DNA from: a virus
Reading direction: 5' to 3' (one strand)
IMG/VR virus record: IMGVR_UViG_3300032323_003252
Span: 1-49,077 of that record
Length of the DNA stretch: 49,077 nucleotides
A model generated the notes under the pieces. The model ran no database searches and was not told where the DNA came from. It worked only from the letters and a program-made list of their open reading frames with translations. Made by a program: the position numbers and the translations under genes. Below, piece by piece: positions 1-49,077 of this stretch. The number at the start of each line of letters is the position of its first letter. The stretch's first letter is position 1.

Positions 1-15
1 TAATATAATAACTTT

Positions 16-261
16 TTATTGATTTTCCAAGTTTTCTTCGATAGTTGTTTCTTCTACTGTTGTTACTTCTTCTATAGATTCATCTTCAATAATTTGAGCT
101 TCTTCAATTAAACGACAAAACCAATACAATCCGTCTCTTCTAAAAACGTTTGTTGTGTTTGTGTATCCTTTAAATAAATTTGTGTCAATACCTGATGCTT
201 CAGGAATTTTTCGCTCGACTGTATATAAGTCGTCACCAACCTTAATTAATTCAAAACCCAT
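16..261 (-). CDS. Hypothetical small acidic protein
   Basis: An 81-residue protein I do not recognise. The first 50 residues are mixed, with aromatic residues (YWFCRL). The last 25 are almost all Glu, Thr, Ile and Val, a low-complexity acidic tail. It is the last gene in the window, 21 bases downstream of the sliding clamp. It has its own copy of the ATATTTAT element 7 bases before its ATG, so it may be expressed separately from the polymerase-clamp pair. No function can be assigned. Confidence 0.75.
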   Translation of the reverse strand: MGFELIKVGDDLYTVERKIPEASGIDTNLFKGYTNTTNVFRRDGLYWFCRLIEEAQIIEDESIEEVTTVEETTIEENLENQ

Positions 262-267
262 AATTTG

Positions 268-280
268 ATATAAATATATT
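268..280 (-). promoter_or_regulatory. ATATTTAT element before the 81-residue gene
   Basis: On the coding strand this reads AATATATTTATAT and lies 7 bases before the ATG. It is a slightly degenerate copy of the element found before many tail genes. A promoter role is inferred from position and recurrence only. Confidence 0.35.
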
Positions 281-282
281 AA

Positions 283-1023
283 TTATAATTCTTTTGCAAC
301 CAAATAATACTCACTTTGAATTTTTCCATTATCAAATGCAAGTCTCATTACTCCATCTAAATTAATACCCATAGTACAATTAGCAACATCCTTATTACAA
401 TACATAATTTCTTTAATTAGATTTGAATTATAGTGTACTTTAAAATCAGATGGTAAACTATTAGTAGTAATATCTGGAATATAAAAAGATATTTTATTTG
501 AGTATTCAATATTACCACCAAATAACATTTCTAATTGTAATTCATTATCAGCGTTAGTAAACGGTTTAAATACAACTGTATCGGTTTCCGCGAGAGCTGA
601 TTTTGCTTTAACTATAGCGTTTATACTTTCGTTATCTAAATTGGCTTCGATATTATATTGACCATCACCTACATAACTACCTGCTTTAGGAATAATCATA
701 GTATCTGCTAAAGCATAATTAAGTGTAAATTGATTATCTGCTATAATAAGCTTAGTAATAAGTTTGTGTTGTTTAAAATATTCTAAACTTAAATAACCAT
801 TTGTAATGGCAAGTAACTTATTTAGTTGAGTAGTATTACTAATTCCAATATCGGAATCCTCTAATTCAAAACCTTCATAAGTTACCTTACCAATCATTGT
901 CTTATCAGGAGCATTGAATCTGATTGTTAAGTTATTGTCTTTGATTTCCCATTTTACTGCCTCAATCATTCCGTTAAGGTAGTATTTTGAAATTGTTGAT
1001 GTAAGATCTAATTTATTTATCAT
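283..1023 (-). CDS. 45: Sliding clamp (gp45-like DNA polymerase processivity factor)
   Basis: A 246-residue protein, close to T4 gp45 (228 residues), directly after the family B polymerase with its ATG 1 base past the polymerase stop. The N-terminus (LDLTSTISKYYLNGMIEAVKWEI) and the C-terminus (SEYYLVAKEL) look like gp45-type clamps, including the final hydrophobic strand. The middle has the alternating strand character expected of a clamp. In the T4 family this protein forms a trimeric ring tethering the polymerase to DNA and also couples late transcription to replication. The clamp loader (gp44/62) and late sigma factors are not in this window. The call rests on weak sequence resemblance plus gene order. 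Confidence 0.8.
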   Translation of the reverse strand: MINKLDLTSTISKYYLNGMIEAVKWEIKDNNLTIRFNAPDKTMIGKVTYEGFELEDSDIGISNTTQLNKLLAITNGYLSLEYFKQHKLITKLIIADNQFTLNYALADTMIIPKAGSYVGDGQYNIEANLDNESINAIVKAKSALAETDTVVFKPFTNADNELQLEMLFGGNIEYSNKISFYIPDITTNSLPSDFKVHYNSNLIKEIMYCNKDVANCTMGINLDGVMRLAFDNGKIQSEYYLVAKEL

Positions 1024-1024
1024 T

Positions 1025-3691
1025 TTAAAAACTAAAAAATTTATTTATATTTTGATTAAGTACTACAGCACCCCAACCCAAGTCGGAATATAATGACTCT
1101 AATTTGTTTTTCATAACTCCATCAAACAAACCGTCTCTGTCTATGTATTTTTGTATAAACTCCATTATTTCTGGAGGGTCATTATAACCATTAAATCCAA
1201 TAACATCAATTCTATAAGGGTTAGCTTTTAAATAAGCAATATACATTTTATCACCTATTTGAAATGTTGGATATTTTTTATCTAAACCTTTAAACTTTAA
1301 AATATCATTATAGTAAATAGCTGCTTTAGTATTAATAGGACATTTATTACCTAATTTAGAAAATACCTCACCAGATCTAGGAGCGGATGCAATGTATTCT
1401 CTTAATTTCTTTAGGCCTGTAGGTTTAAGTATTTTTTTCCAATCAATTGTTCTTATTGATGTTCTGAATTCAAGAATTTGTTTATCAATGTCTGTTTTTT
1501 CTTTACCAAACATGATTTCATTAATAATATGTTCTCCAAAATTCCTAAACAATGGTGGGAAATTTGATTTCATCAAATCTAATCCTTTAACATCTAGTTC
1601 ATCTGTTGGTACACCTTCTTTATTAACAATATGTTGGGCGTATCTTCTCTTACCTGCAAAATAGCCTCTATCAAGTACAACCTCTTGTTTTAGTTCAAAG
1701 TAATGAGGTTCTTCAGGGTACTTAACATTAAATAATTCTTGTACTAAAATATGTAAATTATCATTTGCTAATTTTTGTACTTCAGTTGCAACATCTAATA
1801 CTGCTTTTACAATTGTTTCTTGGTCAGCAGTAGCTAATTCTGGTTTACGGGATAAAATTAAATCTTTAACTTGAATAAACAATGAGTCAGTATCTGAAGT
1901 AACTATGTAATCTTTATCAGTTGTACCTAATTGTTCATTCATCCATTTGTTTACAAATTTAATAGATTCTTGAGTTAAGCGTTGACCAGTTAAAGTGATA
2001 GCTTTTGAAATAAATTTGTTACCATCTGTGTATCTCCAACCATTAATAGCAAATACACCATAAACGTCATTTAATTTAATTTTATAAGCATGTTGACGTT
2101 TATCATAAAAGGCTCCCATTACCGGATCCTTATCAACTTTATAAGCATGTTTCATTAAACGCTTATATTCTTGACGTTTGGCAAACCAGTCAGCTAATAT
2201 TTCACATACAACACTTGATTTATCTTTACGAAACATTACACCAGGTGCTGAAATATAAAGATTATTTTTTACAATTATTTCAATAAGTTCTTTTACTTTG
2301 ATAGTTGAAGTAGCAATTGTTCTATCTTTTTTAATTTTTTCAATATTAACAATTCTTTCAGGGTCCATTTGTTTTAATTCTTTCAATGACCACTGATTAT
2401 CAAATTTACCACTATGAACTACTCTACCAACTAATGTTTCAATTCCCATATTTAAAGAACGAATAATAGAAGGATACAATGAAGTAAAATCTAAGTCAAT
2501 AACCCATTCATATAGACCAGGTACTGGATCTTTTAAATAACCTCCAGCATATTCAGCTAATAGTACTATTTCTTCATATTCATCTTTAGAGATATTGCCT
2601 TGTTCATATTCGTATTTTGCTTTTTTAACACTAATATCTCTTAGACCTGGATTGTAAGTGGTTGGTTTATTAGGTGAAACTATATTTTTACGTTTTAAAT
2701 AAGTTAAAATAGCTCCATCATTCAATATTGTTGAGTAATAAATTGTGTTGTATTGAGTATGACACAAATGACAAATATTAACTGTTAACTCAATATATTT
2801 TTGTGCTTTTTCTAATTCAACAATAATTTCAACGTCTCGTAAGTTATAATCAATAAATTTATCTATATCATCTACAAATAATTTATCAAGTGAACCTTCA
2901 TAATCAATTTTACCTAATTTAACATATTTAGTACCTATATCACCTAAACGATAAGATGGTTCTTGTTTAGTAATAAATTTCTTAAACAACAACATATAAT
3001 CTAAGTGATTAATACCTCCAATAGTTAATGGATCATCACTATTATATTCGTTATATATAATTTTATTAATTGGAGATAGATAGTTTGCTGTTTCCTCACC
3101 TAAAATATTTTTCATACGGAAGTACAAATAAGGCATATCAAAAAATGCACTATTCCATCCTGATGAAATGGTAGGATCTAGTTTTATCCATAACTCTAAA
3201 AATCCATTTAATAAATCCTTTTCGTTAATATAAGGAATAATTTCTTTATAATCATGAGATTTAGGACTCATTATTTGTTTTTCATCTAAAATCAAACAAT
3301 AATATTTTTTAGAATTATTGTCATAAAGAGCAATAGATGTAATTTTACCTTTAGGATTACGAATATTTTCAGGAGTTAATGCTCCTGCAATTTCACACTC
3401 AATATCTAGAAAAACAATATTATGAAACTTAGGTGTTTCATCTGATTCATAGTAATAATCAACTAATAATCTAGTATCCTTATCTACATCTTTTTCAAAG
3501 TATTTAGGATCTTTCCAATTGTCCATCTTTTTTACAGGTGATACAGTTGTACCTTCTAAAGTAACAAATTCACCATCAGGATCAGCAACATAAAATGTAG
3601 GATAGTGTTGAACAGTTTTAAAACCACTCCATCTATCATCTCTCAAATAATATTGTCTTTCGTCTTTATCGTAAAAGATAGCTTGATACAT
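1025..3691 (-). CDS. 43: DNA polymerase, family B (gp43-like replicase)
   Basis: An 888-residue polymerase, about the size of T4 gp43 (898). The proofreading exonuclease is intact: Exo I FLDIECE (D96, E98), Exo II SGWNSAFFDMPYL and Exo III YNLRDVEIIVE. Polymerase motif A is DLDFTSLYPSIIRSLNM, motif B is KIKLNDVYGVFAINGWR, and motif C is VTSDTDSLFI, with the catalytic Asp residues present. It copies the phage genome with the adjacent sliding clamp. A rho-independent terminator lies between the upstream dUTPase and this ATG, so the polymerase and clamp probably have their own promoter or are expressed by readthrough. A second polymerase-like gene of family A lies about 16 kb upstream. Confidence 0.97.
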   Translation of the reverse strand: MYQAIFYDKDERQYYLRDDRWSGFKTVQHYPTFYVADPDGEFVTLEGTTVSPVKKMDNWKDPKYFEKDVDKDTRLLVDYYYESDETPKFHNIVFLDIECEIAGALTPENIRNPKGKITSIALYDNNSKKYYCLILDEKQIMSPKSHDYKEIIPYINEKDLLNGFLELWIKLDPTISSGWNSAFFDMPYLYFRMKNILGEETANYLSPINKIIYNEYNSDDPLTIGGINHLDYMLLFKKFITKQEPSYRLGDIGTKYVKLGKIDYEGSLDKLFVDDIDKFIDYNLRDVEIIVELEKAQKYIELTVNICHLCHTQYNTIYYSTILNDGAILTYLKRKNIVSPNKPTTYNPGLRDISVKKAKYEYEQGNISKDEYEEIVLLAEYAGGYLKDPVPGLYEWVIDLDFTSLYPSIIRSLNMGIETLVGRVVHSGKFDNQWSLKELKQMDPERIVNIEKIKKDRTIATSTIKVKELIEIIVKNNLYISAPGVMFRKDKSSVVCEILADWFAKRQEYKRLMKHAYKVDKDPVMGAFYDKRQHAYKIKLNDVYGVFAINGWRYTDGNKFISKAITLTGQRLTQESIKFVNKWMNEQLGTTDKDYIVTSDTDSLFIQVKDLILSRKPELATADQETIVKAVLDVATEVQKLANDNLHILVQELFNVKYPEEPHYFELKQEVVLDRGYFAGKRRYAQHIVNKEGVPTDELDVKGLDLMKSNFPPLFRNFGEHIINEIMFGKEKTDIDKQILEFRTSIRTIDWKKILKPTGLKKLREYIASAPRSGEVFSKLGNKCPINTKAAIYYNDILKFKGLDKKYPTFQIGDKMYIAYLKANPYRIDVIGFNGYNDPPEIMEFIQKYIDRDGLFDGVMKNKLESLYSDLGWGAVVLNQNINKFFSF

Positions 3692-3703
3692 TACTTAAAT
3701 ATA

Positions 3704-3730
3704 ATAAAAAAAGCTTGGTTTCCCAAGCTT
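3704..3730 (-). terminator. Rho-independent terminator after dUTPase
   Basis: A perfect 8-bp stem (AAGCTTGG/CCAAGCTT) with a GAAA tetraloop is followed on the minus strand by TTTTTATTATA. It lies between the dUTPase stop and the polymerase start and should end or attenuate the long nucleotide-modification operon. Confidence 0.85.
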
Positions 3731-3750
3731 CTTTCAATAGAAAAAATAAA

Positions 3751-4203
3751 TTATTTACCACTAGAACCAAATCCACTATCGCCTCTACCCTGGTTTACTT
3801 TGATGTATTCAAATTGTTCTTCTGATACTTCAACGATTTCATAGTCAGGTTTAGGAATAACAGCGATTTGAGCATAACGTTCACCTTTTTCAATAACTAC
3901 ATCTTCGTTACCTACATTATAAACTTTTACTCCTAGTGGTCCTGTATAACCAGCATCTACTGTTCCATAATGTGGAATTAAACTAAATTTAAATCCTTTA
4001 CTTGAACGTAATTGAATCTGCATCCAATATTTTTGTGAATCAGGAATTACTAATCTCAAACCATTTGGAACTACGGCTGATGATTGTGCAGGAATAGTAG
4101 TTGTTTCAGTACATGTGATATCAAAACAGGCTGATGTTGATCCATAAGCTACAGTTGGTACAACTGCATCTGGATGTTCTTTATATGCGAAAATTTTTAC
4201 CAT
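3751..4203 (-). CDS. dut: dUTP pyrophosphatase (dUTPase)
   Basis: A trimeric dUTPase, 150 residues from the ATG at 4203. An in-frame start exists further upstream, but it lies inside folE and adds a non-conserved stretch. The chosen start begins with the typical beta strand MVKIFAYKE and leaves 1 base after the folE stop. All five family motifs are visible: motif 1 GSTSACFDI, motif 2 RSSKGF, motif 3 GTVDAGYTGPLGVKV, motif 4 KGERYAQIAV and motif 5 GRGDSGFGSSG. It hydrolyses dUTP to dUMP and pyrophosphate, keeping uracil out of phage DNA and feeding dTMP synthesis. It is the last gene before a strong terminator. Confidence 0.95.
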   Translation of the reverse strand: MVKIFAYKEHPDAVVPTVAYGSTSACFDITCTETTTIPAQSSAVVPNGLRLVIPDSQKYWMQIQLRSSKGFKFSLIPHYGTVDAGYTGPLGVKVYNVGNEDVVIEKGERYAQIAVIPKPDYEIVEVSEEQFEYIKVNQGRGDSGFGSSGK

Positions 4204-4204
4204 A

Positions 4205-4894
4205 TTAAATTTGATGTCCTCCATTATTAATTTTAATACTATCAAAGAATTCTTGACGAGATAGATTATTATTATCCATAAACACACCTGATGCTTTTGT
4301 GGTAACCATTGAAGCACCTTGGTGTTTTACACCTCTACAGCTAACACAATTATGTGTAGCAACTACAGTCACAATAACACCTTTATTACCTTCAGTAATT
4401 TTATCTACTGCTTGGTGGATTGCTGATGTAAGTTGTTCTTGAATAGCACCTCTACGACCAAAATGTTCTACAATACGATTTAATTTACTTAAACCAATTA
4501 CTGAACCGCCTTCACCTACTACATAACCAACATGAACAACGCCTCCAATTGTTTGGTGGTGATGAGAACACATTGATGTAAGTGGAATATTTCTTTCAAT
4601 TACAATACCATCATAACCATCTGAGGGGAAAGCTGTAATGTCAGACATTGGTTCATATCTACCTTTCCATAGGTCAAATACATATGCTTTAGCTACTCTA
4701 CGAGGAGTATCTTGGGAATTAGGATCATTTCTCCAATCACACCCTAAAGCATCTAAAAATTGTCCATATGCTTCAGTTGCTCTATCTACCATTTCCCATT
4801 TTTCATCTTCGGTTAATGGAAAACCAGGGGCAACACCATTAGCATATCCTTGTTTTACTACTTCTAAATTTAATTTAAATGTTTTATTATTCAT
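4205..4894 (-). CDS. folE: GTP cyclohydrolase I (FolE), first step of 7-deazaguanine synthesis
   Basis: A 229-residue FolE of normal length from the ATG at 4894. A longer in-frame reading overlaps the HPRT gene and adds no conserved sequence. Zinc ligands are C109 and H112 in MCSHHHQTIGG, and C183 in THNCVSC. SVIGLSKLNRIVEHF and the C-terminal RGVKHQGASMVTT match the family. It converts GTP to 7,8-dihydroneopterin triphosphate, the substrate of QueD. No folate genes are nearby, whereas queD, queE, a queC-like gene and a dpdA-like gene are in the same run. The likely role is therefore DNA-base modification rather than folate supply. Confidence 0.95.
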   Translation of the reverse strand: MNNKTFKLNLEVVKQGYANGVAPGFPLTEDEKWEMVDRATEAYGQFLDALGCDWRNDPNSQDTPRRVAKAYVFDLWKGRYEPMSDITAFPSDGYDGIVIERNIPLTSMCSHHHQTIGGVVHVGYVVGEGGSVIGLSKLNRIVEHFGRRGAIQEQLTSAIHQAVDKITEGNKGVIVTVVATHNCVSCRGVKHQGASMVTTKASGVFMDNNNLSRQEFFDSIKINNGGHQI

Positions 4895-4910
4895 AACTCT
4901 TTGTAATATA

Positions 4911-5414
4911 TTAATCTTCAGGTAAATATCCAAGTATATGTGATAAATTCCTTTTTGTACCGTCAGCCGCATCTAATCCATATCCTACTAACCAATGTTC
5001 GTTTTGTAATTCAAAACCATAAATTAAATCAGGACTATTAGAATAATGCTTTTTAAATAACGTAACTGGGGTAATTGATTTTGGTTTTAGGTAATTTAAA
5101 TGTTTAATCAAACGATTCATAGTATTACCTGAATCGTAAATATCATCTACTAAATAAACATCTTTTCCTTCAATATCAATATCAATTGATTTTAGAATAC
5201 GAATTTCACCCTGCGATGTTCCTTCGTAAGATTTCGCACTTATAAAGTCTATATGGCAATCACCTACTTGTTTCACCAAGTCCGTAAAAAACATAAATGC
5301 GCCGTTTAAAACGCATATAAACACGGGAGATTGTTCGTGTTGTCTTTTTTTAATGTTGTAAGCAATTTCGCCTACTTTGTTTTTAATTTCTTTTTCTGTA
5401 AACAGTGTTATCAT
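4911..5414 (-). CDS. hpt: Hypoxanthine/guanine phosphoribosyltransferase
   Basis: A 167-residue purine phosphoribosyltransferase. The PRPP-binding loop is VYLVDDIYDSGNT. VFICVLNGAFMFFTDL matches the N-terminal strand and pyrophosphate loop. The base-binding region near the end reads LVGYGLDAADGTKRNL. It should convert hypoxanthine or guanine plus PRPP into IMP or GMP. Its ATG overlaps the stop of the upstream thioredoxin-like gene (ATGA), so the two are translationally coupled. It sits next to folE within the 7-deazaguanine block. One possible job, inferred here, is to salvage the guanine released when DpdA swaps bases in DNA, returning it to the GTP pool that FolE uses. Confidence 0.92.
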   Translation of the reverse strand: MITLFTEKEIKNKVGEIAYNIKKRQHEQSPVFICVLNGAFMFFTDLVKQVGDCHIDFISAKSYEGTSQGEIRILKSIDIDIEGKDVYLVDDIYDSGNTMNRLIKHLNYLKPKSITPVTLFKKHYSNSPDLIYGFELQNEHWLVGYGLDAADGTKRNLSHILGYLPED

Positions 5415-5659
5415 AAAATTATTTGTTTCAAAACTTTTTTGATTTCATATGGACCCTCAAATTGATGTTTTCCATTTTCATCTTCAATAACTAAAGTAGG
5501 AATATATTCTACTTCAAATTGTTCAGTTAATACAGTATCTTCATAAGTATTAACAATTTCCATTTGTAAAGGTTCTTTTACTTCATCTATAATGTGTTGA
5601 ATACTTCTACAAGCACCACATCCTTGGCCATAAAAATAAGTAATTACGGGTTTCATCAT
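5411..5659 (-). CDS. Thioredoxin/glutaredoxin-like protein (CGAC)
   Basis: An 82-residue thioredoxin-fold protein with the redox motif CGAC near residue 14 (YFYGQGCGACRSIQHII) and the cis-proline segment EYIPTLVI. The ATG is doubled (ATGATG), with the first chosen. An ATATTTAT element lies immediately upstream and overlaps the stop codon of the thioesterase gene, so this gene and those below it may have an internal promoter. Possible roles include donating electrons to ribonucleotide reductase. A second thioredoxin with the classical WCGPC motif is encoded about 1.7 kb upstream. Confidence 0.85.
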   Translation of the reverse strand: MMKPVITYFYGQGCGACRSIQHIIDEVKEPLQMEIVNTYEDTVLTEQFEVEYIPTLVIEDENGKHQFEGPYEIKKVLKQIIL

Positions 5660-5669
5660 TATAAATATT
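5659..5669 (-). promoter_or_regulatory. ATATTTAT element before the CGAC thioredoxin
   Basis: The coding strand reads AATATTTATAA and runs into the ATG. It overlaps the TAA stop of the upstream thioesterase gene. It is one of few copies in the nucleotide-metabolism half of the window. Promoter function is inferred. Confidence 0.4.
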
Positions 5670-6072
5670 AAAGTTTAGAATCAGGAAGTTTATATTTATC
5701 TTTTACTGTTTGAGAAATAGATATAGGAGCTCCTTCATCATCTACTCTAACAAAAGTCATACTTGTTTCTAATAATGTAACCTCATCTCCTCTAAAAACA
5801 TTATATGCTCTTGCCTCTACTTTAAAGGTTGCTGAAGTGTTTCCTATTTTAGATACTTCAGCATATATTTTAACTAGATTTTTTTCTTTTGCTGGTTTTT
5901 TAAAAATACACTTATCTATAGCTACTGTAATCATGTTTTGGGATCTACATTTTTCCATTGCATAAGCAGCAACCGCGGCATCTATCCAGCTAAGTAATTT
6001 ACCGCCGAATAGATTACCGTGGAAACCTAAATCTAATTTTTTAACAGGATGTGTTGATAATAAATCCATCAT
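5668..6072 (-). CDS. Acyl-CoA thioesterase-like hotdog protein
   Basis: A 134-residue single hotdog-domain protein of the YciA/acyl-CoA thioesterase type. The signature is near the N-terminus: GNLFGGKLLSWIDAAVAAYA, the hotdog helix with its active-site region. MTVAIDKCIFKKPAKEKNLVKI and SMTFVRVDDEG follow the expected strand order. Family members hydrolyse acyl-CoA thioesters. Its start overlaps the QueE stop (ATGA), so it is coupled to the 7-deazaguanine genes. Why a phage keeps it there is unclear. It might act on a different thioester or modify host lipid metabolism. The fold is well supported, the substrate is not. Confidence 0.85.
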   Translation of the reverse strand: MMDLLSTHPVKKLDLGFHGNLFGGKLLSWIDAAVAAYAMEKCRSQNMITVAIDKCIFKKPAKEKNLVKIYAEVSKIGNTSATFKVEARAYNVFRGDEVTLLETSMTFVRVDDEGAPISISQTVKDKYKLPDSKL

Positions 6073-6854
6073 ACAGCACGTTTAGTATCGTAAGCAATAA
6101 TGTGATCTCTACCAGTCCAATTATAACCCATTTCCATACATTTTTCAATTGAAATAGGATACATATGAATCAATGTTTCTCTAGTATCACCAGCAGGCAT
6201 TAACCATGTTTTCCATTTTGGAATATCCATTTCAACTCTAAATGATTCAATTTCATTTAAATTTTCTTCAGTTCCATCCCATACTGGTTTAAAATGATAG
6301 TCACCATGATAAGCCATCATTTGAGACATTGCTTCTTTATTTAAACGAAGCTTATTGTGTTGATCAATCATTTTTTGGTCAACCAACTTACCCATTGGCG
6401 TAGTAACGTCAAGCTTTGGGACACTATTACTAAACTTAGGGCTAAGAGATACCAACCCGATTGGGTAATCTGTTTCAACGTAGTGAGAACCTTCTGTTTC
6501 AATGGTTATAAATATACCCCTAGAATAGGCAAAATGAGTAAGTTCATTTACTAAATCTGGTTGCATAGTTGGAGAACCACCTGTTAACATCATTTCTCTA
6601 ATATGAGGATTCTCATCATAGATTTTAATAATGTCGTTAAATGTATAAATACCTTTTTCTGGGTGAATACTTGTGTACCAAGAATCACACCAACCACCTT
6701 CACCAAACCAACATCTGTGGGTACATCCTGTTGTTCTAATAGCTATAGTTGGTCTACCTTGTCTTGAACCTTCTGATTGTACACAAGGATACAATTCAAG
6801 TAAAGGTAATTTTTTGTTATAGTCTGTAATACGACCTGGTTTTTTAATTTCCAT
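6069..6854 (-). CDS. queE: 7-carboxy-7-deazaguanine synthase (QueE), radical SAM
   Basis: A 261-residue radical SAM protein. The family signature is QSEGSRQGRPTIAIRTTGC followed by the cluster cysteines C44, C48 and C56. Here the second and third cysteines are seven residues apart (CTHRCWFGEGGWCDS), instead of the two residues of the common CX3CX2C motif, so the cluster loop carries an insertion. The glycine-rich SAM motif LTGGSP and ITIETEGS (as in other QueE proteins) follow. It converts 6-carboxy-tetrahydropterin to 7-carboxy-7-deazaguanine (CDG). It is next to queD, its substrate supplier, and overlaps the thioesterase gene. Confidence 0.93.
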   Translation of the reverse strand: MEIKKPGRITDYNKKLPLLELYPCVQSEGSRQGRPTIAIRTTGCTHRCWFGEGGWCDSWYTSIHPEKGIYTFNDIIKIYDENPHIREMMLTGGSPTMQPDLVNELTHFAYSRGIFITIETEGSHYVETDYPIGLVSLSPKFSNSVPKLDVTTPMGKLVDQKMIDQHNKLRLNKEAMSQMMAYHGDYHFKPVWDGTEENLNEIESFRVEMDIPKWKTWLMPAGDTRETLIHMYPISIEKCMEMGYNWTGRDHIIAYDTKRAV

Positions 6855-6856
6855 AA

Positions 6857-7321
6857 TTATCCTTTATAAAATGCTGTGTTTTTTTCATGTTCACGGAATT
6901 CAACTTGTACCACTCTAACACGACCTTCTGTTTCTGCTTGTACAAAATCGTTTAGCTTATTATAAAAATATTCAGCAAAACGTTCTGCTCCTACTGATGG
7001 TAGTATTCTTAGCTGTACAGCTCCGGTCGCGTCTAGTGTTTTAAAAGTATCTAATAATGGATCATCCTCTGCCATAATGGTTGTATGATCAAGCATATAA
7101 TCCATCCATGCTTTAGGATTCATACCATCAATAGTACCTTTAGCACGTTTCATACCACCAAAATCCCAAACCCAATTACGCTCATCAAGTTCACCTTCGA
7201 ACCATACTTTTAAACTTACTCCATAACCATGAAGAAACTTACAATGTGTTCCTTTGGCTCTCCATTGACGGAATACTGTTGAATAACCGTCAAATACTTT
7301 TGTTGATCTAAAACTACCCAT
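6857..7321 (-). CDS. queD: 6-carboxy-tetrahydropterin synthase (QueD)
   Basis: A 154-residue protein of the PTPS/QueD family. The catalytic Cys and zinc-loop region read HCKFLHGYGV (C27, H31). LDHT (D78, H79) supplies the usual Asp-His pair. PSVGAERFAEYFYNKL and the late Glu in VVQVEFREHEKNTAFY match family positions. The canonical HGH pair is HGY here, and the first zinc His of the usual xxAH motif is replaced within STVFRQW. I believe such FRQW/HGY forms make up a known subfamily, so this need not mean inactivation. It converts dihydroneopterin triphosphate from FolE into the QueE substrate. Its start overlaps the upstream thioredoxin by 8 bases. Confidence 0.9.
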   Translation of the reverse strand: MGSFRSTKVFDGYSTVFRQWRAKGTHCKFLHGYGVSLKVWFEGELDERNWVWDFGGMKRAKGTIDGMNPKAWMDYMLDHTTIMAEDDPLLDTFKTLDATGAVQLRILPSVGAERFAEYFYNKLNDFVQAETEGRVRVVQVEFREHEKNTAFYKG

Positions 7322-7559
7322 TGATAAAATCTATTACTTGTTGATAACTTCTTGCACCAGTGAATCTACGAATTTCAGTTTCACCTTCCACGAGTATTAC
7401 AGTAGGAACTGATCTAACATTAGCTCTAGCAGCTAAGTCAGCTTCATAATCTACATTTACTTTAACAACAGGTATAATTGATGATAATTGATCCATAACA
7501 GGACCAAATGATTGACAGGGTCCGCACCATGGTGCACTATAATAAAATAATTTTTTCAT
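7314..7559 (-). CDS. Thioredoxin (WCGPC)
   Basis: An 81-residue minimal thioredoxin with the classical active site WCGPC (residues 12-16, YYSAPWCGPCQSF), the strand VVKVNVDYE and the cis-proline loop RSVPTVILVEG. It is shorter than cellular thioredoxins (about 105 residues) because the first strand and helix are missing, as is common in phage versions. It is a likely reductant for the class II ribonucleotide reductase encoded upstream, whose C-terminal cysteine pair needs re-reduction. Its ATG overlaps the stop of the upstream small membrane protein (ATGA), and its end overlaps queD. Confidence 0.93.
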   Translation of the reverse strand: MKKLFYYSAPWCGPCQSFGPVMDQLSSIIPVVKVNVDYEADLAARANVRSVPTVILVEGETEIRRFTGARSYQQVIDFING

Positions 7560-7711
7560 ACTAATTCTTCTACAATTCCAATAAGTTCGCTAATAATTAG
7601 GATAAATACTCCTAATCCAATACTGTACAATAAAGCTCCATAGCCTGTTAATCTAACGGCTGATTTAAGGAAGCTTACAATTTGGTGTTTTTTAGGGTCT
7701 GGGTGGTTCAT
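7556..7711 (-). CDS. Small single-span membrane protein (51 residues)
   Basis: A short open frame that fills the gap between two confident genes exactly. Its ATG overlaps the stop of the upstream 71-residue gene (ATGA), and its TGA overlaps the ATG of the thioredoxin (ATGA). The protein begins MNHPDPKKHQIVSFLKSAVR, a polar and basic start. A run of about 20 hydrophobic residues follows (GALLYSIGLGVFILIISELI), and it ends IGIVEELV. One transmembrane helix with the N-terminus inside is likely. Double ATGA coupling makes it very likely to be translated. Function unknown; a holin-like or envelope role is possible but unsupported. Confidence 0.8.
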   Translation of the reverse strand: MNHPDPKKHQIVSFLKSAVRLTGYGALLYSIGLGVFILIISELIGIVEELV

Positions 7712-7923
7712 ATTAATTCTTCTTCTTTAATTAACTCGGCTCCTGGATTATGTCGCAGGAGCCAAGATGTATTTTCTTTGTTTAATGGTTTTGCCTCAAA
7801 CCAGTCATAAGACCAATGAGCATAACCTTTATATAGTCCGGTGAATACTTCTCCTTCTCTATTAATCACCACATACATTTGTTGTGGTGGAGGTGATTTT
7901 CTATACTGTCTTCGCGTGTTCAT
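7708..7923 (-). CDS. Hypothetical protein, 71 residues
   Basis: Not recognised. It has a basic, proline-rich N-terminus (MNTRRQYRKSPPPQQM), then a strand-like segment (YVVINREGEVFTGLYKG) and an aromatic stretch (AHWSYDWFEAKPL). The first 23 bases overlap the end of the HNH gene. Its end is coupled by ATGA to the small membrane protein. Conserved spacing on both sides supports it as a real gene. Confidence 0.7.
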   Translation of the reverse strand: MNTRRQYRKSPPPQQMYVVINREGEVFTGLYKGYAHWSYDWFEAKPLNKENTSWLLRHNPGAELIKEEELI

Positions 7924-8386
7924 CTAGAACGGAAGATACGTACTCTTTTTCTGGGTTCCAAATTAGATAATTCTCTATTTTCATTCCTTTTGTTTTTTCT
8001 TGGTGGTGAAAGTCAGTGTGACAATTACGACATAAAGGAATACATTTTCTTATTTCTAGTTTCAAAACATCTAAAGTTCTATTCTTATAATGGGGAACAG
8101 GTTTATCTTTTTCTTTAGGATCTAAATGATGATAATCAATTAACCAATATCTTTTATCATGACATTTTAGACACCCAACTAAAGATTTATGTCTGTTCAT
8201 AAAATGTTGTCCTCTATCGTTTGCTTTTTTATTTGCTTTTTTACTATATTTTGAATATTTATCTTTATTCTTTATATTATGTGTTTTATTATAAGCATGT
8301 TGACAAAGTTTACATTTACCACCATTTTTATAAAAATCAGTTATAGGTTTTTGATGTTGACATGAAGGGCAAGTTTTTAATTCCAT
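7901..8386 (-). CDS. HNH endonuclease with N-terminal zinc ribbon
   Basis: A 161-residue protein. An N-terminal zinc-finger-like unit (CPSCQHQKPITDFY...CKLC) is followed by a lysine-rich linker. A second CLKC and the HNH core follow: DYHHLDP with the Asp-His-His of the beta hairpin, then PLCRNCHTDFHH with the final Asn and His ligands. It probably nicks or cuts DNA, most likely as a free-standing homing endonuclease. It interrupts the 7-deazaguanine genes between the queC-like gene and the thioredoxin/queD run. It overlaps the next gene by 23 bases, and a strong inverted repeat lies just upstream of its start. Its lysine-rich composition differs from its neighbours. Confidence 0.9.
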   Translation of the reverse strand: MELKTCPSCQHQKPITDFYKNGGKCKLCQHAYNKTHNIKNKDKYSKYSKKANKKANDRGQHFMNRHKSLVGCLKCHDKRYWLIDYHHLDPKEKDKPVPHYKNRTLDVLKLEIRKCIPLCRNCHTDFHHQEKTKGMKIENYLIWNPEKEYVSSVLDEHAKTV

Positions 8387-8399
8387 AATTATATTTTTA

Positions 8400-8429
8400 G
8401 ATCCGGTTATACATATGTGTAACTGGATC
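8400..8429. repeat. 30-base inverted repeat (long hairpin) upstream of the HNH gene
   Basis: GATCCGGTTATACA pairs with TGTAACTGGATC and its neighbours to give a near-perfect stem of about 13 pairs, including two wobbles, with a 2-4 base loop. There is no T-tract on either strand after the stem, so it is not a standard terminator. It fills most of the gap between the queC-like gene and the HNH gene. Confidence 0.7.
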
Positions 8430-8439
8430 CAAAATATGA

Positions 8440-9309
8440 TTATTTATTATGTTCTTCTAAAACTTGTTTTACATATTCAACAACATATTCCCAAGTTACT
8501 GGGCCGAATTCATCAGCGTAATTCACTGCATCTCTTCTACCTAATTTCAAAAATGCTTCTACACGTTCAACTGAGGATGCTGATTTAAAATCGGAAAACC
8601 ATTCTTCATATTCTTCAACATCACCGTTATCTAAATGGTAATAAACTTTTAGTTTAATTGGTTTATAAGATGTGTTTGTACGTCTATAAACTTCATCAAA
8701 GTCTAATCCTAGTTGCTCACAACATACTAAACCATCTTCTAGAATAGTAAATTTATTTCCTTCCATATATGGAGTATAATAATTTACCAATTCAGAATTC
8801 CAGTTACCTATTTTAAAAGCATATTCATCTGCATTTCTGAAATTTTCGGTACAATCAGGATAAATTGTATGATCCCCGCTATGTACTCCCATAGCAATAA
8901 CACATTCTGTATTATTAGCTTCAGCAATAGATAAGGCAACTGCTTGAATAATTGAACTAAATATTTTGTTTCTATTAGGTACAACTGTTGCTTTCATATT
9001 TTCTTCAGCATAATGACCTTCAGGAACTTCTGCTCCACCTGTTACTAAAGCTGAGTTTAGTAGCTGAGATAAACCGTCAAGTTTAATTACTTGATACTTT
9101 ATCAATTCATAATCTCTAGGACGGTCAGACATGTAAGTTTGACCATTAATATAATTTACTAATTCCTGAGCGCGTTCAAGTTCAACTGAATGTTTTTGAC
9201 CATAGTCAAAAGATAATGCTGTTACTTCATAGCCGTTGGCAAGTAGATGAAGCAGTAGAGTGGAAGAATCCATTCCTCCACTCAATGACAATACTGCTTG
9301 CTTTTTCAT
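8440..9309 (-). CDS. queC-like: QueC-like ATP-pyrophosphatase lacking the zinc site
   Basis: A 289-residue homologue of 7-cyano-7-deazaguanine synthase. The PP-loop SGGMDS (residues 10-15), FDYGQKH, VPNRN and GVHSGDHTIYPDC follow QueC. Normal QueC has four cysteines binding zinc (CY..., then CGxCxxC before VERxEAF). Here the aligned residues are S214 (TNTSYKP), D240, S243 and S246 (SDFKSASSVERVEAF), so all four are lost while the surrounding sequence is kept. About 18 extra residues separate the two halves. QueC normally turns CDG into preQ0 with ATP and ammonia. This variant may catalyse a different ATP-dependent step on CDG. A phage CDG decarboxylase named DpdL has been predicted in the literature; whether it matches this variant I cannot tell. 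It overlaps the upstream gene by 1 base. Confidence 0.88.
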   Translation of the reverse strand: MKKQAVLSLSGGMDSSTLLLHLLANGYEVTALSFDYGQKHSVELERAQELVNYINGQTYMSDRPRDYELIKYQVIKLDGLSQLLNSALVTGGAEVPEGHYAEENMKATVVPNRNKIFSSIIQAVALSIAEANNTECVIAMGVHSGDHTIYPDCTENFRNADEYAFKIGNWNSELVNYYTPYMEGNKFTILEDGLVCCEQLGLDFDEVYRRTNTSYKPIKLKVYYHLDNGDVEEYEEWFSDFKSASSVERVEAFLKLGRRDAVNYADEFGPVTWEYVVEYVKQVLEEHNK

Positions 9310-9689
9310 TAGAATGATACTGTTAAAATTGTTTTGATAACTAAATCAGACATTTCATAATCAGCTAAATCTTTATCTCTAGCTACTTGAAAATCTACTG
9401 ATTGTCCATTTTTGGTTTCAATCCACATTTCTTTTAGAAATTCTGTTTTAGTAAGTTTGTTGTCTTCGTCTCTTGTTACTTTAAAAACTGCTACTTTATT
9501 TTGCATAATTTGTGTTATTGATGGTGATGTGTAATTAATTGGATGAGAAAATGATATTGTGTTTGGTGTTGCTGTAGTTCCAGAACTAATTCTGAAATCA
9601 GTTCCAGTTGAGTAATCACTCAAGCCTGAATATGATATGCTTGATATACCTGATGTACCAAGTGATGTTGTAAATGGATGTGGTTCCAT
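9309..9689 (-). CDS. Hypothetical protein in the 7-deazaguanine block
   Basis: A 126-residue protein I do not recognise. The first half is Ser/Thr/Gly-rich (TTSLGTSGISSISYSGLSDY) and looks like a beta-rich or virion-type segment. The second half is charged and more globular (KVAVFKVTRDEDNKLTKTEF...). No membrane span or known motif is visible. The stop shares one base with the queC-like ATG, so the two are translated together. Its place between dpdA and the queC-like gene makes a role near base modification conceivable but unproven. Confidence 0.75.
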   Translation of the reverse strand: MEPHPFTTSLGTSGISSISYSGLSDYSTGTDFRISSGTTATPNTISFSHPINYTSPSITQIMQNKVAVFKVTRDEDNKLTKTEFLKEMWIETKNGQSVDFQVARDKDLADYEMSDLVIKTILTVSF

Positions 9690-9690
9690 A

Positions 9691-9822
9691 TTATAATTTT
9701 GTTTTATTAGCGAATCTACGTAAAAGTTCTACATTAGCCAAACTTAGGCGATGTCTATTTTCCCATAAAGCATCTAGTGTTTTTTTAATCTCTGCTTCCC
9801 AAGCAGGATTAATATCTTTCAT
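9691..9822 (-). CDS. Small hypothetical protein, 43 residues
   Basis: A short open frame filling the gap between two genes. It begins MKDINPAWEAEIKKTLDALW and continues with a basic helix ending RRFANKTKL. The chosen ATG lies 4 bases after the upstream stop, matching the tight spacing of its neighbours. An in-frame ATG at 9855 would add 11 residues and overlap the upstream gene. The predicted protein is a single amphipathic helix or helix pair. Function unknown. Confidence 0.6.
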   Translation of the reverse strand: MKDINPAWEAEIKKTLDALWENRHRLSLANVELLRRFANKTKL

Positions 9823-9826
9823 TGGT

Positions 9827-10069
9827 TTAGAAGGGGAGGGTTCTGTCGTCATCATTTGTATTTAAATTAAAGTTTGATTGACCTGTACTAAAATAACCAA
9901 TTAACCAATTTTCAGGATACATTAATATTTCTCCTGTGTATTTGGGATTTGATACTTGTTTAACTCGGGATGGGATTCCAATAGCACGAGCATCATTGCT
10001 TACTTTAAGTCCTAATTCTTTACCTGCGGGCTTACCGAGATAATCATAAAGTGATAAAAATTTTTCCAT
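9827..10069 (-). CDS. Hypothetical 80-residue protein with SSB-type C-terminal tail
   Basis: A small protein not matched to a family. The body (MEKFLSLYDYLGKPAGKELG ... PENWLIGYF) is followed by a flexible Asn/Thr stretch and the ending NDDDRTLPF. An acidic run finishing in Leu-Pro-Phe resembles the C-terminal tip by which bacterial SSB recruits repair and replication partners. The phage gp32-like protein ends EEDDNDLPF, so the two share this feature. It sits directly after dpdA (3-base gap). It might dock onto SSB-binding partners; this is inference. Confidence 0.75.
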   Translation of the reverse strand: MEKFLSLYDYLGKPAGKELGLKVSNDARAIGIPSRVKQVSNPKYTGEILMYPENWLIGYFSTGQSNFNLNTNDDDRTLPF

Positions 10070-10072
10070 AAC

Positions 10073-10849
10073 TTATTTTAATAATTTTCTAAACATTCTT
10101 AAATTCCAATCCAACAAATTATAATCTATATCTGTTGTATAAAAGTGATCATTCATATTTGCTTTTGGTTTTTCAAGCAAACCGTTACGACCATATTGAA
10201 TACCATCAATTGTAGCCATAATTGGATTTGATGTATCAATTGTTTCAATAAAATCAGCATTTTTATACCAACTAAATTCTTGTGGTACCTGACAACCGAG
10301 TAAATGTACTCTATCATTTGGTTGAATTAAACCCATATTATACATTCTACTTACAACCTCAATTCTACCTAATGCTTTAGCAAGATTTTGGTTTGGATGA
10401 TTTGAGTGATCTAAATAATATTCAACACCATATGAAAATGCTATTTTTTCATAACCTAAATCTTTATATGTTTGATAACAAACTACAGCATCTAAAAAGT
10501 TTTGAGCTTGAACAACTGCTACTTTAGTAACACCTTTAGGTAATTTAACTTGAACCCATTCTCTAGCATTAACAATAGAAGCATTTGTATCTTGCCATAC
10601 ATCTGGTATGATAAATTCATTTGGTTTTAACTCATTTATCCAGTATAGTAAGCGAGATCTATCATATGCGTGACCAAGTTCGTGAAGTGAATTATCCATT
10701 ATAGTATAAACACCTTCTTGCTTTACTTTATAAAAGAAATTTTTATAATCTTCGTCCTGGTCTAATAAATGAGGTAAGCAATACTGATAATCATTGAAAT
10801 CTAGACTATCTTCTAGCAAACAAATAGGAACTTCATGACTGATTTTCAT
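10073..10849 (-). CDS. dpdA: DpdA-like guanine transglycosylase (7-deazaguanine insertion into DNA)
   Basis: A 258-residue TGT-superfamily protein, shorter than tRNA-guanine transglycosylases and without their zinc site, as in phage DpdA proteins. Likely catalytic regions are MDNSLHELG (D52), EFIIPDV (D83), FSYGVEYYLDHS, VHLLGCQVPQEF and ETIDTSNPIMATIDG (D205, probable nucleophile). DpdA enzymes exchange guanine in DNA for a 7-deazaguanine base, which protects phage DNA from restriction. The genes for precursor synthesis (queC-like, queD, queE, folE) follow in the same direction. An ATATTTAT element lies upstream. The subfamily (DpdA1, 2 or 3) cannot be decided by eye. Confidence 0.85.
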   Translation of the reverse strand: MKISHEVPICLLEDSLDFNDYQYCLPHLLDQDEDYKNFFYKVKQEGVYTIMDNSLHELGHAYDRSRLLYWINELKPNEFIIPDVWQDTNASIVNAREWVQVKLPKGVTKVAVVQAQNFLDAVVCYQTYKDLGYEKIAFSYGVEYYLDHSNHPNQNLAKALGRIEVVSRMYNMGLIQPNDRVHLLGCQVPQEFSWYKNADFIETIDTSNPIMATIDGIQYGRNGLLEKPKANMNDHFYTTDIDYNLLDWNLRMFRKLLK

Positions 10850-10862
10850 AACTGTAATGTAA

Positions 10863-10873
10863 TAATAAATATT
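10863..10873 (-). promoter_or_regulatory. ATATTTAT element before dpdA
   Basis: The coding strand reads AATATTTATTA, about 14 bases before the dpdA ATG, in the 36-base gap after the preceding gene. It would give the modification block its own start point. Function inferred. Confidence 0.4.
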
Positions 10874-10885
10874 CGATTTACCAAA

Positions 10886-11398
10886 TTAAAATTTAGGAGG
10901 AGGTTGGATTTTTGGAAGATTTCTTGAATTACGATAAGCATCAATAAATTCAGTCATTGTACCTTCAAACGATTCAAACATTGTTTTGATTGTATCTTCA
11001 TCACCACCAAAACATGTTTTGAGATCCTTTACAAGTGATTGCCAACGATTATGTTCATCACGTTCAGCATCATTCAATAAACGCTTTCTACGCTCCCAAA
11101 ATAATTTTGTAATTTGTCTTTCAGCCCAACCAAAATTTTCAATATGACCTGTATAATTGGCTTTGAATTTGGCTATTTCTTGTTCTTCAAACCAAAATTC
11201 CCATTCACGTTGTTTCCAATAAGGTGAAACATCATAATCACCATTTTTGGCTTTATCCCAAATAGAGGCCATTTTAGATAATGACTTGTGCTCTTGATAA
11301 CGGCGCCACCAAAAAAACTTGTTGTATGTTTTGTTTGGTTTTGGTGGAGTAGGATCATATGTTTTTTTCCACTCCAAATACTCTTGAATCATACTCAT
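10886..11398 (-). CDS. Hypothetical protein, 170 residues, aromatic-rich
   Basis: Not recognised. It is a soluble, charged, Trp-rich protein (KKFFWWRRYQE-type and REWEFWFEEQE segments) predicted to be mostly helical, ending in a proline-rich tail PKIQPPPKF. There is no signal peptide or membrane span. Its ATG is coupled by ATGA to the upstream small gene. It lies between the ribonucleotide reductase group and dpdA. Confidence 0.75.
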   Translation of the reverse strand: MSMIQEYLEWKKTYDPTPPKPNKTYNKFFWWRRYQEHKSLSKMASIWDKAKNGDYDVSPYWKQREWEFWFEEQEIAKFKANYTGHIENFGWAERQITKLFWERRKRLLNDAERDEHNRWQSLVKDLKTCFGGDEDTIKTMFESFEGTMTEFIDAYRNSRNLPKIQPPPKF

Positions 11399-11637
11399 AT
11401 ACCCATTTCCCTTCTTAAATCATATTCTTCTTTATCAATTTCAGAATATAAATTTAAATTCAAATAAGTGTTATTCCAAGCATTATGAAATAAATTTTTA
11501 GCTTCTTCAGCATCCCATGCTTTACAAAACTCATACTCCTCTTGATTAAGGATTTCTTTACTCATCAACTCATTAAAACGAGCTAATTCTTGTTCTGCTT
11601 GGTAAATATCTTCTTGATTCATCATAACCTTTATCAT
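11395..11637 (-). CDS. Hypothetical protein, 80 residues
   Basis: A helical, acidic protein (NQEDIYQAEQELARFNELMS ... AWDAEEAKNLFHNAWNN) of unknown function. A longer in-frame start at 11685 would translate through a hairpin that looks like a terminator, so I place the start at the ATG at 11637. The doubled ATG at 11625 is also possible. The end is coupled by ATGA to the next gene. Confidence 0.65.
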   Translation of the reverse strand: MIKVMMNQEDIYQAEQELARFNELMSKEILNQEEYEFCKAWDAEEAKNLFHNAWNNTYLNLNLYSEIDKEEYDLRREMGI

Positions 11638-11649
11638 GACATGAATATA

Positions 11650-11675
11650 CGAAAGAGGGTTGACAATGCCAACCC
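11650..11675 (-). terminator. Probable terminator after the membrane/coiled-coil gene
   Basis: GGGTTGGC/GTCAACCC forms an 8-pair stem (one G-U on the minus strand) with a 3-base loop, followed by TCTTTCGTATATT. The T-tract is weak, so this may be a leaky terminator. A smaller AT-rich stem (TTTAGAAT/ATTCTAAA) lies just upstream, next to the previous stop. Confidence 0.6.
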
Positions 11676-11707
11676 TTTCTTTCATTTAGAATGATTCTAA
11701 ATAGTTT

Positions 11708-12898
11708 TTAAAAATATGTTATTGTTTCGTCTTTATTATTAGATTTTAGAAAATCTTTTAACTTTTGAATTTCTTTTAGTGTTTCCTCTTTTTTAAAATG
11801 TTCAGCACTATTTATGTCATTAGCTAAAGATTCTATCTTTTCCAAAGCCGCTTCAACTTCTCGTTCACGTTCAGTATCTTCATCTTCTATTACCCAATCA
11901 TCTTCTTTTTTAGGTTCTGGTTTAGGTTTTTCTTTTTGTAAAAATTCTTTATCTTGTTCTTTATAAATCTCGTATTCTTTTGCATAATCTTCATAATCCT
12001 GGAGATCTGTTAGACTAGCTTCTTCCCAGTCCTTTATTTCATCTTGTAAATTATCATAGGCCTCAACTACATTTCTCATATCTTCTACTTTTTCTTCAAG
12101 AGGTATTTCTTTTTGCTTTAATTTAGCAAAAGCAAAATTAGCTGCAATTACTAAAGAAATAGCTAGTGGATCAAATACAAATATAATAATTAAAATATAC
12201 CAGTTAATGATTTTTTCCATTGGTACTCCTGTAAGTCCACTTAAGTATTTTAAAGGACCTAGTTCACTTTCACCAACAGCAGTAGTTCTAATTTCTAAAA
12301 TTTTATTTTCAATAGAAAAAATAGAGTCATTTACTACATCAATTTTAGAAGACAACTTTTCATTTGACTTAGAAGATGATTCAATATTTTTTAAAGCTGC
12401 ATTATTTGATCTTACTACTAAATTACCATTTTTATCTGTAAATTGGGTAGTTGATGCTTGAGATAAAGTACCTTGTAAGTTAGCAATAGATTGTTTTTCT
12501 TTTAAAATATTATCTCTAGTTTCCTCAAATAACTTCTTTTTAGATTCTAAAGCAGCAATTTTAGAGTCAATAATACTTGTTTGGTCGGCCGTTTTTTGAT
12601 AGGCATTACTTAAATAGCCATAAATACCGGCTGATGTAATTAATATTAAAACACCAGCTGCTATTGTTAAGTAAATTCTAAGAACTTTATTTAACTGATT
12701 CCAGTACTGATAAAGTAAAGAAGCAATAACTAATTTAGCTATCTCTAAAGAAGATGCCATAATCATTACAGCAAAACCAGCCCCAGCAAATAACATGCTG
12801 AGACCGGTTACGCTATAAAAAGCGGCAGATGCGCTTACTGATAGTGCGGAAAGCGCGATTATGAAAGGAAATATTCTCTCTTTTATACTATTCCACAT
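11708..12898 (-). CDS. Membrane protein with a long coiled coil
   Basis: A 396-residue protein. Hydrophobic segments are at about residues 9-30, 34-60 and 75-97, and again at about 230-255 (INWYILIIIFVFDPLAISLV). A coiled coil (SKIAALESKKKLFEETRDNI...) fills the space between the third and fourth segments. A second charged helical domain, very rich in Glu and Lys, makes up the C-terminus. I believe similar unassigned membrane proteins occur in marine T4-like phages. A role at the host inner membrane (replication anchoring, superinfection or lysis timing) is possible but unsupported. It sits just after ribonucleotide reductase and before a terminator-like hairpin. Confidence 0.8.
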   Translation of the reverse strand: MWNSIKERIFPFIIALSALSVSASAAFYSVTGLSMLFAGAGFAVMIMASSLEIAKLVIASLLYQYWNQLNKVLRIYLTIAAGVLILITSAGIYGYLSNAYQKTADQTSIIDSKIAALESKKKLFEETRDNILKEKQSIANLQGTLSQASTTQFTDKNGNLVVRSNNAALKNIESSSKSNEKLSSKIDVVNDSIFSIENKILEIRTTAVGESELGPLKYLSGLTGVPMEKIINWYILIIIFVFDPLAISLVIAANFAFAKLKQKEIPLEEKVEDMRNVVEAYDNLQDEIKDWEEASLTDLQDYEDYAKEYEIYKEQDKEFLQKEKPKPEPKKEDDWVIEDEDTEREREVEAALEKIESLANDINSAEHFKKEETLKEIQKLKDFLKSNNKDETITYF

Positions 12899-12908
12899 AA
12901 TTCAAATA

Positions 12909-14765
12909 TTAAATTATTTCGCAGGCTCCTCCAGCACAAGCCGCTTGATCCATTAAAGCGGTATTGTCAGTTATTTCAATTACTCTTGATAAATCAACAG
13001 CATGTAATGAACCAACAGCTGCTTCAAATTCTTCTTGTGTAATTGTTTCAAAAGGAGCTTGTTTATAAGTACCAAGATCTTCAGGTAAGAAAGACAACGC
13101 TGTGAAATACTCTCTGTTTTCATATAACCAATCACCTACAGTAGCCCATTCATCTTGTTTGATAGTTACAGTAGCTGATACATTATGCATATTTGAACCT
13201 TTTCTATGGCCTGGTTTGATCCAGTTTTTGTTGATTGTTTTAATACGCTCTAACAAATCCATAGCTGATTCTTTACGTGTAATAGCACCTTCTGGAGAAC
13301 GTTGAGGAACTGAAATTACTGCTTGTAAATTTGGTTTAAAGAAATCATCTTCTAACATTTCAGGATGGTAAATATTCAAATAAGAATATAACGCTTCATT
13401 TTTACCTACACGAATTCTTCTCATATAATAATCATCGTGCCAAGCATGAATACCTGAACTGGTGCCTAATACTAAAGATGTAGTTCCTGATGGTTTAACT
13501 GTAGTAACACGAGCTGCTTTATTAATACCTAAAATAGCTGCTACTCTTTCGTTTTCGGCAACTGCTACTTTAGCTGCTTGTTTCATATCAAGTTTCAATA
13601 CAGCACCTGAGGCAATACCTGTCATTCCTATACCTAACAATGCTTCTTTTTCGGTTGTTTTTCTCCAAATATCTCTTAAGTAATGGAAATCAGTATATGA
13701 AGCTTGTAACGTACCAATAAATGCTGCTGCTTTAGCTCTGTCATTATATTCTTCTTGCGTTTCAATATCTGAAGCGTTAATTTCACACAAGTTACAGAAT
13801 TGGTTAGCTTTTAAGTTAATTTCAGCACAAGGATTAGTTCCAGCATCTTTGTCATTTGTAAATAAGAAACCTGGTTCACCGCTATTAGATGCCTCAATTT
13901 TTTTCCAAAGATTTAAAAATGTGTCTTTGTCAATTTTACTGCGAAGTAATACTGCTGAATTGTTTGCTCTACCTCTTTGTGGATTATTTTCCCACCAGTT
14001 GCCGAATTTACAAGTCAACATATCTTCATCATCCAAATCAAATAAAGCAATAAGAGCTGCTCTACGAATACCTCCGGATAATACAGCATCTGCTAAATGA
14101 CAAATAATATCGTGACACTCAACAGTTGTTAATTTCTCACCATCTTTTTTACGATCTAAAATCGCTTGCATATGTACTAAAGCAATTTTTAATGGTTCTG
14201 GACCTGGTGCTTTACCACCTACTGTAATCAAAGAAGCACCTTTTGCTCTAATGTCTCTAAAATCAAATAAAGGACCAGTAGAAGTATGACCAAAATAAGC
14301 TTTAGTCAGCATTCTAACTGCGTCAGCCCATCCTTCAATAGAATCACCTACTAGATAACGTTTCCACTTAAGTGGTTTTCTAATTTCAGGTAAATTTTCT
14401 ACGTGGTGTGTTTGTACTGAGTAACCTACTCCACATCCTGAAAGTAATAAGAACATGATTTCAGAAAAAGCTCTGTAATCATCAATTGGTAAATAAGAAC
14501 AGTTAAAAATACGTGCATTATTTATTTCAATTGGTTTACCTGCGAACTGCATTGAACGCATTGAAGGTAATACCTTTTTGTCATAAACGTATTTGTAAGC
14601 TGTTTCAATTTCCTCTGCCAAATGAGGGAATTTTCTAATGTGCATTTCTTTGTTTCGGGTAACTAATTCATCCCAAGTTTCACGTCTGCTTTTTTCAGGT
14701 ACGTATTTGGCATACTTAAGGTGAGTAGTAATCTCCGACAAAATTTGTGATTCTGTTGTTAACAT
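12909..14765 (-). CDS. nrdJ: Adenosylcobalamin-dependent (class II) ribonucleotide reductase
   Basis: A 618-residue monomeric class II reductase. Signatures include PSMRSMQFAGKPIE near the N-terminus, SGCGVGYSVQTHHV, the finger-loop NPCAEI with its active-site Cys, VKPSGTTSLVLGTSSGIHAWH and the C-terminal redox pair in CAGGACEII. No small (NrdB) subunit or NrdD activase gene is nearby, consistent with B12 radical generation and oxygen independence. It supplies deoxyribonucleotides for replication and takes electrons from thioredoxin, two of which are encoded downstream. It is somewhat shorter than the Lactobacillus enzyme (739). The phage depends on the host or its surroundings for cobalamin. 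Confidence 0.95.
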   Translation of the reverse strand: MLTTESQILSEITTHLKYAKYVPEKSRRETWDELVTRNKEMHIRKFPHLAEEIETAYKYVYDKKVLPSMRSMQFAGKPIEINNARIFNCSYLPIDDYRAFSEIMFLLLSGCGVGYSVQTHHVENLPEIRKPLKWKRYLVGDSIEGWADAVRMLTKAYFGHTSTGPLFDFRDIRAKGASLITVGGKAPGPEPLKIALVHMQAILDRKKDGEKLTTVECHDIICHLADAVLSGGIRRAALIALFDLDDEDMLTCKFGNWWENNPQRGRANNSAVLLRSKIDKDTFLNLWKKIEASNSGEPGFLFTNDKDAGTNPCAEINLKANQFCNLCEINASDIETQEEYNDRAKAAAFIGTLQASYTDFHYLRDIWRKTTEKEALLGIGMTGIASGAVLKLDMKQAAKVAVAENERVAAILGINKAARVTTVKPSGTTSLVLGTSSGIHAWHDDYYMRRIRVGKNEALYSYLNIYHPEMLEDDFFKPNLQAVISVPQRSPEGAITRKESAMDLLERIKTINKNWIKPGHRKGSNMHNVSATVTIKQDEWATVGDWLYENREYFTALSFLPEDLGTYKQAPFETITQEEFEAAVGSLHAVDLSRVIEITDNTALMDQAACAGGACEII

Positions 14766-14781
14766 TGTTTTTTTTAATAAT

Positions 14782-16149
14782 TTAGTCTGTTTGTAGTTCG
14801 AAAAATTTGTTTCTCATAAGGGCTTTATCTACTGAGTCAATAGTGCCAAAACCATTGCTTTGGCTAGCTGATGTAGATGAATCATCGTCATCATCAATTT
14901 GGGTGGAAACTTCAAAATGACCTGTGGATGTATCAGCTTTAACACTGAATGTCATACCATCCATTCCATAGCGATTTTTCATGATGTGAAATCTTCCTGT
15001 TCCATTGACTTTATCTTGACGTTTTCTTGATAAGGATATAGCGACATCGGTAACCATCATTTTATCATAGGAACCGGCAGCTTTATCACCTTCAATAATA
15101 TCATCTTTTGCACCAGCACGGTTTACTTGAGATACACTCCATATTGGTAAGTTTAACTCTCTAGCAAGTCCCTTAGTGCTTATATAAATATCATCAATTT
15201 CGTCCTTACGCTCACGATTATTTTTCTTTGAGCGAAGAAGGTCTACGTAATCAATAATAATCAAATCTGGTTTAAAATCTAGGTCAATACACTTTTTAAT
15301 ATGTGACTCAATAGTTCCAATAGATGCTTTACCTGTTGGATATTCTTTAATAATTAATTGTCCTGATAATTGGGATACTGCTTCTTCTACTTTGTCTTTA
15401 TGTTTGGTAATATTTTGTACACCAATTCCTGTATAAAAAGCGTCATATCTTCGTCCTACATAATCAGCTCCTAATTCTAAAGTATAGTGAATAACATTGT
15501 ATCCTAATTTAACAGCATAACCACCTAAAGCAACTAATGACCAAGATTTACCACCACCAGGATTACCAAATATAAGTCCAAAGTCACCTCCTCCTAATCC
15601 ACCACCTAATAATTCATTGAATGGTTCCCAAGGTGTTGCAACTGTTAATCTATGATCTTCACGGTAACGAGATTCAACGTCTTTGTTGTACTCATGGCCC
15701 ATATTTTTGTCTTGACCCGCTTTTAACGCGTTATCAACAATTGATCTTATAGAGTCATAGTCTCCCGCGTTTAAAAAGTCTACGCTTGTTAACAACGCTT
15801 TCTTAAGTTGTTGGTTTTTACAAAAATTAGAAAATTCTTCTTCAACATATTTTAAATCCTCGTCTGATGCTTTATAAGCTTCACGAAGTTGTTCTTTAAT
15901 TGATAGTTGAAGTACCTCGTTGTCAATCTTTTTTAATTCAACTTTTAGAACATCCATACTAGGACAAGTATGGTACTTTTGGAAATAACCTAGGATTTGT
16001 TTAATAATCCATTTGTGGGCTTGGTTATCAAAATATTCCTCACTTAATACATCCTGAATGTTTAATAGGAATTCTTTATGTGTTAATAGAGAGGATAATA
16101 CTTTGATTTGAAACCCAACCCCGTATTGGGACAAATTGTTTAATGTCAT
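14782..16149 (-). CDS. 41: Replicative DNA helicase, DnaB/gp41 type
   Basis: A 455-residue helicase. The N-terminal helical domain covers about residues 1-150. The RecA-like motor then has Walker A GNPGGGKSW, Walker B LIIIDYVDLL, and the later motifs WSVSQVNRAG and FHIMKNRYGMDG (arginine-finger region). It ends in an acidic, Ser-rich tail (DDDDSSTSASQSNGF). It should act as a hexamer unwinding DNA at the fork. It sits between the exonuclease and the reductase in the replication cluster. No separate primase gene is visible in this window. Confidence 0.93.
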   Translation of the reverse strand: MTLNNLSQYGVGFQIKVLSSLLTHKEFLLNIQDVLSEEYFDNQAHKWIIKQILGYFQKYHTCPSMDVLKVELKKIDNEVLQLSIKEQLREAYKASDEDLKYVEEEFSNFCKNQQLKKALLTSVDFLNAGDYDSIRSIVDNALKAGQDKNMGHEYNKDVESRYREDHRLTVATPWEPFNELLGGGLGGGDFGLIFGNPGGGKSWSLVALGGYAVKLGYNVIHYTLELGADYVGRRYDAFYTGIGVQNITKHKDKVEEAVSQLSGQLIIKEYPTGKASIGTIESHIKKCIDLDFKPDLIIIDYVDLLRSKKNNRERKDEIDDIYISTKGLARELNLPIWSVSQVNRAGAKDDIIEGDKAAGSYDKMMVTDVAISLSRKRQDKVNGTGRFHIMKNRYGMDGMTFSVKADTSTGHFEVSTQIDDDDDSSTSASQSNGFGTIDSVDKALMRNKFFELQTD

Positions 16150-16154
16150 ATAAC

Positions 16155-17192
16155 TTATTTACTAAAACTGTTTAATACTTTGTAAGTGTCATTTAATGTG
16201 AATTCAGGATTTTTAATTAGTTTTCCTAATCCATCCTCATTGTAAAATCGTAAAAAAGCCTCAATATTCAAAGCTGAAACTGATTCTTCTACTGATTCTT
16301 CCATATAAGCTCTATCATTATCGTCAATTAATGGATTTTCTAAGTCCATAATTCGATAATTATTTTCTAAACGTTCCATATCAAAAACTACTCTTGAATA
16401 TACAACGTGTTCTTTATGTTTAGCAGCACAAATTTCAATTAATTCTTGAAAACTAATATATCGTTCTGCCAATTCCGGGAATTTTTTCAATATGCCTTTT
16501 TGACCTAATCCTTTTACACCCTCTACTTTATCTGATTGGTCACCCAATAGTGTTTTATAAATAATAAAGTTTTCAGCTAATATACCAAAATTATCTCTTA
16601 CTGTTTGAGGTGTATAATATTCCTTTTCAGCAGGACGATACAACGTAACTTTATTGTTTACTAATTGAACAAAGTCTTTATCGTTGGATACTATGAAAAC
16701 TTGGGAATCGTGTTTATTAGGCAATATATCACTTAAATAGGCGATTATATCATCGGCCTCTACCTTATCTAAACTTAATGTTTTAACTGGTAGACACTTT
16801 AGGTAATGAATTAATCTAACGATTTGGTCTACTTTAGCATCATGTTCTTCTTCTAAATTTTCAAATACATCCCAATTAGTAATACGAGCCAGATTACGAC
16901 CTGATTTGTATTCAGGTAACATATTTTTTCTGTTTTGTGAGGATCCTACCCCATCAAATACTACATAAACAGATGTTGGTTGAACTTGTTTAATTAAAGA
17001 ATTTAACGAGCGAATAAAACCTCCTAGACCTCCTATGTGAACTCCTTGTTCGTTCACAAAATTCATCATTGCAAAATTCCTAAAAAACAAATTTAACCCA
17101 TCGATAAGCAACACTCTTTCGTGTGGGTTGGCAGGAGACGGCTCCTGTTTATCCATTTGATCTAGGAGGTTTAATAATTCACTCTTTTTCAT
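16155..17192 (-). CDS. rnh: 5'-3' exonuclease (T4 RNase H / FEN-like)
   Basis: A 345-residue FEN-family nuclease. Acidic active-site motifs are in order: LLIDGLNLFFRNF, VYVVFDGVGSSQNRKNMLPEYK (helical arch start), KVEADDIIAYLSD, IVSNDKDFVQLV and the helix-hairpin-helix region LLGDQSDKVEGVKGLGQKG. It is slightly longer than T4 RNase H (305). It should remove RNA primers and flaps from lagging-strand fragments. The gene follows the uvsX terminator-like hairpin, so it may be expressed partly by readthrough. Confidence 0.93.
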   Translation of the reverse strand: MKKSELLNLLDQMDKQEPSPANPHERVLLIDGLNLFFRNFAMMNFVNEQGVHIGGLGGFIRSLNSLIKQVQPTSVYVVFDGVGSSQNRKNMLPEYKSGRNLARITNWDVFENLEEEHDAKVDQIVRLIHYLKCLPVKTLSLDKVEADDIIAYLSDILPNKHDSQVFIVSNDKDFVQLVNNKVTLYRPAEKEYYTPQTVRDNFGILAENFIIYKTLLGDQSDKVEGVKGLGQKGILKKFPELAERYISFQELIEICAAKHKEHVVYSRVVFDMERLENNYRIMDLENPLIDDNDRAYMEESVEESVSALNIEAFLRFYNEDGLGKLIKNPEFTLNDTYKVLNSFSK

Positions 17193-17216
17193 ACCGTAAA
17201 TGTAATAAATCTTTTA

Positions 17217-17240
17217 TACAAAAGCCCGATTAATCAGGCT
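17217..17240 (-). terminator. Terminator-like hairpin overlapping the uvsX stop codon
   Basis: AGCCTGATTAATCGGGCT folds into a stem of seven or more pairs (one G-U), followed by TTTGTATAAAAG on the minus strand. The uvsX stop TAA lies in the loop. Translation to the stop would keep the stem open, so termination may depend on ribosome position. Confidence 0.6.
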
Positions 17241-18312
17241 CTTGTTCAAAGATATTCATGGTTTCAAATTGTTCTTCTTCTTCAAAAATATCGAAGTCCA
17301 TTCCACCAAGAACTTGCATCCATTCACTAGCATGTGCATCCTTATAGCTCTTAATTTCCTTATCGGTATCATTAATAAAGCCATGAGGAGTCATAATGAT
17401 TTTACCACGAGTAGTAATACCATTGATGTGATTTTTGTCAATCTGAATGTTTGTACGTTTAGCAAATTCAACTTGTTTACCATCTTTAATGGCTTTGATT
17501 TTACTTGTACCAGCATTTGAAATATTACCAAAAGTAATTACAAACGTAGCATCAAACCACATAGCAAATCCACCTTTATTCATCAACTTAGGTTGACCCA
17601 TAGGTACTTCTGCTTTTGCTGTCCAAACCTTATTTACACATACTAATGTATTAGTATAAGGTGATGATTCTTTACGTGACAATGTAATTTTTTGGTTAAT
17701 ATTGTTACCAAACTGTGTAGACATCGCACCTGCATTCCATTCATTATTGTTTTTGTTTGATTTAACAGATAGTTCACAAGGAACTGAACCGATTGAATCC
17801 CAGAAGAAACATAAATCGTAAGGCAAATTACCTTTTTTCTGTTCATCTAATAAATCAGCAATGAATACTGCTACGTCCTCGATTGTATTGATTGTTTCTC
17901 TATCAACATACAAGAAGAAACCACTAAAATTGTTTACTTCTCCTGTTTCCTTGTCAACATCCATTTCAACCTCAAGGCCCATTTGGATTGCGTGTTCCCA
18001 ATTCCACTTCATCTCAGTGATAATGAAAACTGGTAAAATACCCAATTTTTGAGCATTAACAGCACCTTCAATCATTGCTGTTGTTTTACCTGTATCACTA
18101 TGTCCTCTCAAAAGAACAATGTGCCCGGTAGGAATACCAGGCACACTAGTTACTTCTTGAAAGGCTGGACTAAGTGGGATCCACTTTTGGTCTTTAAACT
18201 TAACGTTTCCGTTAAGCATTTTCTTCTCCTTGAATTTATCAAGGTTGAAGTTTGCTTTAATCTCTTTAGAGACTGCCGCCGTTAGCGATTCGCTTTTCTT
18301 AGTTCTAGCCAT
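17230..18312 (-). CDS. uvsX: UvsX/RecA-like recombinase
   Basis: A 360-residue strand-exchange protein. The Walker A motif is GHSDTGKT (residues 70-77), preceded by PGIPTGHIVLLR. The Walker B region is YDLCFFWDSIGSVPCE, and a loop typical of RecA/UvsX follows (NAGAMSTQFGNNINQKI). The ending is acidic (DIFEEEEQFETMNIFEQEPD). It coats single-stranded DNA and drives strand invasion for recombination-dependent replication, together with the gp32-like protein encoded just upstream (17-base gap). It could be called RecA; synteny with gp32 favours UvsX. Confidence 0.92.
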   Translation of the reverse strand: MARTKKSESLTAAVSKEIKANFNLDKFKEKKMLNGNVKFKDQKWIPLSPAFQEVTSVPGIPTGHIVLLRGHSDTGKTTAMIEGAVNAQKLGILPVFIITEMKWNWEHAIQMGLEVEMDVDKETGEVNNFSGFFLYVDRETINTIEDVAVFIADLLDEQKKGNLPYDLCFFWDSIGSVPCELSVKSNKNNNEWNAGAMSTQFGNNINQKITLSRKESSPYTNTLVCVNKVWTAKAEVPMGQPKLMNKGGFAMWFDATFVITFGNISNAGTSKIKAIKDGKQVEFAKRTNIQIDKNHINGITTRGKIIMTPHGFINDTDKEIKSYKDAHASEWMQVLGGMDFDIFEEEEQFETMNIFEQEPD

Positions 18313-18329
18313 AACTTTAATTTAAATAA

Positions 18330-19178
18330 TTAGAAAGGTAGATCGTTGTCGTCTTCTTCTTCAAACAAAGAATCAAATTGATCTGCTTTTGATGCTTTAG
18401 GAGCTAAAGGAGTTTTCAAAGCATAAGTTTTAGCATTTGTAGTTACTGCTTCTTCTACTTCTGTTTCATCCTCATCATCAATGATTGAACCTTCTTCTGG
18501 TTCTTCTGGAGATAACCAATTTTGTAAAACTTCTTTAATTTCATCATAATTTCTCTTACGTTGAACTTCCAAAATACTTGGTTGTTCGCTAAGGAAAGTA
18601 CCGATCAAAGTAGCATCTGCACTCAAAGGAGTAGTTTTAGGTTTAATACGGATAGATGTTTTCAATCCTTGACGACCACCAATATCACCTTTAACGGCTT
18701 CAACAGTAAAGTCTCTACCTTCGTTGATGTCTGTGTAATCACCATAATCTTCATCATCTGCAATACCTAAAAGCTGCATGTAAATTTCTTTACCAAATTC
18801 CCAAAGGCGTACACCTTTTTCTTCCTCGCCACGTACAATAACGGGAGCAAAGATTCTCATTTTAGGGTCCAATTTTTTAGCCAATGACCAATTTTCTTTG
18901 TCATTAGTTTTTCTCAATTGAGCAGCAAATTCTACGATTGGGTCTTTTTCGCCCCAATTTGTTAAGGCATAAATAGGAAATTTTCCGAACCCATAGTGTA
19001 CAAAAACCTCTTTGAATGGGTTTTTAGGGTCCAATTTAGATGGCACAATACGAATTTGGTACTTGCCTTCCTCTTTTGGTTTCCAGTAAACTTTTGAGTA
19101 ATCAATTTTTTCTTTCTTGCCTGTGTTGTTCGTCGACTGTAAAGCGTTTAGTCGTTGTTTAATAGCATTAATATCCAT
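18330..19178 (-). CDS. 32: Single-stranded DNA-binding protein (gp32-like) with SSB-type tail
   Basis: A 282-residue protein in gp32 position and style. It has a basic N-terminus (MDINAIKQRLNALQSTNNTG), an OB-like core beginning YWKPKEEGKYQIRIVPSKLDPKNPF, and a long acidic C-terminal region. The very end, EEEDDNDLPF, matches the acidic Leu/Ile-Pro-Phe tip of bacterial SSB, a feature I do not associate with T4 gp32. It protects single strands and recruits replication and recombination proteins. It has its own promoter-like sequence and a 98-base leader, in line with a gene needed in large amounts. Confidence 0.88.
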   Translation of the reverse strand: MDINAIKQRLNALQSTNNTGKKEKIDYSKVYWKPKEEGKYQIRIVPSKLDPKNPFKEVFVHYGFGKFPIYALTNWGEKDPIVEFAAQLRKTNDKENWSLAKKLDPKMRIFAPVIVRGEEEKGVRLWEFGKEIYMQLLGIADDEDYGDYTDINEGRDFTVEAVKGDIGGRQGLKTSIRIKPKTTPLSADATLIGTFLSEQPSILEVQRKRNYDEIKEVLQNWLSPEEPEEGSIIDDEDETEVEEAVTTNAKTYALKTPLAPKASKADQFDSLFEEEDDNDLPF

Positions 19179-19204
19179 GATTTTAATTTATTAGTTTAAT
19201 GTAG

Positions 19205-19235
19205 GAAATATAAGAACGAGGTATTGTATAACCAA
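19205..19235 (-). promoter_or_regulatory. Candidate promoter for the gp32-uvsX cluster
   Basis: TTGG, 19 bases, then TATATTTC on the minus strand. This is close to the Bacteroidetes-type promoter (TTTG, about 19 bases, TAnnTTTG). It also fits a weak sigma-70 reading (TTGGTT-17-TATATT). It lies 26 bases before the gp32 ATG in a 98-base non-coding gap. Confidence 0.5.
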
Positions 19236-19243
19236 GTTAAGGT

Positions 19244-19264
19244 GAGCCCTCTTTTGAAGGGCTC
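19244..19264 (+). terminator. Hairpin with a T-rich tail on the plus strand
   Basis: A perfect 7-bp stem GAGCCCT/AGGGCTC with a 7-base loop. The T-rich tail (TTATTATTTATTTTAT) is on the plus strand, while the minus-strand side continues ACCTTAACTTGG. It therefore looks like a terminator for plus-strand transcripts, although no plus-strand gene is seen. Confidence 0.5.
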
Positions 19265-19276
19265 TTATTATTTATT

Positions 19277-19516
19277 TTATAAAAAGTTTTTTAAATATTG
19301 GGTAATAAAAGCAATAGCTTCACTATCATCATAATCATTATCAACTAAAGTTAATAATATGTCTCGACTACAATCTCTTAATTTATCCATATTATCTTTT
19401 CCAGCTAATTCTTCCATTGTTTCCATTTGATCATATGAAAGTTGCCCTTCATTAATATCTTCTTTTATTAACTTACCTTCAGTAATGAATTTTTTTAAGT
19501 CAAAATTATCTTTCAT
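19277..19516 (-). CDS. Hypothetical protein, 79 residues
   Basis: A small acidic helical protein beginning MKDNFDLKKFITEGKLIKED, then DINEGQLSYDQMETMEEL and a C-terminal hydrophobic helix. The start at 19516 is chosen over one 6 codons upstream, because the ATATTTAT element lies just before it and would otherwise be coding. The F-D-L-K-K-F-x-x-E-x-K-L opening reminds me of short unassigned proteins in marine phages. Function unknown. Confidence 0.7.
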   Translation of the reverse strand: MKDNFDLKKFITEGKLIKEDINEGQLSYDQMETMEELAGKDNMDKLRDCSRDILLTLVDNDYDDSEAIAFITQYLKNFL

Positions 19517-19520
19517 GTGA

Positions 19521-19531
19521 TTATAAATATA
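19521..19531 (-). promoter_or_regulatory. ATATTTAT element before the 79-residue gene
   Basis: The coding strand reads TATATTTATAA, 4 bases before the ATG. It is preceded by TTTG and a long T-run. Function inferred. Confidence 0.4.
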
Positions 19532-19542
19532 CAAAAAAAAAC

Positions 19543-19971
19543 TTAAAGTTCAACAATCTTAAATACTTTTGTATTCAATTGTTTCAACTCATTGTGATTA
19601 GTCAACAAAATACAGTTTTTATAATGTTGCCAATTCACACGGTAAGTAGGATCAACTACACCACCGTTTAATTTTTTTATTAAATCATTCAACGCATTAA
19701 TTGTATAAAGCGTATTAGTTTCTTTCTTTCTGTGTACTAAAATAGTATTTACTGGAATTGAATCAACATTACCTTGTTCTACATTATAAGTAACAACATA
19801 TTCGTCTGTACTCTTTACATACAAAACAAACATCTTGTTGTACATAATTGAGTACGCTTTAGTAATAGCGGCAATCAATTGATCAAGTCCCTCTAAATCT
19901 GTAAATGTACAAAATAACTTATTATTCACGTCTCTTATGTTTATAGGTTCAAAATCGTATCCCATATACAT
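19543..19971 (-). CDS. Hypothetical protein, 142 residues
   Basis: An unrecognised soluble alpha/beta protein (YDFEPINIRDVNNKLFCTFTDLEGLDQLIAAITKAY...). The start at 19971 leaves a gap of 4 bases after the family A polymerase-like gene. An upstream in-frame ATG at 20007 would overlap that gene by 32 bases. The conserved-looking middle (NTILVHRKKETNTLYTINAL) contains no motif I can name. Tight coupling to the polymerase-like gene suggests a related function, but this is only positional. Confidence 0.7.
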   Translation of the reverse strand: MYMGYDFEPINIRDVNNKLFCTFTDLEGLDQLIAAITKAYSIMYNKMFVLYVKSTDEYVVTYNVEQGNVDSIPVNTILVHRKKETNTLYTINALNDLIKKLNGGVVDPTYRVNWQHYKNCILLTNHNELKQLNTKVFKIVEL

Positions 19972-19975
19972 ATTG

Positions 19976-21265
19976 TCATTTTTTCGTAAAATCGTATGTG
20001 TCTCCATAACCTGTTTTTGTTAATAATTTATATTTTTCAAATATTTTTCCAATTTCAATCTCAATATCTTTCTCGCCTTCCCCTACCTCAAATAAAAATG
20101 AATCGTAGGTATATAATACGATCTTAGTTTTCTTACCTCTCAACAACTTATGTATATCCATCAATATATAAGTGTTGACAGCCGATTCCACATTCTGTAA
20201 CATATAGTTAAACAGTTTCTGTGGATTCATATTTTCCAGCTTGTCTTTTTCAAAGCAATAACCTGAAATTGGCACGATAACTTGACCCGAGTTATTGAAC
20301 TCTTTCCAGTTATTGTCTACAAATTTCTTTACTTGTTGAAAAAATTCAAGGTGCTCATACTCTTTAAAAACCCCGCCATAAAGTTGTTTGAACGTGATTT
20401 CTTTTGCCTCTTGGTAACTCGTGCCGTATAATTCTGCGAAGGCTTGGTGGACATCTCTATGGCTAAAAACATAGGTAACCAAACGAGCAACAAGATTAGG
20501 ATGGTATGCACTAATATCGAATTCAACCAAACCATGACTCGATACGAAGCTCCTCCTTGCGCCATTATCTTTGTTTAATGCGGCAAAATTAATGCCATTA
20601 AAAGAGTTACTTGGTCTACGTGTTGTTGTAGCCAAATTATAGCATGTGTAGATCCTATCGCCTTGGATTGAATAAAATTCGTGATTGAGCTCATAGTGTT
20701 TATCAAATTCATACTTGTTTATTTTAATTCCGTTCTTTTCTATTCCAAAAAATGCTAATACTACTTTGTTGTTGTAAAAATCAAACCAAGCAGGTAGCTC
20801 TTTAGGCATTACACTACGAACGTGTTTATAAATATGTTCGCATCTTTCGTAATGCTTGCTTACCGGCACAAGTTTATTAACCTTTGGATAATCCGGATAT
20901 TTGGAATAAAAATGGTTAAATACTTTTGGTGGATCTTGTATATACGGAGGGGTAAGTTGAGATAGGTCACACAAGCTTTTAATTGGAAAATAATATAATG
21001 CTTGTTTTTTATCTTGTACCCACACACGCTCTATACTTTGTAGTATAGCGCCTATAATCGTTTTATTAAGCGAGGTAGTTTCACTATGGTCAACGCATAA
21101 CATATAACCTTTTGTGTCATTAAACGGTCTAATATACACTAAAGACACATCATTTAAAGCAGGGTGTATGTTATCGTGATATGGAATTATTTCAACAAAT
21201 GCCTCTTGTATGGGCTTTTGCTTCAAATAATCCAAATGCTCTTCTTTTTCAATTAGCCAAAACAT
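19976..21265 (-). CDS. Divergent family A DNA polymerase-like protein
   Basis: A 429-residue protein carrying a recognisable Pol I palm. TTTRRPSNSFNGINFAALNK corresponds to the T-GRxSS...PNLQNIP region. Motif A is LVEFDISAYHPNLVARL (D250). The motif B-like segment is EAKEITFKQLYGG (K288, Y296, G297). QNVESAVNTYILMDI precedes motif C-like LYTYDSFLFEV (D388, in place of HDE). Both catalytic Asp residues are kept. No 3'-5' or 5'-3' exonuclease domain is visible, and the 200-residue N-terminus is unfamiliar. It could be a repair, priming or lesion polymerase beside the family B replicase. It is the first gene downstream of the tail cluster and has a promoter-like sequence. Confidence 0.8.
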   Translation of the reverse strand: MFWLIEKEEHLDYLKQKPIQEAFVEIIPYHDNIHPALNDVSLVYIRPFNDTKGYMLCVDHSETTSLNKTIIGAILQSIERVWVQDKKQALYYFPIKSLCDLSQLTPPYIQDPPKVFNHFYSKYPDYPKVNKLVPVSKHYERCEHIYKHVRSVMPKELPAWFDFYNNKVVLAFFGIEKNGIKINKYEFDKHYELNHEFYSIQGDRIYTCYNLATTTRRPSNSFNGINFAALNKDNGARRSFVSSHGLVEFDISAYHPNLVARLVTYVFSHRDVHQAFAELYGTSYQEAKEITFKQLYGGVFKEYEHLEFFQQVKKFVDNNWKEFNNSGQVIVPISGYCFEKDKLENMNPQKLFNYMLQNVESAVNTYILMDIHKLLRGKKTKIVLYTYDSFLFEVGEGEKDIEIEIGKIFEKYKLLTKTGYGDTYDFTKK

Positions 21266-21281
21266 AACCTTGATTTACGGG

Positions 21282-21310
21282 AATGTAATATCAAGAATTG
21301 TGATTGCCAA
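21282..21310 (-). promoter_or_regulatory. Candidate promoter before the family A polymerase-like gene
   Basis: TTGGCA, 17 bases, then TACATT on the minus strand, 16 bases before the ATG. It lies at the boundary between tail genes and replication genes. The match to sigma-70 consensus is moderate. CTTGAT/ATCAAG flank the start region and could pair. Confidence 0.35.
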
Positions 21311-21311
21311 A

Positions 21312-21929
21312 TTAAATATAAAATTCGGTATAATCAGTTATATAATTTGAAAAACCGTATAATTTTAATCTTTGTTCAGTAAGTAATACTATATCTCTAT
21401 TTACTTTATATACTTCATTTTTAAAATTACCTCCAGTAGTCCAAGGAATATTAAAAGCAAAATAAATAGCCCAGTTCCATTTTGAATCTTTTGATTCTAT
21501 AGCATTATAAGTAGATTTATTTACCTCTATATAAACACTATTGTTTGTTCTTTTAACAAAGTATCTTATAAATGATGGATAAGTTGCTATAGGAGGAGTA
21601 TATTTAGGTTCTATTAAAGATATACTTGGGGGTTGAATATTAGATTTTAATCTTATAGCATCATAATCTGTTCCTGTAGTATTAAAGATATAATTTTCAG
21701 GTTCATTAGTTGGAAATGGTAATTCCTCTATGGTTTGTGGTCTTGAAGAAACATCAATTGGAAATACTAATAATTGTGGAATACCATCATTTGGATTTTT
21801 ACCACTAAAAATTCTACCATCTGCTAAAATATGATAATATCCTAAATAGTTTAATCTACTTGAAGCATAAATTAATTTGTCTCCATTTGTGTATTGATCA
21901 GGGATTATTTTGGATTTAGGATAATACAT
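21312..21929 (-). CDS. Probable virion (baseplate) protein, 205 residues
   Basis: An unrecognised beta-rich, proline- and aromatic-rich protein without membrane segments (YYPKSKIIPDQYTNGDKLIYASSRLNYLGYYHILADGRIFSG...). It follows the M23 hub protein by 2 bases and ends the tail operon, so it is probably a baseplate or tail-tip component. The 'HILADGRIFSGKNPNDGIPQLL' segment recalls structural proteins that list surface loops, but no family is named. Confidence 0.7.
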   Translation of the reverse strand: MYYPKSKIIPDQYTNGDKLIYASSRLNYLGYYHILADGRIFSGKNPNDGIPQLLVFPIDVSSRPQTIEELPFPTNEPENYIFNTTGTDYDAIRLKSNIQPPSISLIEPKYTPPIATYPSFIRYFVKRTNNSVYIEVNKSTYNAIESKDSKWNWAIYFAFNIPWTTGGNFKNEVYKVNRDIVLLTEQRLKLYGFSNYITDYTEFYI

Positions 21930-21931
21930 AA

Positions 21932-23839
21932 TTAAGCAGTTAATGTTAACAATTCAAGAGCATAATCTAATGGAAGAACAGCATTTGTTGGTGATACTTT
22001 GGTATCCTTATAAACATGAAAATGTAGGTGAGGTCCTGTTGATTTTCCAGAATTTCCTGTTTTGCCTATTAATTCACCAGCTTTAATAGTGTCTCCAATT
22101 TTAGCTTTTCCTTTATAAACTTCACTTAAATGACCTAATACTACTCCTTTTCCATTATATTCTACCAATACATAGGTTCCGTATCCTTTTGGATCATTTC
22201 TATTTCCTTTAAAAATAACATCTTTTTTAAATGTAATTTTTGTACCTATGTCTGTACTTAAATCAAATCCACCATGCCATTCTCCACTTGAATTTCTAAA
22301 TATTCCACTAGTAACTGTATATCCTGAAATTTTATCTGGGAATCTATCTTGTTGTGATTTAATTACTTCTGCTGTTTGTCCGGTTGAGTTTTTTGCTATC
22401 TCCATTTGTGTTGCAGGAATTATTAATCTAGATGTTTGTCCTGGTTTAAATGAATTGTAATTAGTAGTTGATGTTGTTGTAGTGGCTTCAGTAGTAGATG
22501 TTTGTTCTGATGGTGGTGTTTCTATTATTCCTATAGGTACATAAAAAGCATTACTTGAGGTTACTGCTTGTTCTTTTATAGCTATAAGAGAAGATAATTT
22601 AGTTAACCACTGGTTATTATTGTTTACTTCATGACTTACACCTGTTGTGATAAAATTAAAATTATCTTTGTAAGTATAAGGTAAGATATCACTTGATATA
22701 TTAAAGCGTTGGAATATTTTTATTCCACTTAAACCAGACAATGTTAAATCTAATTTTACAGGAATAAATGCTGTTGAGGATTGGTTGGTTGTTGTAAATT
22801 TACCCAAACACGCTCTATATAATTCAACAGCTATATTTTCAATATTTGATTTATCATCAGATTTAATTGAAATTTTACCGGAAGTACCCCCAACAGTAAG
22901 CTGGTTTGAAATTAATTGTTTATAAGCAACAATATTAGACTCAAATTGAGAAGTATCATTAGTACTAATCTTATTAGTATTTGTAGAATTAGCTATTTCT
23001 TTTTCAGGATAAACTCTATCAATTAATCCTTCACTTAATCTACTAAAAGAGGTTGCTTCCTCACCTAATGCACTACCTTCTTTTTGAGCACCAATAGAAA
23101 TCATAGATGCTATTTCAGGGGTGATTGAACTTTGAGCAGATACATTAGTTACAAAACTACCTAATCCTTGTACTTTTATAGTTGTAAGTTGATCTTCTCC
23201 AGGAGCTAATCCCTTAATACGTTTTTGATTAAAATCAATAATAGTAACAATATTACTATCTGGGTCAGTAGTTACTTGAAAATCATTTACACTACCTAAG
23301 GCTTTATTTAAATCATTACAAATATCTTGTAGTAATTTTTTTATTGTAATTTTATTATCAGCATTATCACTATTTTTAGTAATTAATTCTGCTAAATACC
23401 CTGTGTTAATGTAAATATAACTTATGTTTCCTATTTGAGGATAAATTGAAAATTTGCTTGGACTACCTGCTTCTTTTTCTAGGGTTTCATTTAATTTTGT
23501 AAATTTAGAATCAACAAATTGTCTAAATTTTTGGAAATTTGCTACTCCTTTATCTGATATAGCACCTTGAGTGGTTCCTAAATAATCATTATAGATATAA
23601 CACTTTGATAAATTACAAGAAATAGTTGTTGAAAAAGCATAAAATGGTTTATCACTTTCCCAATCAATTTTAGTAATTGGATTTCCGTTTGAATTTAAAT
23701 TTACATATTCATTTAAAAAACGTAAAACCGTTTGGAAAGAGATATATATTTCTCCTCCTTTGTCGTTGTATTCTATAAAGTTAGCTCCTCTATAGTCAAC
23801 TCCTTTTATACTATTTATAAAACTTGTATATTCTCCCAT
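21932..23839 (-). CDS. Baseplate hub protein with C-terminal M23 peptidase domain
   Basis: A 635-residue structural protein. The first 430 residues are virion-like. A Thr/Ser-rich linker (TSTTEATTTTSTTNYNSF) follows, then a LytM/M23 zinc endopeptidase at about residues 500-630. HGGFDLS gives the first His and Asp ligands, GHLSEVYKGKAKIGDTIKAGELIGKTGNSG the core, and GPHLHFHV the HxH ligand. M23 enzymes cut peptidoglycan cross-bridges. At the tail tip this would open the cell wall during injection, taking the place of the T4 gp5 lysozyme. It sits between other baseplate genes and has no signal peptide, as expected for a virion enzyme. Confidence 0.9.
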   Translation of the reverse strand: MGEYTSFINSIKGVDYRGANFIEYNDKGGEIYISFQTVLRFLNEYVNLNSNGNPITKIDWESDKPFYAFSTTISCNLSKCYIYNDYLGTTQGAISDKGVANFQKFRQFVDSKFTKLNETLEKEAGSPSKFSIYPQIGNISYIYINTGYLAELITKNSDNADNKITIKKLLQDICNDLNKALGSVNDFQVTTDPDSNIVTIIDFNQKRIKGLAPGEDQLTTIKVQGLGSFVTNVSAQSSITPEIASMISIGAQKEGSALGEEATSFSRLSEGLIDRVYPEKEIANSTNTNKISTNDTSQFESNIVAYKQLISNQLTVGGTSGKISIKSDDKSNIENIAVELYRACLGKFTTTNQSSTAFIPVKLDLTLSGLSGIKIFQRFNISSDILPYTYKDNFNFITTGVSHEVNNNNQWLTKLSSLIAIKEQAVTSSNAFYVPIGIIETPPSEQTSTTEATTTTSTTNYNSFKPGQTSRLIIPATQMEIAKNSTGQTAEVIKSQQDRFPDKISGYTVTSGIFRNSSGEWHGGFDLSTDIGTKITFKKDVIFKGNRNDPKGYGTYVLVEYNGKGVVLGHLSEVYKGKAKIGDTIKAGELIGKTGNSGKSTGPHLHFHVYKDTKVSPTNAVLPLDYALELLTLTA

Positions 23840-23840
23840 A

Positions 23841-25370
23841 TTATCCGTCTATACCAAATTTAATCTCAATTATATCAGTAAAATAATAATCTCCATTACC
23901 ATCTTCATATTGTGAACCTTCTACCCAATCATAATCATTTTCTGGGCCTAAACGACCATATTCTAAAGCATTAATTATTGATGTTTTAGATTGAGCTTGA
24001 TTTTTCTGTAATTTATTAAATTGAGGAGTTCCTGGTTTTGCATCTTTAATAAAGTTTTCTATAGTTGTTAAACAACCTTCATACTTAACAACTCCATCAG
24101 TTTCTTCTGCATTTTTATTAAATGAAATTCCAGCAATTTCATATGTAGGGAATCCTAATTCAGCTATTATAGCAAAATATCTTTTTTGTTGTTCAGGAGT
24201 TGCAGCAGAATTAGATAAAAAAGTAGTACTTGTAGAATCTAAAGTACCTAACTTATATATTGCTTTAGCTTCTCTCCATAGTTGAGCATATTTTTTAAAT
24301 TCATTTAAAGTAGCTAAATATACATCTTGTGTTTTTTTAGGTTCACCTGAGGAAACATCATCAACCGCTTTATTAGCATTTGCAATTTCATCTTGGGTTG
24401 CACCACTTACTTGCCATGAACCTAAAGCGTCTTTAAATACTTCAACATATAAATCATTTAAAAAAGCATTTATACGAGATGCATTTTTATTTAATTGAAT
24501 TGATACTAAATTTTGAATACTTCCTGATACTTCAACTTTTGTCATTAAATCACCTTGTCCTGGTGTTCCTCCAATATTTGCTTTTAATGAATCTATAATA
24601 TCACCAACAGAAATTAAATCTAAAGTAATGGCGTAACTTAAATCTTCCTGTATATTCCATGAAAAATTAGATACTTTAGCTAACATTCCATCGTAGTTAC
24701 CACCAGTACTTATTTTATTATTTTCTAATTTAGATTGTATAGTTTCAGGAGCAACATTACCACTTTTTCCAAATAAAATATCCGGAATAGAGTGTTTTGA
24801 CATAAGAATAGATTGATTACTGTTATCAAAAAAAGCTGTATTGCCCCATTCTAAAACAACAGTATATCCTAAACGAAGATAAATAGCTTCTAAGGCTTCA
24901 AATTGAGATCTAGTAAAACATTTTAATTTAACTTGTGCTTGTTTTAAAGAACCGTTGTTTTTATAATTACATGATATATTTTCAATACCTGGTAATGGCT
25001 GTAATCCTTGGGCACTATTGGATAAAAATCCGTAAGCATTATTTATACCATACCCAATTCCACCTTTTAAGGGGTCTAAAATAGCTCCATCACTACCAGT
25101 AGAAAAACTTGAAATTCCTCCCCAAAGTACTAAATTTCTTGCTAAAGCATTTTCTTGAATTAAATTAACATTAATTTCTAATTTATCAGCTAATGTTTTA
25201 GCTCTACCTGGTTCTACTTTTACTGCAGATGAAAGACGTACCCATGAAGTATTTGAATTAAAAACTACTAAATCTTCAGGTGCTTTTTGAGTTTTAGATA
25301 GTTTTGTTTGTCTTACTTCAATTTGTTTTTTTACGTAATCGTCAAATGGTAAACCTAGTATCTTAGCCAT
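23841..25370 (-). CDS. Baseplate structural protein, 509 residues
   Basis: A large beta-rich structural protein. The region GGISSFSTGSDG...GIGYGINNAYGFLSNSAQGLQPLPGIENISCNYKNNGSLKQAQVKLKCFTR, then LEAIYLRLGYTVVLEWGN, recalls a family I associate with contractile-tail baseplates of Bacteroidetes phages and related particles, but I cannot name it. Positions in the gene order fit a hub/spike carrier (gp27-like) or wedge protein. It overlaps the gp53-like gene by 8 bases, and the M23 hub protein starts 1 base after its stop. Confidence 0.75.
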   Translation of the reverse strand: MAKILGLPFDDYVKKQIEVRQTKLSKTQKAPEDLVVFNSNTSWVRLSSAVKVEPGRAKTLADKLEINVNLIQENALARNLVLWGGISSFSTGSDGAILDPLKGGIGYGINNAYGFLSNSAQGLQPLPGIENISCNYKNNGSLKQAQVKLKCFTRSQFEALEAIYLRLGYTVVLEWGNTAFFDNSNQSILMSKHSIPDILFGKSGNVAPETIQSKLENNKISTGGNYDGMLAKVSNFSWNIQEDLSYAITLDLISVGDIIDSLKANIGGTPGQGDLMTKVEVSGSIQNLVSIQLNKNASRINAFLNDLYVEVFKDALGSWQVSGATQDEIANANKAVDDVSSGEPKKTQDVYLATLNEFKKYAQLWREAKAIYKLGTLDSTSTTFLSNSAATPEQQKRYFAIIAELGFPTYEIAGISFNKNAEETDGVVKYEGCLTTIENFIKDAKPGTPQFNKLQKNQAQSKTSIINALEYGRLGPENDYDWVEGSQYEDGNGDYYFTDIIEIKFGIDG

Positions 25371-25665
25371 TGTTTAAATTGTTAAAACTTGTTATTACAC
25401 TATCTACATCTACTGGTATTCTAATTTGTACTCCTAATGGTGGAAATAAAGAACCCAATGTTAATTCAGGATTAGCAGCAGCAATTATCCAATACAAAGT
25501 TGAATCTCTATAATACTGAAATGCTAAATTATCTAATCTATCTCCTTGAGTTGTGTAAACATAAATATCACTTTCACTATACGGAATATCAGGATAATAA
25601 GTAGTACCCAGATATGTTTTACCTGTAGATGTTTTAAATTGCTTTATGTTTGAATAACGATTCAT
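25363..25665 (-). CDS. LysM-like baseplate protein (gp53 / P2 gpX-like)
   Basis: A 100-residue protein with a LysM-like core. VYTTQGDRLDNLAFQYYRDSTLYWIIAAANP carries the 'GDRLDNLAxxYY...YWxIAxAN' pattern of tail protein X and T4 gp53, followed by SLFPPLGVQIRIPVD. These proteins link wedge or hub components in contractile tails. Its ends overlap or abut the large baseplate genes on both sides. Whether it is a true gp53 orthologue or the gpX type cannot be told by eye. Confidence 0.85.
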   Translation of the reverse strand: MNRYSNIKQFKTSTGKTYLGTTYYPDIPYSESDIYVYTTQGDRLDNLAFQYYRDSTLYWIIAAANPELTLGSLFPPLGVQIRIPVDVDSVITSFNNLNNG

Positions 25666-25668
25666 TTA

Positions 25669-27732
25669 TTAAAAAGGAGCAGCATTTACTGGTGGTTTAT
25701 TTCCTGTAAAATTAGTTGTTTCTGGATTTGTTTGTTCTTGGGTCTTAATAGTAAATACATTTTCGTAAGTAGCCCCGTTAGTTGCAAATTGTTTTAAACT
25801 ATTTGGGTTAAACGAATCAGGTCCTGTTTGTAAGAAAGATCCACTTTTATATTCATTTCCAAAATTATAGATTTTACTATTAGTTAAATATGGATTTTTA
25901 GAACCGGTTGCTGCTGGGGTAATAAGAGCTGTGTCTTTATTAGATCCTACTTGAGGTACAAAATCGTGGATTGGAGTAAATGATACGTTTACATCAAAAA
26001 ATTTAGGAGTTTCTAATAATCCTTCGTCTCCTCCATTTTCGGGTGCATTTAAAGCTATTTCCCAAGAAGCTTCTTCGGGTATAGTGTATGTTAAGTTAGT
26101 TATAAATCCAGGTACAATATAAAGATAATCTCCAATGGTTAATCTTATTAAATTACCTTTCATATAACCATTACTATAATCAGGAGCTAAAGATGAAGCT
26201 AAGTAATTTAATTTTTGGTAAATTGACTTCATTTCTGCTCTTGATTGAGGATGTACTTTAAAAGTAAAACTTATATCTCTACTAAATCCTCTATAGTTGT
26301 AGAAATTTTCACCTCTACCAATATATTTAGTAGTATTCCATTCAGATTTAAAATTATCATTTATAGCTCCTAAAAAGGCTCTAAAATGTATAAATGTTGA
26401 AAATCCTGGTTTAGCGTTATCTATTACTTCAAATCTAAATTTAATTAAATCTCTTGTTCCATATTCAGGATCTAATACTATATCATCATAGTATAAAGGA
26501 ATCATATTAACTCTATCTACAGTATCGTTATCATATGATGTTAATTTAGAACGATTTCTATTACGTTTTCCAGGATTACCTAAACCAACTCTTGTTTCTT
26601 TATTAATAAGAGGGTCAGAATAATCTGTATAATATAATTTTTTAGAAGCACCACCAAAAGCATCTGTTTGGGTTTTATCTTCTATAATTTGTTTTCTAAA
26701 ATCTTGTACATTAGTTGATCCTTGTCTTCCTTTTACATCAGCATTTTCATAATCTCTTTGTCTGAATGTAAATACTCCTAATTGATTAGTTAAATTAGGA
26801 TTTGTATCGGGAAAAGTATTACCAGTATAATATACAGTATTATTTTCTAATTTAGCTCCTCCAGCACTAATACTGTTATAACTATCGTTCCAAGTTATAC
26901 CACTAGTAGATAAAATATTAGTAACAGTTCCTGTAAAGTATCCTAATTGAAGACCTTCTTTAGTTACACCTAAATAATTATTGTAATTTAAAATAACATT
27001 TTTACTTTTGAATTGTGAATAATCAAATCCAGAAGTAGTTACTAAAGGTGTTTTACTATCATTAAATAAAGGAATGTTTGTTTTACCTGTTAAATTAACA
27101 TTAGCTCCTCCTAAATAAGATAACAATAAACCTGACTGGTTTGACACACCATAAGTACCTAAAACTATTTCACCTAATTTTTTACTTTTATATAATTGAG
27201 TTAAACGGTTAGTAGCTTCAAACTTAGAAAGGTTTTTATATATTGTTTCATATTTTTCAATATTACCAAATATAGGATATAAACCTTGTTTTTCAATATG
27301 TAATCCTGTACCTGCTCCTGCTGTTTGAGCAAGAGTCATTAATGGATTATATAAACCTGATATAGGAGTTTGTCTATTAGGTCTTCCAGGTACAATTGGA
27401 TTTTGTAATGAAAGTAACTGTTGTTTACCTATAAAAAGTAAACCCTGAGGAGTTGTTAGAAATTGAGTAATTCTACTTAAATCATCTATTCTATCATTAA
27501 GAGCATTTTTAGGGTCTCTTAATAAAAAATCAGGAAATACTGATGATGGATCAGCATTAACTGGAGGGATATTAGTGGTTATAAAAGGTTGCTTACTGCT
27601 TCCTCCACCAGGTCTGTCATTTCCAAAAGGAATACTTCTTTGACCAAATTTAAGAGAGGTAGAAGAGTGCCCTTGCCCACCGGCATAAAATTTAAAATTT
27701 TTAGGGTCAGTAAGTAACTCTTTTAATGCCAT
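25669..27732 (-). CDS. Baseplate / tail-tube initiator-like structural protein, 687 residues
   Basis: A large structural protein. The N-terminal half is Pro/Gly/Asn-rich and apparently variable. The C-terminal third has a conserved-looking module: KFRFEVIDNAKPGFSTFIHFRAFLGAINDNFKSEWNTTKYIGRGENFYNYRGFSRDISFTFKVHPQSRAEMK and LTIGDYLYIVPGFITNLTYTIPEE. That module resembles the fold region of tube-like or tube-initiator proteins (T4 gp48/gp54 role), which nucleate the tube on the baseplate. The order tape measure - this gene - gp53-like - hub supports that. It starts exactly at the stop of the small upstream gene (ATG-A overlap). Confidence 0.7.
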   Translation of the reverse strand: MALKELLTDPKNFKFYAGGQGHSSTSLKFGQRSIPFGNDRPGGGSSKQPFITTNIPPVNADPSSVFPDFLLRDPKNALNDRIDDLSRITQFLTTPQGLLFIGKQQLLSLQNPIVPGRPNRQTPISGLYNPLMTLAQTAGAGTGLHIEKQGLYPIFGNIEKYETIYKNLSKFEATNRLTQLYKSKKLGEIVLGTYGVSNQSGLLLSYLGGANVNLTGKTNIPLFNDSKTPLVTTSGFDYSQFKSKNVILNYNNYLGVTKEGLQLGYFTGTVTNILSTSGITWNDSYNSISAGGAKLENNTVYYTGNTFPDTNPNLTNQLGVFTFRQRDYENADVKGRQGSTNVQDFRKQIIEDKTQTDAFGGASKKLYYTDYSDPLINKETRVGLGNPGKRNRNRSKLTSYDNDTVDRVNMIPLYYDDIVLDPEYGTRDLIKFRFEVIDNAKPGFSTFIHFRAFLGAINDNFKSEWNTTKYIGRGENFYNYRGFSRDISFTFKVHPQSRAEMKSIYQKLNYLASSLAPDYSNGYMKGNLIRLTIGDYLYIVPGFITNLTYTIPEEASWEIALNAPENGGDEGLLETPKFFDVNVSFTPIHDFVPQVGSNKDTALITPAATGSKNPYLTNSKIYNFGNEYKSGSFLQTGPDSFNPNSLKQFATNGATYENVFTIKTQEQTNPETTNFTGNKPPVNAAPF

Positions 27733-27944
27733 TAAGGATAAGTAGTTCCGGTTTCAGGATTTTTGTAACCTTCAGGTTTCTTTGCATCTAAATCTAATAC
27801 TGATTTAGTTAAATCAGGACCATTTACTTGGTGTAATGACTGATTATCTGTCATATCTCTAGAATATTGATCTTCAGGAGTTATTCCATCTAATTTAGTG
27901 TATACAGATCCTTTGGTTTGTAGTAAATCTAATAAACTTGCCAT
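27732..27944 (-). CDS. Hypothetical small tail protein, 70 residues
   Basis: A polar, apparently disordered small protein (LLDLLQTKGSVYTKLDGITPEDQYSRDMTDNQSLHQVNGPDL...). It lies between tape measure and the tube-initiator-like gene with its own ATATTTAT element. It may be a minor virion or assembly component. Its stop overlaps the next ATG by a few bases. Confidence 0.75.
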   Translation of the reverse strand: MASLLDLLQTKGSVYTKLDGITPEDQYSRDMTDNQSLHQVNGPDLTKSVLDLDAKKPEGYKNPETGTTYP

Positions 27945-27956
27945 AATTTTATTTTG

Positions 27957-27967
27957 TTATAAATATT
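27957..27967 (-). promoter_or_regulatory. ATATTTAT element before the 70-residue tail gene
   Basis: The coding strand reads AATATTTATAACAAAATAA. The same 19 bases occur before gp26, and almost the same before the tube gene. It lies 12 bases before the ATG. This triplicated extended form is the best consensus in the window. Confidence 0.5.
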
Positions 27968-27981
27968 AAAAATATTAATTT

Positions 27982-30246
27982 TTAGATAGGAGCGCTGTAA
28001 TCAACTTTACCTCCCAAAGATTTAATATTATTTCCTATGCTATAGTCTTGACGAGCAACAGCATTTCCTAAAGCCGCACCATTTAAATTTAATGATATTT
28101 CTGTATTAGCAGGAGCTACTTTAATTTCTTGTTTACTTGAAGCAGCAACTGGAGGAGCAACGTTTATACTGCCCTTAGGTCTGCTAATCATATCATTTAC
28201 TGGAATTGGATTGGTAGTTGCTATAATATTATCTCTATCGTTTAGAGCAAATGCTCCTTCGGGTGCTAATAATACACGTTTACCATATCCACCACCAGGT
28301 GAAAATAAGTCATCTGCTGATCTTGCTGCTGCTATTAGGCCTACAATTGCTCCAACACTACCTAAAATTACAGGAAGCATAGCTCCAAAAGAAACAGCAG
28401 TTGCGGCAGATGTTTCAGCGGCTGCTTTAGCTGTAGATAAACCTAACAAGACACCCATTTTAGCAATATTTTGACCTAATCCCATAGCCATATTTCCTAA
28501 AATAGCTCCACTAATTGCTCCTAATACAACTTTAAGTAATGTTGCATTAGATACTAAACTAGCAAAACCATCAACAATGGGTAATAATGCTTCAGCTAAA
28601 GGTATAAATGCTTCTTGAAGTTTTTCTGTTATGCTAGCAAATTTTTCTTGTATTGAAGCTGATTCAAGTTGGTTTGCTAAATTTTCATCACCAATTCTTT
28701 TTCTTGCCTCTTCAACACCATATTGAGCAACTAATCTATCATAAGCTTCTTTTTGTGTTTCTCCTTCTTTAGCACCTAATTTAGCTAAAGCTTCTCTCTG
28801 AAGTAATGTTTCAGCTAAAGAATCTTTAGTTAAACCTAAAGATTTAGCTAATGCCTCTTGCTGTAAAACATTCATTTTTTGGAAATCAGCAGCCGAACCT
28901 ATGTTTTTAGCTACTTCATCCGCTAACATTGCCTGGTCACCTATTAAAGCAGCATATCTTGCTCCTTCTAGATTTAATTGTTTACCAGTCATCAATTCAG
29001 CAGATAATTCATCTTCAATAGATGATTGGAAATTTAGTAAAGAATCAGATACTGAGGCTAGATCTTTTAATTCCATACCTAAAGCTTTTGCTTTAAATAC
29101 AGCAGTAGCTATAGCTTCAGCCGAACCACCTAATTGTAATTTAGTAGCGGCAGATACGTTTTTAATTCCTTCTAAAACTTGTTTTTCATTTATTGCTAGA
29201 CCAGTTTGTGCTTTTAAAGCTTTAACTTGACCTTCAAATTCAGCTGTAGTTTCTTTAAGTCCTTTACCTGTTAAAAAGGTTGTATCTTGTAAAGCACCTA
29301 AAGTTTCTACTGATATTCCTGCTTTTTTATTTAATTCAGTAAATGCTACTAAGTTTTCTTCACTAAAGTCAGCAAAAGTACCATATCTACTATTTAAAGC
29401 TTGGAATGTTTCGTTTAACTTTGATGTTGTTATAAAATTATCATTAGAAGACCTTGCAATTCCACTAAGTTCTTTATTTAAATCATTAGCTTGATCTTTC
29501 GAAATACCAAAATTACGAGCAGTACCTGTAGTTAATTCGTCTATTTTTTTAATAGTTGATACTATACCGGCAGCGGCTGCTGAAAACAATACTAATGGAT
29601 CTGTTAAATTAGATGCTAAATCTTTACCAAGCTGTTTACCTGCTGCTCCTAAAACTTTTAATCTATTTCCTCCTTCTTTAGCTGCTTCAGCTTGTGCTGC
29701 TGCTAATGCTTTTTCTGAGTTTATAAATTCACCTAGGATTGGTATTTTATTTATACCTTTTAATAGTCCACCAGTTACTCCTAAGTTTTTATTAATTTTT
29801 TCTCCATAAGCTACTTGATCTTCTAATAAAGCATTTTGATCATTAATAGCTTCATTTAATTCAGCTTCTTTAGCAGCTCTAGTAGTGGCATCTATTATTC
29901 CTCTTTCTTGTAATGATTTTAAATTAGCGGCTATTGCTGCTCTTTTAGTTTCATTTTGAGCTATTTGTTTTTGAATATCAGAAACTTTTGCTGATCCTGT
30001 TGCTAATTTAAAGGTATTAGTTAATATAGTATCAGAACCTTTAGCTATTTCTTTAATACTTTTATCTAATCTTTTAGCAAATATTTCAGCAACTGTATCA
30101 GCACCATCTCTAACATCTTCGATAGCGGATTTAATTCGATCGGATAAGGTATTGGCGATACTTAAAAGTTGGTCTTCTAAGTTTCCTAACTCCTCGTTTA
30201 CTCTTTTTACGTCTTCCGGTTTAGGAATATTTGGATTATCAGCCAT
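27982..30246 (-). CDS. Tail tape measure protein
   Basis: A 754-residue, mostly helical, Ala-rich protein. A coiled-coil N-terminus (RVNEELGNLEDQLLSIANTL...DRIKSAIEDV) is followed by long helices. A strongly hydrophobic region at about residues 555-650 (LLKVVLGAISGAILGNMAMGLG...AVSFGAMLPVILGSVGAIVGLIAAA) looks like the membrane-penetrating part. The end (GYGKRVLLAPEGAFALNDRDNI) is typical of tape measure proteins. It sets tail length and is ejected before DNA. It is the longest tail-core gene and lies directly after the gp26/gp51 pair, the usual place for a tape measure after its chaperones. Confidence 0.88.
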   Translation of the reverse strand: MADNPNIPKPEDVKRVNEELGNLEDQLLSIANTLSDRIKSAIEDVRDGADTVAEIFAKRLDKSIKEIAKGSDTILTNTFKLATGSAKVSDIQKQIAQNETKRAAIAANLKSLQERGIIDATTRAAKEAELNEAINDQNALLEDQVAYGEKINKNLGVTGGLLKGINKIPILGEFINSEKALAAAQAEAAKEGGNRLKVLGAAGKQLGKDLASNLTDPLVLFSAAAAGIVSTIKKIDELTTGTARNFGISKDQANDLNKELSGIARSSNDNFITTSKLNETFQALNSRYGTFADFSEENLVAFTELNKKAGISVETLGALQDTTFLTGKGLKETTAEFEGQVKALKAQTGLAINEKQVLEGIKNVSAATKLQLGGSAEAIATAVFKAKALGMELKDLASVSDSLLNFQSSIEDELSAELMTGKQLNLEGARYAALIGDQAMLADEVAKNIGSAADFQKMNVLQQEALAKSLGLTKDSLAETLLQREALAKLGAKEGETQKEAYDRLVAQYGVEEARKRIGDENLANQLESASIQEKFASITEKLQEAFIPLAEALLPIVDGFASLVSNATLLKVVLGAISGAILGNMAMGLGQNIAKMGVLLGLSTAKAAAETSAATAVSFGAMLPVILGSVGAIVGLIAAARSADDLFSPGGGYGKRVLLAPEGAFALNDRDNIIATTNPIPVNDMISRPKGSINVAPPVAASSKQEIKVAPANTEISLNLNGAALGNAVARQDYSIGNNIKSLGGKVDYSAPI

Positions 30247-30249
30247 ATA

Positions 30250-30260
30250 TTATAAATATT
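30250..30260 (-). promoter_or_regulatory. ATATTTAT element before tape measure
   Basis: The coding strand reads AATATTTATAA, 3 bases before the ATG. If it is a promoter, the transcript would be nearly leaderless. Confidence 0.45.
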
Positions 30261-30274
30261 TAAGGGCATCATTT

Positions 30275-30589
30275 TTATGATGCCCCTCCATTGTATGCTG
30301 TTTTTTTACCTCTAAAATGTTCAGGAATTTGAACTTGTCCTGATTTTATTTTGTTTGTTAATTCTTCAGGGTCTTCTTTTTTGTTTTGTTCATCGTACCA
30401 TTTTTTAATTTGGTTGTAAGTATAATTTCTTAACCAAATAGGCATATCATAAACATCCGTAAAATTATAACCTCCTTGACCATGAAATACTATTTGATGT
30501 ATTTGGTCAAATAAGTATTTTCTATGTTCAAGACTCAGGCCAAAAAAAGTTAACTGTAATTGGTAAAGTGATGTCCTCCTCGGCACCAC
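30275..30589 (-). CDS. 51: gp51-like hub assembly protein, probably made by frameshift from gp26
   Basis: This frame encodes FGLSLEHRKYLFDQIHQIVFHGQGGYNF...MPIWLRNYTYNQIKKWYDEQ, which I recognise as the gp51 family of T4-like phages. There is no ATG before the conserved part; the only initiators are tandem GTG codons at 30584-30589, inside gp26. The conserved sequence begins immediately after a TTTTTTT run in the overlap. From the gp26 frame, a +1 (or -2) shift on that run joins the two frames, giving a product of about 328 residues. Such overlapping chaperone pairs precede tape measure genes in many tailed phages. The stop lies 28 bases before the tape measure ATG. Confidence 0.8.
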   Translation of the reverse strand: MVPRRTSLYQLQLTFFGLSLEHRKYLFDQIHQIVFHGQGGYNFTDVYDMPIWLRNYTYNQIKKWYDEQNKKEDPEELTNKIKSGQVQIPEHFRGKKTAYNGGAS

Positions 30590-31262
30590 CTATTTCCAAA
30601 GAAACTGTTAAATCAATATCAGGTTGAACTTTTTTAATATATTCACGTAATGCTCTTGAATCTTTAGCTAATAAATAATTATCTACAAAACTACGAATTA
30701 CTGATTGTTCACGGTCTCCGTTTACAGAAGTGATAATGTATTTTAAACGTGTTGAAATTTCTGGATTAGCTTCTTTACTGATTTTCTTTAATCCTTCTAA
30801 TTCTTTTCTGATTTTTGCCTCATCACCCACAGTCAATATTTTAAATGTAATTTCATTACCTGAATGGGGTAATTTGAAACTAAATTCGTTTTTATGAGGA
30901 GTAATTAATGATTCGTCAAATTCTTTATCTTTTAAAGTTGTTAAATCAACTGTGTGTTTTTCACCTGCATAAGAAAATTCATAATCTTTACCATAACCCA
31001 AAACACGAGCAGCAATCATTACTGCATTTTGATCTCCAGCTATTAATTCATTGTAATCAACATTAGATACAATTAATGATTGAAGAAGTTTATCTAAAAC
31101 TACACCTTTTGAAATGTAATTTTGGTTAGTTAAAATGTCTTCTTCTTTAGCGGTCATGTATTTCATTTCAATTTTACCGCTTGATAATGGGGATTCTTTT
31201 GGGTACAATAAACCTTTTGAGGGTAAATCAACAACTTCTGTAGGAAACTTAAATTCGGCCAT
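30528..31262 (-). CDS. 26: gp26-like baseplate/tail assembly protein
   Basis: A 244-residue protein of the T4 base plate (gp26) family. It has FKFPTEVVDLPSKGLLYPKESPLSSGKIEMKYMTAKEEDILTNQNYI and LLQSLIVSNVDYNELIAGDQNAVMIAARVLGYGKDYEF, a very characteristic pattern. T4 gp26 is 208 residues. The protein is needed for hub assembly, and its place before gp51 and the tape measure suggests a tail assembly chaperone. It ends in VNFFWPES shortly after a seven-T run where ribosomes may shift into the gp51 frame. An extended ATATTTAT element and a strong terminator precede it. Confidence 0.9.
   Translation of the reverse strand: MAEFKFPTEVVDLPSKGLLYPKESPLSSGKIEMKYMTAKEEDILTNQNYISKGVVLDKLLQSLIVSNVDYNELIAGDQNAVMIAARVLGYGKDYEFSYAGEKHTVDLTTLKDKEFDESLITPHKNEFSFKLPHSGNEITFKILTVGDEAKIRKELEGLKKISKEANPEISTRLKYIITSVNGDREQSVIRSFVDNYLLAKDSRALREYIKKVQPDIDLTVSLEIGGAEEDITLPITVNFFWPES
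30542..30548 (-). other. Candidate frameshift site (TTTTTTT) in the gp26/gp51 overlap
   Basis: The minus strand reads AAC TTT TTT TGG in the gp26 frame and ACT TTT TTT GGC in the gp51 frame. The gp51 frame is +1 relative to gp26. The run lies 11 bases before the gp26 stop, and the conserved gp51 sequence starts right after it. Confidence 0.65.
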
Positions 31263-31274
31263 AAACTTATTTTG

Positions 31275-31285
31275 TTATAAATATT
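31275..31285 (-). promoter_or_regulatory. ATATTTAT element before gp26
   Basis: The coding strand has the extended form AATATTTATAACAAAATAA, 12 bases before the ATG and just downstream of a strong terminator. The arrangement fits a fresh transcription start for gp26/gp51. Confidence 0.5.
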
Positions 31286-31288
31286 GTA

Positions 31289-31320
31289 GAAAAAAAGAAG
31301 CTCGCGAGGAATCGCGAGCT
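31289..31320 (-). terminator. Strong terminator after the tail tube gene
   Basis: A perfect 9-bp G+C-rich stem AGCTCGCGA/TCGCGAGCT with loop TTCC, followed by TCTTTTTTTC on the minus strand. The other side is also T-rich (CTTTTGTATTTTTTT on plus), so it may work in both directions. Confidence 0.92.
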
Positions 31321-31341
31321 CTTTTGTATTTTTTTGTATTT

Positions 31342-31830
31342 TTAGAAATTTAATACGCAATAATCCATACCCAAAGTCATTGTAATGTTTTGAGCGGCTG
31401 TATCATTATCAAAGTTTAAATCACCAAAGTTAGCATTCTTAATAAAGGCACCTTTAATTACCCATTCAGAAACGATATCACCTACAGGACCAACGATATC
31501 GATTACTACATCTTTCTTATAGAAATCTGAATAACCATCACGACCTGTTACTGATTCATGGTGTAAACGTACCCATTCCATTACTGCCTGAGCTCCTGAA
31601 GGAGTAATAGGGTCAAATAATGTCAATGAGATATCGTTCCATCTCAATTTACCTTTAACTTTACGGTAAGTATTGATATGGTTCAAAATGATTTCACCTT
31701 GTTCGAATCCTAAACCGGAAACACCTTTAATAATATATGCAGGGATGCCATCGACGTACATGATAAATCTATTCTGTACTTTAGGTTCGAAGGCTGTGAA
31801 AAATATTTCGTTTGAACTTAAAATTGCCAT
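31342..31830 (-). CDS. 19: Tail tube protein (gp19-like)
   Basis: A 162-residue protein, the same size as T4 gp19 (163). Family features are FTAFEPKVQNRFIMYVDGIPAYIIKGVSGLGFEQGEIILNHINTYRKVKGKLRWNDISLTLFDPITPSGAQAVMEWVRLHHES and the ending TLGMDYCVLNF. It forms the hexameric rings of the inner tube through which DNA passes. It sits just after the sheath gene, as in T4, with its own ATATTTAT element and a strong terminator behind it. This insulation fits very high expression. Confidence 0.95.
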   Translation of the reverse strand: MAILSSNEIFFTAFEPKVQNRFIMYVDGIPAYIIKGVSGLGFEQGEIILNHINTYRKVKGKLRWNDISLTLFDPITPSGAQAVMEWVRLHHESVTGRDGYSDFYKKDVVIDIVGPVGDIVSEWVIKGAFIKNANFGDLNFDNDTAAQNITMTLGMDYCVLNF

Positions 31831-31842
31831 TTTGTTATTTTG

Positions 31843-31853
31843 TTATAAATATT
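31843..31853 (-). promoter_or_regulatory. ATATTTAT element before the tail tube gene
   Basis: The coding strand reads AATATTTATAACAAAATAAC, 12 bases before the ATG. Near-identical to the copies before gp26 and the 70-residue tail gene. Confidence 0.5.
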
Positions 31854-31867
31854 AGTTCCTTAAATTT

Positions 31868-33574
31868 TTATGCTGGGAAAGTAGCTCCTGTTGGTAAAAT
31901 GTTGAAGTCCAAATAAATGAATTCAGCAGTTTTAGTTGGTTGTAAATAAATTTGACCTACTAATTGATTTCTGTCAATTACATCTGCTGTATTATTTGTA
32001 TCATCCATTACTACTTTGAAAGCATACAAACCTTGTCTTTGTTGAATTGATTCTAAGTATGGGTTTACTTGAGCTAAGAATGCATTTCTTGTTGCGATAG
32101 TATTTTGTTCAAATACTAAATTTAAAGCAATTTGAGAAATATAGTTCTTAAGTTCAATTAATAATCTACGAACGTTTACTCTATCTAAAGCAGATGATTT
32201 AGTTTGTAATGTTTTCTGACCGTATACTACAACTCCAGTACCTGGGAATGTTGCAATTGGGTTTACTTTACCATTATATAATACATCACGGCTTGATTGA
32301 GGTAATTTTTGTTCTGCTCTAATTACTTGTCCTAATCCACCTCTGTTAATACCTGCAGGTGCAAACCAAGGTTCAGCTGCTTTATCGTTGAAAGCATAAA
32401 CACCACCTATTACAGTTGATGCAGGAACCCAAACGTTTTTACCTAAATCAGGATCTTGTACTTGAACCCAAGGCCAATATGAAGCAGCATATGAAGTATT
32501 ACGAGTAGCAGCTTGAGCAACTACAGAAGAAGCAGCTGCTGTTCCATAAGCTACTAAATCAAGTACATAAATATTATCACCTCTGTTTTGAGTGTTTGAA
32601 ATGATTGAAGTACAAACTCCAGTATGTAATGAATCAATTAATCCAGGAGTTAATATTACGTTAAATTTGTAATCATCAGCATTTGATAATAAGTTAACCA
32701 TGTTAGTATAACTACCACTAACTAAACCTTGAGTATTTGTATTAGTAATAGCTTGGTACATGTTAGCAGCTCCAAAAGTACCTACAGCTCCACCAAATGA
32801 ACCACTAGCGGATAATGGAATTGAAGATGTAAATTGATTTTTAGGAGTACCGTTATTATCAAAATAATCAGGAGTTAATAAATTAACTGATTTAACTCTT
32901 ACATAAGAAGAAGCATTTGGAAAAGAACCAGAAACTTCAATTTGGTTAGTAGTTGAGTTATAATTAAAAGTATAATCACCAATTACTTTAGAAATGAAAT
33001 TAGGAGCTTTAGGATCTAATGATAAGTTAGTCCAAGTTTCTAATACAGTTTTAGAATTTGTTAAATCATTACCTTGTCTGATTAATAAATCAAATGTACC
33101 TGAAGAAGTACTAGCATTTACAATTTCCCATCTAATATTATCAGATGAACCACTTGCTAATTGACCATTAGTACCTTCTGAAGAAGTACTATTCATAATA
33201 GCACCTTTAGAAATAGTTTCTAATACTAAAGCGGGTTGGGTTGATGCTAAAGAAGAAGCTGAAATAGCTGATGATGAAGCAAAAGTGTAAGAACCACTTA
33301 CTACACGAGCAACTAACAAACTTTCTCCCCCGTTTTGGAAATAATTGTAAGCAGTGATTGATGTTAAATATGTGTAAGTATCACTAGCACTTACGAAAGT
33401 TGTACCAAAAATGTTTTGGAATTGACTGTATGAGGTAACTACTGTTGGTATTTCAACAGGACCTTTTACAGTAGGACCTATAATTGCTGCTCCTACAGTT
33501 ACTGGTTGTTGAGTGATGAAAGACTGGTCGTTTTCTCTCGCAAGTACACCAGGTGATATTAATGTTTCTGCCAT
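31868..33574 (-). CDS. 18: Tail sheath protein (gp18-like)
   Basis: A 568-residue contractile sheath protein. The N-terminal strand reads MAETLISPGVLARENDQSF, followed by VGAAIIGPTVKGPVEIPTVVTSYSQFQNIFG, the hallmark of phage sheaths. The C-terminal domain has RRLLIELKNYISQIALNLVFEQNTIATRNAFLAQVNPYLESIQQRQGLYAFKVVMDDTNN and ends with a beta strand for the sheath mesh. The variable middle is Ser/Thr-rich. Contraction drives the tube through the envelope. Two ATATTTAT elements and a terminator-like hairpin lie upstream, consistent with strong independent late expression. Confidence 0.97.
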   Translation of the reverse strand: MAETLISPGVLARENDQSFITQQPVTVGAAIIGPTVKGPVEIPTVVTSYSQFQNIFGTTFVSASDTYTYLTSITAYNYFQNGGESLLVARVVSGSYTFASSSAISASSLASTQPALVLETISKGAIMNSTSSEGTNGQLASGSSDNIRWEIVNASTSSGTFDLLIRQGNDLTNSKTVLETWTNLSLDPKAPNFISKVIGDYTFNYNSTTNQIEVSGSFPNASSYVRVKSVNLLTPDYFDNNGTPKNQFTSSIPLSASGSFGGAVGTFGAANMYQAITNTNTQGLVSGSYTNMVNLLSNADDYKFNVILTPGLIDSLHTGVCTSIISNTQNRGDNIYVLDLVAYGTAAASSVVAQAATRNTSYAASYWPWVQVQDPDLGKNVWVPASTVIGGVYAFNDKAAEPWFAPAGINRGGLGQVIRAEQKLPQSSRDVLYNGKVNPIATFPGTGVVVYGQKTLQTKSSALDRVNVRRLLIELKNYISQIALNLVFEQNTIATRNAFLAQVNPYLESIQQRQGLYAFKVVMDDTNNTADVIDRNQLVGQIYLQPTKTAEFIYLDFNILPTGATFPA

Positions 33575-33594
33575 TTTCTTTAGTTTTTATTCTG

Positions 33595-33604
33595 TTATAA
33601 ATAT
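33595..33604 (-). promoter_or_regulatory. ATATTTAT element before the sheath gene (proximal copy)
   Basis: The coding strand reads ATATTTATAACAGAATAAAA, 20 bases before the ATG. Confidence 0.5.
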
Positions 33605-33607
33605 GAT

Positions 33608-33640
33608 AAAAAAATTCAAAAGTTGTTACACTTATAACAA
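33608..33640 (-). terminator. Terminator-like hairpin upstream of the sheath gene
   Basis: TTGTTA/TAACAA stem (6 bp, 6-base loop), followed on the minus strand by CTTTTGAATTTTTTTATC. The stem is short and A+T-rich, but the T-run is good. It separates the 219-residue fibre-like gene from the sheath gene. Confidence 0.5.
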
Positions 33641-33658
33641 TTAATAAAAACCTTTATG

Positions 33659-33671
33659 TATAAATATATTA
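33659..33671 (-). promoter_or_regulatory. ATATTTAT element before the sheath gene (distal copy)
   Basis: The coding strand reads AATATATTTATAC, 85 bases before the ATG and upstream of the hairpin. Transcripts from here would have to pass the terminator-like stem. Confidence 0.35.
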
Positions 33672-33675
33672 TATT

Positions 33676-34335
33676 TTAATAATACATTATATGATAATGA
33701 AAATCAGTTCCTGGACTTTGGGATTCAAAAGTTAAAGTACTTGCTACTAAACTATTTACTACTATAGAACTAGCTCCACTTCCAGAAACGGTTGCTGTTA
33801 CAAAACAATTTGTTCCTAATGTTTTACCACTAATTTGAGTAATATTAATAGCAACTGTTGGTGTTGGAGTTCCTGTTTTAGAGGCACCAGCAATCATTTT
33901 TAAATTAGCACTTGGAATTGAAGGAGATCCACTAGGATAAACAACGCTATCTATTTGAGTTGGAGTAGCATACGATAAAGCATATGATGAAGATACAGAC
34001 CAAGAAGATGTTGTTAATAATCTTTCGGTTACAGGATTATATACAGGACCAGTTGCAGAATAATATAAACCTGTTAATGTAGAGCCAGTAGATGCTAAAT
34101 ATGGAATTGTATAACCTTGGTTTGCTACTGTATTTGAAATTTGTACATTTATTGCTCTAGAGGCACTAGTAGCATGTGATATACTACCTGTAATAACAGA
34201 ACCTGTGGCATTTAACGTTCCAGAAATGATTAAATCATAAGCATAAGTACCTGTAAAAGCATCAATAGATTGAGTAATATGACCTACTTGGATTGTAGCT
34301 CCTGTTGTTATACCTGTTTTTGATAGTGTTGCCAT
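33676..34335 (-). CDS. Fibre-like virion protein, 219 residues
   Basis: A Ser/Thr/Gly-rich beta protein (TLNATGSVITGSISHATSASRAIN and SVSSSYALSYATP) of the same style as the long fibres upstream. It ends VASTLTFESQSPGTDFHYHIMYY. The TGS and SxSxSYA repeats suggest a shaft-like trimer. It lies between the second LamG triplet and the sheath gene, with its own ATATTTAT element. Likely a minor fibre or neck-associated protein; no family can be named. Confidence 0.75.
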   Translation of the reverse strand: MATLSKTGITTGATIQVGHITQSIDAFTGTYAYDLIISGTLNATGSVITGSISHATSASRAINVQISNTVANQGYTIPYLASTGSTLTGLYYSATGPVYNPVTERLLTTSSWSVSSSYALSYATPTQIDSVVYPSGSPSIPSANLKMIAGASKTGTPTPTVAINITQISGKTLGTNCFVTATVSGSGASSIVVNSLVASTLTFESQSPGTDFHYHIMYY

Positions 34336-34337
34336 TT

Positions 34338-34349
34338 ATAATAAATATT
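34338..34349 (-). promoter_or_regulatory. ATATTTAT element before the 219-residue gene
   Basis: The coding strand reads AATATTTATTAT, 2 bases before the ATG. It overlaps the stop region of the LamG gene upstream. Confidence 0.45.
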
Positions 34350-35001
34350 ACAAACCAAATCTTCCTTTTTGAGCGTTATAGTTTTGTAGGATTTCCGCAT
34401 TAGAAAGCCCTCTATTGTAAACCATTGTTGTATAAATTTTTCCATTATATTGTTCGTTAGTAGTAGAGTTAGTTCCAATTCTAAAGTTTGAATTTGAATT
34501 CCCTATTGAAGCATTTGAACTGCCTGTACTTATTACTATTCCATTTTTTAAATAGTTAGTTGTAGTTCCAATTCTTCTTCCAGCAATCATAGTAATTGAT
34601 GTTGTGAAATTACTAGTAGAAGCATATGCACTGCTATTATCTAACCATAAAAAAACATAAGAATTGGACCACCCAAATTGTAAATTACCAGAATTATAAT
34701 TACCAAAGGTAGTTCCAACACCAGCACCATTAGATTGAACCCACTGAATTATTGTAAAGTCACTAGTTCCAGATAATAACCCATTTGGTAAATTAACATA
34801 ATCATCCGACCCATCAAACACAATTGATGATGCATTTCCAGCAGAACTAAAGGTAGGACCATTTGTTAATGTTCCATTATTTGATCCTGCTAAATCTCTC
34901 CACGTAGTAGAACCTGATGTATATGAATTTTGGTCTGAGGCATCTAGGGATAAAATTAGACCGTCTGTAACTATTCTTCCATTTGCGTATTGTGTTGCCA
35001 T
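34348..35001 (-). CDS. LamG/concanavalin-like adhesion protein (paralogue 6)
   Basis: A 217-residue single LamG-like domain: VTDGLILSLDASDQNSYTSGSTTWRDLAGSNNGTLTNGPTF, then SIVFDGSDDYVNL, FTIIQWV, a variable central part, and IYTTMVYNRGLSNAEILQNYNAQKGRFGL at the end. Such jelly-roll domains bind sugars and often sit at tail fibre tips. It is one of six related genes in the window. Five of the six end in RFGL or RFGI, perhaps a docking peptide. The variable part lies between about residues 85 and 150. Confidence 0.88.
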   Translation of the reverse strand: MATQYANGRIVTDGLILSLDASDQNSYTSGSTTWRDLAGSNNGTLTNGPTFSSAGNASSIVFDGSDDYVNLPNGLLSGTSDFTIIQWVQSNGAGVGTTFGNYNSGNLQFGWSNSYVFLWLDNSSAYASTSNFTTSITMIAGRRIGTTTNYLKNGIVISTGSSNASIGNSNSNFRIGTNSTTNEQYNGKIYTTMVYNRGLSNAEILQNYNAQKGRFGL

Positions 35002-35002
35002 A

Positions 35003-35683
35003 TTATAATCCGAATCTACCTTTTAAGGCGTTAAAATTTTGTTGAATTTCTGCTTGTGAAAGCGCTCGATTGTACATACTAGCATATGCTATTTTTGCAT
35101 TAACATATCTACCTATAGTATAATCTGTACCTATCATAAGATTAGTTCCCACAGTTGTATTTGCTGTTACATTTGTATACGAACGTACAACAACATTATT
35201 ATTTACTTGAAAAATAGATTGTGTTGGATTCACAGAAACACAACAAAAACACCATGTATTAAGGGGAATTGGTATTCCAGGATCATAAAGATATGTATTA
35301 GGATCATCATTCCAATGATATCCGATTCCTGTAGGTGTTGGGTATAACAAGTTCATTCCTGTTGTGCTTCCTCCTCCTCCTCTATTAAATACTAATCCTG
35401 TTCCTTGAGTTCCGTTATTGTATCTATTAATTATTATTGTAAAGGTTAATGCATTAGATGTTATACTATTTGTATTACAAGTAATAGAATCATTTGTTCC
35501 ATCAAGTACAATTGACCCTAACGACCCAGTATCAAAAGTAGGTCCATTATTTAATGTTCCATTATAAATTCCTGCTAAATCCCTCCATGTAGTAGAACCA
35601 GAAACATATGAATTTCTGTCACCAGCATCTAATACTAGTACTAATCCGTTTGTTACTATGGTTGGTCCGTTTGAATAACTCAT
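35003..35683 (-). CDS. LamG/concanavalin-like adhesion protein (paralogue 5)
   Basis: A 226-residue relative of its neighbours. It has TNGLVLVLDAGDRNSYVSGSTTWRDLAGIYNGTLNNGPTFDTG, IVLDGTNDSITC, a divergent middle with CFCCVSVNP, and the shared end ASMYNRALSQAEIQQNFNALKGRFGL. The next gene follows after 1 base. It has its own ATATTTAT element. Sugar or surface binding at a fibre tip is inferred from the fold. The unusual cysteine run in the middle is not seen in the paralogues. Confidence 0.88.
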   Translation of the reverse strand: MSYSNGPTIVTNGLVLVLDAGDRNSYVSGSTTWRDLAGIYNGTLNNGPTFDTGSLGSIVLDGTNDSITCNTNSITSNALTFTIIINRYNNGTQGTGLVFNRGGGGSTTGMNLLYPTPTGIGYHWNDDPNTYLYDPGIPIPLNTWCFCCVSVNPTQSIFQVNNNVVVRSYTNVTANTTVGTNLMIGTDYTIGRYVNAKIAYASMYNRALSQAEIQQNFNALKGRFGL

Positions 35684-35687
35684 TTAT

Positions 35688-35697
35688 GATAAATATT
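35688..35697 (-). promoter_or_regulatory. ATATTTAT element before LamG paralogue 5
   Basis: The coding strand reads AATATTTATC, 4 bases before the ATG. Confidence 0.45.
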
Positions 35698-35698
35698 T

Positions 35699-36415
35699 TT
35701 ATAGTCCAAAGCGTGCTTTTTGTGCGTTGTAGTTTTGGAGGATTTCTTGGGCTGAGAGTGATTGATTATACATTATAGAATTACTTATATTTCCTTTAAA
35801 AGGAGCAACAACACCAGATGTTTTAGTATAAGTTCCACCGACAATTACTTTATTATTTACAGCATCATACCCCACACCGCTAGACCAAGTTGTATTAATA
35901 TCAAGAACTCCATTAACATAGCTTTTCATATTAAGACCATCATAAGTTATAGAAATTTGATACCATGTATTTATATTAATTGTTGTAGTTCCAGTTATAT
36001 CAATGTATAATCCAGCTCCACTGCCTGTGTTTGCTCCTACCACATATCTAACTTTATGTGGGTTGTTCCATAATTGACAGAAAAAACCAGCTACTAATAA
36101 TTCTGAGTAACTACAAAAGATACCTTGTTGTCTTCCATCACTATCGGTATTATACACCCAAGAACTTAAGGTAAATGTAGAAGGTCTAAGGATTAAAGGA
36201 TTACCACAATCAACATAATCATTAGTTCCATCAAATACAATACTACCCAACGACCCAGTATTAAAAGTTGGCCCATTAGTTAAAGATCCAGAATTATTAT
36301 TTCCTGATAAATCATACCAAGTAGTCCCAGACCCAGGATAAGAATTTTTATCGGCTGCATCTAAGGATAGTACTAATCCTGTTTCTACTGTATTTGGTCC
36401 TCCGTGTACGGGCAT
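35699..36415 (-). CDS. LamG/concanavalin-like adhesion protein (paralogue 4)
   Basis: A 238-residue protein with the clearest LamG pattern. VETGLVLSLDAADKNSYPGSGTTWYDLSGNNNSGSLTNGPTF and FDGTNDYVDCG come first, then FTLSSWVYNTDSDG, WYQISITYDGLNMKSYVNGVLD and KVIVGG. It ends SIMYNQSLSAQEILQNYNAQKARFGL. This resembles LamG repeats that bind polysaccharides. It opens the second triplet of paralogues, next to the 1016-residue fibre and the 91-residue protein. Confidence 0.9.
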   Translation of the reverse strand: MPVHGGPNTVETGLVLSLDAADKNSYPGSGTTWYDLSGNNNSGSLTNGPTFNTGSLGSIVFDGTNDYVDCGNPLILRPSTFTLSSWVYNTDSDGRQQGIFCSYSELLVAGFFCQLWNNPHKVRYVVGANTGSGAGLYIDITGTTTININTWYQISITYDGLNMKSYVNGVLDINTTWSSGVGYDAVNNKVIVGGTYTKTSGVVAPFKGNISNSIMYNQSLSAQEILQNYNAQKARFGL

Positions 36416-36417
36416 AA

Positions 36418-36693
36418 TTAAATGGTTCTCATTCCGAATGGTGGATTAGGATCAGTCCATTCTGGTCCTGCTAAAATAACTAAAATTTCCTCGTAAGTAT
36501 AAGGTCCTTCTTTTGTAGTTAAATTTGCAACACAGTAAGGAATTGGTCCATCCCATTTTACAAATGTTTTTGTTTCATCTACTGATTTGCGAACAGTATC
36601 TATAGATGTTTCACAAACTTGGGTAAAATCAATTTGATCTAATTCGCTAACAGCAAAGATCATAAATTCTCTATTATCATATATTTCAGGCAT
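36418..36693 (-). CDS. Hypothetical protein, 91 residues
   Basis: A compact soluble protein (MPEIYDNREFMIFAVSELDQIDFTQVCETSIDTVRKSVDETKTFVKWDG...YTYEEILVILAGPEWTDP), unrecognised. Its place between a long fibre and the LamG proteins, with its own ATATTTAT element, suggests a fibre connector or assembly helper, but the sequence alone gives no function. Confidence 0.75.
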   Translation of the reverse strand: MPEIYDNREFMIFAVSELDQIDFTQVCETSIDTVRKSVDETKTFVKWDGPIPYCVANLTTKEGPYTYEEILVILAGPEWTDPNPPFGMRTI

Positions 36694-36695
36694 AA

Positions 36696-36706
36696 TTATA
36701 AATATT
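36696..36706 (-). promoter_or_regulatory. ATATTTAT element before the 91-residue gene
   Basis: The coding strand reads AATATTTATAATT, 2 bases before the ATG. Identical in layout to the copy at 42375. Confidence 0.45.
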
Positions 36707-36711
36707 TTTTA

Positions 36712-39700
36712 TTAATATAAAGCATTCCAACTAGTTCCATCCCAAAAATATGGTTTAGGAGGAGTTGATGAAGATACAGCAAAACTTCCTGTTGGCACAC
36801 CTGATGTTGGGAGTGGGTTTTGTGGAGTTAAGGTTAATACACTATTAATGGTTACTGATGATGTTGTTACTGTTGCTTGTGTAATATTACCTACACCAAT
36901 ATCCCATTTACCTGTTGTTTCATAATTCCATAATCTAGCATCAACCCCTGATGTCCATAAACCCATATAAACACCATCTGTAGATCCTGTATTAGTGGTT
37001 GGGTTTGTTAATTTTATACCAGAAGGCCATGAGCCAAATGGTGAATGAATATGATGATAACTTCCATTAGTTTCTAAAGATTGCCATGTTCTTACACCTT
37101 GGGTAAGAACAGAAGGAACTTGTAATCCTGCTCCTCCTTCAAATGAATCTAAGACTCTATTTCCACCAGATCCTAATTCTATATAAAAGGGTTGACCATA
37201 ATCTCTCCTGGATATAATTCCAACTTTATGACCTGCTTCTCCAGGTAAACCAGCATCTAAAAATATAGAGGACCAGAAATCATTTTGTATAACAAGTCTA
37301 TCAGAAGCACTACCGCTATCAACTCCTCCAGTAAATATTCTTCCGGTATCATCAACTGTTGCTACTTGTGTTGAGCTAGCATTTTGAATAGTTAATGCTT
37401 TGGTAGCGGAAGTTGTTCCTGCTCCTTTTATTTCTAATCTTGCTGTGGGAGATGTTGTTCCAATACCTATATTACCATTAGATAACATAGTCATTACACG
37501 ATTACTAAATCCTATAAATGAATCATGGGCTAATTTAAAATCTAATCTTGTTCTAGAATTTGTTCCTGGATTTTCGTAACGAGAAATTTCTAATGCTGCG
37601 GCAGCACCAAAAGCTTGTCCTGCTAGTCCTTGACGTGCTAAAACTAAAACTTCCTTAGGATCATTTAATACAGTAGCTGATGTTTGAGTAGGATGAATAA
37701 TCATTGCACTACCTGAATCATAAGTATATCCATTGTCATCTATAACTTTATCTCCTACTTGTAAACGTACCCTCGGAGATGAAGTACTTACTCCAGTATT
37801 ACCACTTGAACTTATAAATAATTGGCTTGTATTAAAAGCAGAAGTTCCATCATCTAGTATTGTTAATCTTGCTGTTGTTGATGAATTTTCAACTCGCAAT
37901 GCTGTTGTAGCTGATGTAGTACCAGAACCTCTAATACCTAATTCAGCCCCAATATCAGTTGAAGTTCCTATAACTGTATTACCGGCATCAGGTTGCAACA
38001 TTAAATGAGGAATAGAAGGTGAATTACTAATAGACAAAGCTCTATTCCAAAATGCTCCTACACCAAATTTCCAATATCCTATACTTATTGTTCCACTACC
38101 ACCATCAGTAGGTGTTATAATTCTAAGATTGCGATTTCCTGATGCTCCAGGAGCTATAGTAGTACCTATCCCCATAAAACCTCTTCCAAAAACATTATCT
38201 TCTGTAATAACGGTATTGTCTGATACTCCTCCTATAAGAGCATTAGGTCTTATAATATTATCACTTCCTGAAATAAAAGCAGATCCAATTGCTGTAAATG
38301 ATCCTGTTACTGTTAAATTATTGTTAAAATTACCAGAACCAGATACTTGAAGTTTATATCCTAAATCTGTAGTACCGCCAATTATTACATTACCATTAAT
38401 AATTTGAGAACCACTAGCATAAACAGAACCAGTAATACTTATAATATTAGATATAGAAACTTTTGTACTATACCCTAGTGGTTGAAAATTGATTCCCCAA
38501 TGTCCTATATTTGCAACATTACCGGCTGCTGTATCAAATTTAAAATTACCAGATTCTCCTGTTATTCGTATATTTCCTGTTCCAATAAACCATTGACCAT
38601 CATCATATATTTGAGCATTAGTTGAACCTGCACTATTTTGTACTAAAAATGCTGTAGTTGCTGAGGTTGTTCCTAATCCTCTAATTAATACGCTTTGTGT
38701 TAATGGATTAACAAATGAAGCTGTAGCAGCATAAGATGCACTAGTAGCACTTCCTAATAAACTACCAGTAAATGAACCAGTTATTGAACCAGTAATAGAT
38801 GCTAAAGTACCTGTAGCAACTACTTTAATAGGATAAGTACCAAATTTACCAATGTTAACTGTATTATCAGAAAATGCTTCTATTACTGGTAAACCAGCAA
38901 CCGTATTTACTGAAAATAAAGAACCAGTAAGGGAGTCTGTTATTGAAAATAACTGTCCTGTAGAACCTTGTATGTCTACTACTGTAGAACCTGATTTGTA
39001 AATTTGAAGTGATGAGCCTGTTCCTGATGATGTAATAGCTAATGAACCTGTTATTGTTAAACCGGTTCTAAAACTACCGGTATTTGCTGTTAAATTACCA
39101 ACAGTTATATTATTGTTTGTAGTATTTCCTCGGTTAGTAACTGTATTTAGAGTATCAGATTCGGTAAAAGTAGGTCCAACGTAAATATTTCCATTGTCCT
39201 CATCAAAATAAAGAGTTTTATTAGCTACATTAGGAATAGTAGCTAAACCAGGTGCTAATACATTACCATAAAACTGAGTCATACCATATACCTCTAATGC
39301 TCTACCAGATCCACTTATTAGTGCCGATCCTGTTATAGTCAAACTACCAGTTGGTATTCTTACAGTACCGAATAAAGTTTGAAAATCATTAGCTGCATCA
39401 CCTAACTGGTTAGAACCAGTAGATAATTGAGTCTGATTTACTACTAGAGTATTTATTGAGGCTGTTCCTAATACAACAACATTACCTGTTACCAGGGCAG
39501 AAGAGGCTGTAAAAGGTCCTATAACCTTTAGAGAACCTGTTATTTCTGCTGATCCTGTGTAAGGAAAGGGTGGAATATAATTTTCTAAATAAGAAGCAGT
39601 AACAGCATAATTTGAATATGATGAAGAAATAGCTATTGAGCTAGTTATATTAAGCAAGGAAATAATACTTCCAGTACCATCAGCTAAATAAGTACCATCG

Positions 39701-39762
39701 GTTTGTACAACACGTTGATAGGTATTACTTATGGATGAACCTGAAAAATTTGCTATGGACAT
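36712..39762 (-). CDS. Long tail fibre protein with Thr-Gly-Ser repeats, 1016 residues
   Basis: A shaft-like fibre protein full of TGS, SGS and SASYA repeats (ITGSITGSFTGSLLGSATSASYAATASFVN). Modules of the type GNVIIGGTTDLGYKLQVSGSGNF and NGNIGIGTTSPTARLEIKGAGTTSATKALTIQNAS recur, as in phage and adhesin stalks. It ends FWDGTSWNALY. A block at 38749-38997 is nearly identical in protein sequence to one in the 673-residue fibre. No intramolecular chaperone domain is visible. It likely forms a trimeric fibre or whisker; the tip binding is probably delegated to the LamG proteins nearby (inference). Confidence 0.88.
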   Translation of the reverse strand: MSIANFSGSSISNTYQRVVQTDGTYLADGTGSIISLLNITSSIAISSSYSNYAVTASYLENYIPPFPYTGSAEITGSLKVIGPFTASSALVTGNVVVLGTASINTLVVNQTQLSTGSNQLGDAANDFQTLFGTVRIPTGSLTITGSALISGSGRALEVYGMTQFYGNVLAPGLATIPNVANKTLYFDEDNGNIYVGPTFTESDTLNTVTNRGNTTNNNITVGNLTANTGSFRTGLTITGSLAITSSGTGSSLQIYKSGSTVVDIQGSTGQLFSITDSLTGSLFSVNTVAGLPVIEAFSDNTVNIGKFGTYPIKVVATGTLASITGSITGSFTGSLLGSATSASYAATASFVNPLTQSVLIRGLGTTSATTAFLVQNSAGSTNAQIYDDGQWFIGTGNIRITGESGNFKFDTAAGNVANIGHWGINFQPLGYSTKVSISNIISITGSVYASGSQIINGNVIIGGTTDLGYKLQVSGSGNFNNNLTVTGSFTAIGSAFISGSDNIIRPNALIGGVSDNTVITEDNVFGRGFMGIGTTIAPGASGNRNLRIITPTDGGSGTISIGYWKFGVGAFWNRALSISNSPSIPHLMLQPDAGNTVIGTSTDIGAELGIRGSGTTSATTALRVENSSTTARLTILDDGTSAFNTSQLFISSSGNTGVSTSSPRVRLQVGDKVIDDNGYTYDSGSAMIIHPTQTSATVLNDPKEVLVLARQGLAGQAFGAAAALEISRYENPGTNSRTRLDFKLAHDSFIGFSNRVMTMLSNGNIGIGTTSPTARLEIKGAGTTSATKALTIQNASSTQVATVDDTGRIFTGGVDSGSASDRLVIQNDFWSSIFLDAGLPGEAGHKVGIISRRDYGQPFYIELGSGGNRVLDSFEGGAGLQVPSVLTQGVRTWQSLETNGSYHHIHSPFGSWPSGIKLTNPTTNTGSTDGVYMGLWTSGVDARLWNYETTGKWDIGVGNITQATVTTSSVTINSVLTLTPQNPLPTSGVPTGSFAVSSSTPPKPYFWDGTSWNALY
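38749..38997 (-). repeat. Fibre module shared with the 673-residue fibre (copy 1)
   Basis: Encodes KSGSTVVDIQGSTG, QLFSITDSLTGSLFSVN, VAGLPVIEAFSDNTVNIGKF and ITGSITGSFTGSLLG. The protein matches copy 2 (44829-45077) at all but a few positions, while many third codon positions differ. Confidence 0.8.
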
Positions 39763-39774
39763 TTGTTAATCAAC

Positions 39775-40347
39775 TTAAAATTTATCTACAAGATATTCTA
39801 AAGTTGATTCTAATGATTTTTCAGAGAGTTTGTTTTCAGAAATATAGTTTTTTAAAACACGTTTTGCTTGAACATTTTGTTTTAACATAGTATCAAGTGA
39901 TTTATACTTTTTAATATCTATGTTTTCTTTAACTAATTTTCTAAATATTTTTTCTCCGTGGTTTATAGAATCAACTTTAGGAGTATCATCAATGTACGAA
40001 ACCTCTGTTACTTCCACAAGTGGTTTTAAAGAAGCTTCTTCCTCTTCTATCATTTCTACAGTAACTACTCTAGATTGTTCAAGGATATATTCTGACTTCC
40101 ACGGAGTAAAATAAGTATCATCAGCAATAACCTCTAATTTAACTTGTCCTTTAGATTTAAAACTATCAAAGTTTTTAAATTTACCAATGTTTACCTCACA
40201 AACACCTTCTTTGATTTTACCATCAAACATAAGGTTATGAGATTCACCTTCAATTACTAAACGAGCTACTGCTGTTTTTTCATTAGCTCCTTCAATAGCT
40301 ACCTTACATTTAAAGGTATTGTTCTTATCTGTGTATAATTTGAACAT
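39775..40347 (-). CDS. Hypothetical virion-associated protein, 190 residues
   Basis: The N-terminal half is beta-rich (MFKLYTDKNNTFKCKVAIEGANEKTAVARLVIEGESHNLMFDGKI). The C-terminal half is charged and helical (EKIFRKLVKENIDIKKYKSLDTMLKQNVQAKRVLKNYISENKLSEKSLE), joined by an acidic linker. I cannot name a family. The layout suggests a structural or scaffold-type protein. It overlaps the upstream 142-residue gene by 23 bases, and the fibre gene follows 12 bases later. Confidence 0.75.
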   Translation of the reverse strand: MFKLYTDKNNTFKCKVAIEGANEKTAVARLVIEGESHNLMFDGKIKEGVCEVNIGKFKNFDSFKSKGQVKLEVIADDTYFTPWKSEYILEQSRVVTVEMIEEEEASLKPLVEVTEVSYIDDTPKVDSINHGEKIFRKLVKENIDIKKYKSLDTMLKQNVQAKRVLKNYISENKLSEKSLESTLEYLVDKF

Positions 40348-40753
40348 CTTCTAATATTACTTTTTGACCGAATTGCTCGGATAGTTGGTTTTCTACTTGG
40401 TTTTTAAATGTTACTTTAACTTGGTCTTGTTTTTCTTTTTCAAAAACTTTAGTCAAGTCGTCTATCATAAATATTAACTTAATTTTCTTCTTCTTCTTTT
40501 TCTTACCAGTTTGTTGATCTTGAAAATCAAATCCTGAAGGAAAACCAATAGTTAATAATATAGCATGGTCCCAAAGTACTTCGTATGGTGGACCAGGTAC
40601 ATCTACTCCAAATTCAGCTTTTATATATTTGGAATAATATTCATCAGCATAAAAAGTATCCCAATTATAATTAGCTTCATCCCAGTTAATTTGTTCTACC
40701 TGACCTACTATAAAAGTGTCAATAGATTTATTAACTGTAGTTTTTTCTCCCAT
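40325..40753 (-). CDS. Hypothetical virion-associated protein, 142 residues
   Basis: Unrecognised. Features are FIVGQVEQINWDEANYNWDTFYADEYYSKYIKAEFG, then a hydrophobic strand WDHAILLTIGFPSGFDF. A run of seven lysines (residues about 83-89) follows, and an amphipathic helix ends in LEDVQIIHR. The lysine run is coded by mixed AAG/AAA, so it is not a simple slippery A-run. It overlaps the next gene, suggesting coupled translation. It is preceded by an ATATTTAT element and a terminator. Confidence 0.75.
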   Translation of the reverse strand: MGEKTTVNKSIDTFIVGQVEQINWDEANYNWDTFYADEYYSKYIKAEFGVDVPGPPYEVLWDHAILLTIGFPSGFDFQDQQTGKKKKKKKIKLIFMIDDLTKVFEKEKQDQVKVTFKNQVENQLSEQFGQKVILEDVQIIHR

Positions 40754-40755
40754 TT

Positions 40756-40767
40756 ATAATAAATATT
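40756..40767 (-). promoter_or_regulatory. ATATTTAT element before the 142-residue gene
   Basis: The coding strand reads AATATTTATTAT, 2 bases before the ATG and immediately downstream of a terminator. Confidence 0.5.
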
Positions 40768-40770
40768 AAA

Positions 40771-40799
40771 TAAAAAAGCACCCCATTTAGAGGTGCTTT
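40771..40799 (-). terminator. Rho-independent terminator after the 87-residue coiled-coil gene
   Basis: An 8-bp stem AAAGCACC/GGTGCTTT, followed by TTTATTT on the minus strand. It is followed within 4 bases by an ATATTTAT element, so transcription appears to end and restart here. Confidence 0.9.
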
Positions 40800-40818
40800 G
40801 ATATTTGATTAGTTAAAA

Positions 40819-41082
40819 TTAGGCGTTAACGGATGGAAAAGGAATAAAAATACCTTTTTCAATATCAATTTGCCCCTCACCATACTTGGATTGGATTTCT
40901 TGTGCAAAAGAATTTTGTTCTTCATTCATAGAAGCAATATCTTGTTTGATATTGTCTTTTGCTAATTGCAAATTAAGCACTTGTAACTCTAGTTGACCTA
41001 AATAGGTAACTAATTCATTGTTTTTTTGTTGAAAACTTTTTACTTTTTCAACTTCTTCGATAGTTAATGTAACTGGTTCCAT
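40819..41082 (-). CDS. Small coiled-coil protein, 87 residues
   Basis: It begins MEPVTLTIEEVEKVKSFQQK and continues as a long heptad-like helix pair (NNELVTYLGQLELQVLNLQLAKDNIKQDIASMNEEQNSFAQEIQSKYG), ending GIFIPFPSVNA. The layout resembles prefoldin-like or small chaperone coiled coils seen in phage genomes. The start at 41082 is chosen because the longer in-frame reading would overlap the upstream gene by over 80 bases. It could assist fibre assembly; not proven. Confidence 0.75.
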   Translation of the reverse strand: MEPVTLTIEEVEKVKSFQQKNNELVTYLGQLELQVLNLQLAKDNIKQDIASMNEEQNSFAQEIQSKYGEGQIDIEKGIFIPFPSVNA

Positions 41083-41101
41083 ATATTTTATAACGTTATT
41101 T

Positions 41102-41428
41102 TTATTCGGTTGGGATTTCGGTAATATTAAATGTAGTTCCTGGAGACATAGTCTCCAATGATCCTGTAATTTGTTCTGTAACAAACAATAAATATTTATT
41201 TACTACATTAGAAGCATTATTATCAATAGAGGCAGAAGTATTATTTACATAAAAAGGAAAGCAATTTAAATATCCTGAACCTGAGGAATATGCTTCTTGT
41301 GAGGAATACATAAAACAATCTACTGGTGTATTTTGTCCTGAAACGGGTAAATGTGTTACAATTCTAAAATAAGGATTTGTATATGTTGCAAAATTGTAAC
41401 TAAAATTCGATGTTGCTTGAATAGCCAT
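41102..41428 (-). CDS. Hypothetical virion-associated protein, 108 residues
   Basis: A beta-rich protein with no charged core (TSNFSYNFATYTNPYFRIVTHLPVSGQNTPVDCFMYSSQEAYSSGSGYLNCFPFYVNN...), ending TTFNITEIPTE. It looks like a small fibre or decoration protein. It sits between the 201-residue fibre and the coiled-coil protein and has its own ATATTTAT element. Confidence 0.75.
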   Translation of the reverse strand: MAIQATSNFSYNFATYTNPYFRIVTHLPVSGQNTPVDCFMYSSQEAYSSGSGYLNCFPFYVNNTSASIDNNASNVVNKYLLFVTEQITGSLETMSPGTTFNITEIPTE

Positions 41429-41431
41429 ATG

Positions 41432-41441
41432 TTATAAATAT
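41432..41441 (-). promoter_or_regulatory. ATATTTAT element before the 108-residue gene
   Basis: The coding strand reads ATATTTATAACAT, ending 3 bases before the ATG. Confidence 0.45.
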
Positions 41442-41452
41442 AATTAAATTGA

Positions 41453-42058
41453 TTAGAAAACGTTTACTAAAATACCATTTTGAAAATCTAGGTTTTGTTG
41501 ACCTGGAGGATTACCGACAATAGTAACAATACCTGTATATCCTGGAACTGGGGTAACAGGTGCAGTTGTTATTATATTACCACCAGAATCTACTTCTAAA
41601 TTTGCTACTGATGTTCCTGGAAATGCTCCTGTGCTAGTATATGCAGGTAATGACATTTGTAGAGTATGCATACTCCAGTTAGCAACTTCAGCAGTACTAC
41701 CGGCATTCGTACCTTTTAATATTCTTAATCTGTTTTGATACAGATCAATAAACGAAGCTGAAGTGTAAGTTCCTCCTGGGGCATTAAATCCTATTTGTCC
41801 TCCTTCATTTGAAGTATCACGTGCTCCTAAAGTTAAAGTATTTTCAGATGGACCTAAACTAGATGTTCCTATAGCAGCACTACTTGTAATTAATACTCTT
41901 TGATTTAATGTATTAACAAAAGATGATGTACTAGCAAAAGAAGCTGATGTAAAAGTTCCTGAAAAGGATCCAGTAAATGATCCTGTATATGAAGATGCGG
42001 TTACGTTGGATAAAATAGCCGCAGAACCTGATGTTATTAATTTTTTCCAGTTTGGCAT
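41453..42058 (-). CDS. Short fibre-like protein, 201 residues
   Basis: It opens MPNWKKLITSGSAAILSNV, almost the same start as the 466-residue fibre (MASWKKVIVSGSDAVLNSS). TGS repeats follow (SSYTGSFTGSFSGTFTSASF), then a short unique part (GGQIGFNAPGGTYTSASF) and a C-terminus ending FQNGILVNVF. The shared N-terminus may be an attachment module for a common base. Its leader is 74 bases long and structured, unlike most genes here. Confidence 0.8.
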   Translation of the reverse strand: MPNWKKLITSGSAAILSNVTASSYTGSFTGSFSGTFTSASFASTSSFVNTLNQRVLITSSAAIGTSSLGPSENTLTLGARDTSNEGGQIGFNAPGGTYTSASFIDLYQNRLRILKGTNAGSTAEVANWSMHTLQMSLPAYTSTGAFPGTSVANLEVDSGGNIITTAPVTPVPGYTGIVTIVGNPPGQQNLDFQNGILVNVF

Positions 42059-42132
42059 GTTTTTTATTATGGTTGGTTACAACAATTGTGTTGCCCACTT
42101 CCCTTTCGGGCCAATAATATTAATAATAAATA
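42059..42132 (-). other. Structured leader of the 201-residue fibre gene
   Basis: This 74-base gap contains an unusually G+C-rich patch. On the minus strand CCCGAAAGGG and the wider GCCC...GGGC can pair in alternative ways, and CAACA/TGTTG forms a further small stem. An ATATTTAT element lies at its upstream end. No open frame is seen. Confidence 0.45.
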
Positions 42133-42134
42133 TT
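42124..42134 (-). promoter_or_regulatory. ATATTTAT element at the head of the structured leader
   Basis: The coding strand reads AATATTTATTA and overlaps the upstream stop codon. It is about 65 bases from the fibre ATG, far more than the other copies. Confidence 0.4.
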
Positions 42135-42372
42135 AATCAGTAAATGGAGGTGTATCAACAAATCCTACAAACTCATTAATATTAGAATAATATTTTAAAT
42201 TATTCAAAATATCGTTATCGCTCATAGTACTTTGCATTACTGATTTTGTTTCAACAATTTCTCCTCTATCGTTTTTGTATTGCCATAAAACATATGTTGG
42301 AACGCGATATGGATCAAAATCGTTTATGTATTTATTTAAATAATCTTCTGCTGTTGTTATTAAATTGCTCAT
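42133..42372 (-). CDS. Hypothetical protein, 79 residues
   Basis: A small soluble protein (LITTAEDYLNKYINDFDPYRVPTYVLWQYKNDRGEIVETKSVMQSTMSDNDILNNLKYYSNINEFVGFV), unrecognised. It is one of three consecutive small genes between fibres. Its own ATATTTAT element suggests it is expressed with the structural genes. Confidence 0.75.
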   Translation of the reverse strand: MSNLITTAEDYLNKYINDFDPYRVPTYVLWQYKNDRGEIVETKSVMQSTMSDNDILNNLKYYSNINEFVGFVDTPPFTD

Positions 42373-42374
42373 AA

Positions 42375-42385
42375 TTATAAATATT
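42375..42385 (-). promoter_or_regulatory. ATATTTAT element before the 79-residue gene at 42.1 kb
   Basis: The coding strand reads AATATTTATAATT, 2 bases before the ATG. It overlaps the stop of the upstream gene. Confidence 0.45.
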
Positions 42386-42638
42386 AAGAAGATGTTCTTG
42401 AAGTTTTTTTAGCTTCTTTTGCTAATAATGCTTCTAATTGTTTTTGTTTTTCTTGTTCAGCTTGAATACGCTCTTGTTCTTGCATTTGAATATTCATTTG
42501 TATTTGAAATAGAGCTTCATCACATTTATCTTGCATACCAGCTACTAATTTAGCTGATTTACCAGAAATTGTAATTAAATCTAGTGATTGACGAAGTAAT
42601 GATATTTCGTCAATTGAAAATTCTAAAGGATATTGCAT
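42384..42638 (-). CDS. Hypothetical helical protein, 84 residues
   Basis: It begins MQYPLEFSIDEISLLRQSLDLITISGKSAKLVAGMQDKCDEALF and ends in a Gln/Glu/Lys-rich coiled coil (QMNIQMQEQERIQAEQEKQKQLEALLAKEAKK). Likely an oligomeric assembly or chaperone protein for the fibres; function not identified. Confidence 0.75.
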   Translation of the reverse strand: MQYPLEFSIDEISLLRQSLDLITISGKSAKLVAGMQDKCDEALFQIQMNIQMQEQERIQAEQEKQKQLEALLAKEAKKTSRTSS

Positions 42639-42647
42639 AATAACTTA

Positions 42648-42851
42648 TTATTTATCCAAAGATAAATACTGATTTTGCAATTTCAAAACTAAATTATAAA
42701 GAAGTTCAATATGTTCTCCTTGAAAAGAAGATTGCTTAATTAAATTGATAATCAAAGCAATCTCTTCTTTAGTTAAATTGTTTACATCAGAACTTATATT
42801 AATTGGTTCTGTTGATGTTGTACCAGCAGAAGTATTACTAAAAAAACCCAT
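42648..42851 (-). CDS. Hypothetical small protein, 67 residues
   Basis: A Ser/Thr-rich start (MGFFSNTSAGTTSTEPINISS) is followed by two amphipathic helices (LTKEEIALIINLIKQSSFQGEHIELLYNLVLKLQNQYLSL). Small helical proteins of this type are common among phage structural genes. Function unknown. Confidence 0.7.
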   Translation of the reverse strand: MGFFSNTSAGTTSTEPINISSDVNNLTKEEIALIINLIKQSSFQGEHIELLYNLVLKLQNQYLSLDK

Positions 42852-42861
42852 AATTTAATTA

Positions 42862-44262
42862 TTAAGAATAAATGAATATATCTCCTGTATTTGAATCAAC
42901 ATGCATATTACCAAATCCATAAGTAGCGCCACCCCATGTTGGTGTTGGAGATGGTGCTCCTGCAGATTGTGAAACAGCTACCATATAAGAATCATGAGTT
43001 ACAGTAGTTGCTGTACCTGATACGTTAAAAGCAATACCCCATCTACCATATGTACCTGAAAGGGCTTCTAAATAGAAAGCCGAACCTACACCTGATGCAC
43101 TATAAGCAGCAACAATACCTGAGTCTGCTAATGTTGAAGATCCACTATTTAATAATATAAATTGGTCCTTAACATAAACGTTAGTACTGTTAATAAAGGA
43201 TGCTGTACCATTTACTCTTAAATCACCACCAACTGTTAAATTGTTTGTTATATTAGCACTATCTAAAGTAGCAGTTCCTGTTGAAGTAATTGCATTAAAG
43301 AAACCTATTTGACCTTGAACTGATCCTGGTGTATTTGGAGCACCTGCTGGGCTACCTGCTGTAATATAACCATTTGCTGCTGTAATATTTCCTGTTGTTG
43401 TTGATATATTACCAACAGCAGTAACAGCGTTTCCTGTTAAAGTACCTGAAGCTGAAACATTTGAACTGGTAATATTTGTTGCTGTTAAACTAGTAATACC
43501 AGCAATTGTAGTAGCTGAGCTTCCTAATGGGATAGCTGTTGTACCAACAGTTACAGCACTATTTGCTAAATGACCATTTTGAATACTACCAGAAATAATA
43601 ACAGCAGTAACTGAGGTACCTGCTGTTACTGTAAAATCAATATAAGCACTATCTACGAAATTAGCAGATTTAAAGACTTCATTATCTACTCCATTAATAA
43701 AGTGATTAGAACTAGTATTTAATGATACAGCATCAGCGGCAACTGAAATACCATCTCCAGCACCTACTGCTAAAACACCATTTGTTGATGTTAAACCATT
43801 ACCTGCTGCAAAAGTACCGTATGAACCACTATCAAAAGTAAATACTCCAGTTGAAGAGTTATAAGCTAAATAAGATACTGCTGATACTTTTCCTCTAACA
43901 CCATTTGTAAAATGAGTAGAACCAGTATCTAACAATAAACTTTGAGTTGATAACATAGTAATACCAGAATTGGAACTACCTGTTAATTGATTCATTATGT
44001 TTACAAAACTAATCTTTTGAAGAGCAGCAGCACCTGAAACTACAAATGGTTGATCTGTAATAGAAGTTACTGTTCCTGGGATATTCAAACCAGTAGCTGT
44101 GATACCAGTAATACCAGTACCATCACCAATAAATGAACCTGTAAATGAACCTGATAATTTTGTTGTTGCTTGAGTGGTAGTTATTACTTGATTTGTACCA
44201 ACTGTAGATGAGTTTAATACCGCATCACTACCTGAGACTATGACTTTTTTCCAACTTGCCAT
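42862..44262 (-). CDS. Tail fibre protein, 466 residues
   Basis: A fibre protein with the shared opening MASWKKVIVSGSDAVLNSSTVGTNQV. TGSFIGDGTGITGI follows, then many GNIT/TGS-type beta repeats (TGNAVTAVGNISTTTGNITAANGYITAG). The final part is globular (GIVAAYSASGVGSAFYLEALSGTYGRWGIAFNVSGTATTV...YGFGNMHVDSNTGDIFIYS). The 'INGTASFINSTNVYVKDQFILLNSGSS' segment is typical of marine phage fibres. It lies between three small genes and the 673-residue fibre. Confidence 0.85.
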   Translation of the reverse strand: MASWKKVIVSGSDAVLNSSTVGTNQVITTTQATTKLSGSFTGSFIGDGTGITGITATGLNIPGTVTSITDQPFVVSGAAALQKISFVNIMNQLTGSSNSGITMLSTQSLLLDTGSTHFTNGVRGKVSAVSYLAYNSSTGVFTFDSGSYGTFAAGNGLTSTNGVLAVGAGDGISVAADAVSLNTSSNHFINGVDNEVFKSANFVDSAYIDFTVTAGTSVTAVIISGSIQNGHLANSAVTVGTTAIPLGSSATTIAGITSLTATNITSSNVSASGTLTGNAVTAVGNISTTTGNITAANGYITAGSPAGAPNTPGSVQGQIGFFNAITSTGTATLDSANITNNLTVGGDLRVNGTASFINSTNVYVKDQFILLNSGSSTLADSGIVAAYSASGVGSAFYLEALSGTYGRWGIAFNVSGTATTVTHDSYMVAVSQSAGAPSPTPTWGGATYGFGNMHVDSNTGDIFIYS

Positions 44263-44285
44263 GATTTATTTATATATTATACATA

Positions 44286-46307
44286 TTATGATCCAAAGAA
44301 AAATTCACCAGAAGCCGAATAATATATGCCTCCTGTTATAGGAGTTGGAGTTGTGTAGTAAGCTTCCAATTGCATTACTCCTTCAGTGTTAAATTTAAGC
44401 AACTCTCTAGATGCTGATTGTAGTAAGAAAAAATGAGGATATAAAGGATTTGAACCAATAGCTACTGATGCTGTAATAGAACCTGTTTGTATTCTATCTG
44501 CTAATCCTGATCCTCCTCCACCAGGTAAAGATGAAGTAACAAATAATACATTATTAGCGGTATCAAATAATACTGTACGGACGGTAGGTGAGGGTGTATA
44601 TGGTAATGCTAATCCTGGTAATGCTATTGATGGGGAATTTAATACTATATTATTAGAAGAAGCATTTATATCTCCTACTAAATTAAAAGCACCACTAATA
44701 TTGGTTGAACCTGTAATTGTTTGATTACCTAAAAATATATTTGATCCTGTGGTTGCAAATACACTAGAGGCAGTACCGTTTAATAATCTAGAATTTAAAG
44801 CCCAAGAAGCAGTAGTAGCAAAAGAGGATGTACCTAAAAGTGATCCTGTAAAACTACCAGTAATTGATCCTGTAATTATAGCTAATGTACCTGTAGCTGC
44901 TACTTTAATGGGATAAACTCCGAACTTACCTATATTTACAGTATTATCTGAAAATGCCTCAATAATAGGTAAACCAGCTACTGTATTAACTGAAAATAAA
45001 CTTCCAGTTAAACTATCAGTAATAGAAAATAATTGTCCAGTTGAACCTTGTATATCTACTACAGTAGAACCTGATTTGAAGATATTTAAACTACCTGTTA
45101 ATCCTAAACTACCAGTAATTAAAACACTTTGAGATAAAGGATTAACATAAGAAGCAGTGTCTGCAAATGAAGAACTTTCTTCTTTAATTATTTCATAAGA
45201 GGCAGAATAAGCATAAGAAGCGGTAGTAGCAAATGATGAACTTAGCGCATATGAAGCGCTAATAGCGTTTAGTGTAAACGATGATGATATGGCTTGCGAA
45301 GCCGACGCAGCCCAAGAACTAGTGCCTAATAATGAACCTGTAAATAATCCTACAAATGATCCTGTGAATGATCCTGAGAATGAACCTGTATTACTTAGAA
45401 ATTGATCTACTCTATTTGCTGTTACTATTACAGAAGGAATACCAGGATGCCCGTCTAAAGGTTCTGCAAACAATCTTACATTAGTATCAGGAGATTGCCA
45501 TATGATTTGATAGTAATCATTAGCTGCTGAGTTTACAAACCAGTTCCAAGCTGCTACATTTTTAGCATTGTTGCCTACCAGTGTTACAGTAGTAGCGGTA
45601 TCTGTTAAATCACTTCCATTTTTTCTTAACCAAATTACTATCTCATCTGTTCCACTATCTGTTTTATCTAACTGTGCTGAGAATTGTATGTTATATACCC
45701 CAGCATTTGTTGTTTTAATATAAGTATTGAACGGATTTGTTGATCCTGATATTGATACTCCGTTTGTAATGTCTGTTGTATTAAGAGACATTGAACGAGG
45801 GACATTACCAACGGGGTTCGTTTGAGTAGTTGTATCGTAAAATGATCCATATGAACCGGTTGCTGTATTTCCTGTTCCACCTGATCCACCAGTTGATGTA
45901 ATTGTTACTTGTCCTAAACCATTAGTTGGTGATAAACTAATATTTGCTCCTGCAAGTAATTGAGTCACTCCACCGTTTGCAGCATATGAAGCACTTGTAG
46001 CATTTAATATACTTCCACTCCAATATGAGGCTGTTAAAGCATAAGATGAGGATACAGCATTACTTATACTACCTGAAAAATATGAGGCTGTAGCAGCGTA
46101 AGAAGCAGATAAGGCATATGATGAACTAATACCCGAACCACCCCCACCTGTAATTAATACTGTTAGATCATTAAATTGACCTATGGAAGCGGTTACACCA
46201 GAACCAGTAAAGTTAATTTTATTAACTTGGGTTGTGATTAAACTACCTTGATTTTCTACCTTAACAGGTATTAAACCGGGTTTAGATAGTTTATCGTTAA
46301 TAGCCAT
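44286..46307 (-). CDS. Tail fibre protein, 673 residues
   Basis: It starts MAINDKLSKPGLIPVKVENQGSLITTQVNKINFTGSGVTAS. A collagen-like run of SASYAATASYFSGSI units follows. A globular insert of about 130 residues (VPRSMSLNTTDITNGVSIS...AGVYNIQFSAQLDKTDSGTDEIVIWLRKNG...IPSVIVTANRVDQF) looks like a TNF/C1q-type jelly roll. After it come TGS repeats and a copy of the module shared with the 1016-residue fibre. It ends YYTTPTPITGGIYYSASGEFFFGS. It probably forms a trimeric fibre with a binding head in the middle. Confidence 0.87.
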   Translation of the reverse strand: MAINDKLSKPGLIPVKVENQGSLITTQVNKINFTGSGVTASIGQFNDLTVLITGGGGSGISSSYALSASYAATASYFSGSISNAVSSSYALTASYWSGSILNATSASYAANGGVTQLLAGANISLSPTNGLGQVTITSTGGSGGTGNTATGSYGSFYDTTTQTNPVGNVPRSMSLNTTDITNGVSISGSTNPFNTYIKTTNAGVYNIQFSAQLDKTDSGTDEIVIWLRKNGSDLTDTATTVTLVGNNAKNVAAWNWFVNSAANDYYQIIWQSPDTNVRLFAEPLDGHPGIPSVIVTANRVDQFLSNTGSFSGSFTGSFVGLFTGSLLGTSSWAASASQAISSSFTLNAISASYALSSSFATTASYAYSASYEIIKEESSSFADTASYVNPLSQSVLITGSLGLTGSLNIFKSGSTVVDIQGSTGQLFSITDSLTGSLFSVNTVAGLPIIEAFSDNTVNIGKFGVYPIKVAATGTLAIITGSITGSFTGSLLGTSSFATTASWALNSRLLNGTASSVFATTGSNIFLGNQTITGSTNISGAFNLVGDINASSNNIVLNSPSIALPGLALPYTPSPTVRTVLFDTANNVLFVTSSLPGGGGSGLADRIQTGSITASVAIGSNPLYPHFFLLQSASRELLKFNTEGVMQLEAYYTTPTPITGGIYYSASGEFFFGS
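44829..45077 (-). repeat. Fibre module shared with the 1016-residue fibre (copy 2)
   Basis: Same protein block as 38749-38997 (KSGSTVVDIQGSTG to GSFTGSLLG). The DNA differs at many synonymous positions. A looser third copy (GSLFSVNTAAGLPV) is in the fibre cut by the window edge. Confidence 0.8.
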
Positions 46308-46320
46308 AGACGTTGTTTGT

Positions 46321-46330
46321 CATAAATATT
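46321..46330 (-). promoter_or_regulatory. ATATTTAT element before the 673-residue fibre
   Basis: The coding strand reads AATATTTATG, 13 bases before the ATG. Confidence 0.45.
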
Positions 46331-46344
46331 AAAACAAACACAAT

Positions 46345-47067
46345 TTAATCATAATTAAATCTAAGTTTATAATAATTGTATAAACTAACTATTTCACTAT
46401 TAGATAAAGCTCTATTATATAAAGATACAACTCCCATTTTACCTCTAAACATTTCATCATTACCATCTCCTCCTATTACTATATCTTGAGAATTACCTGT
46501 TGTTGTTAAAGCATCACTTGATACTTGTACTCCATTTAAAAATCCTTGAGAGGAAGAAGCACCAATTCTAGCTACAGTAAAATAATATTTATCTCCTGTA
46601 TAATTAGTATATAAATCAGGTGATGAGTTAAAAGCTGTTGGGGTTTCTATATGTAAATATCTTAAACTAGAACCAGGTCCTGTTTGATTTATTGAAACTG
46701 CTACTCTTTGGTCAGGGTCTTTTTTACTATATAAAGCCATCCACGGTGTATCTCCACTAGCTAATATTTTAGTTTGTAAAGTATGAATTAAAACTACTGT
46801 TTGTTGAGTTAAATTAGTTAATGTTGGAGTATTTGTAATAATAAATTGGGCATTATTTCCTATAGTACCTGCTGAAAAATTAAAATATCCTAATGAATTC
46901 CACTGTGGGGAATTTACATCTGATGTTTTTATAGCATTATGTCCAAATCCTGACAGGTCAAACCATGTATTTCCTGTACCAGGATAGGAATCTCTATCAC
47001 TAGCATCTAATAAAAGAACTAAATTACTTGTAACAGGGAGTAAAAGATTTGAAAATTGTACTGACAT
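46345..47067 (-). CDS. LamG/concanavalin-like adhesion protein (paralogue 3)
   Basis: A 240-residue LamG protein: VTSNLVLLLDASDRDSYPGTGNTWFDLSGFGHNAIKTSDV, LTQQTVVLIHTLQTK, a central KDPDQRVAVSINQTG, then IVIGGDGNDEMFRGKMGVVSLYNRALSNSEIVSLYNYYKLRFNYD. The ending is RFNYD instead of RFGL/RFGI, so it is the most divergent of the six at its C-terminus. Its start region lacks the motif 'NGPTF' present in most of the others. Sugar binding is inferred from the fold. Confidence 0.87.
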   Translation of the reverse strand: MSVQFSNLLLPVTSNLVLLLDASDRDSYPGTGNTWFDLSGFGHNAIKTSDVNSPQWNSLGYFNFSAGTIGNNAQFIITNTPTLTNLTQQTVVLIHTLQTKILASGDTPWMALYSKKDPDQRVAVSINQTGPGSSLRYLHIETPTAFNSSPDLYTNYTGDKYYFTVARIGASSSQGFLNGVQVSSDALTTTGNSQDIVIGGDGNDEMFRGKMGVVSLYNRALSNSEIVSLYNYYKLRFNYD

Positions 47068-47073
47068 AATTAT

Positions 47074-47754
47074 TTATATTCCAAACCTCCATCGGTTTGC
47101 ATTAAAGTTTTGTGTTATTTCTGCTTGAGTAAGTGCTCTATTATATAATCTATAAATAGCTTGATATCCTATAAAAAAACCAGCACCACCATAACCAACC
47201 CCTAAATTTATATTAGTAGTTCCTATATAAGACTGTATTGTACCTGATCCTTGTAATACAGCATTTTTATATATTTGGCAAGCACCGTTAGATACATTAT
47301 AAGTATAAACAATTTGATACCAGTTATCTAAAGCTACAGTACCTGCTTGAAAATCATATGATGGAGGACTACCATAATGACCTTGATATATAGTTCCATC
47401 TCGAAACATTAAATGTAAACCTTGTCTTATAGAAGCACCTCCATCACCAAATATTCCTCTATCTCCTACTAAACTTTGAGAAGGATAAACCCAAGCTTCT
47501 GCTGTATAACTTGCATCATACATTCCTAAACCAGTAGCATTTTTATTTAAACTTATAAATCCACCACCTCCATAAACAAAATAATTATTTAAATTCCAAC
47601 TAACTGTACTTCCAAAAGTTCCTGTTGTTGTTAAATCTACAGCATTATATACTGTAGTTCCTAATCTAGGGTAAGATGTAGTATCTATAGCATCTATAGA
47701 AAATGTTAAACCATTATCTACAATTAGTGGTGGTCCTCCTGAAATTCTTCCCAT
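47074..47754 (-). CDS. LamG/concanavalin-like adhesion protein (paralogue 2)
   Basis: A 226-residue LamG protein: DNGLTFSIDAIDTTSYPRLGTTVYNAVDLTTTGTF, YTAEAWVYPSQSLVGDRGIFG, DNWYQIVYTYNVSNGACQIYKNAVLQGSG, GVGYGGAGFFIGYQAIYRLYNRALTQAEITQNFNANRWRFGI. The first third is divergent, but the WxYPS strand, the WYQIVYTY strand and the final helix are typical. The paralogues on both sides follow after 3-6 bases. Confidence 0.88.
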   Translation of the reverse strand: MGRISGGPPLIVDNGLTFSIDAIDTTSYPRLGTTVYNAVDLTTTGTFGSTVSWNLNNYFVYGGGGFISLNKNATGLGMYDASYTAEAWVYPSQSLVGDRGIFGDGGASIRQGLHLMFRDGTIYQGHYGSPPSYDFQAGTVALDNWYQIVYTYNVSNGACQIYKNAVLQGSGTIQSYIGTTNINLGVGYGGAGFFIGYQAIYRLYNRALTQAEITQNFNANRWRFGI

Positions 47755-47757
47755 AAT

Positions 47758-48408
47758 TTATATTCCAAACCTCCCTCTATTCATGTTAAAAATTTGAGTC
47801 ATTTCTGTAGTTGTAATTATTCTATCATATATTAATAAAAAACTAAATTGAGCTGTACTATATTCTGATGAACCTGGCGCATATCTACCTAAAGTTATAC
47901 CATTAGGACCAGCAGAACCACCATTATTTTGAACTACAAAATTATTATTTACATAAAATCCATAACTATCACCTGAGATGTTTCCATTACTTGCATATAT
48001 TCTCCAGTTAGTATCACTAGTACCAGCTTGAATTGATGATACCCATCCTTCAGCATAATAGTTTTCAGTAGAATTATTCCAATGACCCATTAACCAGTTA
48101 TTTGATGTAGCATTAATTATTCTTCCTCTAGTAGCTCCACTATATCTAGCAGCACCCATTACAGTATAATTACTAGATGTTAAATTAGGAGTATTACTAA
48201 AAACATAATCATCATTTCCATCAAATACTAATACACCACCGTTTGATGAATTATATGATACTCCATTTACTAATGTACCGTTATTACCATTTTCTGATAA
48301 GTCATAAATTGTAGTACCAGTTCCTGGGTATGAATTAGGATTAGAAGCATCCCAATAAAGTATTAAATTATTACCTATAATTGAGGGAGGACCTATACTA
48401 AAAGCCAT
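47758..48408 (-). CDS. LamG/concanavalin-like adhesion protein (paralogue 1)
   Basis: A 216-residue LamG protein: GNNLILYWDASNPNSYPGTGTTIYDLSENGNNGTLVNGVSYNSSNGGVLVFDGNDDYVF, a middle with NWLMGHWNNSTENYYAEGWVSSI, and the end FSFLLIYDRIITTTEMTQIFNMNRGRFGI. It opens the first triplet, 4 bases after the fibre cut by the window edge, so it may be made and assembled with that fibre. Confidence 0.88.
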   Translation of the reverse strand: MAFSIGPPSIIGNNLILYWDASNPNSYPGTGTTIYDLSENGNNGTLVNGVSYNSSNGGVLVFDGNDDYVFSNTPNLTSSNYTVMGAARYSGATRGRIINATSNNWLMGHWNNSTENYYAEGWVSSIQAGTSDTNWRIYASNGNISGDSYGFYVNNNFVVQNNGGSAGPNGITLGRYAPGSSEYSTAQFSFLLIYDRIITTTEMTQIFNMNRGRFGI

Positions 48409-48412
48409 AATT

Positions 48413-49077
48413 TTATACTAATGAACTTGATCTCCAAGCACCCCCTAAATAAGCATATAGTAAATAACTACTACCTGTTCTAAAAAATCTAAATTCTCCT
48501 TCTCTACCTGAACCTGAAGGAACAGCTGAACTAGTGGCTACAATAACGGCTGAACTAGATACTGTTAACCCTGGATTGTTAAATCTACCCATTGTAACAA
48601 TATAATCTGAGGTAGCATTCATAACTGGTAAACCAGCTGCTGTATTTACTGAAAATAAAGAACCAGTAAAACTGTCATCTACTTGAAATAATCTTCCTGT
48701 TACACCATCTATTGAAAATACATTAGATCCTGATGATTTAATATTTGTTGAACCTGATACATTAAAGGATCCTGTTAAATTAACAGAACCTGCTGATAAT
48801 GAACCTGATAACGCTAAACCTCCAGTAACAAATAATCCATTAGTAAATTGTCCTGAACCTGATACTTGGAAAGTATAAAATGAAGATGTTGTTAAAACAC
48901 CTACAGTACCAAATGAACCAATATTAAATAATATACCATTAGGATTAATTAATCTAAAAGTATTATTTACCCCAATATCAACAGATGCTGTAACAGAACC
49001 TGAAGATAAACGGTTTGCACTAATTCCTACTACTGCGGTACCAGGAATATTAGTTAATCCTGATCCATTACCTATAA
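48413..49077 (-). CDS. Tail fibre protein, partial (5' end beyond the window)
   Basis: The minus-strand frame is open from the window edge to the stop, 220 complete codons before the stop. It reads IGNGSGLTNIPGTAVVGISA and continues with TGS/SGS repeats (LSGSLSAGSVNLTGSFNVSGS). It then contains FSIDGVTGRLFQVDDSFTGSLFSVNTAAGLPV, the module seen in the other fibres, and a small C-terminal part (FRFFRTGSSYLLYAYLGGAWRSSSLV). An internal ATG at 48622 is not the true start, because the conserved module continues upstream of it. Confidence 0.85.
   Translation of the reverse strand, partial: IGNGSGLTNIPGTAVVGISANRLSSGSVTASVDIGVNNTFRLINPNGILFNIGSFGTVGVLTTSSFYTFQVSGSGQFTNGLFVTGGLALSGSLSAGSVNLTGSFNVSGSTNIKSSGSNVFSIDGVTGRLFQVDDSFTGSLFSVNTAAGLPVMNATSDYIVTMGRFNNPGLTVSSSAVIVATSSAVPSGSGREGEFRFFRTGSSYLLYAYLGGAWRSSSLV

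Follow-up and report, generated by a model that had tools for sequence, protein, structure and literature searches.

Gene sets for the modification of DNA with 7-deazaguanines are known from several phages. The dPreQ0 sets of CAjan and Rosebush include neither an amidotransferase nor QueF, and FolE, QueD, QueE, QueC and DpdA represent the minimal complete dPreQ0 set in phages (PMC6884629). For Campylobacter phage CP220, 100% of dG is reported to be replaced by dADG (PMC8306585). A further set occurs in Flavobacterium phage vB_FspM_immuto (Immutovirus), and the solved bacterial DpdA (7UI4) belongs to a dpd defence island.

Here, a 49,077-nucleotide stretch of viral DNA (IMG/VR record IMGVR_UViG_3300032323_003252, positions 1 to 49,077; in the following, the window) was analysed, in which an earlier note had described a near-complete 7-deazaguanine DNA-modification operon at positions 4205-10849. 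All five genes named there, encoding FolE, QueD, QueE, a QueC-like and a DpdA-like protein, were confirmed on the minus strand by family matches and, for DpdA, via the fold. "Near-complete" understates the content of this phage operon, which holds the same minimal genes as CAjan and Rosebush. The DpdA types of these two phages differ and were not reached by tblastn from the window DpdA, and CAjan, unlike the window, has the canonical cysteine motif in QueC and no phosphoribosyltransferase (PRT). The proteins of immuto share 62% (QueC), 67% (QueE), 70% (QueD), 63% (FolE) and 33% (DpdA) identity with those of the window, and immuto also has a zinc-less QueC and a PRT before folE. However, its PRT is of the xanthine-guanine (XGPRT) type whereas that of the window is of the HGPRT type, a QueF and a PurN-like formyltransferase follow dpdA, queC is located more than 10 kb away, and the DNA polymerase belongs to family A. 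CP220 and CPt10 possess a DpdA homologue, gp056, with the same invariant D52, D83, D205 and HLLG, but their genes are scattered over a 177-kb genome with several other radical SAM genes, their QueC retains the cysteine motif, and a PF00156 PRT is lacking. Bacterial DpdA 7UI4 and the tRNA-guanine transglycosylases (TGTs) have the fold in common with the window DpdA, but comprise 413-436 residues compared to 258.

The Gene Cluster and Its Surroundings

The cluster is far more than a chance assembly, because dozens of IMG/VR contigs show the same gene arrangement. In addition to the five genes named above, the run contains, likewise on the minus strand, genes for an HGPRT-like PRT, two thioredoxin-like proteins, a thioesterase and an endonuclease. 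One thioredoxin-like protein (7314..7559; WCGPC; TIGR01068, E 2e-18) is encoded between queC and queD, as in most related loci, and the second is located at 5411..5659 (PF00085, 37 bits). The gene for the hotdog-fold (4HBT) acyl-CoA thioesterase-like protein (5668..6072; PF03061, 65 bits) is frequent in related clusters. By contrast, the gene for a free-standing HNH endonuclease (7901..8386; phrog_2255, E 2e-25) is missing or placed elsewhere in related loci and is probably a mobile insert. Between dpdA and queC, an 80-aa open reading frame (9827..10069) is conserved; many related loci encode a homologue in this position, and profile searches returned no family match for it. A 126-aa open reading frame (9309..9689) is found in part of the related clusters. 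A search for RNA families yielded no match in the window, the preQ1 riboswitch included. Nearly the whole window is coded on the minus strand, and the shared strand of the five genes is hence unremarkable. The cluster is surrounded by genes for a dUTPase, RNR and PolB, and the source is probably a large tailed phage with aquatic flavobacteria as hosts.

The DpdA-Like Transglycosylase

The DpdA-like protein (10073..10849, 258 aa) had no significant Pfam or NCBIfam match, all its PHROGs matches were of "unknown" function, and a PDB sequence search with this protein alone returned nothing useful. As such searches were uninformative, the assignment required fold evidence and a mixed profile. The AlphaFold (AF2) model of the protein reached a pLDDT of 94, and its top Foldseek matches were TGT and the solved DpdA 7UI4, to which it aligned with a VIA Z of 16.3 and an rmsd of 3.2 over 229 residues at 14% identity. 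With the mixed profile, the DNA-guanine transglycosylase 7UI4 was the sole significant match among solved proteins, and the HLLG...SID motif was aligned between the two. D52, D83 and D205 were invariant, with D52 and D205 unchanged across 29 diverse sequences. The earlier note had made its assignment depend on D52 and D205 aligning with catalytic positions of the family. This holds for D205, which aligned with the SID aspartate of 7UI4, while hhalign with the host TGT was weak (probability 1.2) and is at most consistent with a correspondence to the TGT nucleophile (FDC). D52 remains invariant even when a phage protein with the annotation queuine tRNA-ribosyltransferase is included, and this residue could be aligned only through phage homologues. 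Named relatives are the annotated DpdA of immuto and the CP220 transglycosylase gp056 (35% identity over 91%, E 2e-35), which we take to be a founding member of DpdA3, the CP220-type subfamily associated with complete replacement of guanine. Together, the TGT fold, the match to 7UI4, the invariant residues and the named phage relatives support the identification as a DpdA-like protein.

As the fold resembles tRNA transglycosylases as well as DpdA, the enzyme might instead act on tRNA or rRNA, with free preQ0 or another 7-deazaguanine being made for RNA. The protein itself has no match to the TGT family PF01702 and is related to it by fold only. Nor did profile searches of CP220, of immuto or of six long relatives detect a PF01702 gene, which leaves these phages no other TGT-family gene for this task. 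CP220, with a homologue of the window protein and no PF01702 match elsewhere, is reported to have fully modified DNA, and among solved proteins only the DNA-specific 7UI4 was significantly matched. We therefore regard an RNA target as very improbable and favour DNA as the substrate.

FolE, QueD, and QueE

FolE, a GTP cyclohydrolase I (4205..4894), matched PF01227 with 144 bits against a gathering score of 27. Translation probably starts at 4894 rather than at 4972, and this ATG is separated from the end of the HGPRT gene by 16 nt. The QueD-like putative CPH4 synthase (6857..7321; PF01242, 55 bits, above cut-off; phrog_2389) retains the catalytic Cys, DH and Glu, but its zinc motif departs from Cys-x3-HGH, with HGY and a substituted upstream His; the HGY variant was present in all 59 relatives and likewise in phiSM. 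In the QueE-like radical SAM protein (6069..6854; phrog_2076, E 2e-45; PF04055, above cut-off), a putative CDG synthase, the cluster motif is CX3CX7C and not of the CX3CX2C [4Fe-4S] type, as in 48 of 51 sequences. Its remaining similarity, together with the synteny, speaks for a QueE-like function. As QueC, QueD and QueE all deviate from the canonical metal-site motifs, their activity cannot be assumed.

QueC Without a Zinc Site

The QueC-like protein (8440..9309; PF06508, 128 bits, above cut-off), a putative ATP-dependent CDG amidase/nitrile synthase with a fold match to 3bl5 (Z 18.2), keeps the motifs SGGxDS, YxQxHxxE, VPxRN and YPDC and also the essential tyrosine, but the zinc motif C(x)8CxxCxxC is missing. 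The same holds for the members of its clade, which make up 98 of the 99 unique relatives (three of them truncated there) and keep the four canonical motifs, whereas the cysteine motif was intact in all seven other phage QueCs aligned. A host QueC for comparison was also sought in flavobacterial MAGs, where the matches turned out to be phage copies.

Canonical QueC (PF06508 cluster 1) has been described as a zinc enzyme (PMC13329287), and QueC homologues of defence systems conjugate CDG to proteins. With the cysteines gone throughout the clade, the enzyme may no longer make preQ0, and may either stop at ADG or conjugate the deazaguanine elsewhere, leaving dADG or dCDG in the DNA. This is quite possible, although we lean against it: the four substrate and ATP motifs and the tyrosine are retained, and immuto pairs the same type of QueC with QueF, which acts on preQ0. 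Moreover, CP220, for which dADG is reported, has an intact cysteine motif in its QueC, so that zinc loss is unnecessary for dADG. The same observation, 100% dADG with the cysteines kept, rules out zinc loss in QueC as a marker of dADG phages. We thus retain a QueC that would yield the amide and probably also the nitrile.

The Phosphoribosyltransferase

The HGPRT-like protein (4911..5414; PF00156, 86 bits; solved HGPRTs, E 1e-28) matched the TIGR01203 equivalog over its full length with 134 bits, below the cut-off of 150, and contains the PRPP motif DDIYDSGNT with the invariant Asp. Guanine is a substrate common to HGPRT and XGPRT; the chemistry of HGPRT involves N7, which 7-deaza bases lack. 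We infer that the PRT recycles guanine released by DpdA to GTP for FolE; a literature search found no paper linking phage HGPRT to 7-deazaguanine.

The enzyme could instead serve general purine salvage for the phage nucleotide pools, unrelated to modification and travelling with the dUTPase, RNR and polymerase genes among which the cluster is embedded. No PF00156 match was found in CP220, CAjan, phiSM, Mufasa8, Youna2 or BSTP5, and salvage is thus no general need of DpdA phages. However, of 44 complete loci that extend from DpdA to FolE, 40 contain a PRT and four lack one in the cluster, and a que, folE or dpdA gene was near 78 of the 80 best viral relatives of the window HGPRT, counts that come from related loci and are not independent. 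The same slot is filled by two PRT subfamilies (33 HGPRT-like, seven XGPRT-type), usually immediately before folE, with most PRT genes ending within about 60 bp of it. An unrelated PRT is accordingly rather unlikely, and a role in feeding the modification pathway is preferred.

Proposed Pathway and Product

Taken together, the window likely encodes a 7-deazaguanine DNA-modification pathway with a zinc-less QueC, DpdA-like base exchange and guanine salvage by the PRT. FolE, QueD and QueE would convert GTP to 7-carboxy-7-deazaguanine (CDG), and the zinc-less QueC would form the amide (ADG) and probably also the nitrile (preQ0). The DpdA-like enzyme would then exchange guanine in replicated DNA for the modified base, and the freed guanine, together with PRPP, would be converted by the HGPRT-like enzyme to GMP and hence to GTP for FolE, returning one guanine per GTP spent. 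As the earlier note had proposed, host queuosine genes would on paper be dispensable, since the phage's own genes suffice to make and insert a 7-deazaguanine.

A profile search found no QueF match in the window or in six long relatives, and the modified base is therefore probably dPreQ0 or dADG. Jointly, the zinc-less QueC, the PRT and the absence of QueF suggest a narrowed range of products and hint at how the pathway is fed. As reported for CP220, the mark may occupy most or even every guanine, and it may shield the genome from host nucleases. EcoRI is blocked by dG+ but not by dPreQ0, the latter occurring at low levels (PMC6884629); restriction resistance thus depends on the identity of the base and the extent of replacement. 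A closed guanine cycle, in which QueC is zinc-independent, essentially all genomic guanine is replaced, and a dedicated PRT selective for guanine over 7-deaza bases refuels GTP, is conceivable as a whole but somewhat doubtful.

Distribution and Implications

At least 549 relatives of the DpdA-like protein were confirmed in IMG/VR. The locus type is one of hundreds there and the 7-deazaguanine gene set itself is known in kind; the additions to it are the zinc-less QueC and a PRT of the guanine-recycling type within the cluster. With a GC content of 31.7%, the window contains about 15,600 guanines in 49 kb. The DpdA relatives point to a large group of aquatic phages, most of them uncultured, in which modified guanine is expected. 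This raises the questions of whether QueC needs zinc and of how the cost of exchanging tens of thousands of guanines in each phage genome is met. If the zinc-less QueC works, the metal would be dispensable for both the amide and the nitrile step.

A divergent DpdA-like protein in a modification cluster

The 258-aa DpdA-like protein had no significant sequence match in Pfam, NCBIfam or the PDB. Its AlphaFold2 model, based on a 55-sequence alignment, reached a pLDDT of 94, and Foldseek placed tRNA-guanine transglycosylases (TGTs) and the DNA preQ0 insertase DpdA (7UI4, E 3e-6) at the top ranks. Alignment to 7UI4 by VIA-align gave a Z score of 16.3 and an rmsd of 3.2 over 229 residues, a result with which the TGTs tied; with the same model as query, a protein of Cellulophaga phage phiST was the second match among viral models (TM 0.84). 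Residues D52, D83, H182, L184, G185 and D205 did not vary across a diverse set of 29 sequences, those of phiSM and MA9V-3 among them, and a mixed profile identified 7UI4 at an E-value of 0.0016, with D205 falling on the SID aspartate. A supported sister clade (L154, L160, L165, L167 and L168; about 40% identical) has the first catalytic aspartate in DNGLFE rather than DNSLHE.

On the minus strand (4205-10849), the order of transcription is DpdA-like protein, small unknown ORFs, QueC, HNH endonuclease, two small ORFs, thioredoxin, QueD, QueE, hotdog thioesterase, second thioredoxin, HGPRT-like phosphoribosyltransferase (PRT) and FolE, with dUTPase and then DNA polymerase downstream. This kind of system is already known, and phages of the type of Flavobacterium phage vB_FspM_immuto (immuto) have already been annotated. 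The HNH gene (7901-8386) is an insert separating queC from the thioredoxin gene; in relatives it is missing or located elsewhere within the cluster (L006, L008, L031, L049), as expected for a mobile homing gene. The 4HBT acyl-CoA thioesterase-like gene (5668-6072) is common in this modification cluster and has no obvious role.

Since the window, an IMG/VR virus record of 49 kb, encodes tail sheath and baseplate hub genes, and since several cluster-bearing relatives have contigs between 136 and 269 kb long, it most likely derives from a larger phage with a contractile tail. The contigs that harbour DpdA relatives fall into MAGs of Flavobacteriales, Winogradskyella and Flavobacteriaceae, but also of Pelagibacter and Legionellales, so that a flavobacterial host is likely but still a guess, with support from the isolate immuto.

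Unusual QueD, QueE and QueC proteins

QueD (6857-7321) retained the catalytic cysteine but carried HGY instead of HGH and had lost the upstream zinc-ligand histidine, as in 59 of 59 relatives and likewise in Cellulophaga phage phiSM. In QueE (6069-6854), CX3CX7C took the place of CX3CX2C, with a conserved insert in the cluster motif (WFGEGGW in the window). Since these changes are clade-wide, they more likely represent working forms than decay. At the equivalent position, L006, L065 and others encode a QueE of another type, about 30% identical.

Five motifs are diagnostic of canonical QueC: SGGxDS, YxQxHxxE, VPxRN, YPDC and C(x)8CxxCxxC (PMC13329287). The window protein kept the first four motifs and the zinc-region tyrosine, whereas the zinc cysteines were replaced: the SCY region read TSY, and CGxCPxCxxR was replaced by SDYKSASSVER (SDFKSASSVER in the window). 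CxxCxxC was absent from all 99 unique relatives (98 of the window clade, three truncated before or within the region); the remaining one, L172 (31% identical), belongs to another QueC lineage and retained some cysteines. In contrast, seven other phage QueCs, including those of CP220 and CAjan, kept the motif. The best match of the AlphaFold model (pLDDT 86) was still a solved QueC (3bl5, Z 18.2).

Immuto encodes the same QueC type together with QueF (TIGR03138), the substrate of which is preQ0. This coexistence suggests that the nitrile is still made in immuto, unless preQ0 comes from the host. QueF was found neither in the window nor in six long relatives, and the window QueC (289 aa) contained no fused amidotransferase domain. 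Of the candidate end products, dPreQ0 is slightly favoured, at somewhat under even odds; dADG, the amide form, is almost as likely, and a different product would be unlikely.

Possible extent of guanine replacement and proposed guanine salvage

The DpdA-like protein was 33% identical to the protein annotated as DpdA in immuto and 35% identical to the transglycosylase of CP220-type phages. Weaker relatives occurred in Bacillus, Weizmannia and Chryseobacterium phages, with queE and folE, annotated or readable, near the gene in three. For CP220 and CPt10 DNA, a published account reports dG to be 100% replaced by dADG (PMC8306585). Because of these reportedly fully modified relatives, and because PF01702 had no match in the CP220 genome, high guanine replacement would by analogy be plausible in the window phage.

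Among 44 loci spanning DpdA to FolE, the HGPRT-like gene (4911-5414 in the window, minus strand) was present in 33 and a xanthine-guanine-type PRT in seven, and with HGPRT as starting query one or more que, folE or dpdA genes lay close by in 78 of the 80 best viral loci (two or more in 68), although these counts are inflated by the loci's shared descent. The PRT ended within about 60 bp of folE in most loci; one further relative had its PRT elsewhere in the genome. In the four loci lacking a cluster PRT (L027, L066, L073, L079), FolE was always divergent (43-47% identical), as though PRT and folE had been replaced jointly. A second HGPRT-like gene (L142) lies far from the cluster on the contig of L004, where the cluster itself already includes one. 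On the L109 contig, PolB-FolE-HGPRT on one strand faces a second run, from TrxB to HGPRT, on the opposite strand; this may be a chimera of the assembly.

A literature search of limited reach returned no description of either the zinc-less QueC branch or a cluster-bound PRT. Since PF00156 had no match in six control phages (CP220, CAjan, phiSM, Mufasa8, Youna2, BSTP5), the PRT link is a trait of the window clade. Each DpdA exchange must release one guanine, and each base made costs one GTP at FolE; a guanine PRT may thus close the loop by returning the freed guanine toward GTP.

Follow-up and report, generated by a model that had tools for sequence, protein, structure and literature searches.

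The virus record IMGVR_UViG_3300032323_003252, a stretch of 49,077 bases referred to here as the window, encodes a QueC homologue in which the zinc-binding cysteines of the family have been replaced. This raises the question of whether such a protein still converts CDG to preQ0 or has taken on another reaction. By reading of the sequence, the record carries T4-like structural genes. A 7-deazaguanine cassette on the minus strand holds FolE, QueE, QueD, the QueC homologue and a DpdA-like gene, interspersed with thioredoxin-like, phosphoribosyltransferase and unknown genes. No QueF was found in the 49-kb window; the record is a fragment, and QueF may sit elsewhere in the genome. Also by reading, six similar paralogues lie near tail-fibre-like genes (34348-36415 and 46345-48408), and their proteins have in common an early segment of the "LDA...SY..GTTWYDL" type, like a repeated lectin-type domain. 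The features of the cassette and of the QueC homologue are as follows.

4205..4972, minus strand: FolE, GTP cyclohydrolase I, true start probably downstream (PF01227, 144.3 bits)
6069..6854, minus strand: QueE homologue, radical SAM (PF04055; phrog_2076, 156.5 bits)
6857..7321, minus strand: QueD homologue (PF01242, 54.6 bits; phrog_2389)
8440..9309, minus strand: zinc-less QueC homologue, 289 amino acids, ATG start (PF06508, 127.8 bits; phrog_1550, 131.5 bits)
8572..8670, minus strand: residues 214-246, former zinc site with S214, D240, S243 and S246, and Y215 inside (alignment columns)
8593..8664, minus strand: residues 216-239, enlarged loop, predicted beta-hairpin, length varying among relatives (model and loop lengths)
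8851..8862, minus strand: YPDC, residues 150-153, CDG-recognition motif (role of Tyr/Asp from PMC13279940)
8968..8982, minus strand: VPNRN, residues 110-114, canonical VPxRN
9181..9204, minus strand: YGQKHSVE, residues 36-43, canonical YxQxHxxE (motif from PMC13329287)
9265..9282, minus strand: SGGMDS PP-loop, residues 10-15, ATP pyrophosphatase signature
10073..10849, minus strand: candidate DpdA, short TGT-fold DNA guanine transglycosylase, 258 amino acids (homology and Foldseek search of the model)

Residue numbering and an alignment anchored on E. coli QueC (reference row, queC of NC_000913) confirmed the starting observation of the sequence-only reading, namely that all four zinc cysteines are replaced: S214, D240, S243 and S246 occupy exactly the four ligand columns of C...CxxCxxC. 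These columns hold S/D/S/S in 158 of 158 phage-type relatives, the QueC of Flavobacterium phage immuto included, and CCCC in 93 of 95 zinc-type or reference rows, the two exceptions being one gapped row and one further zinc-less sequence in that set. The replaced segment is itself conserved, running W(F/Y)SD(Y/F)KSA(S/A)SVER in most phages, and the adjoining VERVEAF, first described as unchanged, is so broadly in phages but varies in Thiotrichales. Membership in PF06508 is clear, the score given above standing against a cut-off of 22; the Pfam QueC match stops at profile position 185 of 210, so that the zinc end is the part that fails.

The PP-loop SGGMDS and the other QueC signatures are intact in the window protein, as had been read. 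SGGxDS, YxQxHxxE, VPxRN, YPDC, a conserved Lys and the Tyr following ligand position 1 are kept in nearly all of the 158 phage and 80 cellular relatives. According to PMC13329287, E. coli QueC mutants show that Y35, R99, Y131 and Y189 are required for preQ0 formation; the equivalents of all four are retained in the zinc-less clade, Y215 being the equivalent of an essential E. coli Tyr. The Tyr/Asp of QueC that recognise deazaguanine (PMC13279940) are likewise retained. The window protein thus carries the motifs of canonical QueC, as given for cluster 1 in PMC13329287, and lacks the C(x)8CxxCxxC zinc motif, and it was therefore filed as a member of a zinc-less sister clade and not as canonical QueC.

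Zinc ligands might have been displaced elsewhere in the protein; however, the conserved Cys and His columns contain no conserved replacement set. H40, H99, H143, H147 and C153, which are invariant or nearly so, are also common to zinc-type QueC, and the clade-leaning C136, C197 and H287 are not invariant and are too few for a site. The insertion noticed at the outset is real, as the segment between ligand positions 1 and 2 comprises 25 residues in the window protein versus a median of 7 in zinc-type QueC, but it does not take the place of zinc. This segment ranges from 9 to 42 residues across the phage clade and is only 9-12 residues long in the zinc-less cellular relatives, and the loop at residues 216-239, a hairpin in the predicted model, is therefore regarded as an addition rather than a zinc replacement.

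In viral contigs, a DNA pattern for the replaced motif matched at least 120 stretches, and at least about 600 proteins were matched in scans for the zinc-less clade, so this is a common class among viruses. Bacterial and archaeal genomes, when scanned, added 80 cellular relatives, 41-57% identical, from Thiotrichales (Cysteiniphilum and Facilibium among them), marine group II/III Euryarchaeota, planctomycetes and Verrucomicrobia. None of the 80 has a cysteine at ligand positions 2-4, and position 1 is lost as well in 79; one marine group III sequence retains the first zinc cysteine. The archaeal ligand columns are mostly S/S/S/D, and the Thiotrichales/gamma group has the phage pattern S/D/S/S. 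The C-to-S/D changes define a clade: a single branch with 100/100 support separates all zinc-less sequences from the rest, "clade" here assuming, with the midpoint root used, that the root lies among zinc-type QueC. The 100/100 split persists on a maximum-likelihood tree built without the zinc region and everything after it. The textbook view, repeated in the sequence-only reading, that the zinc site of QueC is nearly universal is contradicted by this clade.

Several individual records deserve mention. A contig binned as Woesearchaeota (L207) carries a zinc-less QueC and DpdA and groups within the phages in the tree, and is thus probably a misbinned phage. One phage record (G016, the record of L029) has two QueC genes, at 28948-29577 and 75683-76318, both scoring as the zinc-less type. 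Many marine group II archaea encode the zinc-less QueC as an in-frame fusion to an MsrB-like (methionine sulfoxide reductase) domain, recognised by sequence motifs; loci with this fusion include L208, L209, L213-L215, L219, L518, L519, L521-L523, L528, L529, L534, L535, L538, L539 and L541.

In 24 whole genomes, the cellular evidence coming partly from metagenome bins, no full-length QueC other than the zinc-less one is present, the exception being a Phycisphaerae bin (G060) that has both QueC types and looks mixed. Among 116 Thermoplasmatota genomes, the zinc-less motif was verified in 24 and a canonical-scoring QueC was present in about 82 (counted by score, not by motif), with both in none; the second QueC copies checked in doubled Thermoplasmatota genomes are zinc-type paralogues. 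Archaeal loci read FolE-QueE-QueC, often with QueD, and archaeal TGT accompanies archaeal zinc-less QueC, TGT being present in 21 of the 24 genomes. Archaeal matches to QueF were discarded, as they fell below the cut-off and several lay in the FolE position immediately upstream of QueC. QueF, QueA and TGT occur together in five of five Thiotrichales/gamma genomes, and these three constitute the queuosine route downstream of preQ0. The proposal that the protein performs some other ATP-dependent reaction on CDG fares poorly against these observations, since there are archaea and bacteria that possess the remainder of the tRNA archaeosine or queuosine pathway and have no QueC other than the zinc-less type, and the residues for preQ0 formation are kept.

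In phages, the stretch that holds QueC also holds DpdA in 121, QueD in 118 and QueE in 111 of 158 loci, and in the window the gene lies near queD and queE as the sole QueC of the preQ0 pathway. Such company shows involvement with CDG, but not which product leaves the enzyme. QueF, which reduces preQ0, is encoded together with a formyltransferase in phage immuto and in four other phage records, all of which have a zinc-less QueC as their sole QueC; this company argues that the zinc-less QueC delivers preQ0, although in these phages a host QueC could in principle supply it. The earlier expectation that the DNA base would be CDG, 7-deazaguanine or an amide (the ALTERNATIVES of the sequence-only reading) is probably wrong. 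The formyltransferase-like gene lies near the DpdA and QueF genes in the QueF-bearing phages (NC_055915.1, 35039-37015; L061, L080 and L345), and this position suggests a formylated preQ1 base. Altogether, the conserved residues and the gene company make it very probable that the window protein is a zinc-independent QueC that makes preQ0 from CDG and, in this phage, supplies it to DpdA for incorporation into DNA.

The candidate DpdA has no Pfam match; its relatives are phrog_19058 and proteins from the Campylobacter CP220 group (34-36%) and from Flavobacterium phage immuto. Its model (pLDDT 95.7) finds tRNA-guanine transglycosylases and the DNA preQ0 insertase DpdA 7UI4 as best PDB matches, and the Foldseek E-values of 2.8e-7 to TGT and 7.8e-7 to 7UI4 point to a TGT-like fold. 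Gene 10073-10849 might belong to DpdA subfamily 3, which we take to bring about full guanine replacement in DNA. QueE has its cluster cysteines as Cx3Cx7C (GCTHRCWFGEGGWCD), as in 89 phage loci, versus the usual Cx3Cx2C. The window QueD has F, C, H and Y at the positions of E. coli QueD H16, C27, H31 and H33, of which H16, H31 and H33 bind zinc in QueD structures. Among the QueD sequences aligned, two of these three histidines (H16 and H33) are replaced at 114 of the 117 phage loci, with F, C, H, Y in 92 and I or L, C, H, Y in a further 22, and at 12 of the 15 cellular loci, all 12 with F, C, H, Y. Most QueD neighbours of zinc-type QueC have H, C, H, H, but Cellulophaga phi3ST:2 and BcepGomr combine a zinc-type QueC with a QueD of F, C, H, Y. 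A PDB search with QueD returned no match.

Two pathway enzymes, QueC and QueD, therefore look altered at their zinc sites. Zinc sparing in the ocean was considered as a driver and can be at best partial, because an alignment to GTP cyclohydrolase I 4DU6 shows that FolE keeps its zinc Cys/His/Cys. It is conceivable, though we consider it doubtful, that the preQ0 pathway was rebuilt to dispense with zinc at two steps, QueC (all four ligands) and QueD (two of three), in a single lineage common to abundant marine archaea, Thiotrichales, some planctomycetes and verrucomicrobia, and hundreds of phages, in which case chemistry or cofactor use may differ and QueF-less phage members might release a product other than preQ0.

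A change of reaction is improbable in the form of a CDG decarboxylase, or another CDG-modifying enzyme, that in the absence of zinc would activate or bind CDG, yield 7-deazaguanine and leave dDG or dCDG in the DNA. DpdL is reportedly such a phage CDG decarboxylase, by prediction. The altered site of the window protein adjoins an essential Tyr, and the QueC relatives QatC and Cap9 have changed their reaction, according to PMC13329287 and PMC13279940. However, no other QueC accompanies the zinc-less type in genomes that encode either QueF, QueA and TGT or archaeal TGT, nor in the phages that encode QueF beside it; its substrate motifs are all kept, and a strictly kept ATP-pyrophosphatase loop is not expected for plain decarboxylation. 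Quite improbable, too, is an enzyme that stops at the amide ADG, an intermediate of QueC, which would fit phages with dADG in their DNA. The Campylobacter CP220 phage group has dADG in its DNA, and the DpdA of the window is related to proteins of that group. Nevertheless, the CP220 QueC keeps its four cysteines but has YGSNH and FPDC, whereas the window protein has the canonical YGQKH and YPDC, and the QueF-bearing relatives need the nitrile.

The AlphaFold model of the QueC homologue (mean pLDDT 92.8, 54-row alignment) has QueC 2PG3 and 3BL5 as best PDB matches, with Cap9 (9NTO) also among the best fold matches. The latter resemblance could be taken to mean that the protein, like Cap9 and QatC, conjugates a deazaguanine to a partner protein, but this is very improbable. 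Cap9 and QatC keep the zinc cysteines (PMC13329287 and PMC13279940) and are recognised by these and by CD-NTase or QatABD partners; the window protein has no such cysteines, no CD-NTase or Qat genes are among its identified neighbours, which are the preQ0-pathway and phage genes FolE, QueD, QueE and DpdA, and the cellular members sit in a preQ0 operon. That the gene is a pseudogene, or a dead homologue retained in a structural role, as the loss of a hallmark motif might suggest, is hardly credible: it is full-length and evolves under purifying selection, with a dN/dS of about 0.2-0.25 relative to its closest relatives, its replacement residues are invariant in 158 phages, and many genomes have this type as their sole QueC. 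These data agree with the original view that the gene is not decayed, and the loss of the zinc site is neither chance nor decay.

In a zinc-independent preQ0 pathway of this kind, the FolE, QueD and QueE of the phage would convert GTP to CDG, and QueC would carry CDG through ADG to preQ0 with ATP and ammonia. The DpdA encoded at 10073-10849 would then replace guanine of the phage DNA with preQ0 or one of its derivatives, an exchange that presumably serves restriction resistance. The zinc knuckle of canonical QueC may be an element that holds the fold, one that would have been replaced once, in one lineage, by a serine/aspartate cluster with the adjacent essential tyrosine kept. A preQ0-type DNA base is accordingly predicted for a large group of mostly aquatic phages, with a preQ1 derivative as an option where QueF is present.

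In the 2026 survey of PF06508 (PMC13329287), the zinc motif C(x)8CxxCxxC counts as a hallmark by which canonical QueC is known, and its available part makes no mention of a zinc-less clade in the preQ0 pathway. In the literature searched, whose scope excluded most subscription papers, we found no description of a zinc-less QueC and no settled account of the role of the QueC zinc. Because a natural clade lacks the ligands only, and serves as the sole QueC of whole organisms, the zinc question is directly testable. For annotation, a missing zinc motif is not on its own evidence of a new reaction, and matches of zinc-less QueC to family profiles break off or weaken at the zinc end.

Compared with known systems, the window protein is alike to canonical QueC (E. 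coli, B. subtilis; PDB 3BL5, 2PG3) in fold, in SGGxDS, YxQxHxxE, VPxRN, YPDC, the Lys and the Tyr that follows ligand position 1, and in gene company. The two differ in that canonical QueC has the zinc cysteines, whereas the zinc-less clade has S/D/S/S or S/S/S/D and, in phages, a variable inserted hairpin. The QueC of Flavobacterium phage vB_FspM_immuto_2-6A (YP_010114440.1) is 62% identical, has the same zinc-less motif and is likewise accompanied by DpdA, QueD, QueE and FolE; unlike the window, immuto also has QueF and a formyltransferase, and its base is therefore probably a preQ1 derivative. The QueC proteins of marine group II/III archaea and Thiotrichales belong to the same clade, having lost the zinc cysteines and kept the full motif set, but are chromosomal, are the sole QueC and serve tRNA-modification pathways, and the archaeal form is often MsrB-fused. 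Zinc-type relatives with similar substrate-site stretches include Tres, a Rosebush-type phage: the QueC proteins of the actinophages Rosebush/Tres, Finch and Sonali are 34-37% identical and have the GHYAxxNM and HxGDHxVYxDC stretches in common with the window protein, but keep the CCCC zinc site, and Rosebush DNA carries dPreQ0 (PMC6884629). Finally, QatC and Cap9 resemble the window protein in using CDG-like chemistry on a QueC-derived fold, and differ from it in their retained zinc, protein substrate and defence context.

Follow-up and report, generated by a model that had tools for sequence, protein, structure and literature searches.

The viral DNA analysed here (IMG/VR record IMGVR_UViG_3300032323_003252, 49,077 nt, referred to as the window) encodes a family B replicase, and the question is what a second polymerase of another family does beside it. 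The replicase is gp43-like, carries a 3'-5' exonuclease domain and is located at 1025..3691 on the minus strand. The second gene begins with an ATG, occupies 19976..21265 and encodes a protein of 429 residues. A first-pass annotation of the sequence had delimited this ORF exactly, without its strand, which is minus. It described the product as a stripped-down family A polymerase next to a gp43-like enzyme, and the present results support that description, with polymerase activity being probable and predicted. The motifs it listed are all present (D250, K288...Y296-G297 and Y387-D388-S389), as is the family B polymerase; its interpretation as a whole is supported in part.

The window protein is almost certainly a member of divPolA1, a group of divergent family A DNA polymerases. 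Yutin et al. (2024, Virol J 21:200, PMC11348598) named the group in 14 phages, where it accompanies a regular PolA, PolB or PolC. Its reported features are a conserved palm, a truncated thumb, an inactivated exonuclease in which all three catalytic Asp residues are lost, and replication genes downstream (PMC11348598). The founding protein, whose accession is listed in that paper, is that of Flavobacterium phage immuto. Homology to it is confirmed (36% identity across 91% of the protein, E 1e-77), and the window protein is a direct homologue that likewise keeps the palm, has a truncated thumb, serves as a second polymerase and is followed by replication genes. When searched alone, it has no match in Pfam or among PDB sequences, and a family profile is needed. 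The divPolA1 profile matches Klenow at E 1e-6 in two pieces (HMMER), and the immuto homologue scores over the Pfam DNA_pol_A cut-off (E 4.6e-11). The kind of polymerase is already known, and the window gene is a new, uncultured member of it.

The family is more widespread than the published set. Relatives of the window polymerase occur in six GenBank phage records, including immuto, where the protein is annotated 'DNA polymerase family A', Microcystis phage Mel-JY01, where it is hypothetical, and an uncultured 484-kb record (LR756508). Hundreds of divPolA1 relatives or contigs are present in IMG/VR, as found by one single-protein scan and three alignment-guided scans; each of the latter gave at least 600 pattern matches, which is a floor on pattern matches and not a count of the family. 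The coexistence of a second polymerase with the replicase, described as unusual in the first-pass annotation, is therefore not unprecedented, given the 14 published phages and the hundreds of environmental contigs. Six divPolA1 loci are found in bacterial MAGs. The divPolA1 contigs L127, L129, L130 and L131 are binned with bacteria (Winogradskyella, Flavobacteriales, Rickettsiaceae and others) and are probably phage contigs. In Mel-JY01 the gene annotated 'DNA polymerase I, TIGR00593' (L049:20357-21397) encodes only a 5'-3' exonuclease (PF02739), and the real divPolA1 gene (L049:14962-16188) carries the annotation 'hypothetical'.

The structure model, built with AF2 from an alignment of 102 divPolA1 sequences, has a mean pLDDT of 95.1 and a pTM of 0.92. 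In Foldseek it matches Klenow and other large fragments of Pol I best (E 5e-17). Residues 1-428 superimpose on residues 300-876 of Bst Pol I with a Z score of 25.9 and an rmsd of 3.9, with 398 of the 429 residues aligned (VIA-align). The comparison with Pol I that had been proposed as a check thus gives a Pol I fold from end to end, palm included. Just 31 of the 429 residues stay outside the alignment, so it must take in at least some 100 of the first 130 residues (20876..21265), in the part where Pol I has its 3'-5' exonuclease domain. The protein is indeed unfamiliar, as both Pfam and the single-sequence PDB search were empty, but its N-terminus, which had been called unfamiliar, does align with this domain. 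The proofreading domain of divPolA1 is probably vestigial or degenerate, judging from the model and from the published loss of its catalytic Asp residues (PMC11348598).

A feature that went unnoticed in the first-pass annotation is the missing thumb. Residues 161-188 align with Pol I 526-554 and residues 200-413 with Pol I 650-908 (hhalign), and about 12 residues thus occupy the place of about 95 in Pol I: the thumb is lost. The short linker that replaces it comprises residues 189-199 (20669..20701) and is delimited by hhalign and by the two-piece HMMER match. The remaining residues, 200-429 (19979..20668), form the palm and shortened fingers, as placed by hhalign and by motifs A, B, 6 and C. 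About 30 residues follow the Tyr-Gly of motif B compared with about 46 in Pol I, which indicates that the fingers are reduced. A thumb is present in canonical family A enzymes, and membership as used here does not require one. Since a truncated thumb is a published hallmark of divPolA1, the claim is limited to a divergent family A polymerase and does not extend to a Pol I-type enzyme.

The active site was surveyed in 258 near-full-length homologues. Seven residues are invariant in all 258: R217 (R668 of Pol I), the motif A catalytic D250 (D705; 20516..20518), H255 (E710), K288 (K758), Y354, Q357 (Q849) and E360. The motif C catalytic D388 (D882; 20102..20104) is found in 256 of 256 sequences where the position is aligned. 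The motif B (O helix) pattern K-x3-F/Y-x3-Y-G is kept, with K288 in 258/258, F292 in 253/258, and Y296 and G297 each in 257/258. Motif 6 of the window protein is N353-Q357-E360 and motif C is Y387-D388. Three Pol I positions are changed: E710 is the invariant His, R754 is Tyr in 251/258, and E883, which is S389 in the window protein, is occupied by Ser in 200 homologues, by Ala in 56 and by Glu in none. The dN/dS of the window gene against four close relatives is 0.12-0.17, and divPolA1 is under strong purifying selection. Together with the invariant residues among the 258 homologues, this excludes a chance motif.

The palm active site appears to be intact and the enzyme is probably active, as judged from its conserved residues. 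The family A polymerase of phage Tt72 has Asp-Ser in motif C and is active (PMC9324360); therefore, the loss of E883 alone does not equal a loss of activity. In Pol I, E710 is the gate that excludes ribonucleotides (PMC9324360), and so no feature of the family is more suggestive than the invariant His at this position. With both E710 and R754 replaced, the activity could differ from dNTP polymerisation.

Known systems resemble divPolA1 to different extents. The large fragments of bacterial Pol I (Klenow, Bst and Taq) share its fold from end to end along with motifs A, B, 6 and C, and the exonuclease domain of Bst and Taq is inactive, as is probably that of divPolA1. They differ in that divPolA1 lacks the thumb, has shorter fingers, carries the E710 to His, R754 to Tyr and E883 to Ser/Ala changes and is only about 16% identical. 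By its description, divPolA2 of barbaviruses is likewise an additional family A enzyme that lacks a thumb and accompanies PolB, but it has an N-terminal domain unrelated to known domains, a variable neighbourhood and sometimes several paralogues (PMC11348598). Tt72 PolA shares the Asp-Ser of motif C, whereas it is a full polymerase with strong proofreading and keeps the E710 equivalent (PMC9324360). A literature search returned no biochemistry or bench study of a divPolA1 member, and a search for thumbless polymerases gave nothing.

The genes around the polymerase are those of a replication cluster. In the window, all on the minus strand, they encode a gp32-like single-strand DNA binding protein (SSB; 18330..19178), a UvsX-like recombinase (17230..18312), a 5'-3' exonuclease of the Pol I N-terminal type (PF02739/PF01367; 16155..17192) and a DnaB-like replicative helicase (14782..16149). 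Of the 115 divPolA1 loci that extend at least 6 kb downstream, 113 have SSB and 113 have UvsX, while 112 have the Pol I-type 5' nuclease and 104 have DnaB. PolB was found in 15 of the 18 divPolA1 records searched, and the regular replicase of immuto is a 777-aa PolA. Of ten records 128 kb or longer, eight encode a DnaG-type primase, among them the three GenBank phage records tested (immuto, Mel-JY01 and LR756508); the two records without one may be fragments, and the window's own record is a 49-kb fragment below that size. Since a full replicase and a DnaG-type primase are generally encoded as well, divPolA1 would as a rule be neither the replicase nor the only primase. The earlier suggestion that the protein starts replication is not borne out for this reason, and priming as its main role is unlikely.

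A small tree of the palm places divPolA1 in a group of its own (100/99 support) on a long stem. The phylogeny called for in the first-pass annotation therefore separates the group, but it gives no firm place among family A groups because the tree contains long branches, that of T7 above all. A recent duplication of the co-resident PolA is rejected, as divPolA1 groups apart from immuto gp199 (100/99).

The polymerase also has an almost constant companion, a 154-aa protein (19543..20007, minus strand), for which homologues suggest an internal Met near 19974 in place of the listed start. Its gene comes after the polymerase gene, usually directly and sometimes 2-4 kb off. It is present in 149 of 150 eligible divPolA1 loci, and divPolA1 is present in 71 of 71 loci that were found through the 154-aa family and had at least 4.5 kb available upstream; many of these loci are related, so the counts are not independent trials. 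The two proteins occur in the same six GenBank phage records. Wherever the flank sufficed, the 154-aa family, with its core motif HRKK-x-TNTLYTINALN, was seen only with divPolA1. The model of the protein is confident in the core (mean pLDDT 90, pTM 0.77). Its matches in Pfam, PHROGs, PDB sequences and folds are all weak and fall in families with no relation to each other, and the best fold match (Z 6.9 on residues 21-91) is a ferredoxin-like arrangement common to many proteins. The protein belongs to no known family, matches no specific fold and takes no function from homology.

The divergence of divPolA1 was compared with that of its neighbours in 63 loci, which were left from 94 carrying all six genes once near-copies had been removed. 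The measure is the partial correlation between the pairwise distances of each gene and those of divPolA1, with the mean over the other four genes held constant. It is highest for the 154-aa protein (0.64), followed by the 5' nuclease (0.48), the helicase (0.46), SSB (0.02) and UvsX (-0.39). The 154-aa protein ranked at the top in 275 of 300 subsamples; with the near-copies kept (94 loci), the 5' nuclease comes first (0.61 vs 0.55). divPolA1 thus diverges in step with the 154-aa protein, the helicase and the Pol I-type 5' nuclease, and not with SSB or UvsX. As the pairwise distances depend on one another, the co-variation ranks candidate partners and does not prove an interaction.

The best explanation as a whole, held at somewhat short of an even chance, is an accessory, distributive, non-proofreading polymerase for gap filling and Okazaki maturation, in effect a split Pol I. 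The full PolB, PolA or PolC replicase would carry out bulk copying and the Pol I-type 5' nuclease of the same gene cluster would remove the primers. The remaining gap would be filled by divPolA1 in short, distributive, non-proofread stretches, above all at the completion of Okazaki fragments. A thumbless enzyme would have to be held on the DNA by another factor, for which the 154-aa protein is the prime candidate. Gap filling was among the roles first proposed for this protein and is the best supported of them, but we infer it only tentatively. Against it, its basis is gene-cluster membership and correlated distances, both of which also arise from shared ancestry. T4 finishes its Okazaki fragments with RNase H and the replicase alone, so an extra polymerase is not strictly needed. 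A polymerase with no thumb and short fingers may also bind DNA too weakly to act alone. A related and rather doubtful reading makes this weakness central: divPolA1 would be inactive or non-processive by itself and the 154-aa protein would provide the grip on DNA in trans, possibly with an altered sugar selection through the steric-gate His.

The main rival of the gap-filling role, itself unlikely, is a polymerase for recombination or damage tolerance that would extend the D-loops made by UvsX or bypass lesions through its open, thumbless, non-proofreading site. UvsX and SSB belong to the same cluster (113 of 115 loci each), and fewer DNA contacts without proofreading could suit lesion bypass; however, with the other genes controlled, the correlation with divPolA1 divergence is negative for UvsX (-0.39) and close to zero for SSB (0.02). 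The steric gate points in another direction. With the Glu of Pol I replaced by His in 258/258 homologues, the protein could use rNTPs or start chains, either as an alternative primase or as an RNA polymerase of short transcripts. T7-type RNA polymerases have HDS in motif C, which the YD[S/A] of divPolA1 recalls, and without a thumb a long duplex is not demanded. This role is improbable nonetheless, since 8 of the 10 records of at least 128 kb already encode a DnaG-type primase, the nearest structures are Pol I DNA polymerases, and the Pol I-like domains account for the whole chain and leave no room for a promoter-binding domain.

The substitutions at E710, R754 and E883, shared by all or nearly all members, would also fit a protein without catalytic activity that serves as a scaffold or regulator in the replisome. 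Both catalytic Asp residues, the motif B Lys and the equivalents of R668, Q849 and Y766 are invariant or nearly so in the 258 homologues, which is unexpected for a dead enzyme and makes this reading very improbable. The first-pass annotation had also proposed copying of modified templates, and a role dedicated to phage DNA containing 7-deazaguanine might be suggested by the QueC, QueD, QueE and GTP cyclohydrolase genes of the window and by a DpdA annotation in immuto. However, no QueC was found in the complete Mel-JY01 genome, the 484-kb LR756508 or contigs G005-G007 (157-197 kb). Since several divPolA1 records lack a detectable QueC, 7-deazaguanine is not the common thread; a general link is rejected, and the dedicated role is the most improbable of those considered. 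A search for the TGT family with PF01702 gave no match, even in immuto with its annotated DpdA (L052:18090-18884), so this probe is blind here.

Common in environmental T4-like phages, divPolA1 provides a natural test of a family A polymerase whose thumb is absent and whose steric gate is a His. Its reciprocal link to the 154-aa protein is a concrete handle on the function of both proteins. If the split Pol I reading is true, one polymerase of the phage would do the bulk copying and another would complete the fragments. Beyond PMC11348598, this analysis adds the wider distribution, the invariant residues, the estimate of selection, the distribution of primase and QueC and the reciprocal 154-aa linkage. 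The text of that paper contains no discussion of the invariant His, Tyr and Glu positions, of how large the family is in metagenomes or of a linked 154-aa protein, and its Fig. 4B may show the 154-aa gene.

The window also has two sets of genes apart from the replication cluster. The 7-deazaguanine pathway, which resembles that of phage immuto, comprises GTP cyclohydrolase (4205-4972), QueE (6069-6854), QueD (6857-7321) and QueC (8440-9309), on the minus strand. Two further minus-strand clusters, at 34348-36415 and 46345-47754, encode five paralogous virion-type proteins (phrog_24074/phrog_8510).
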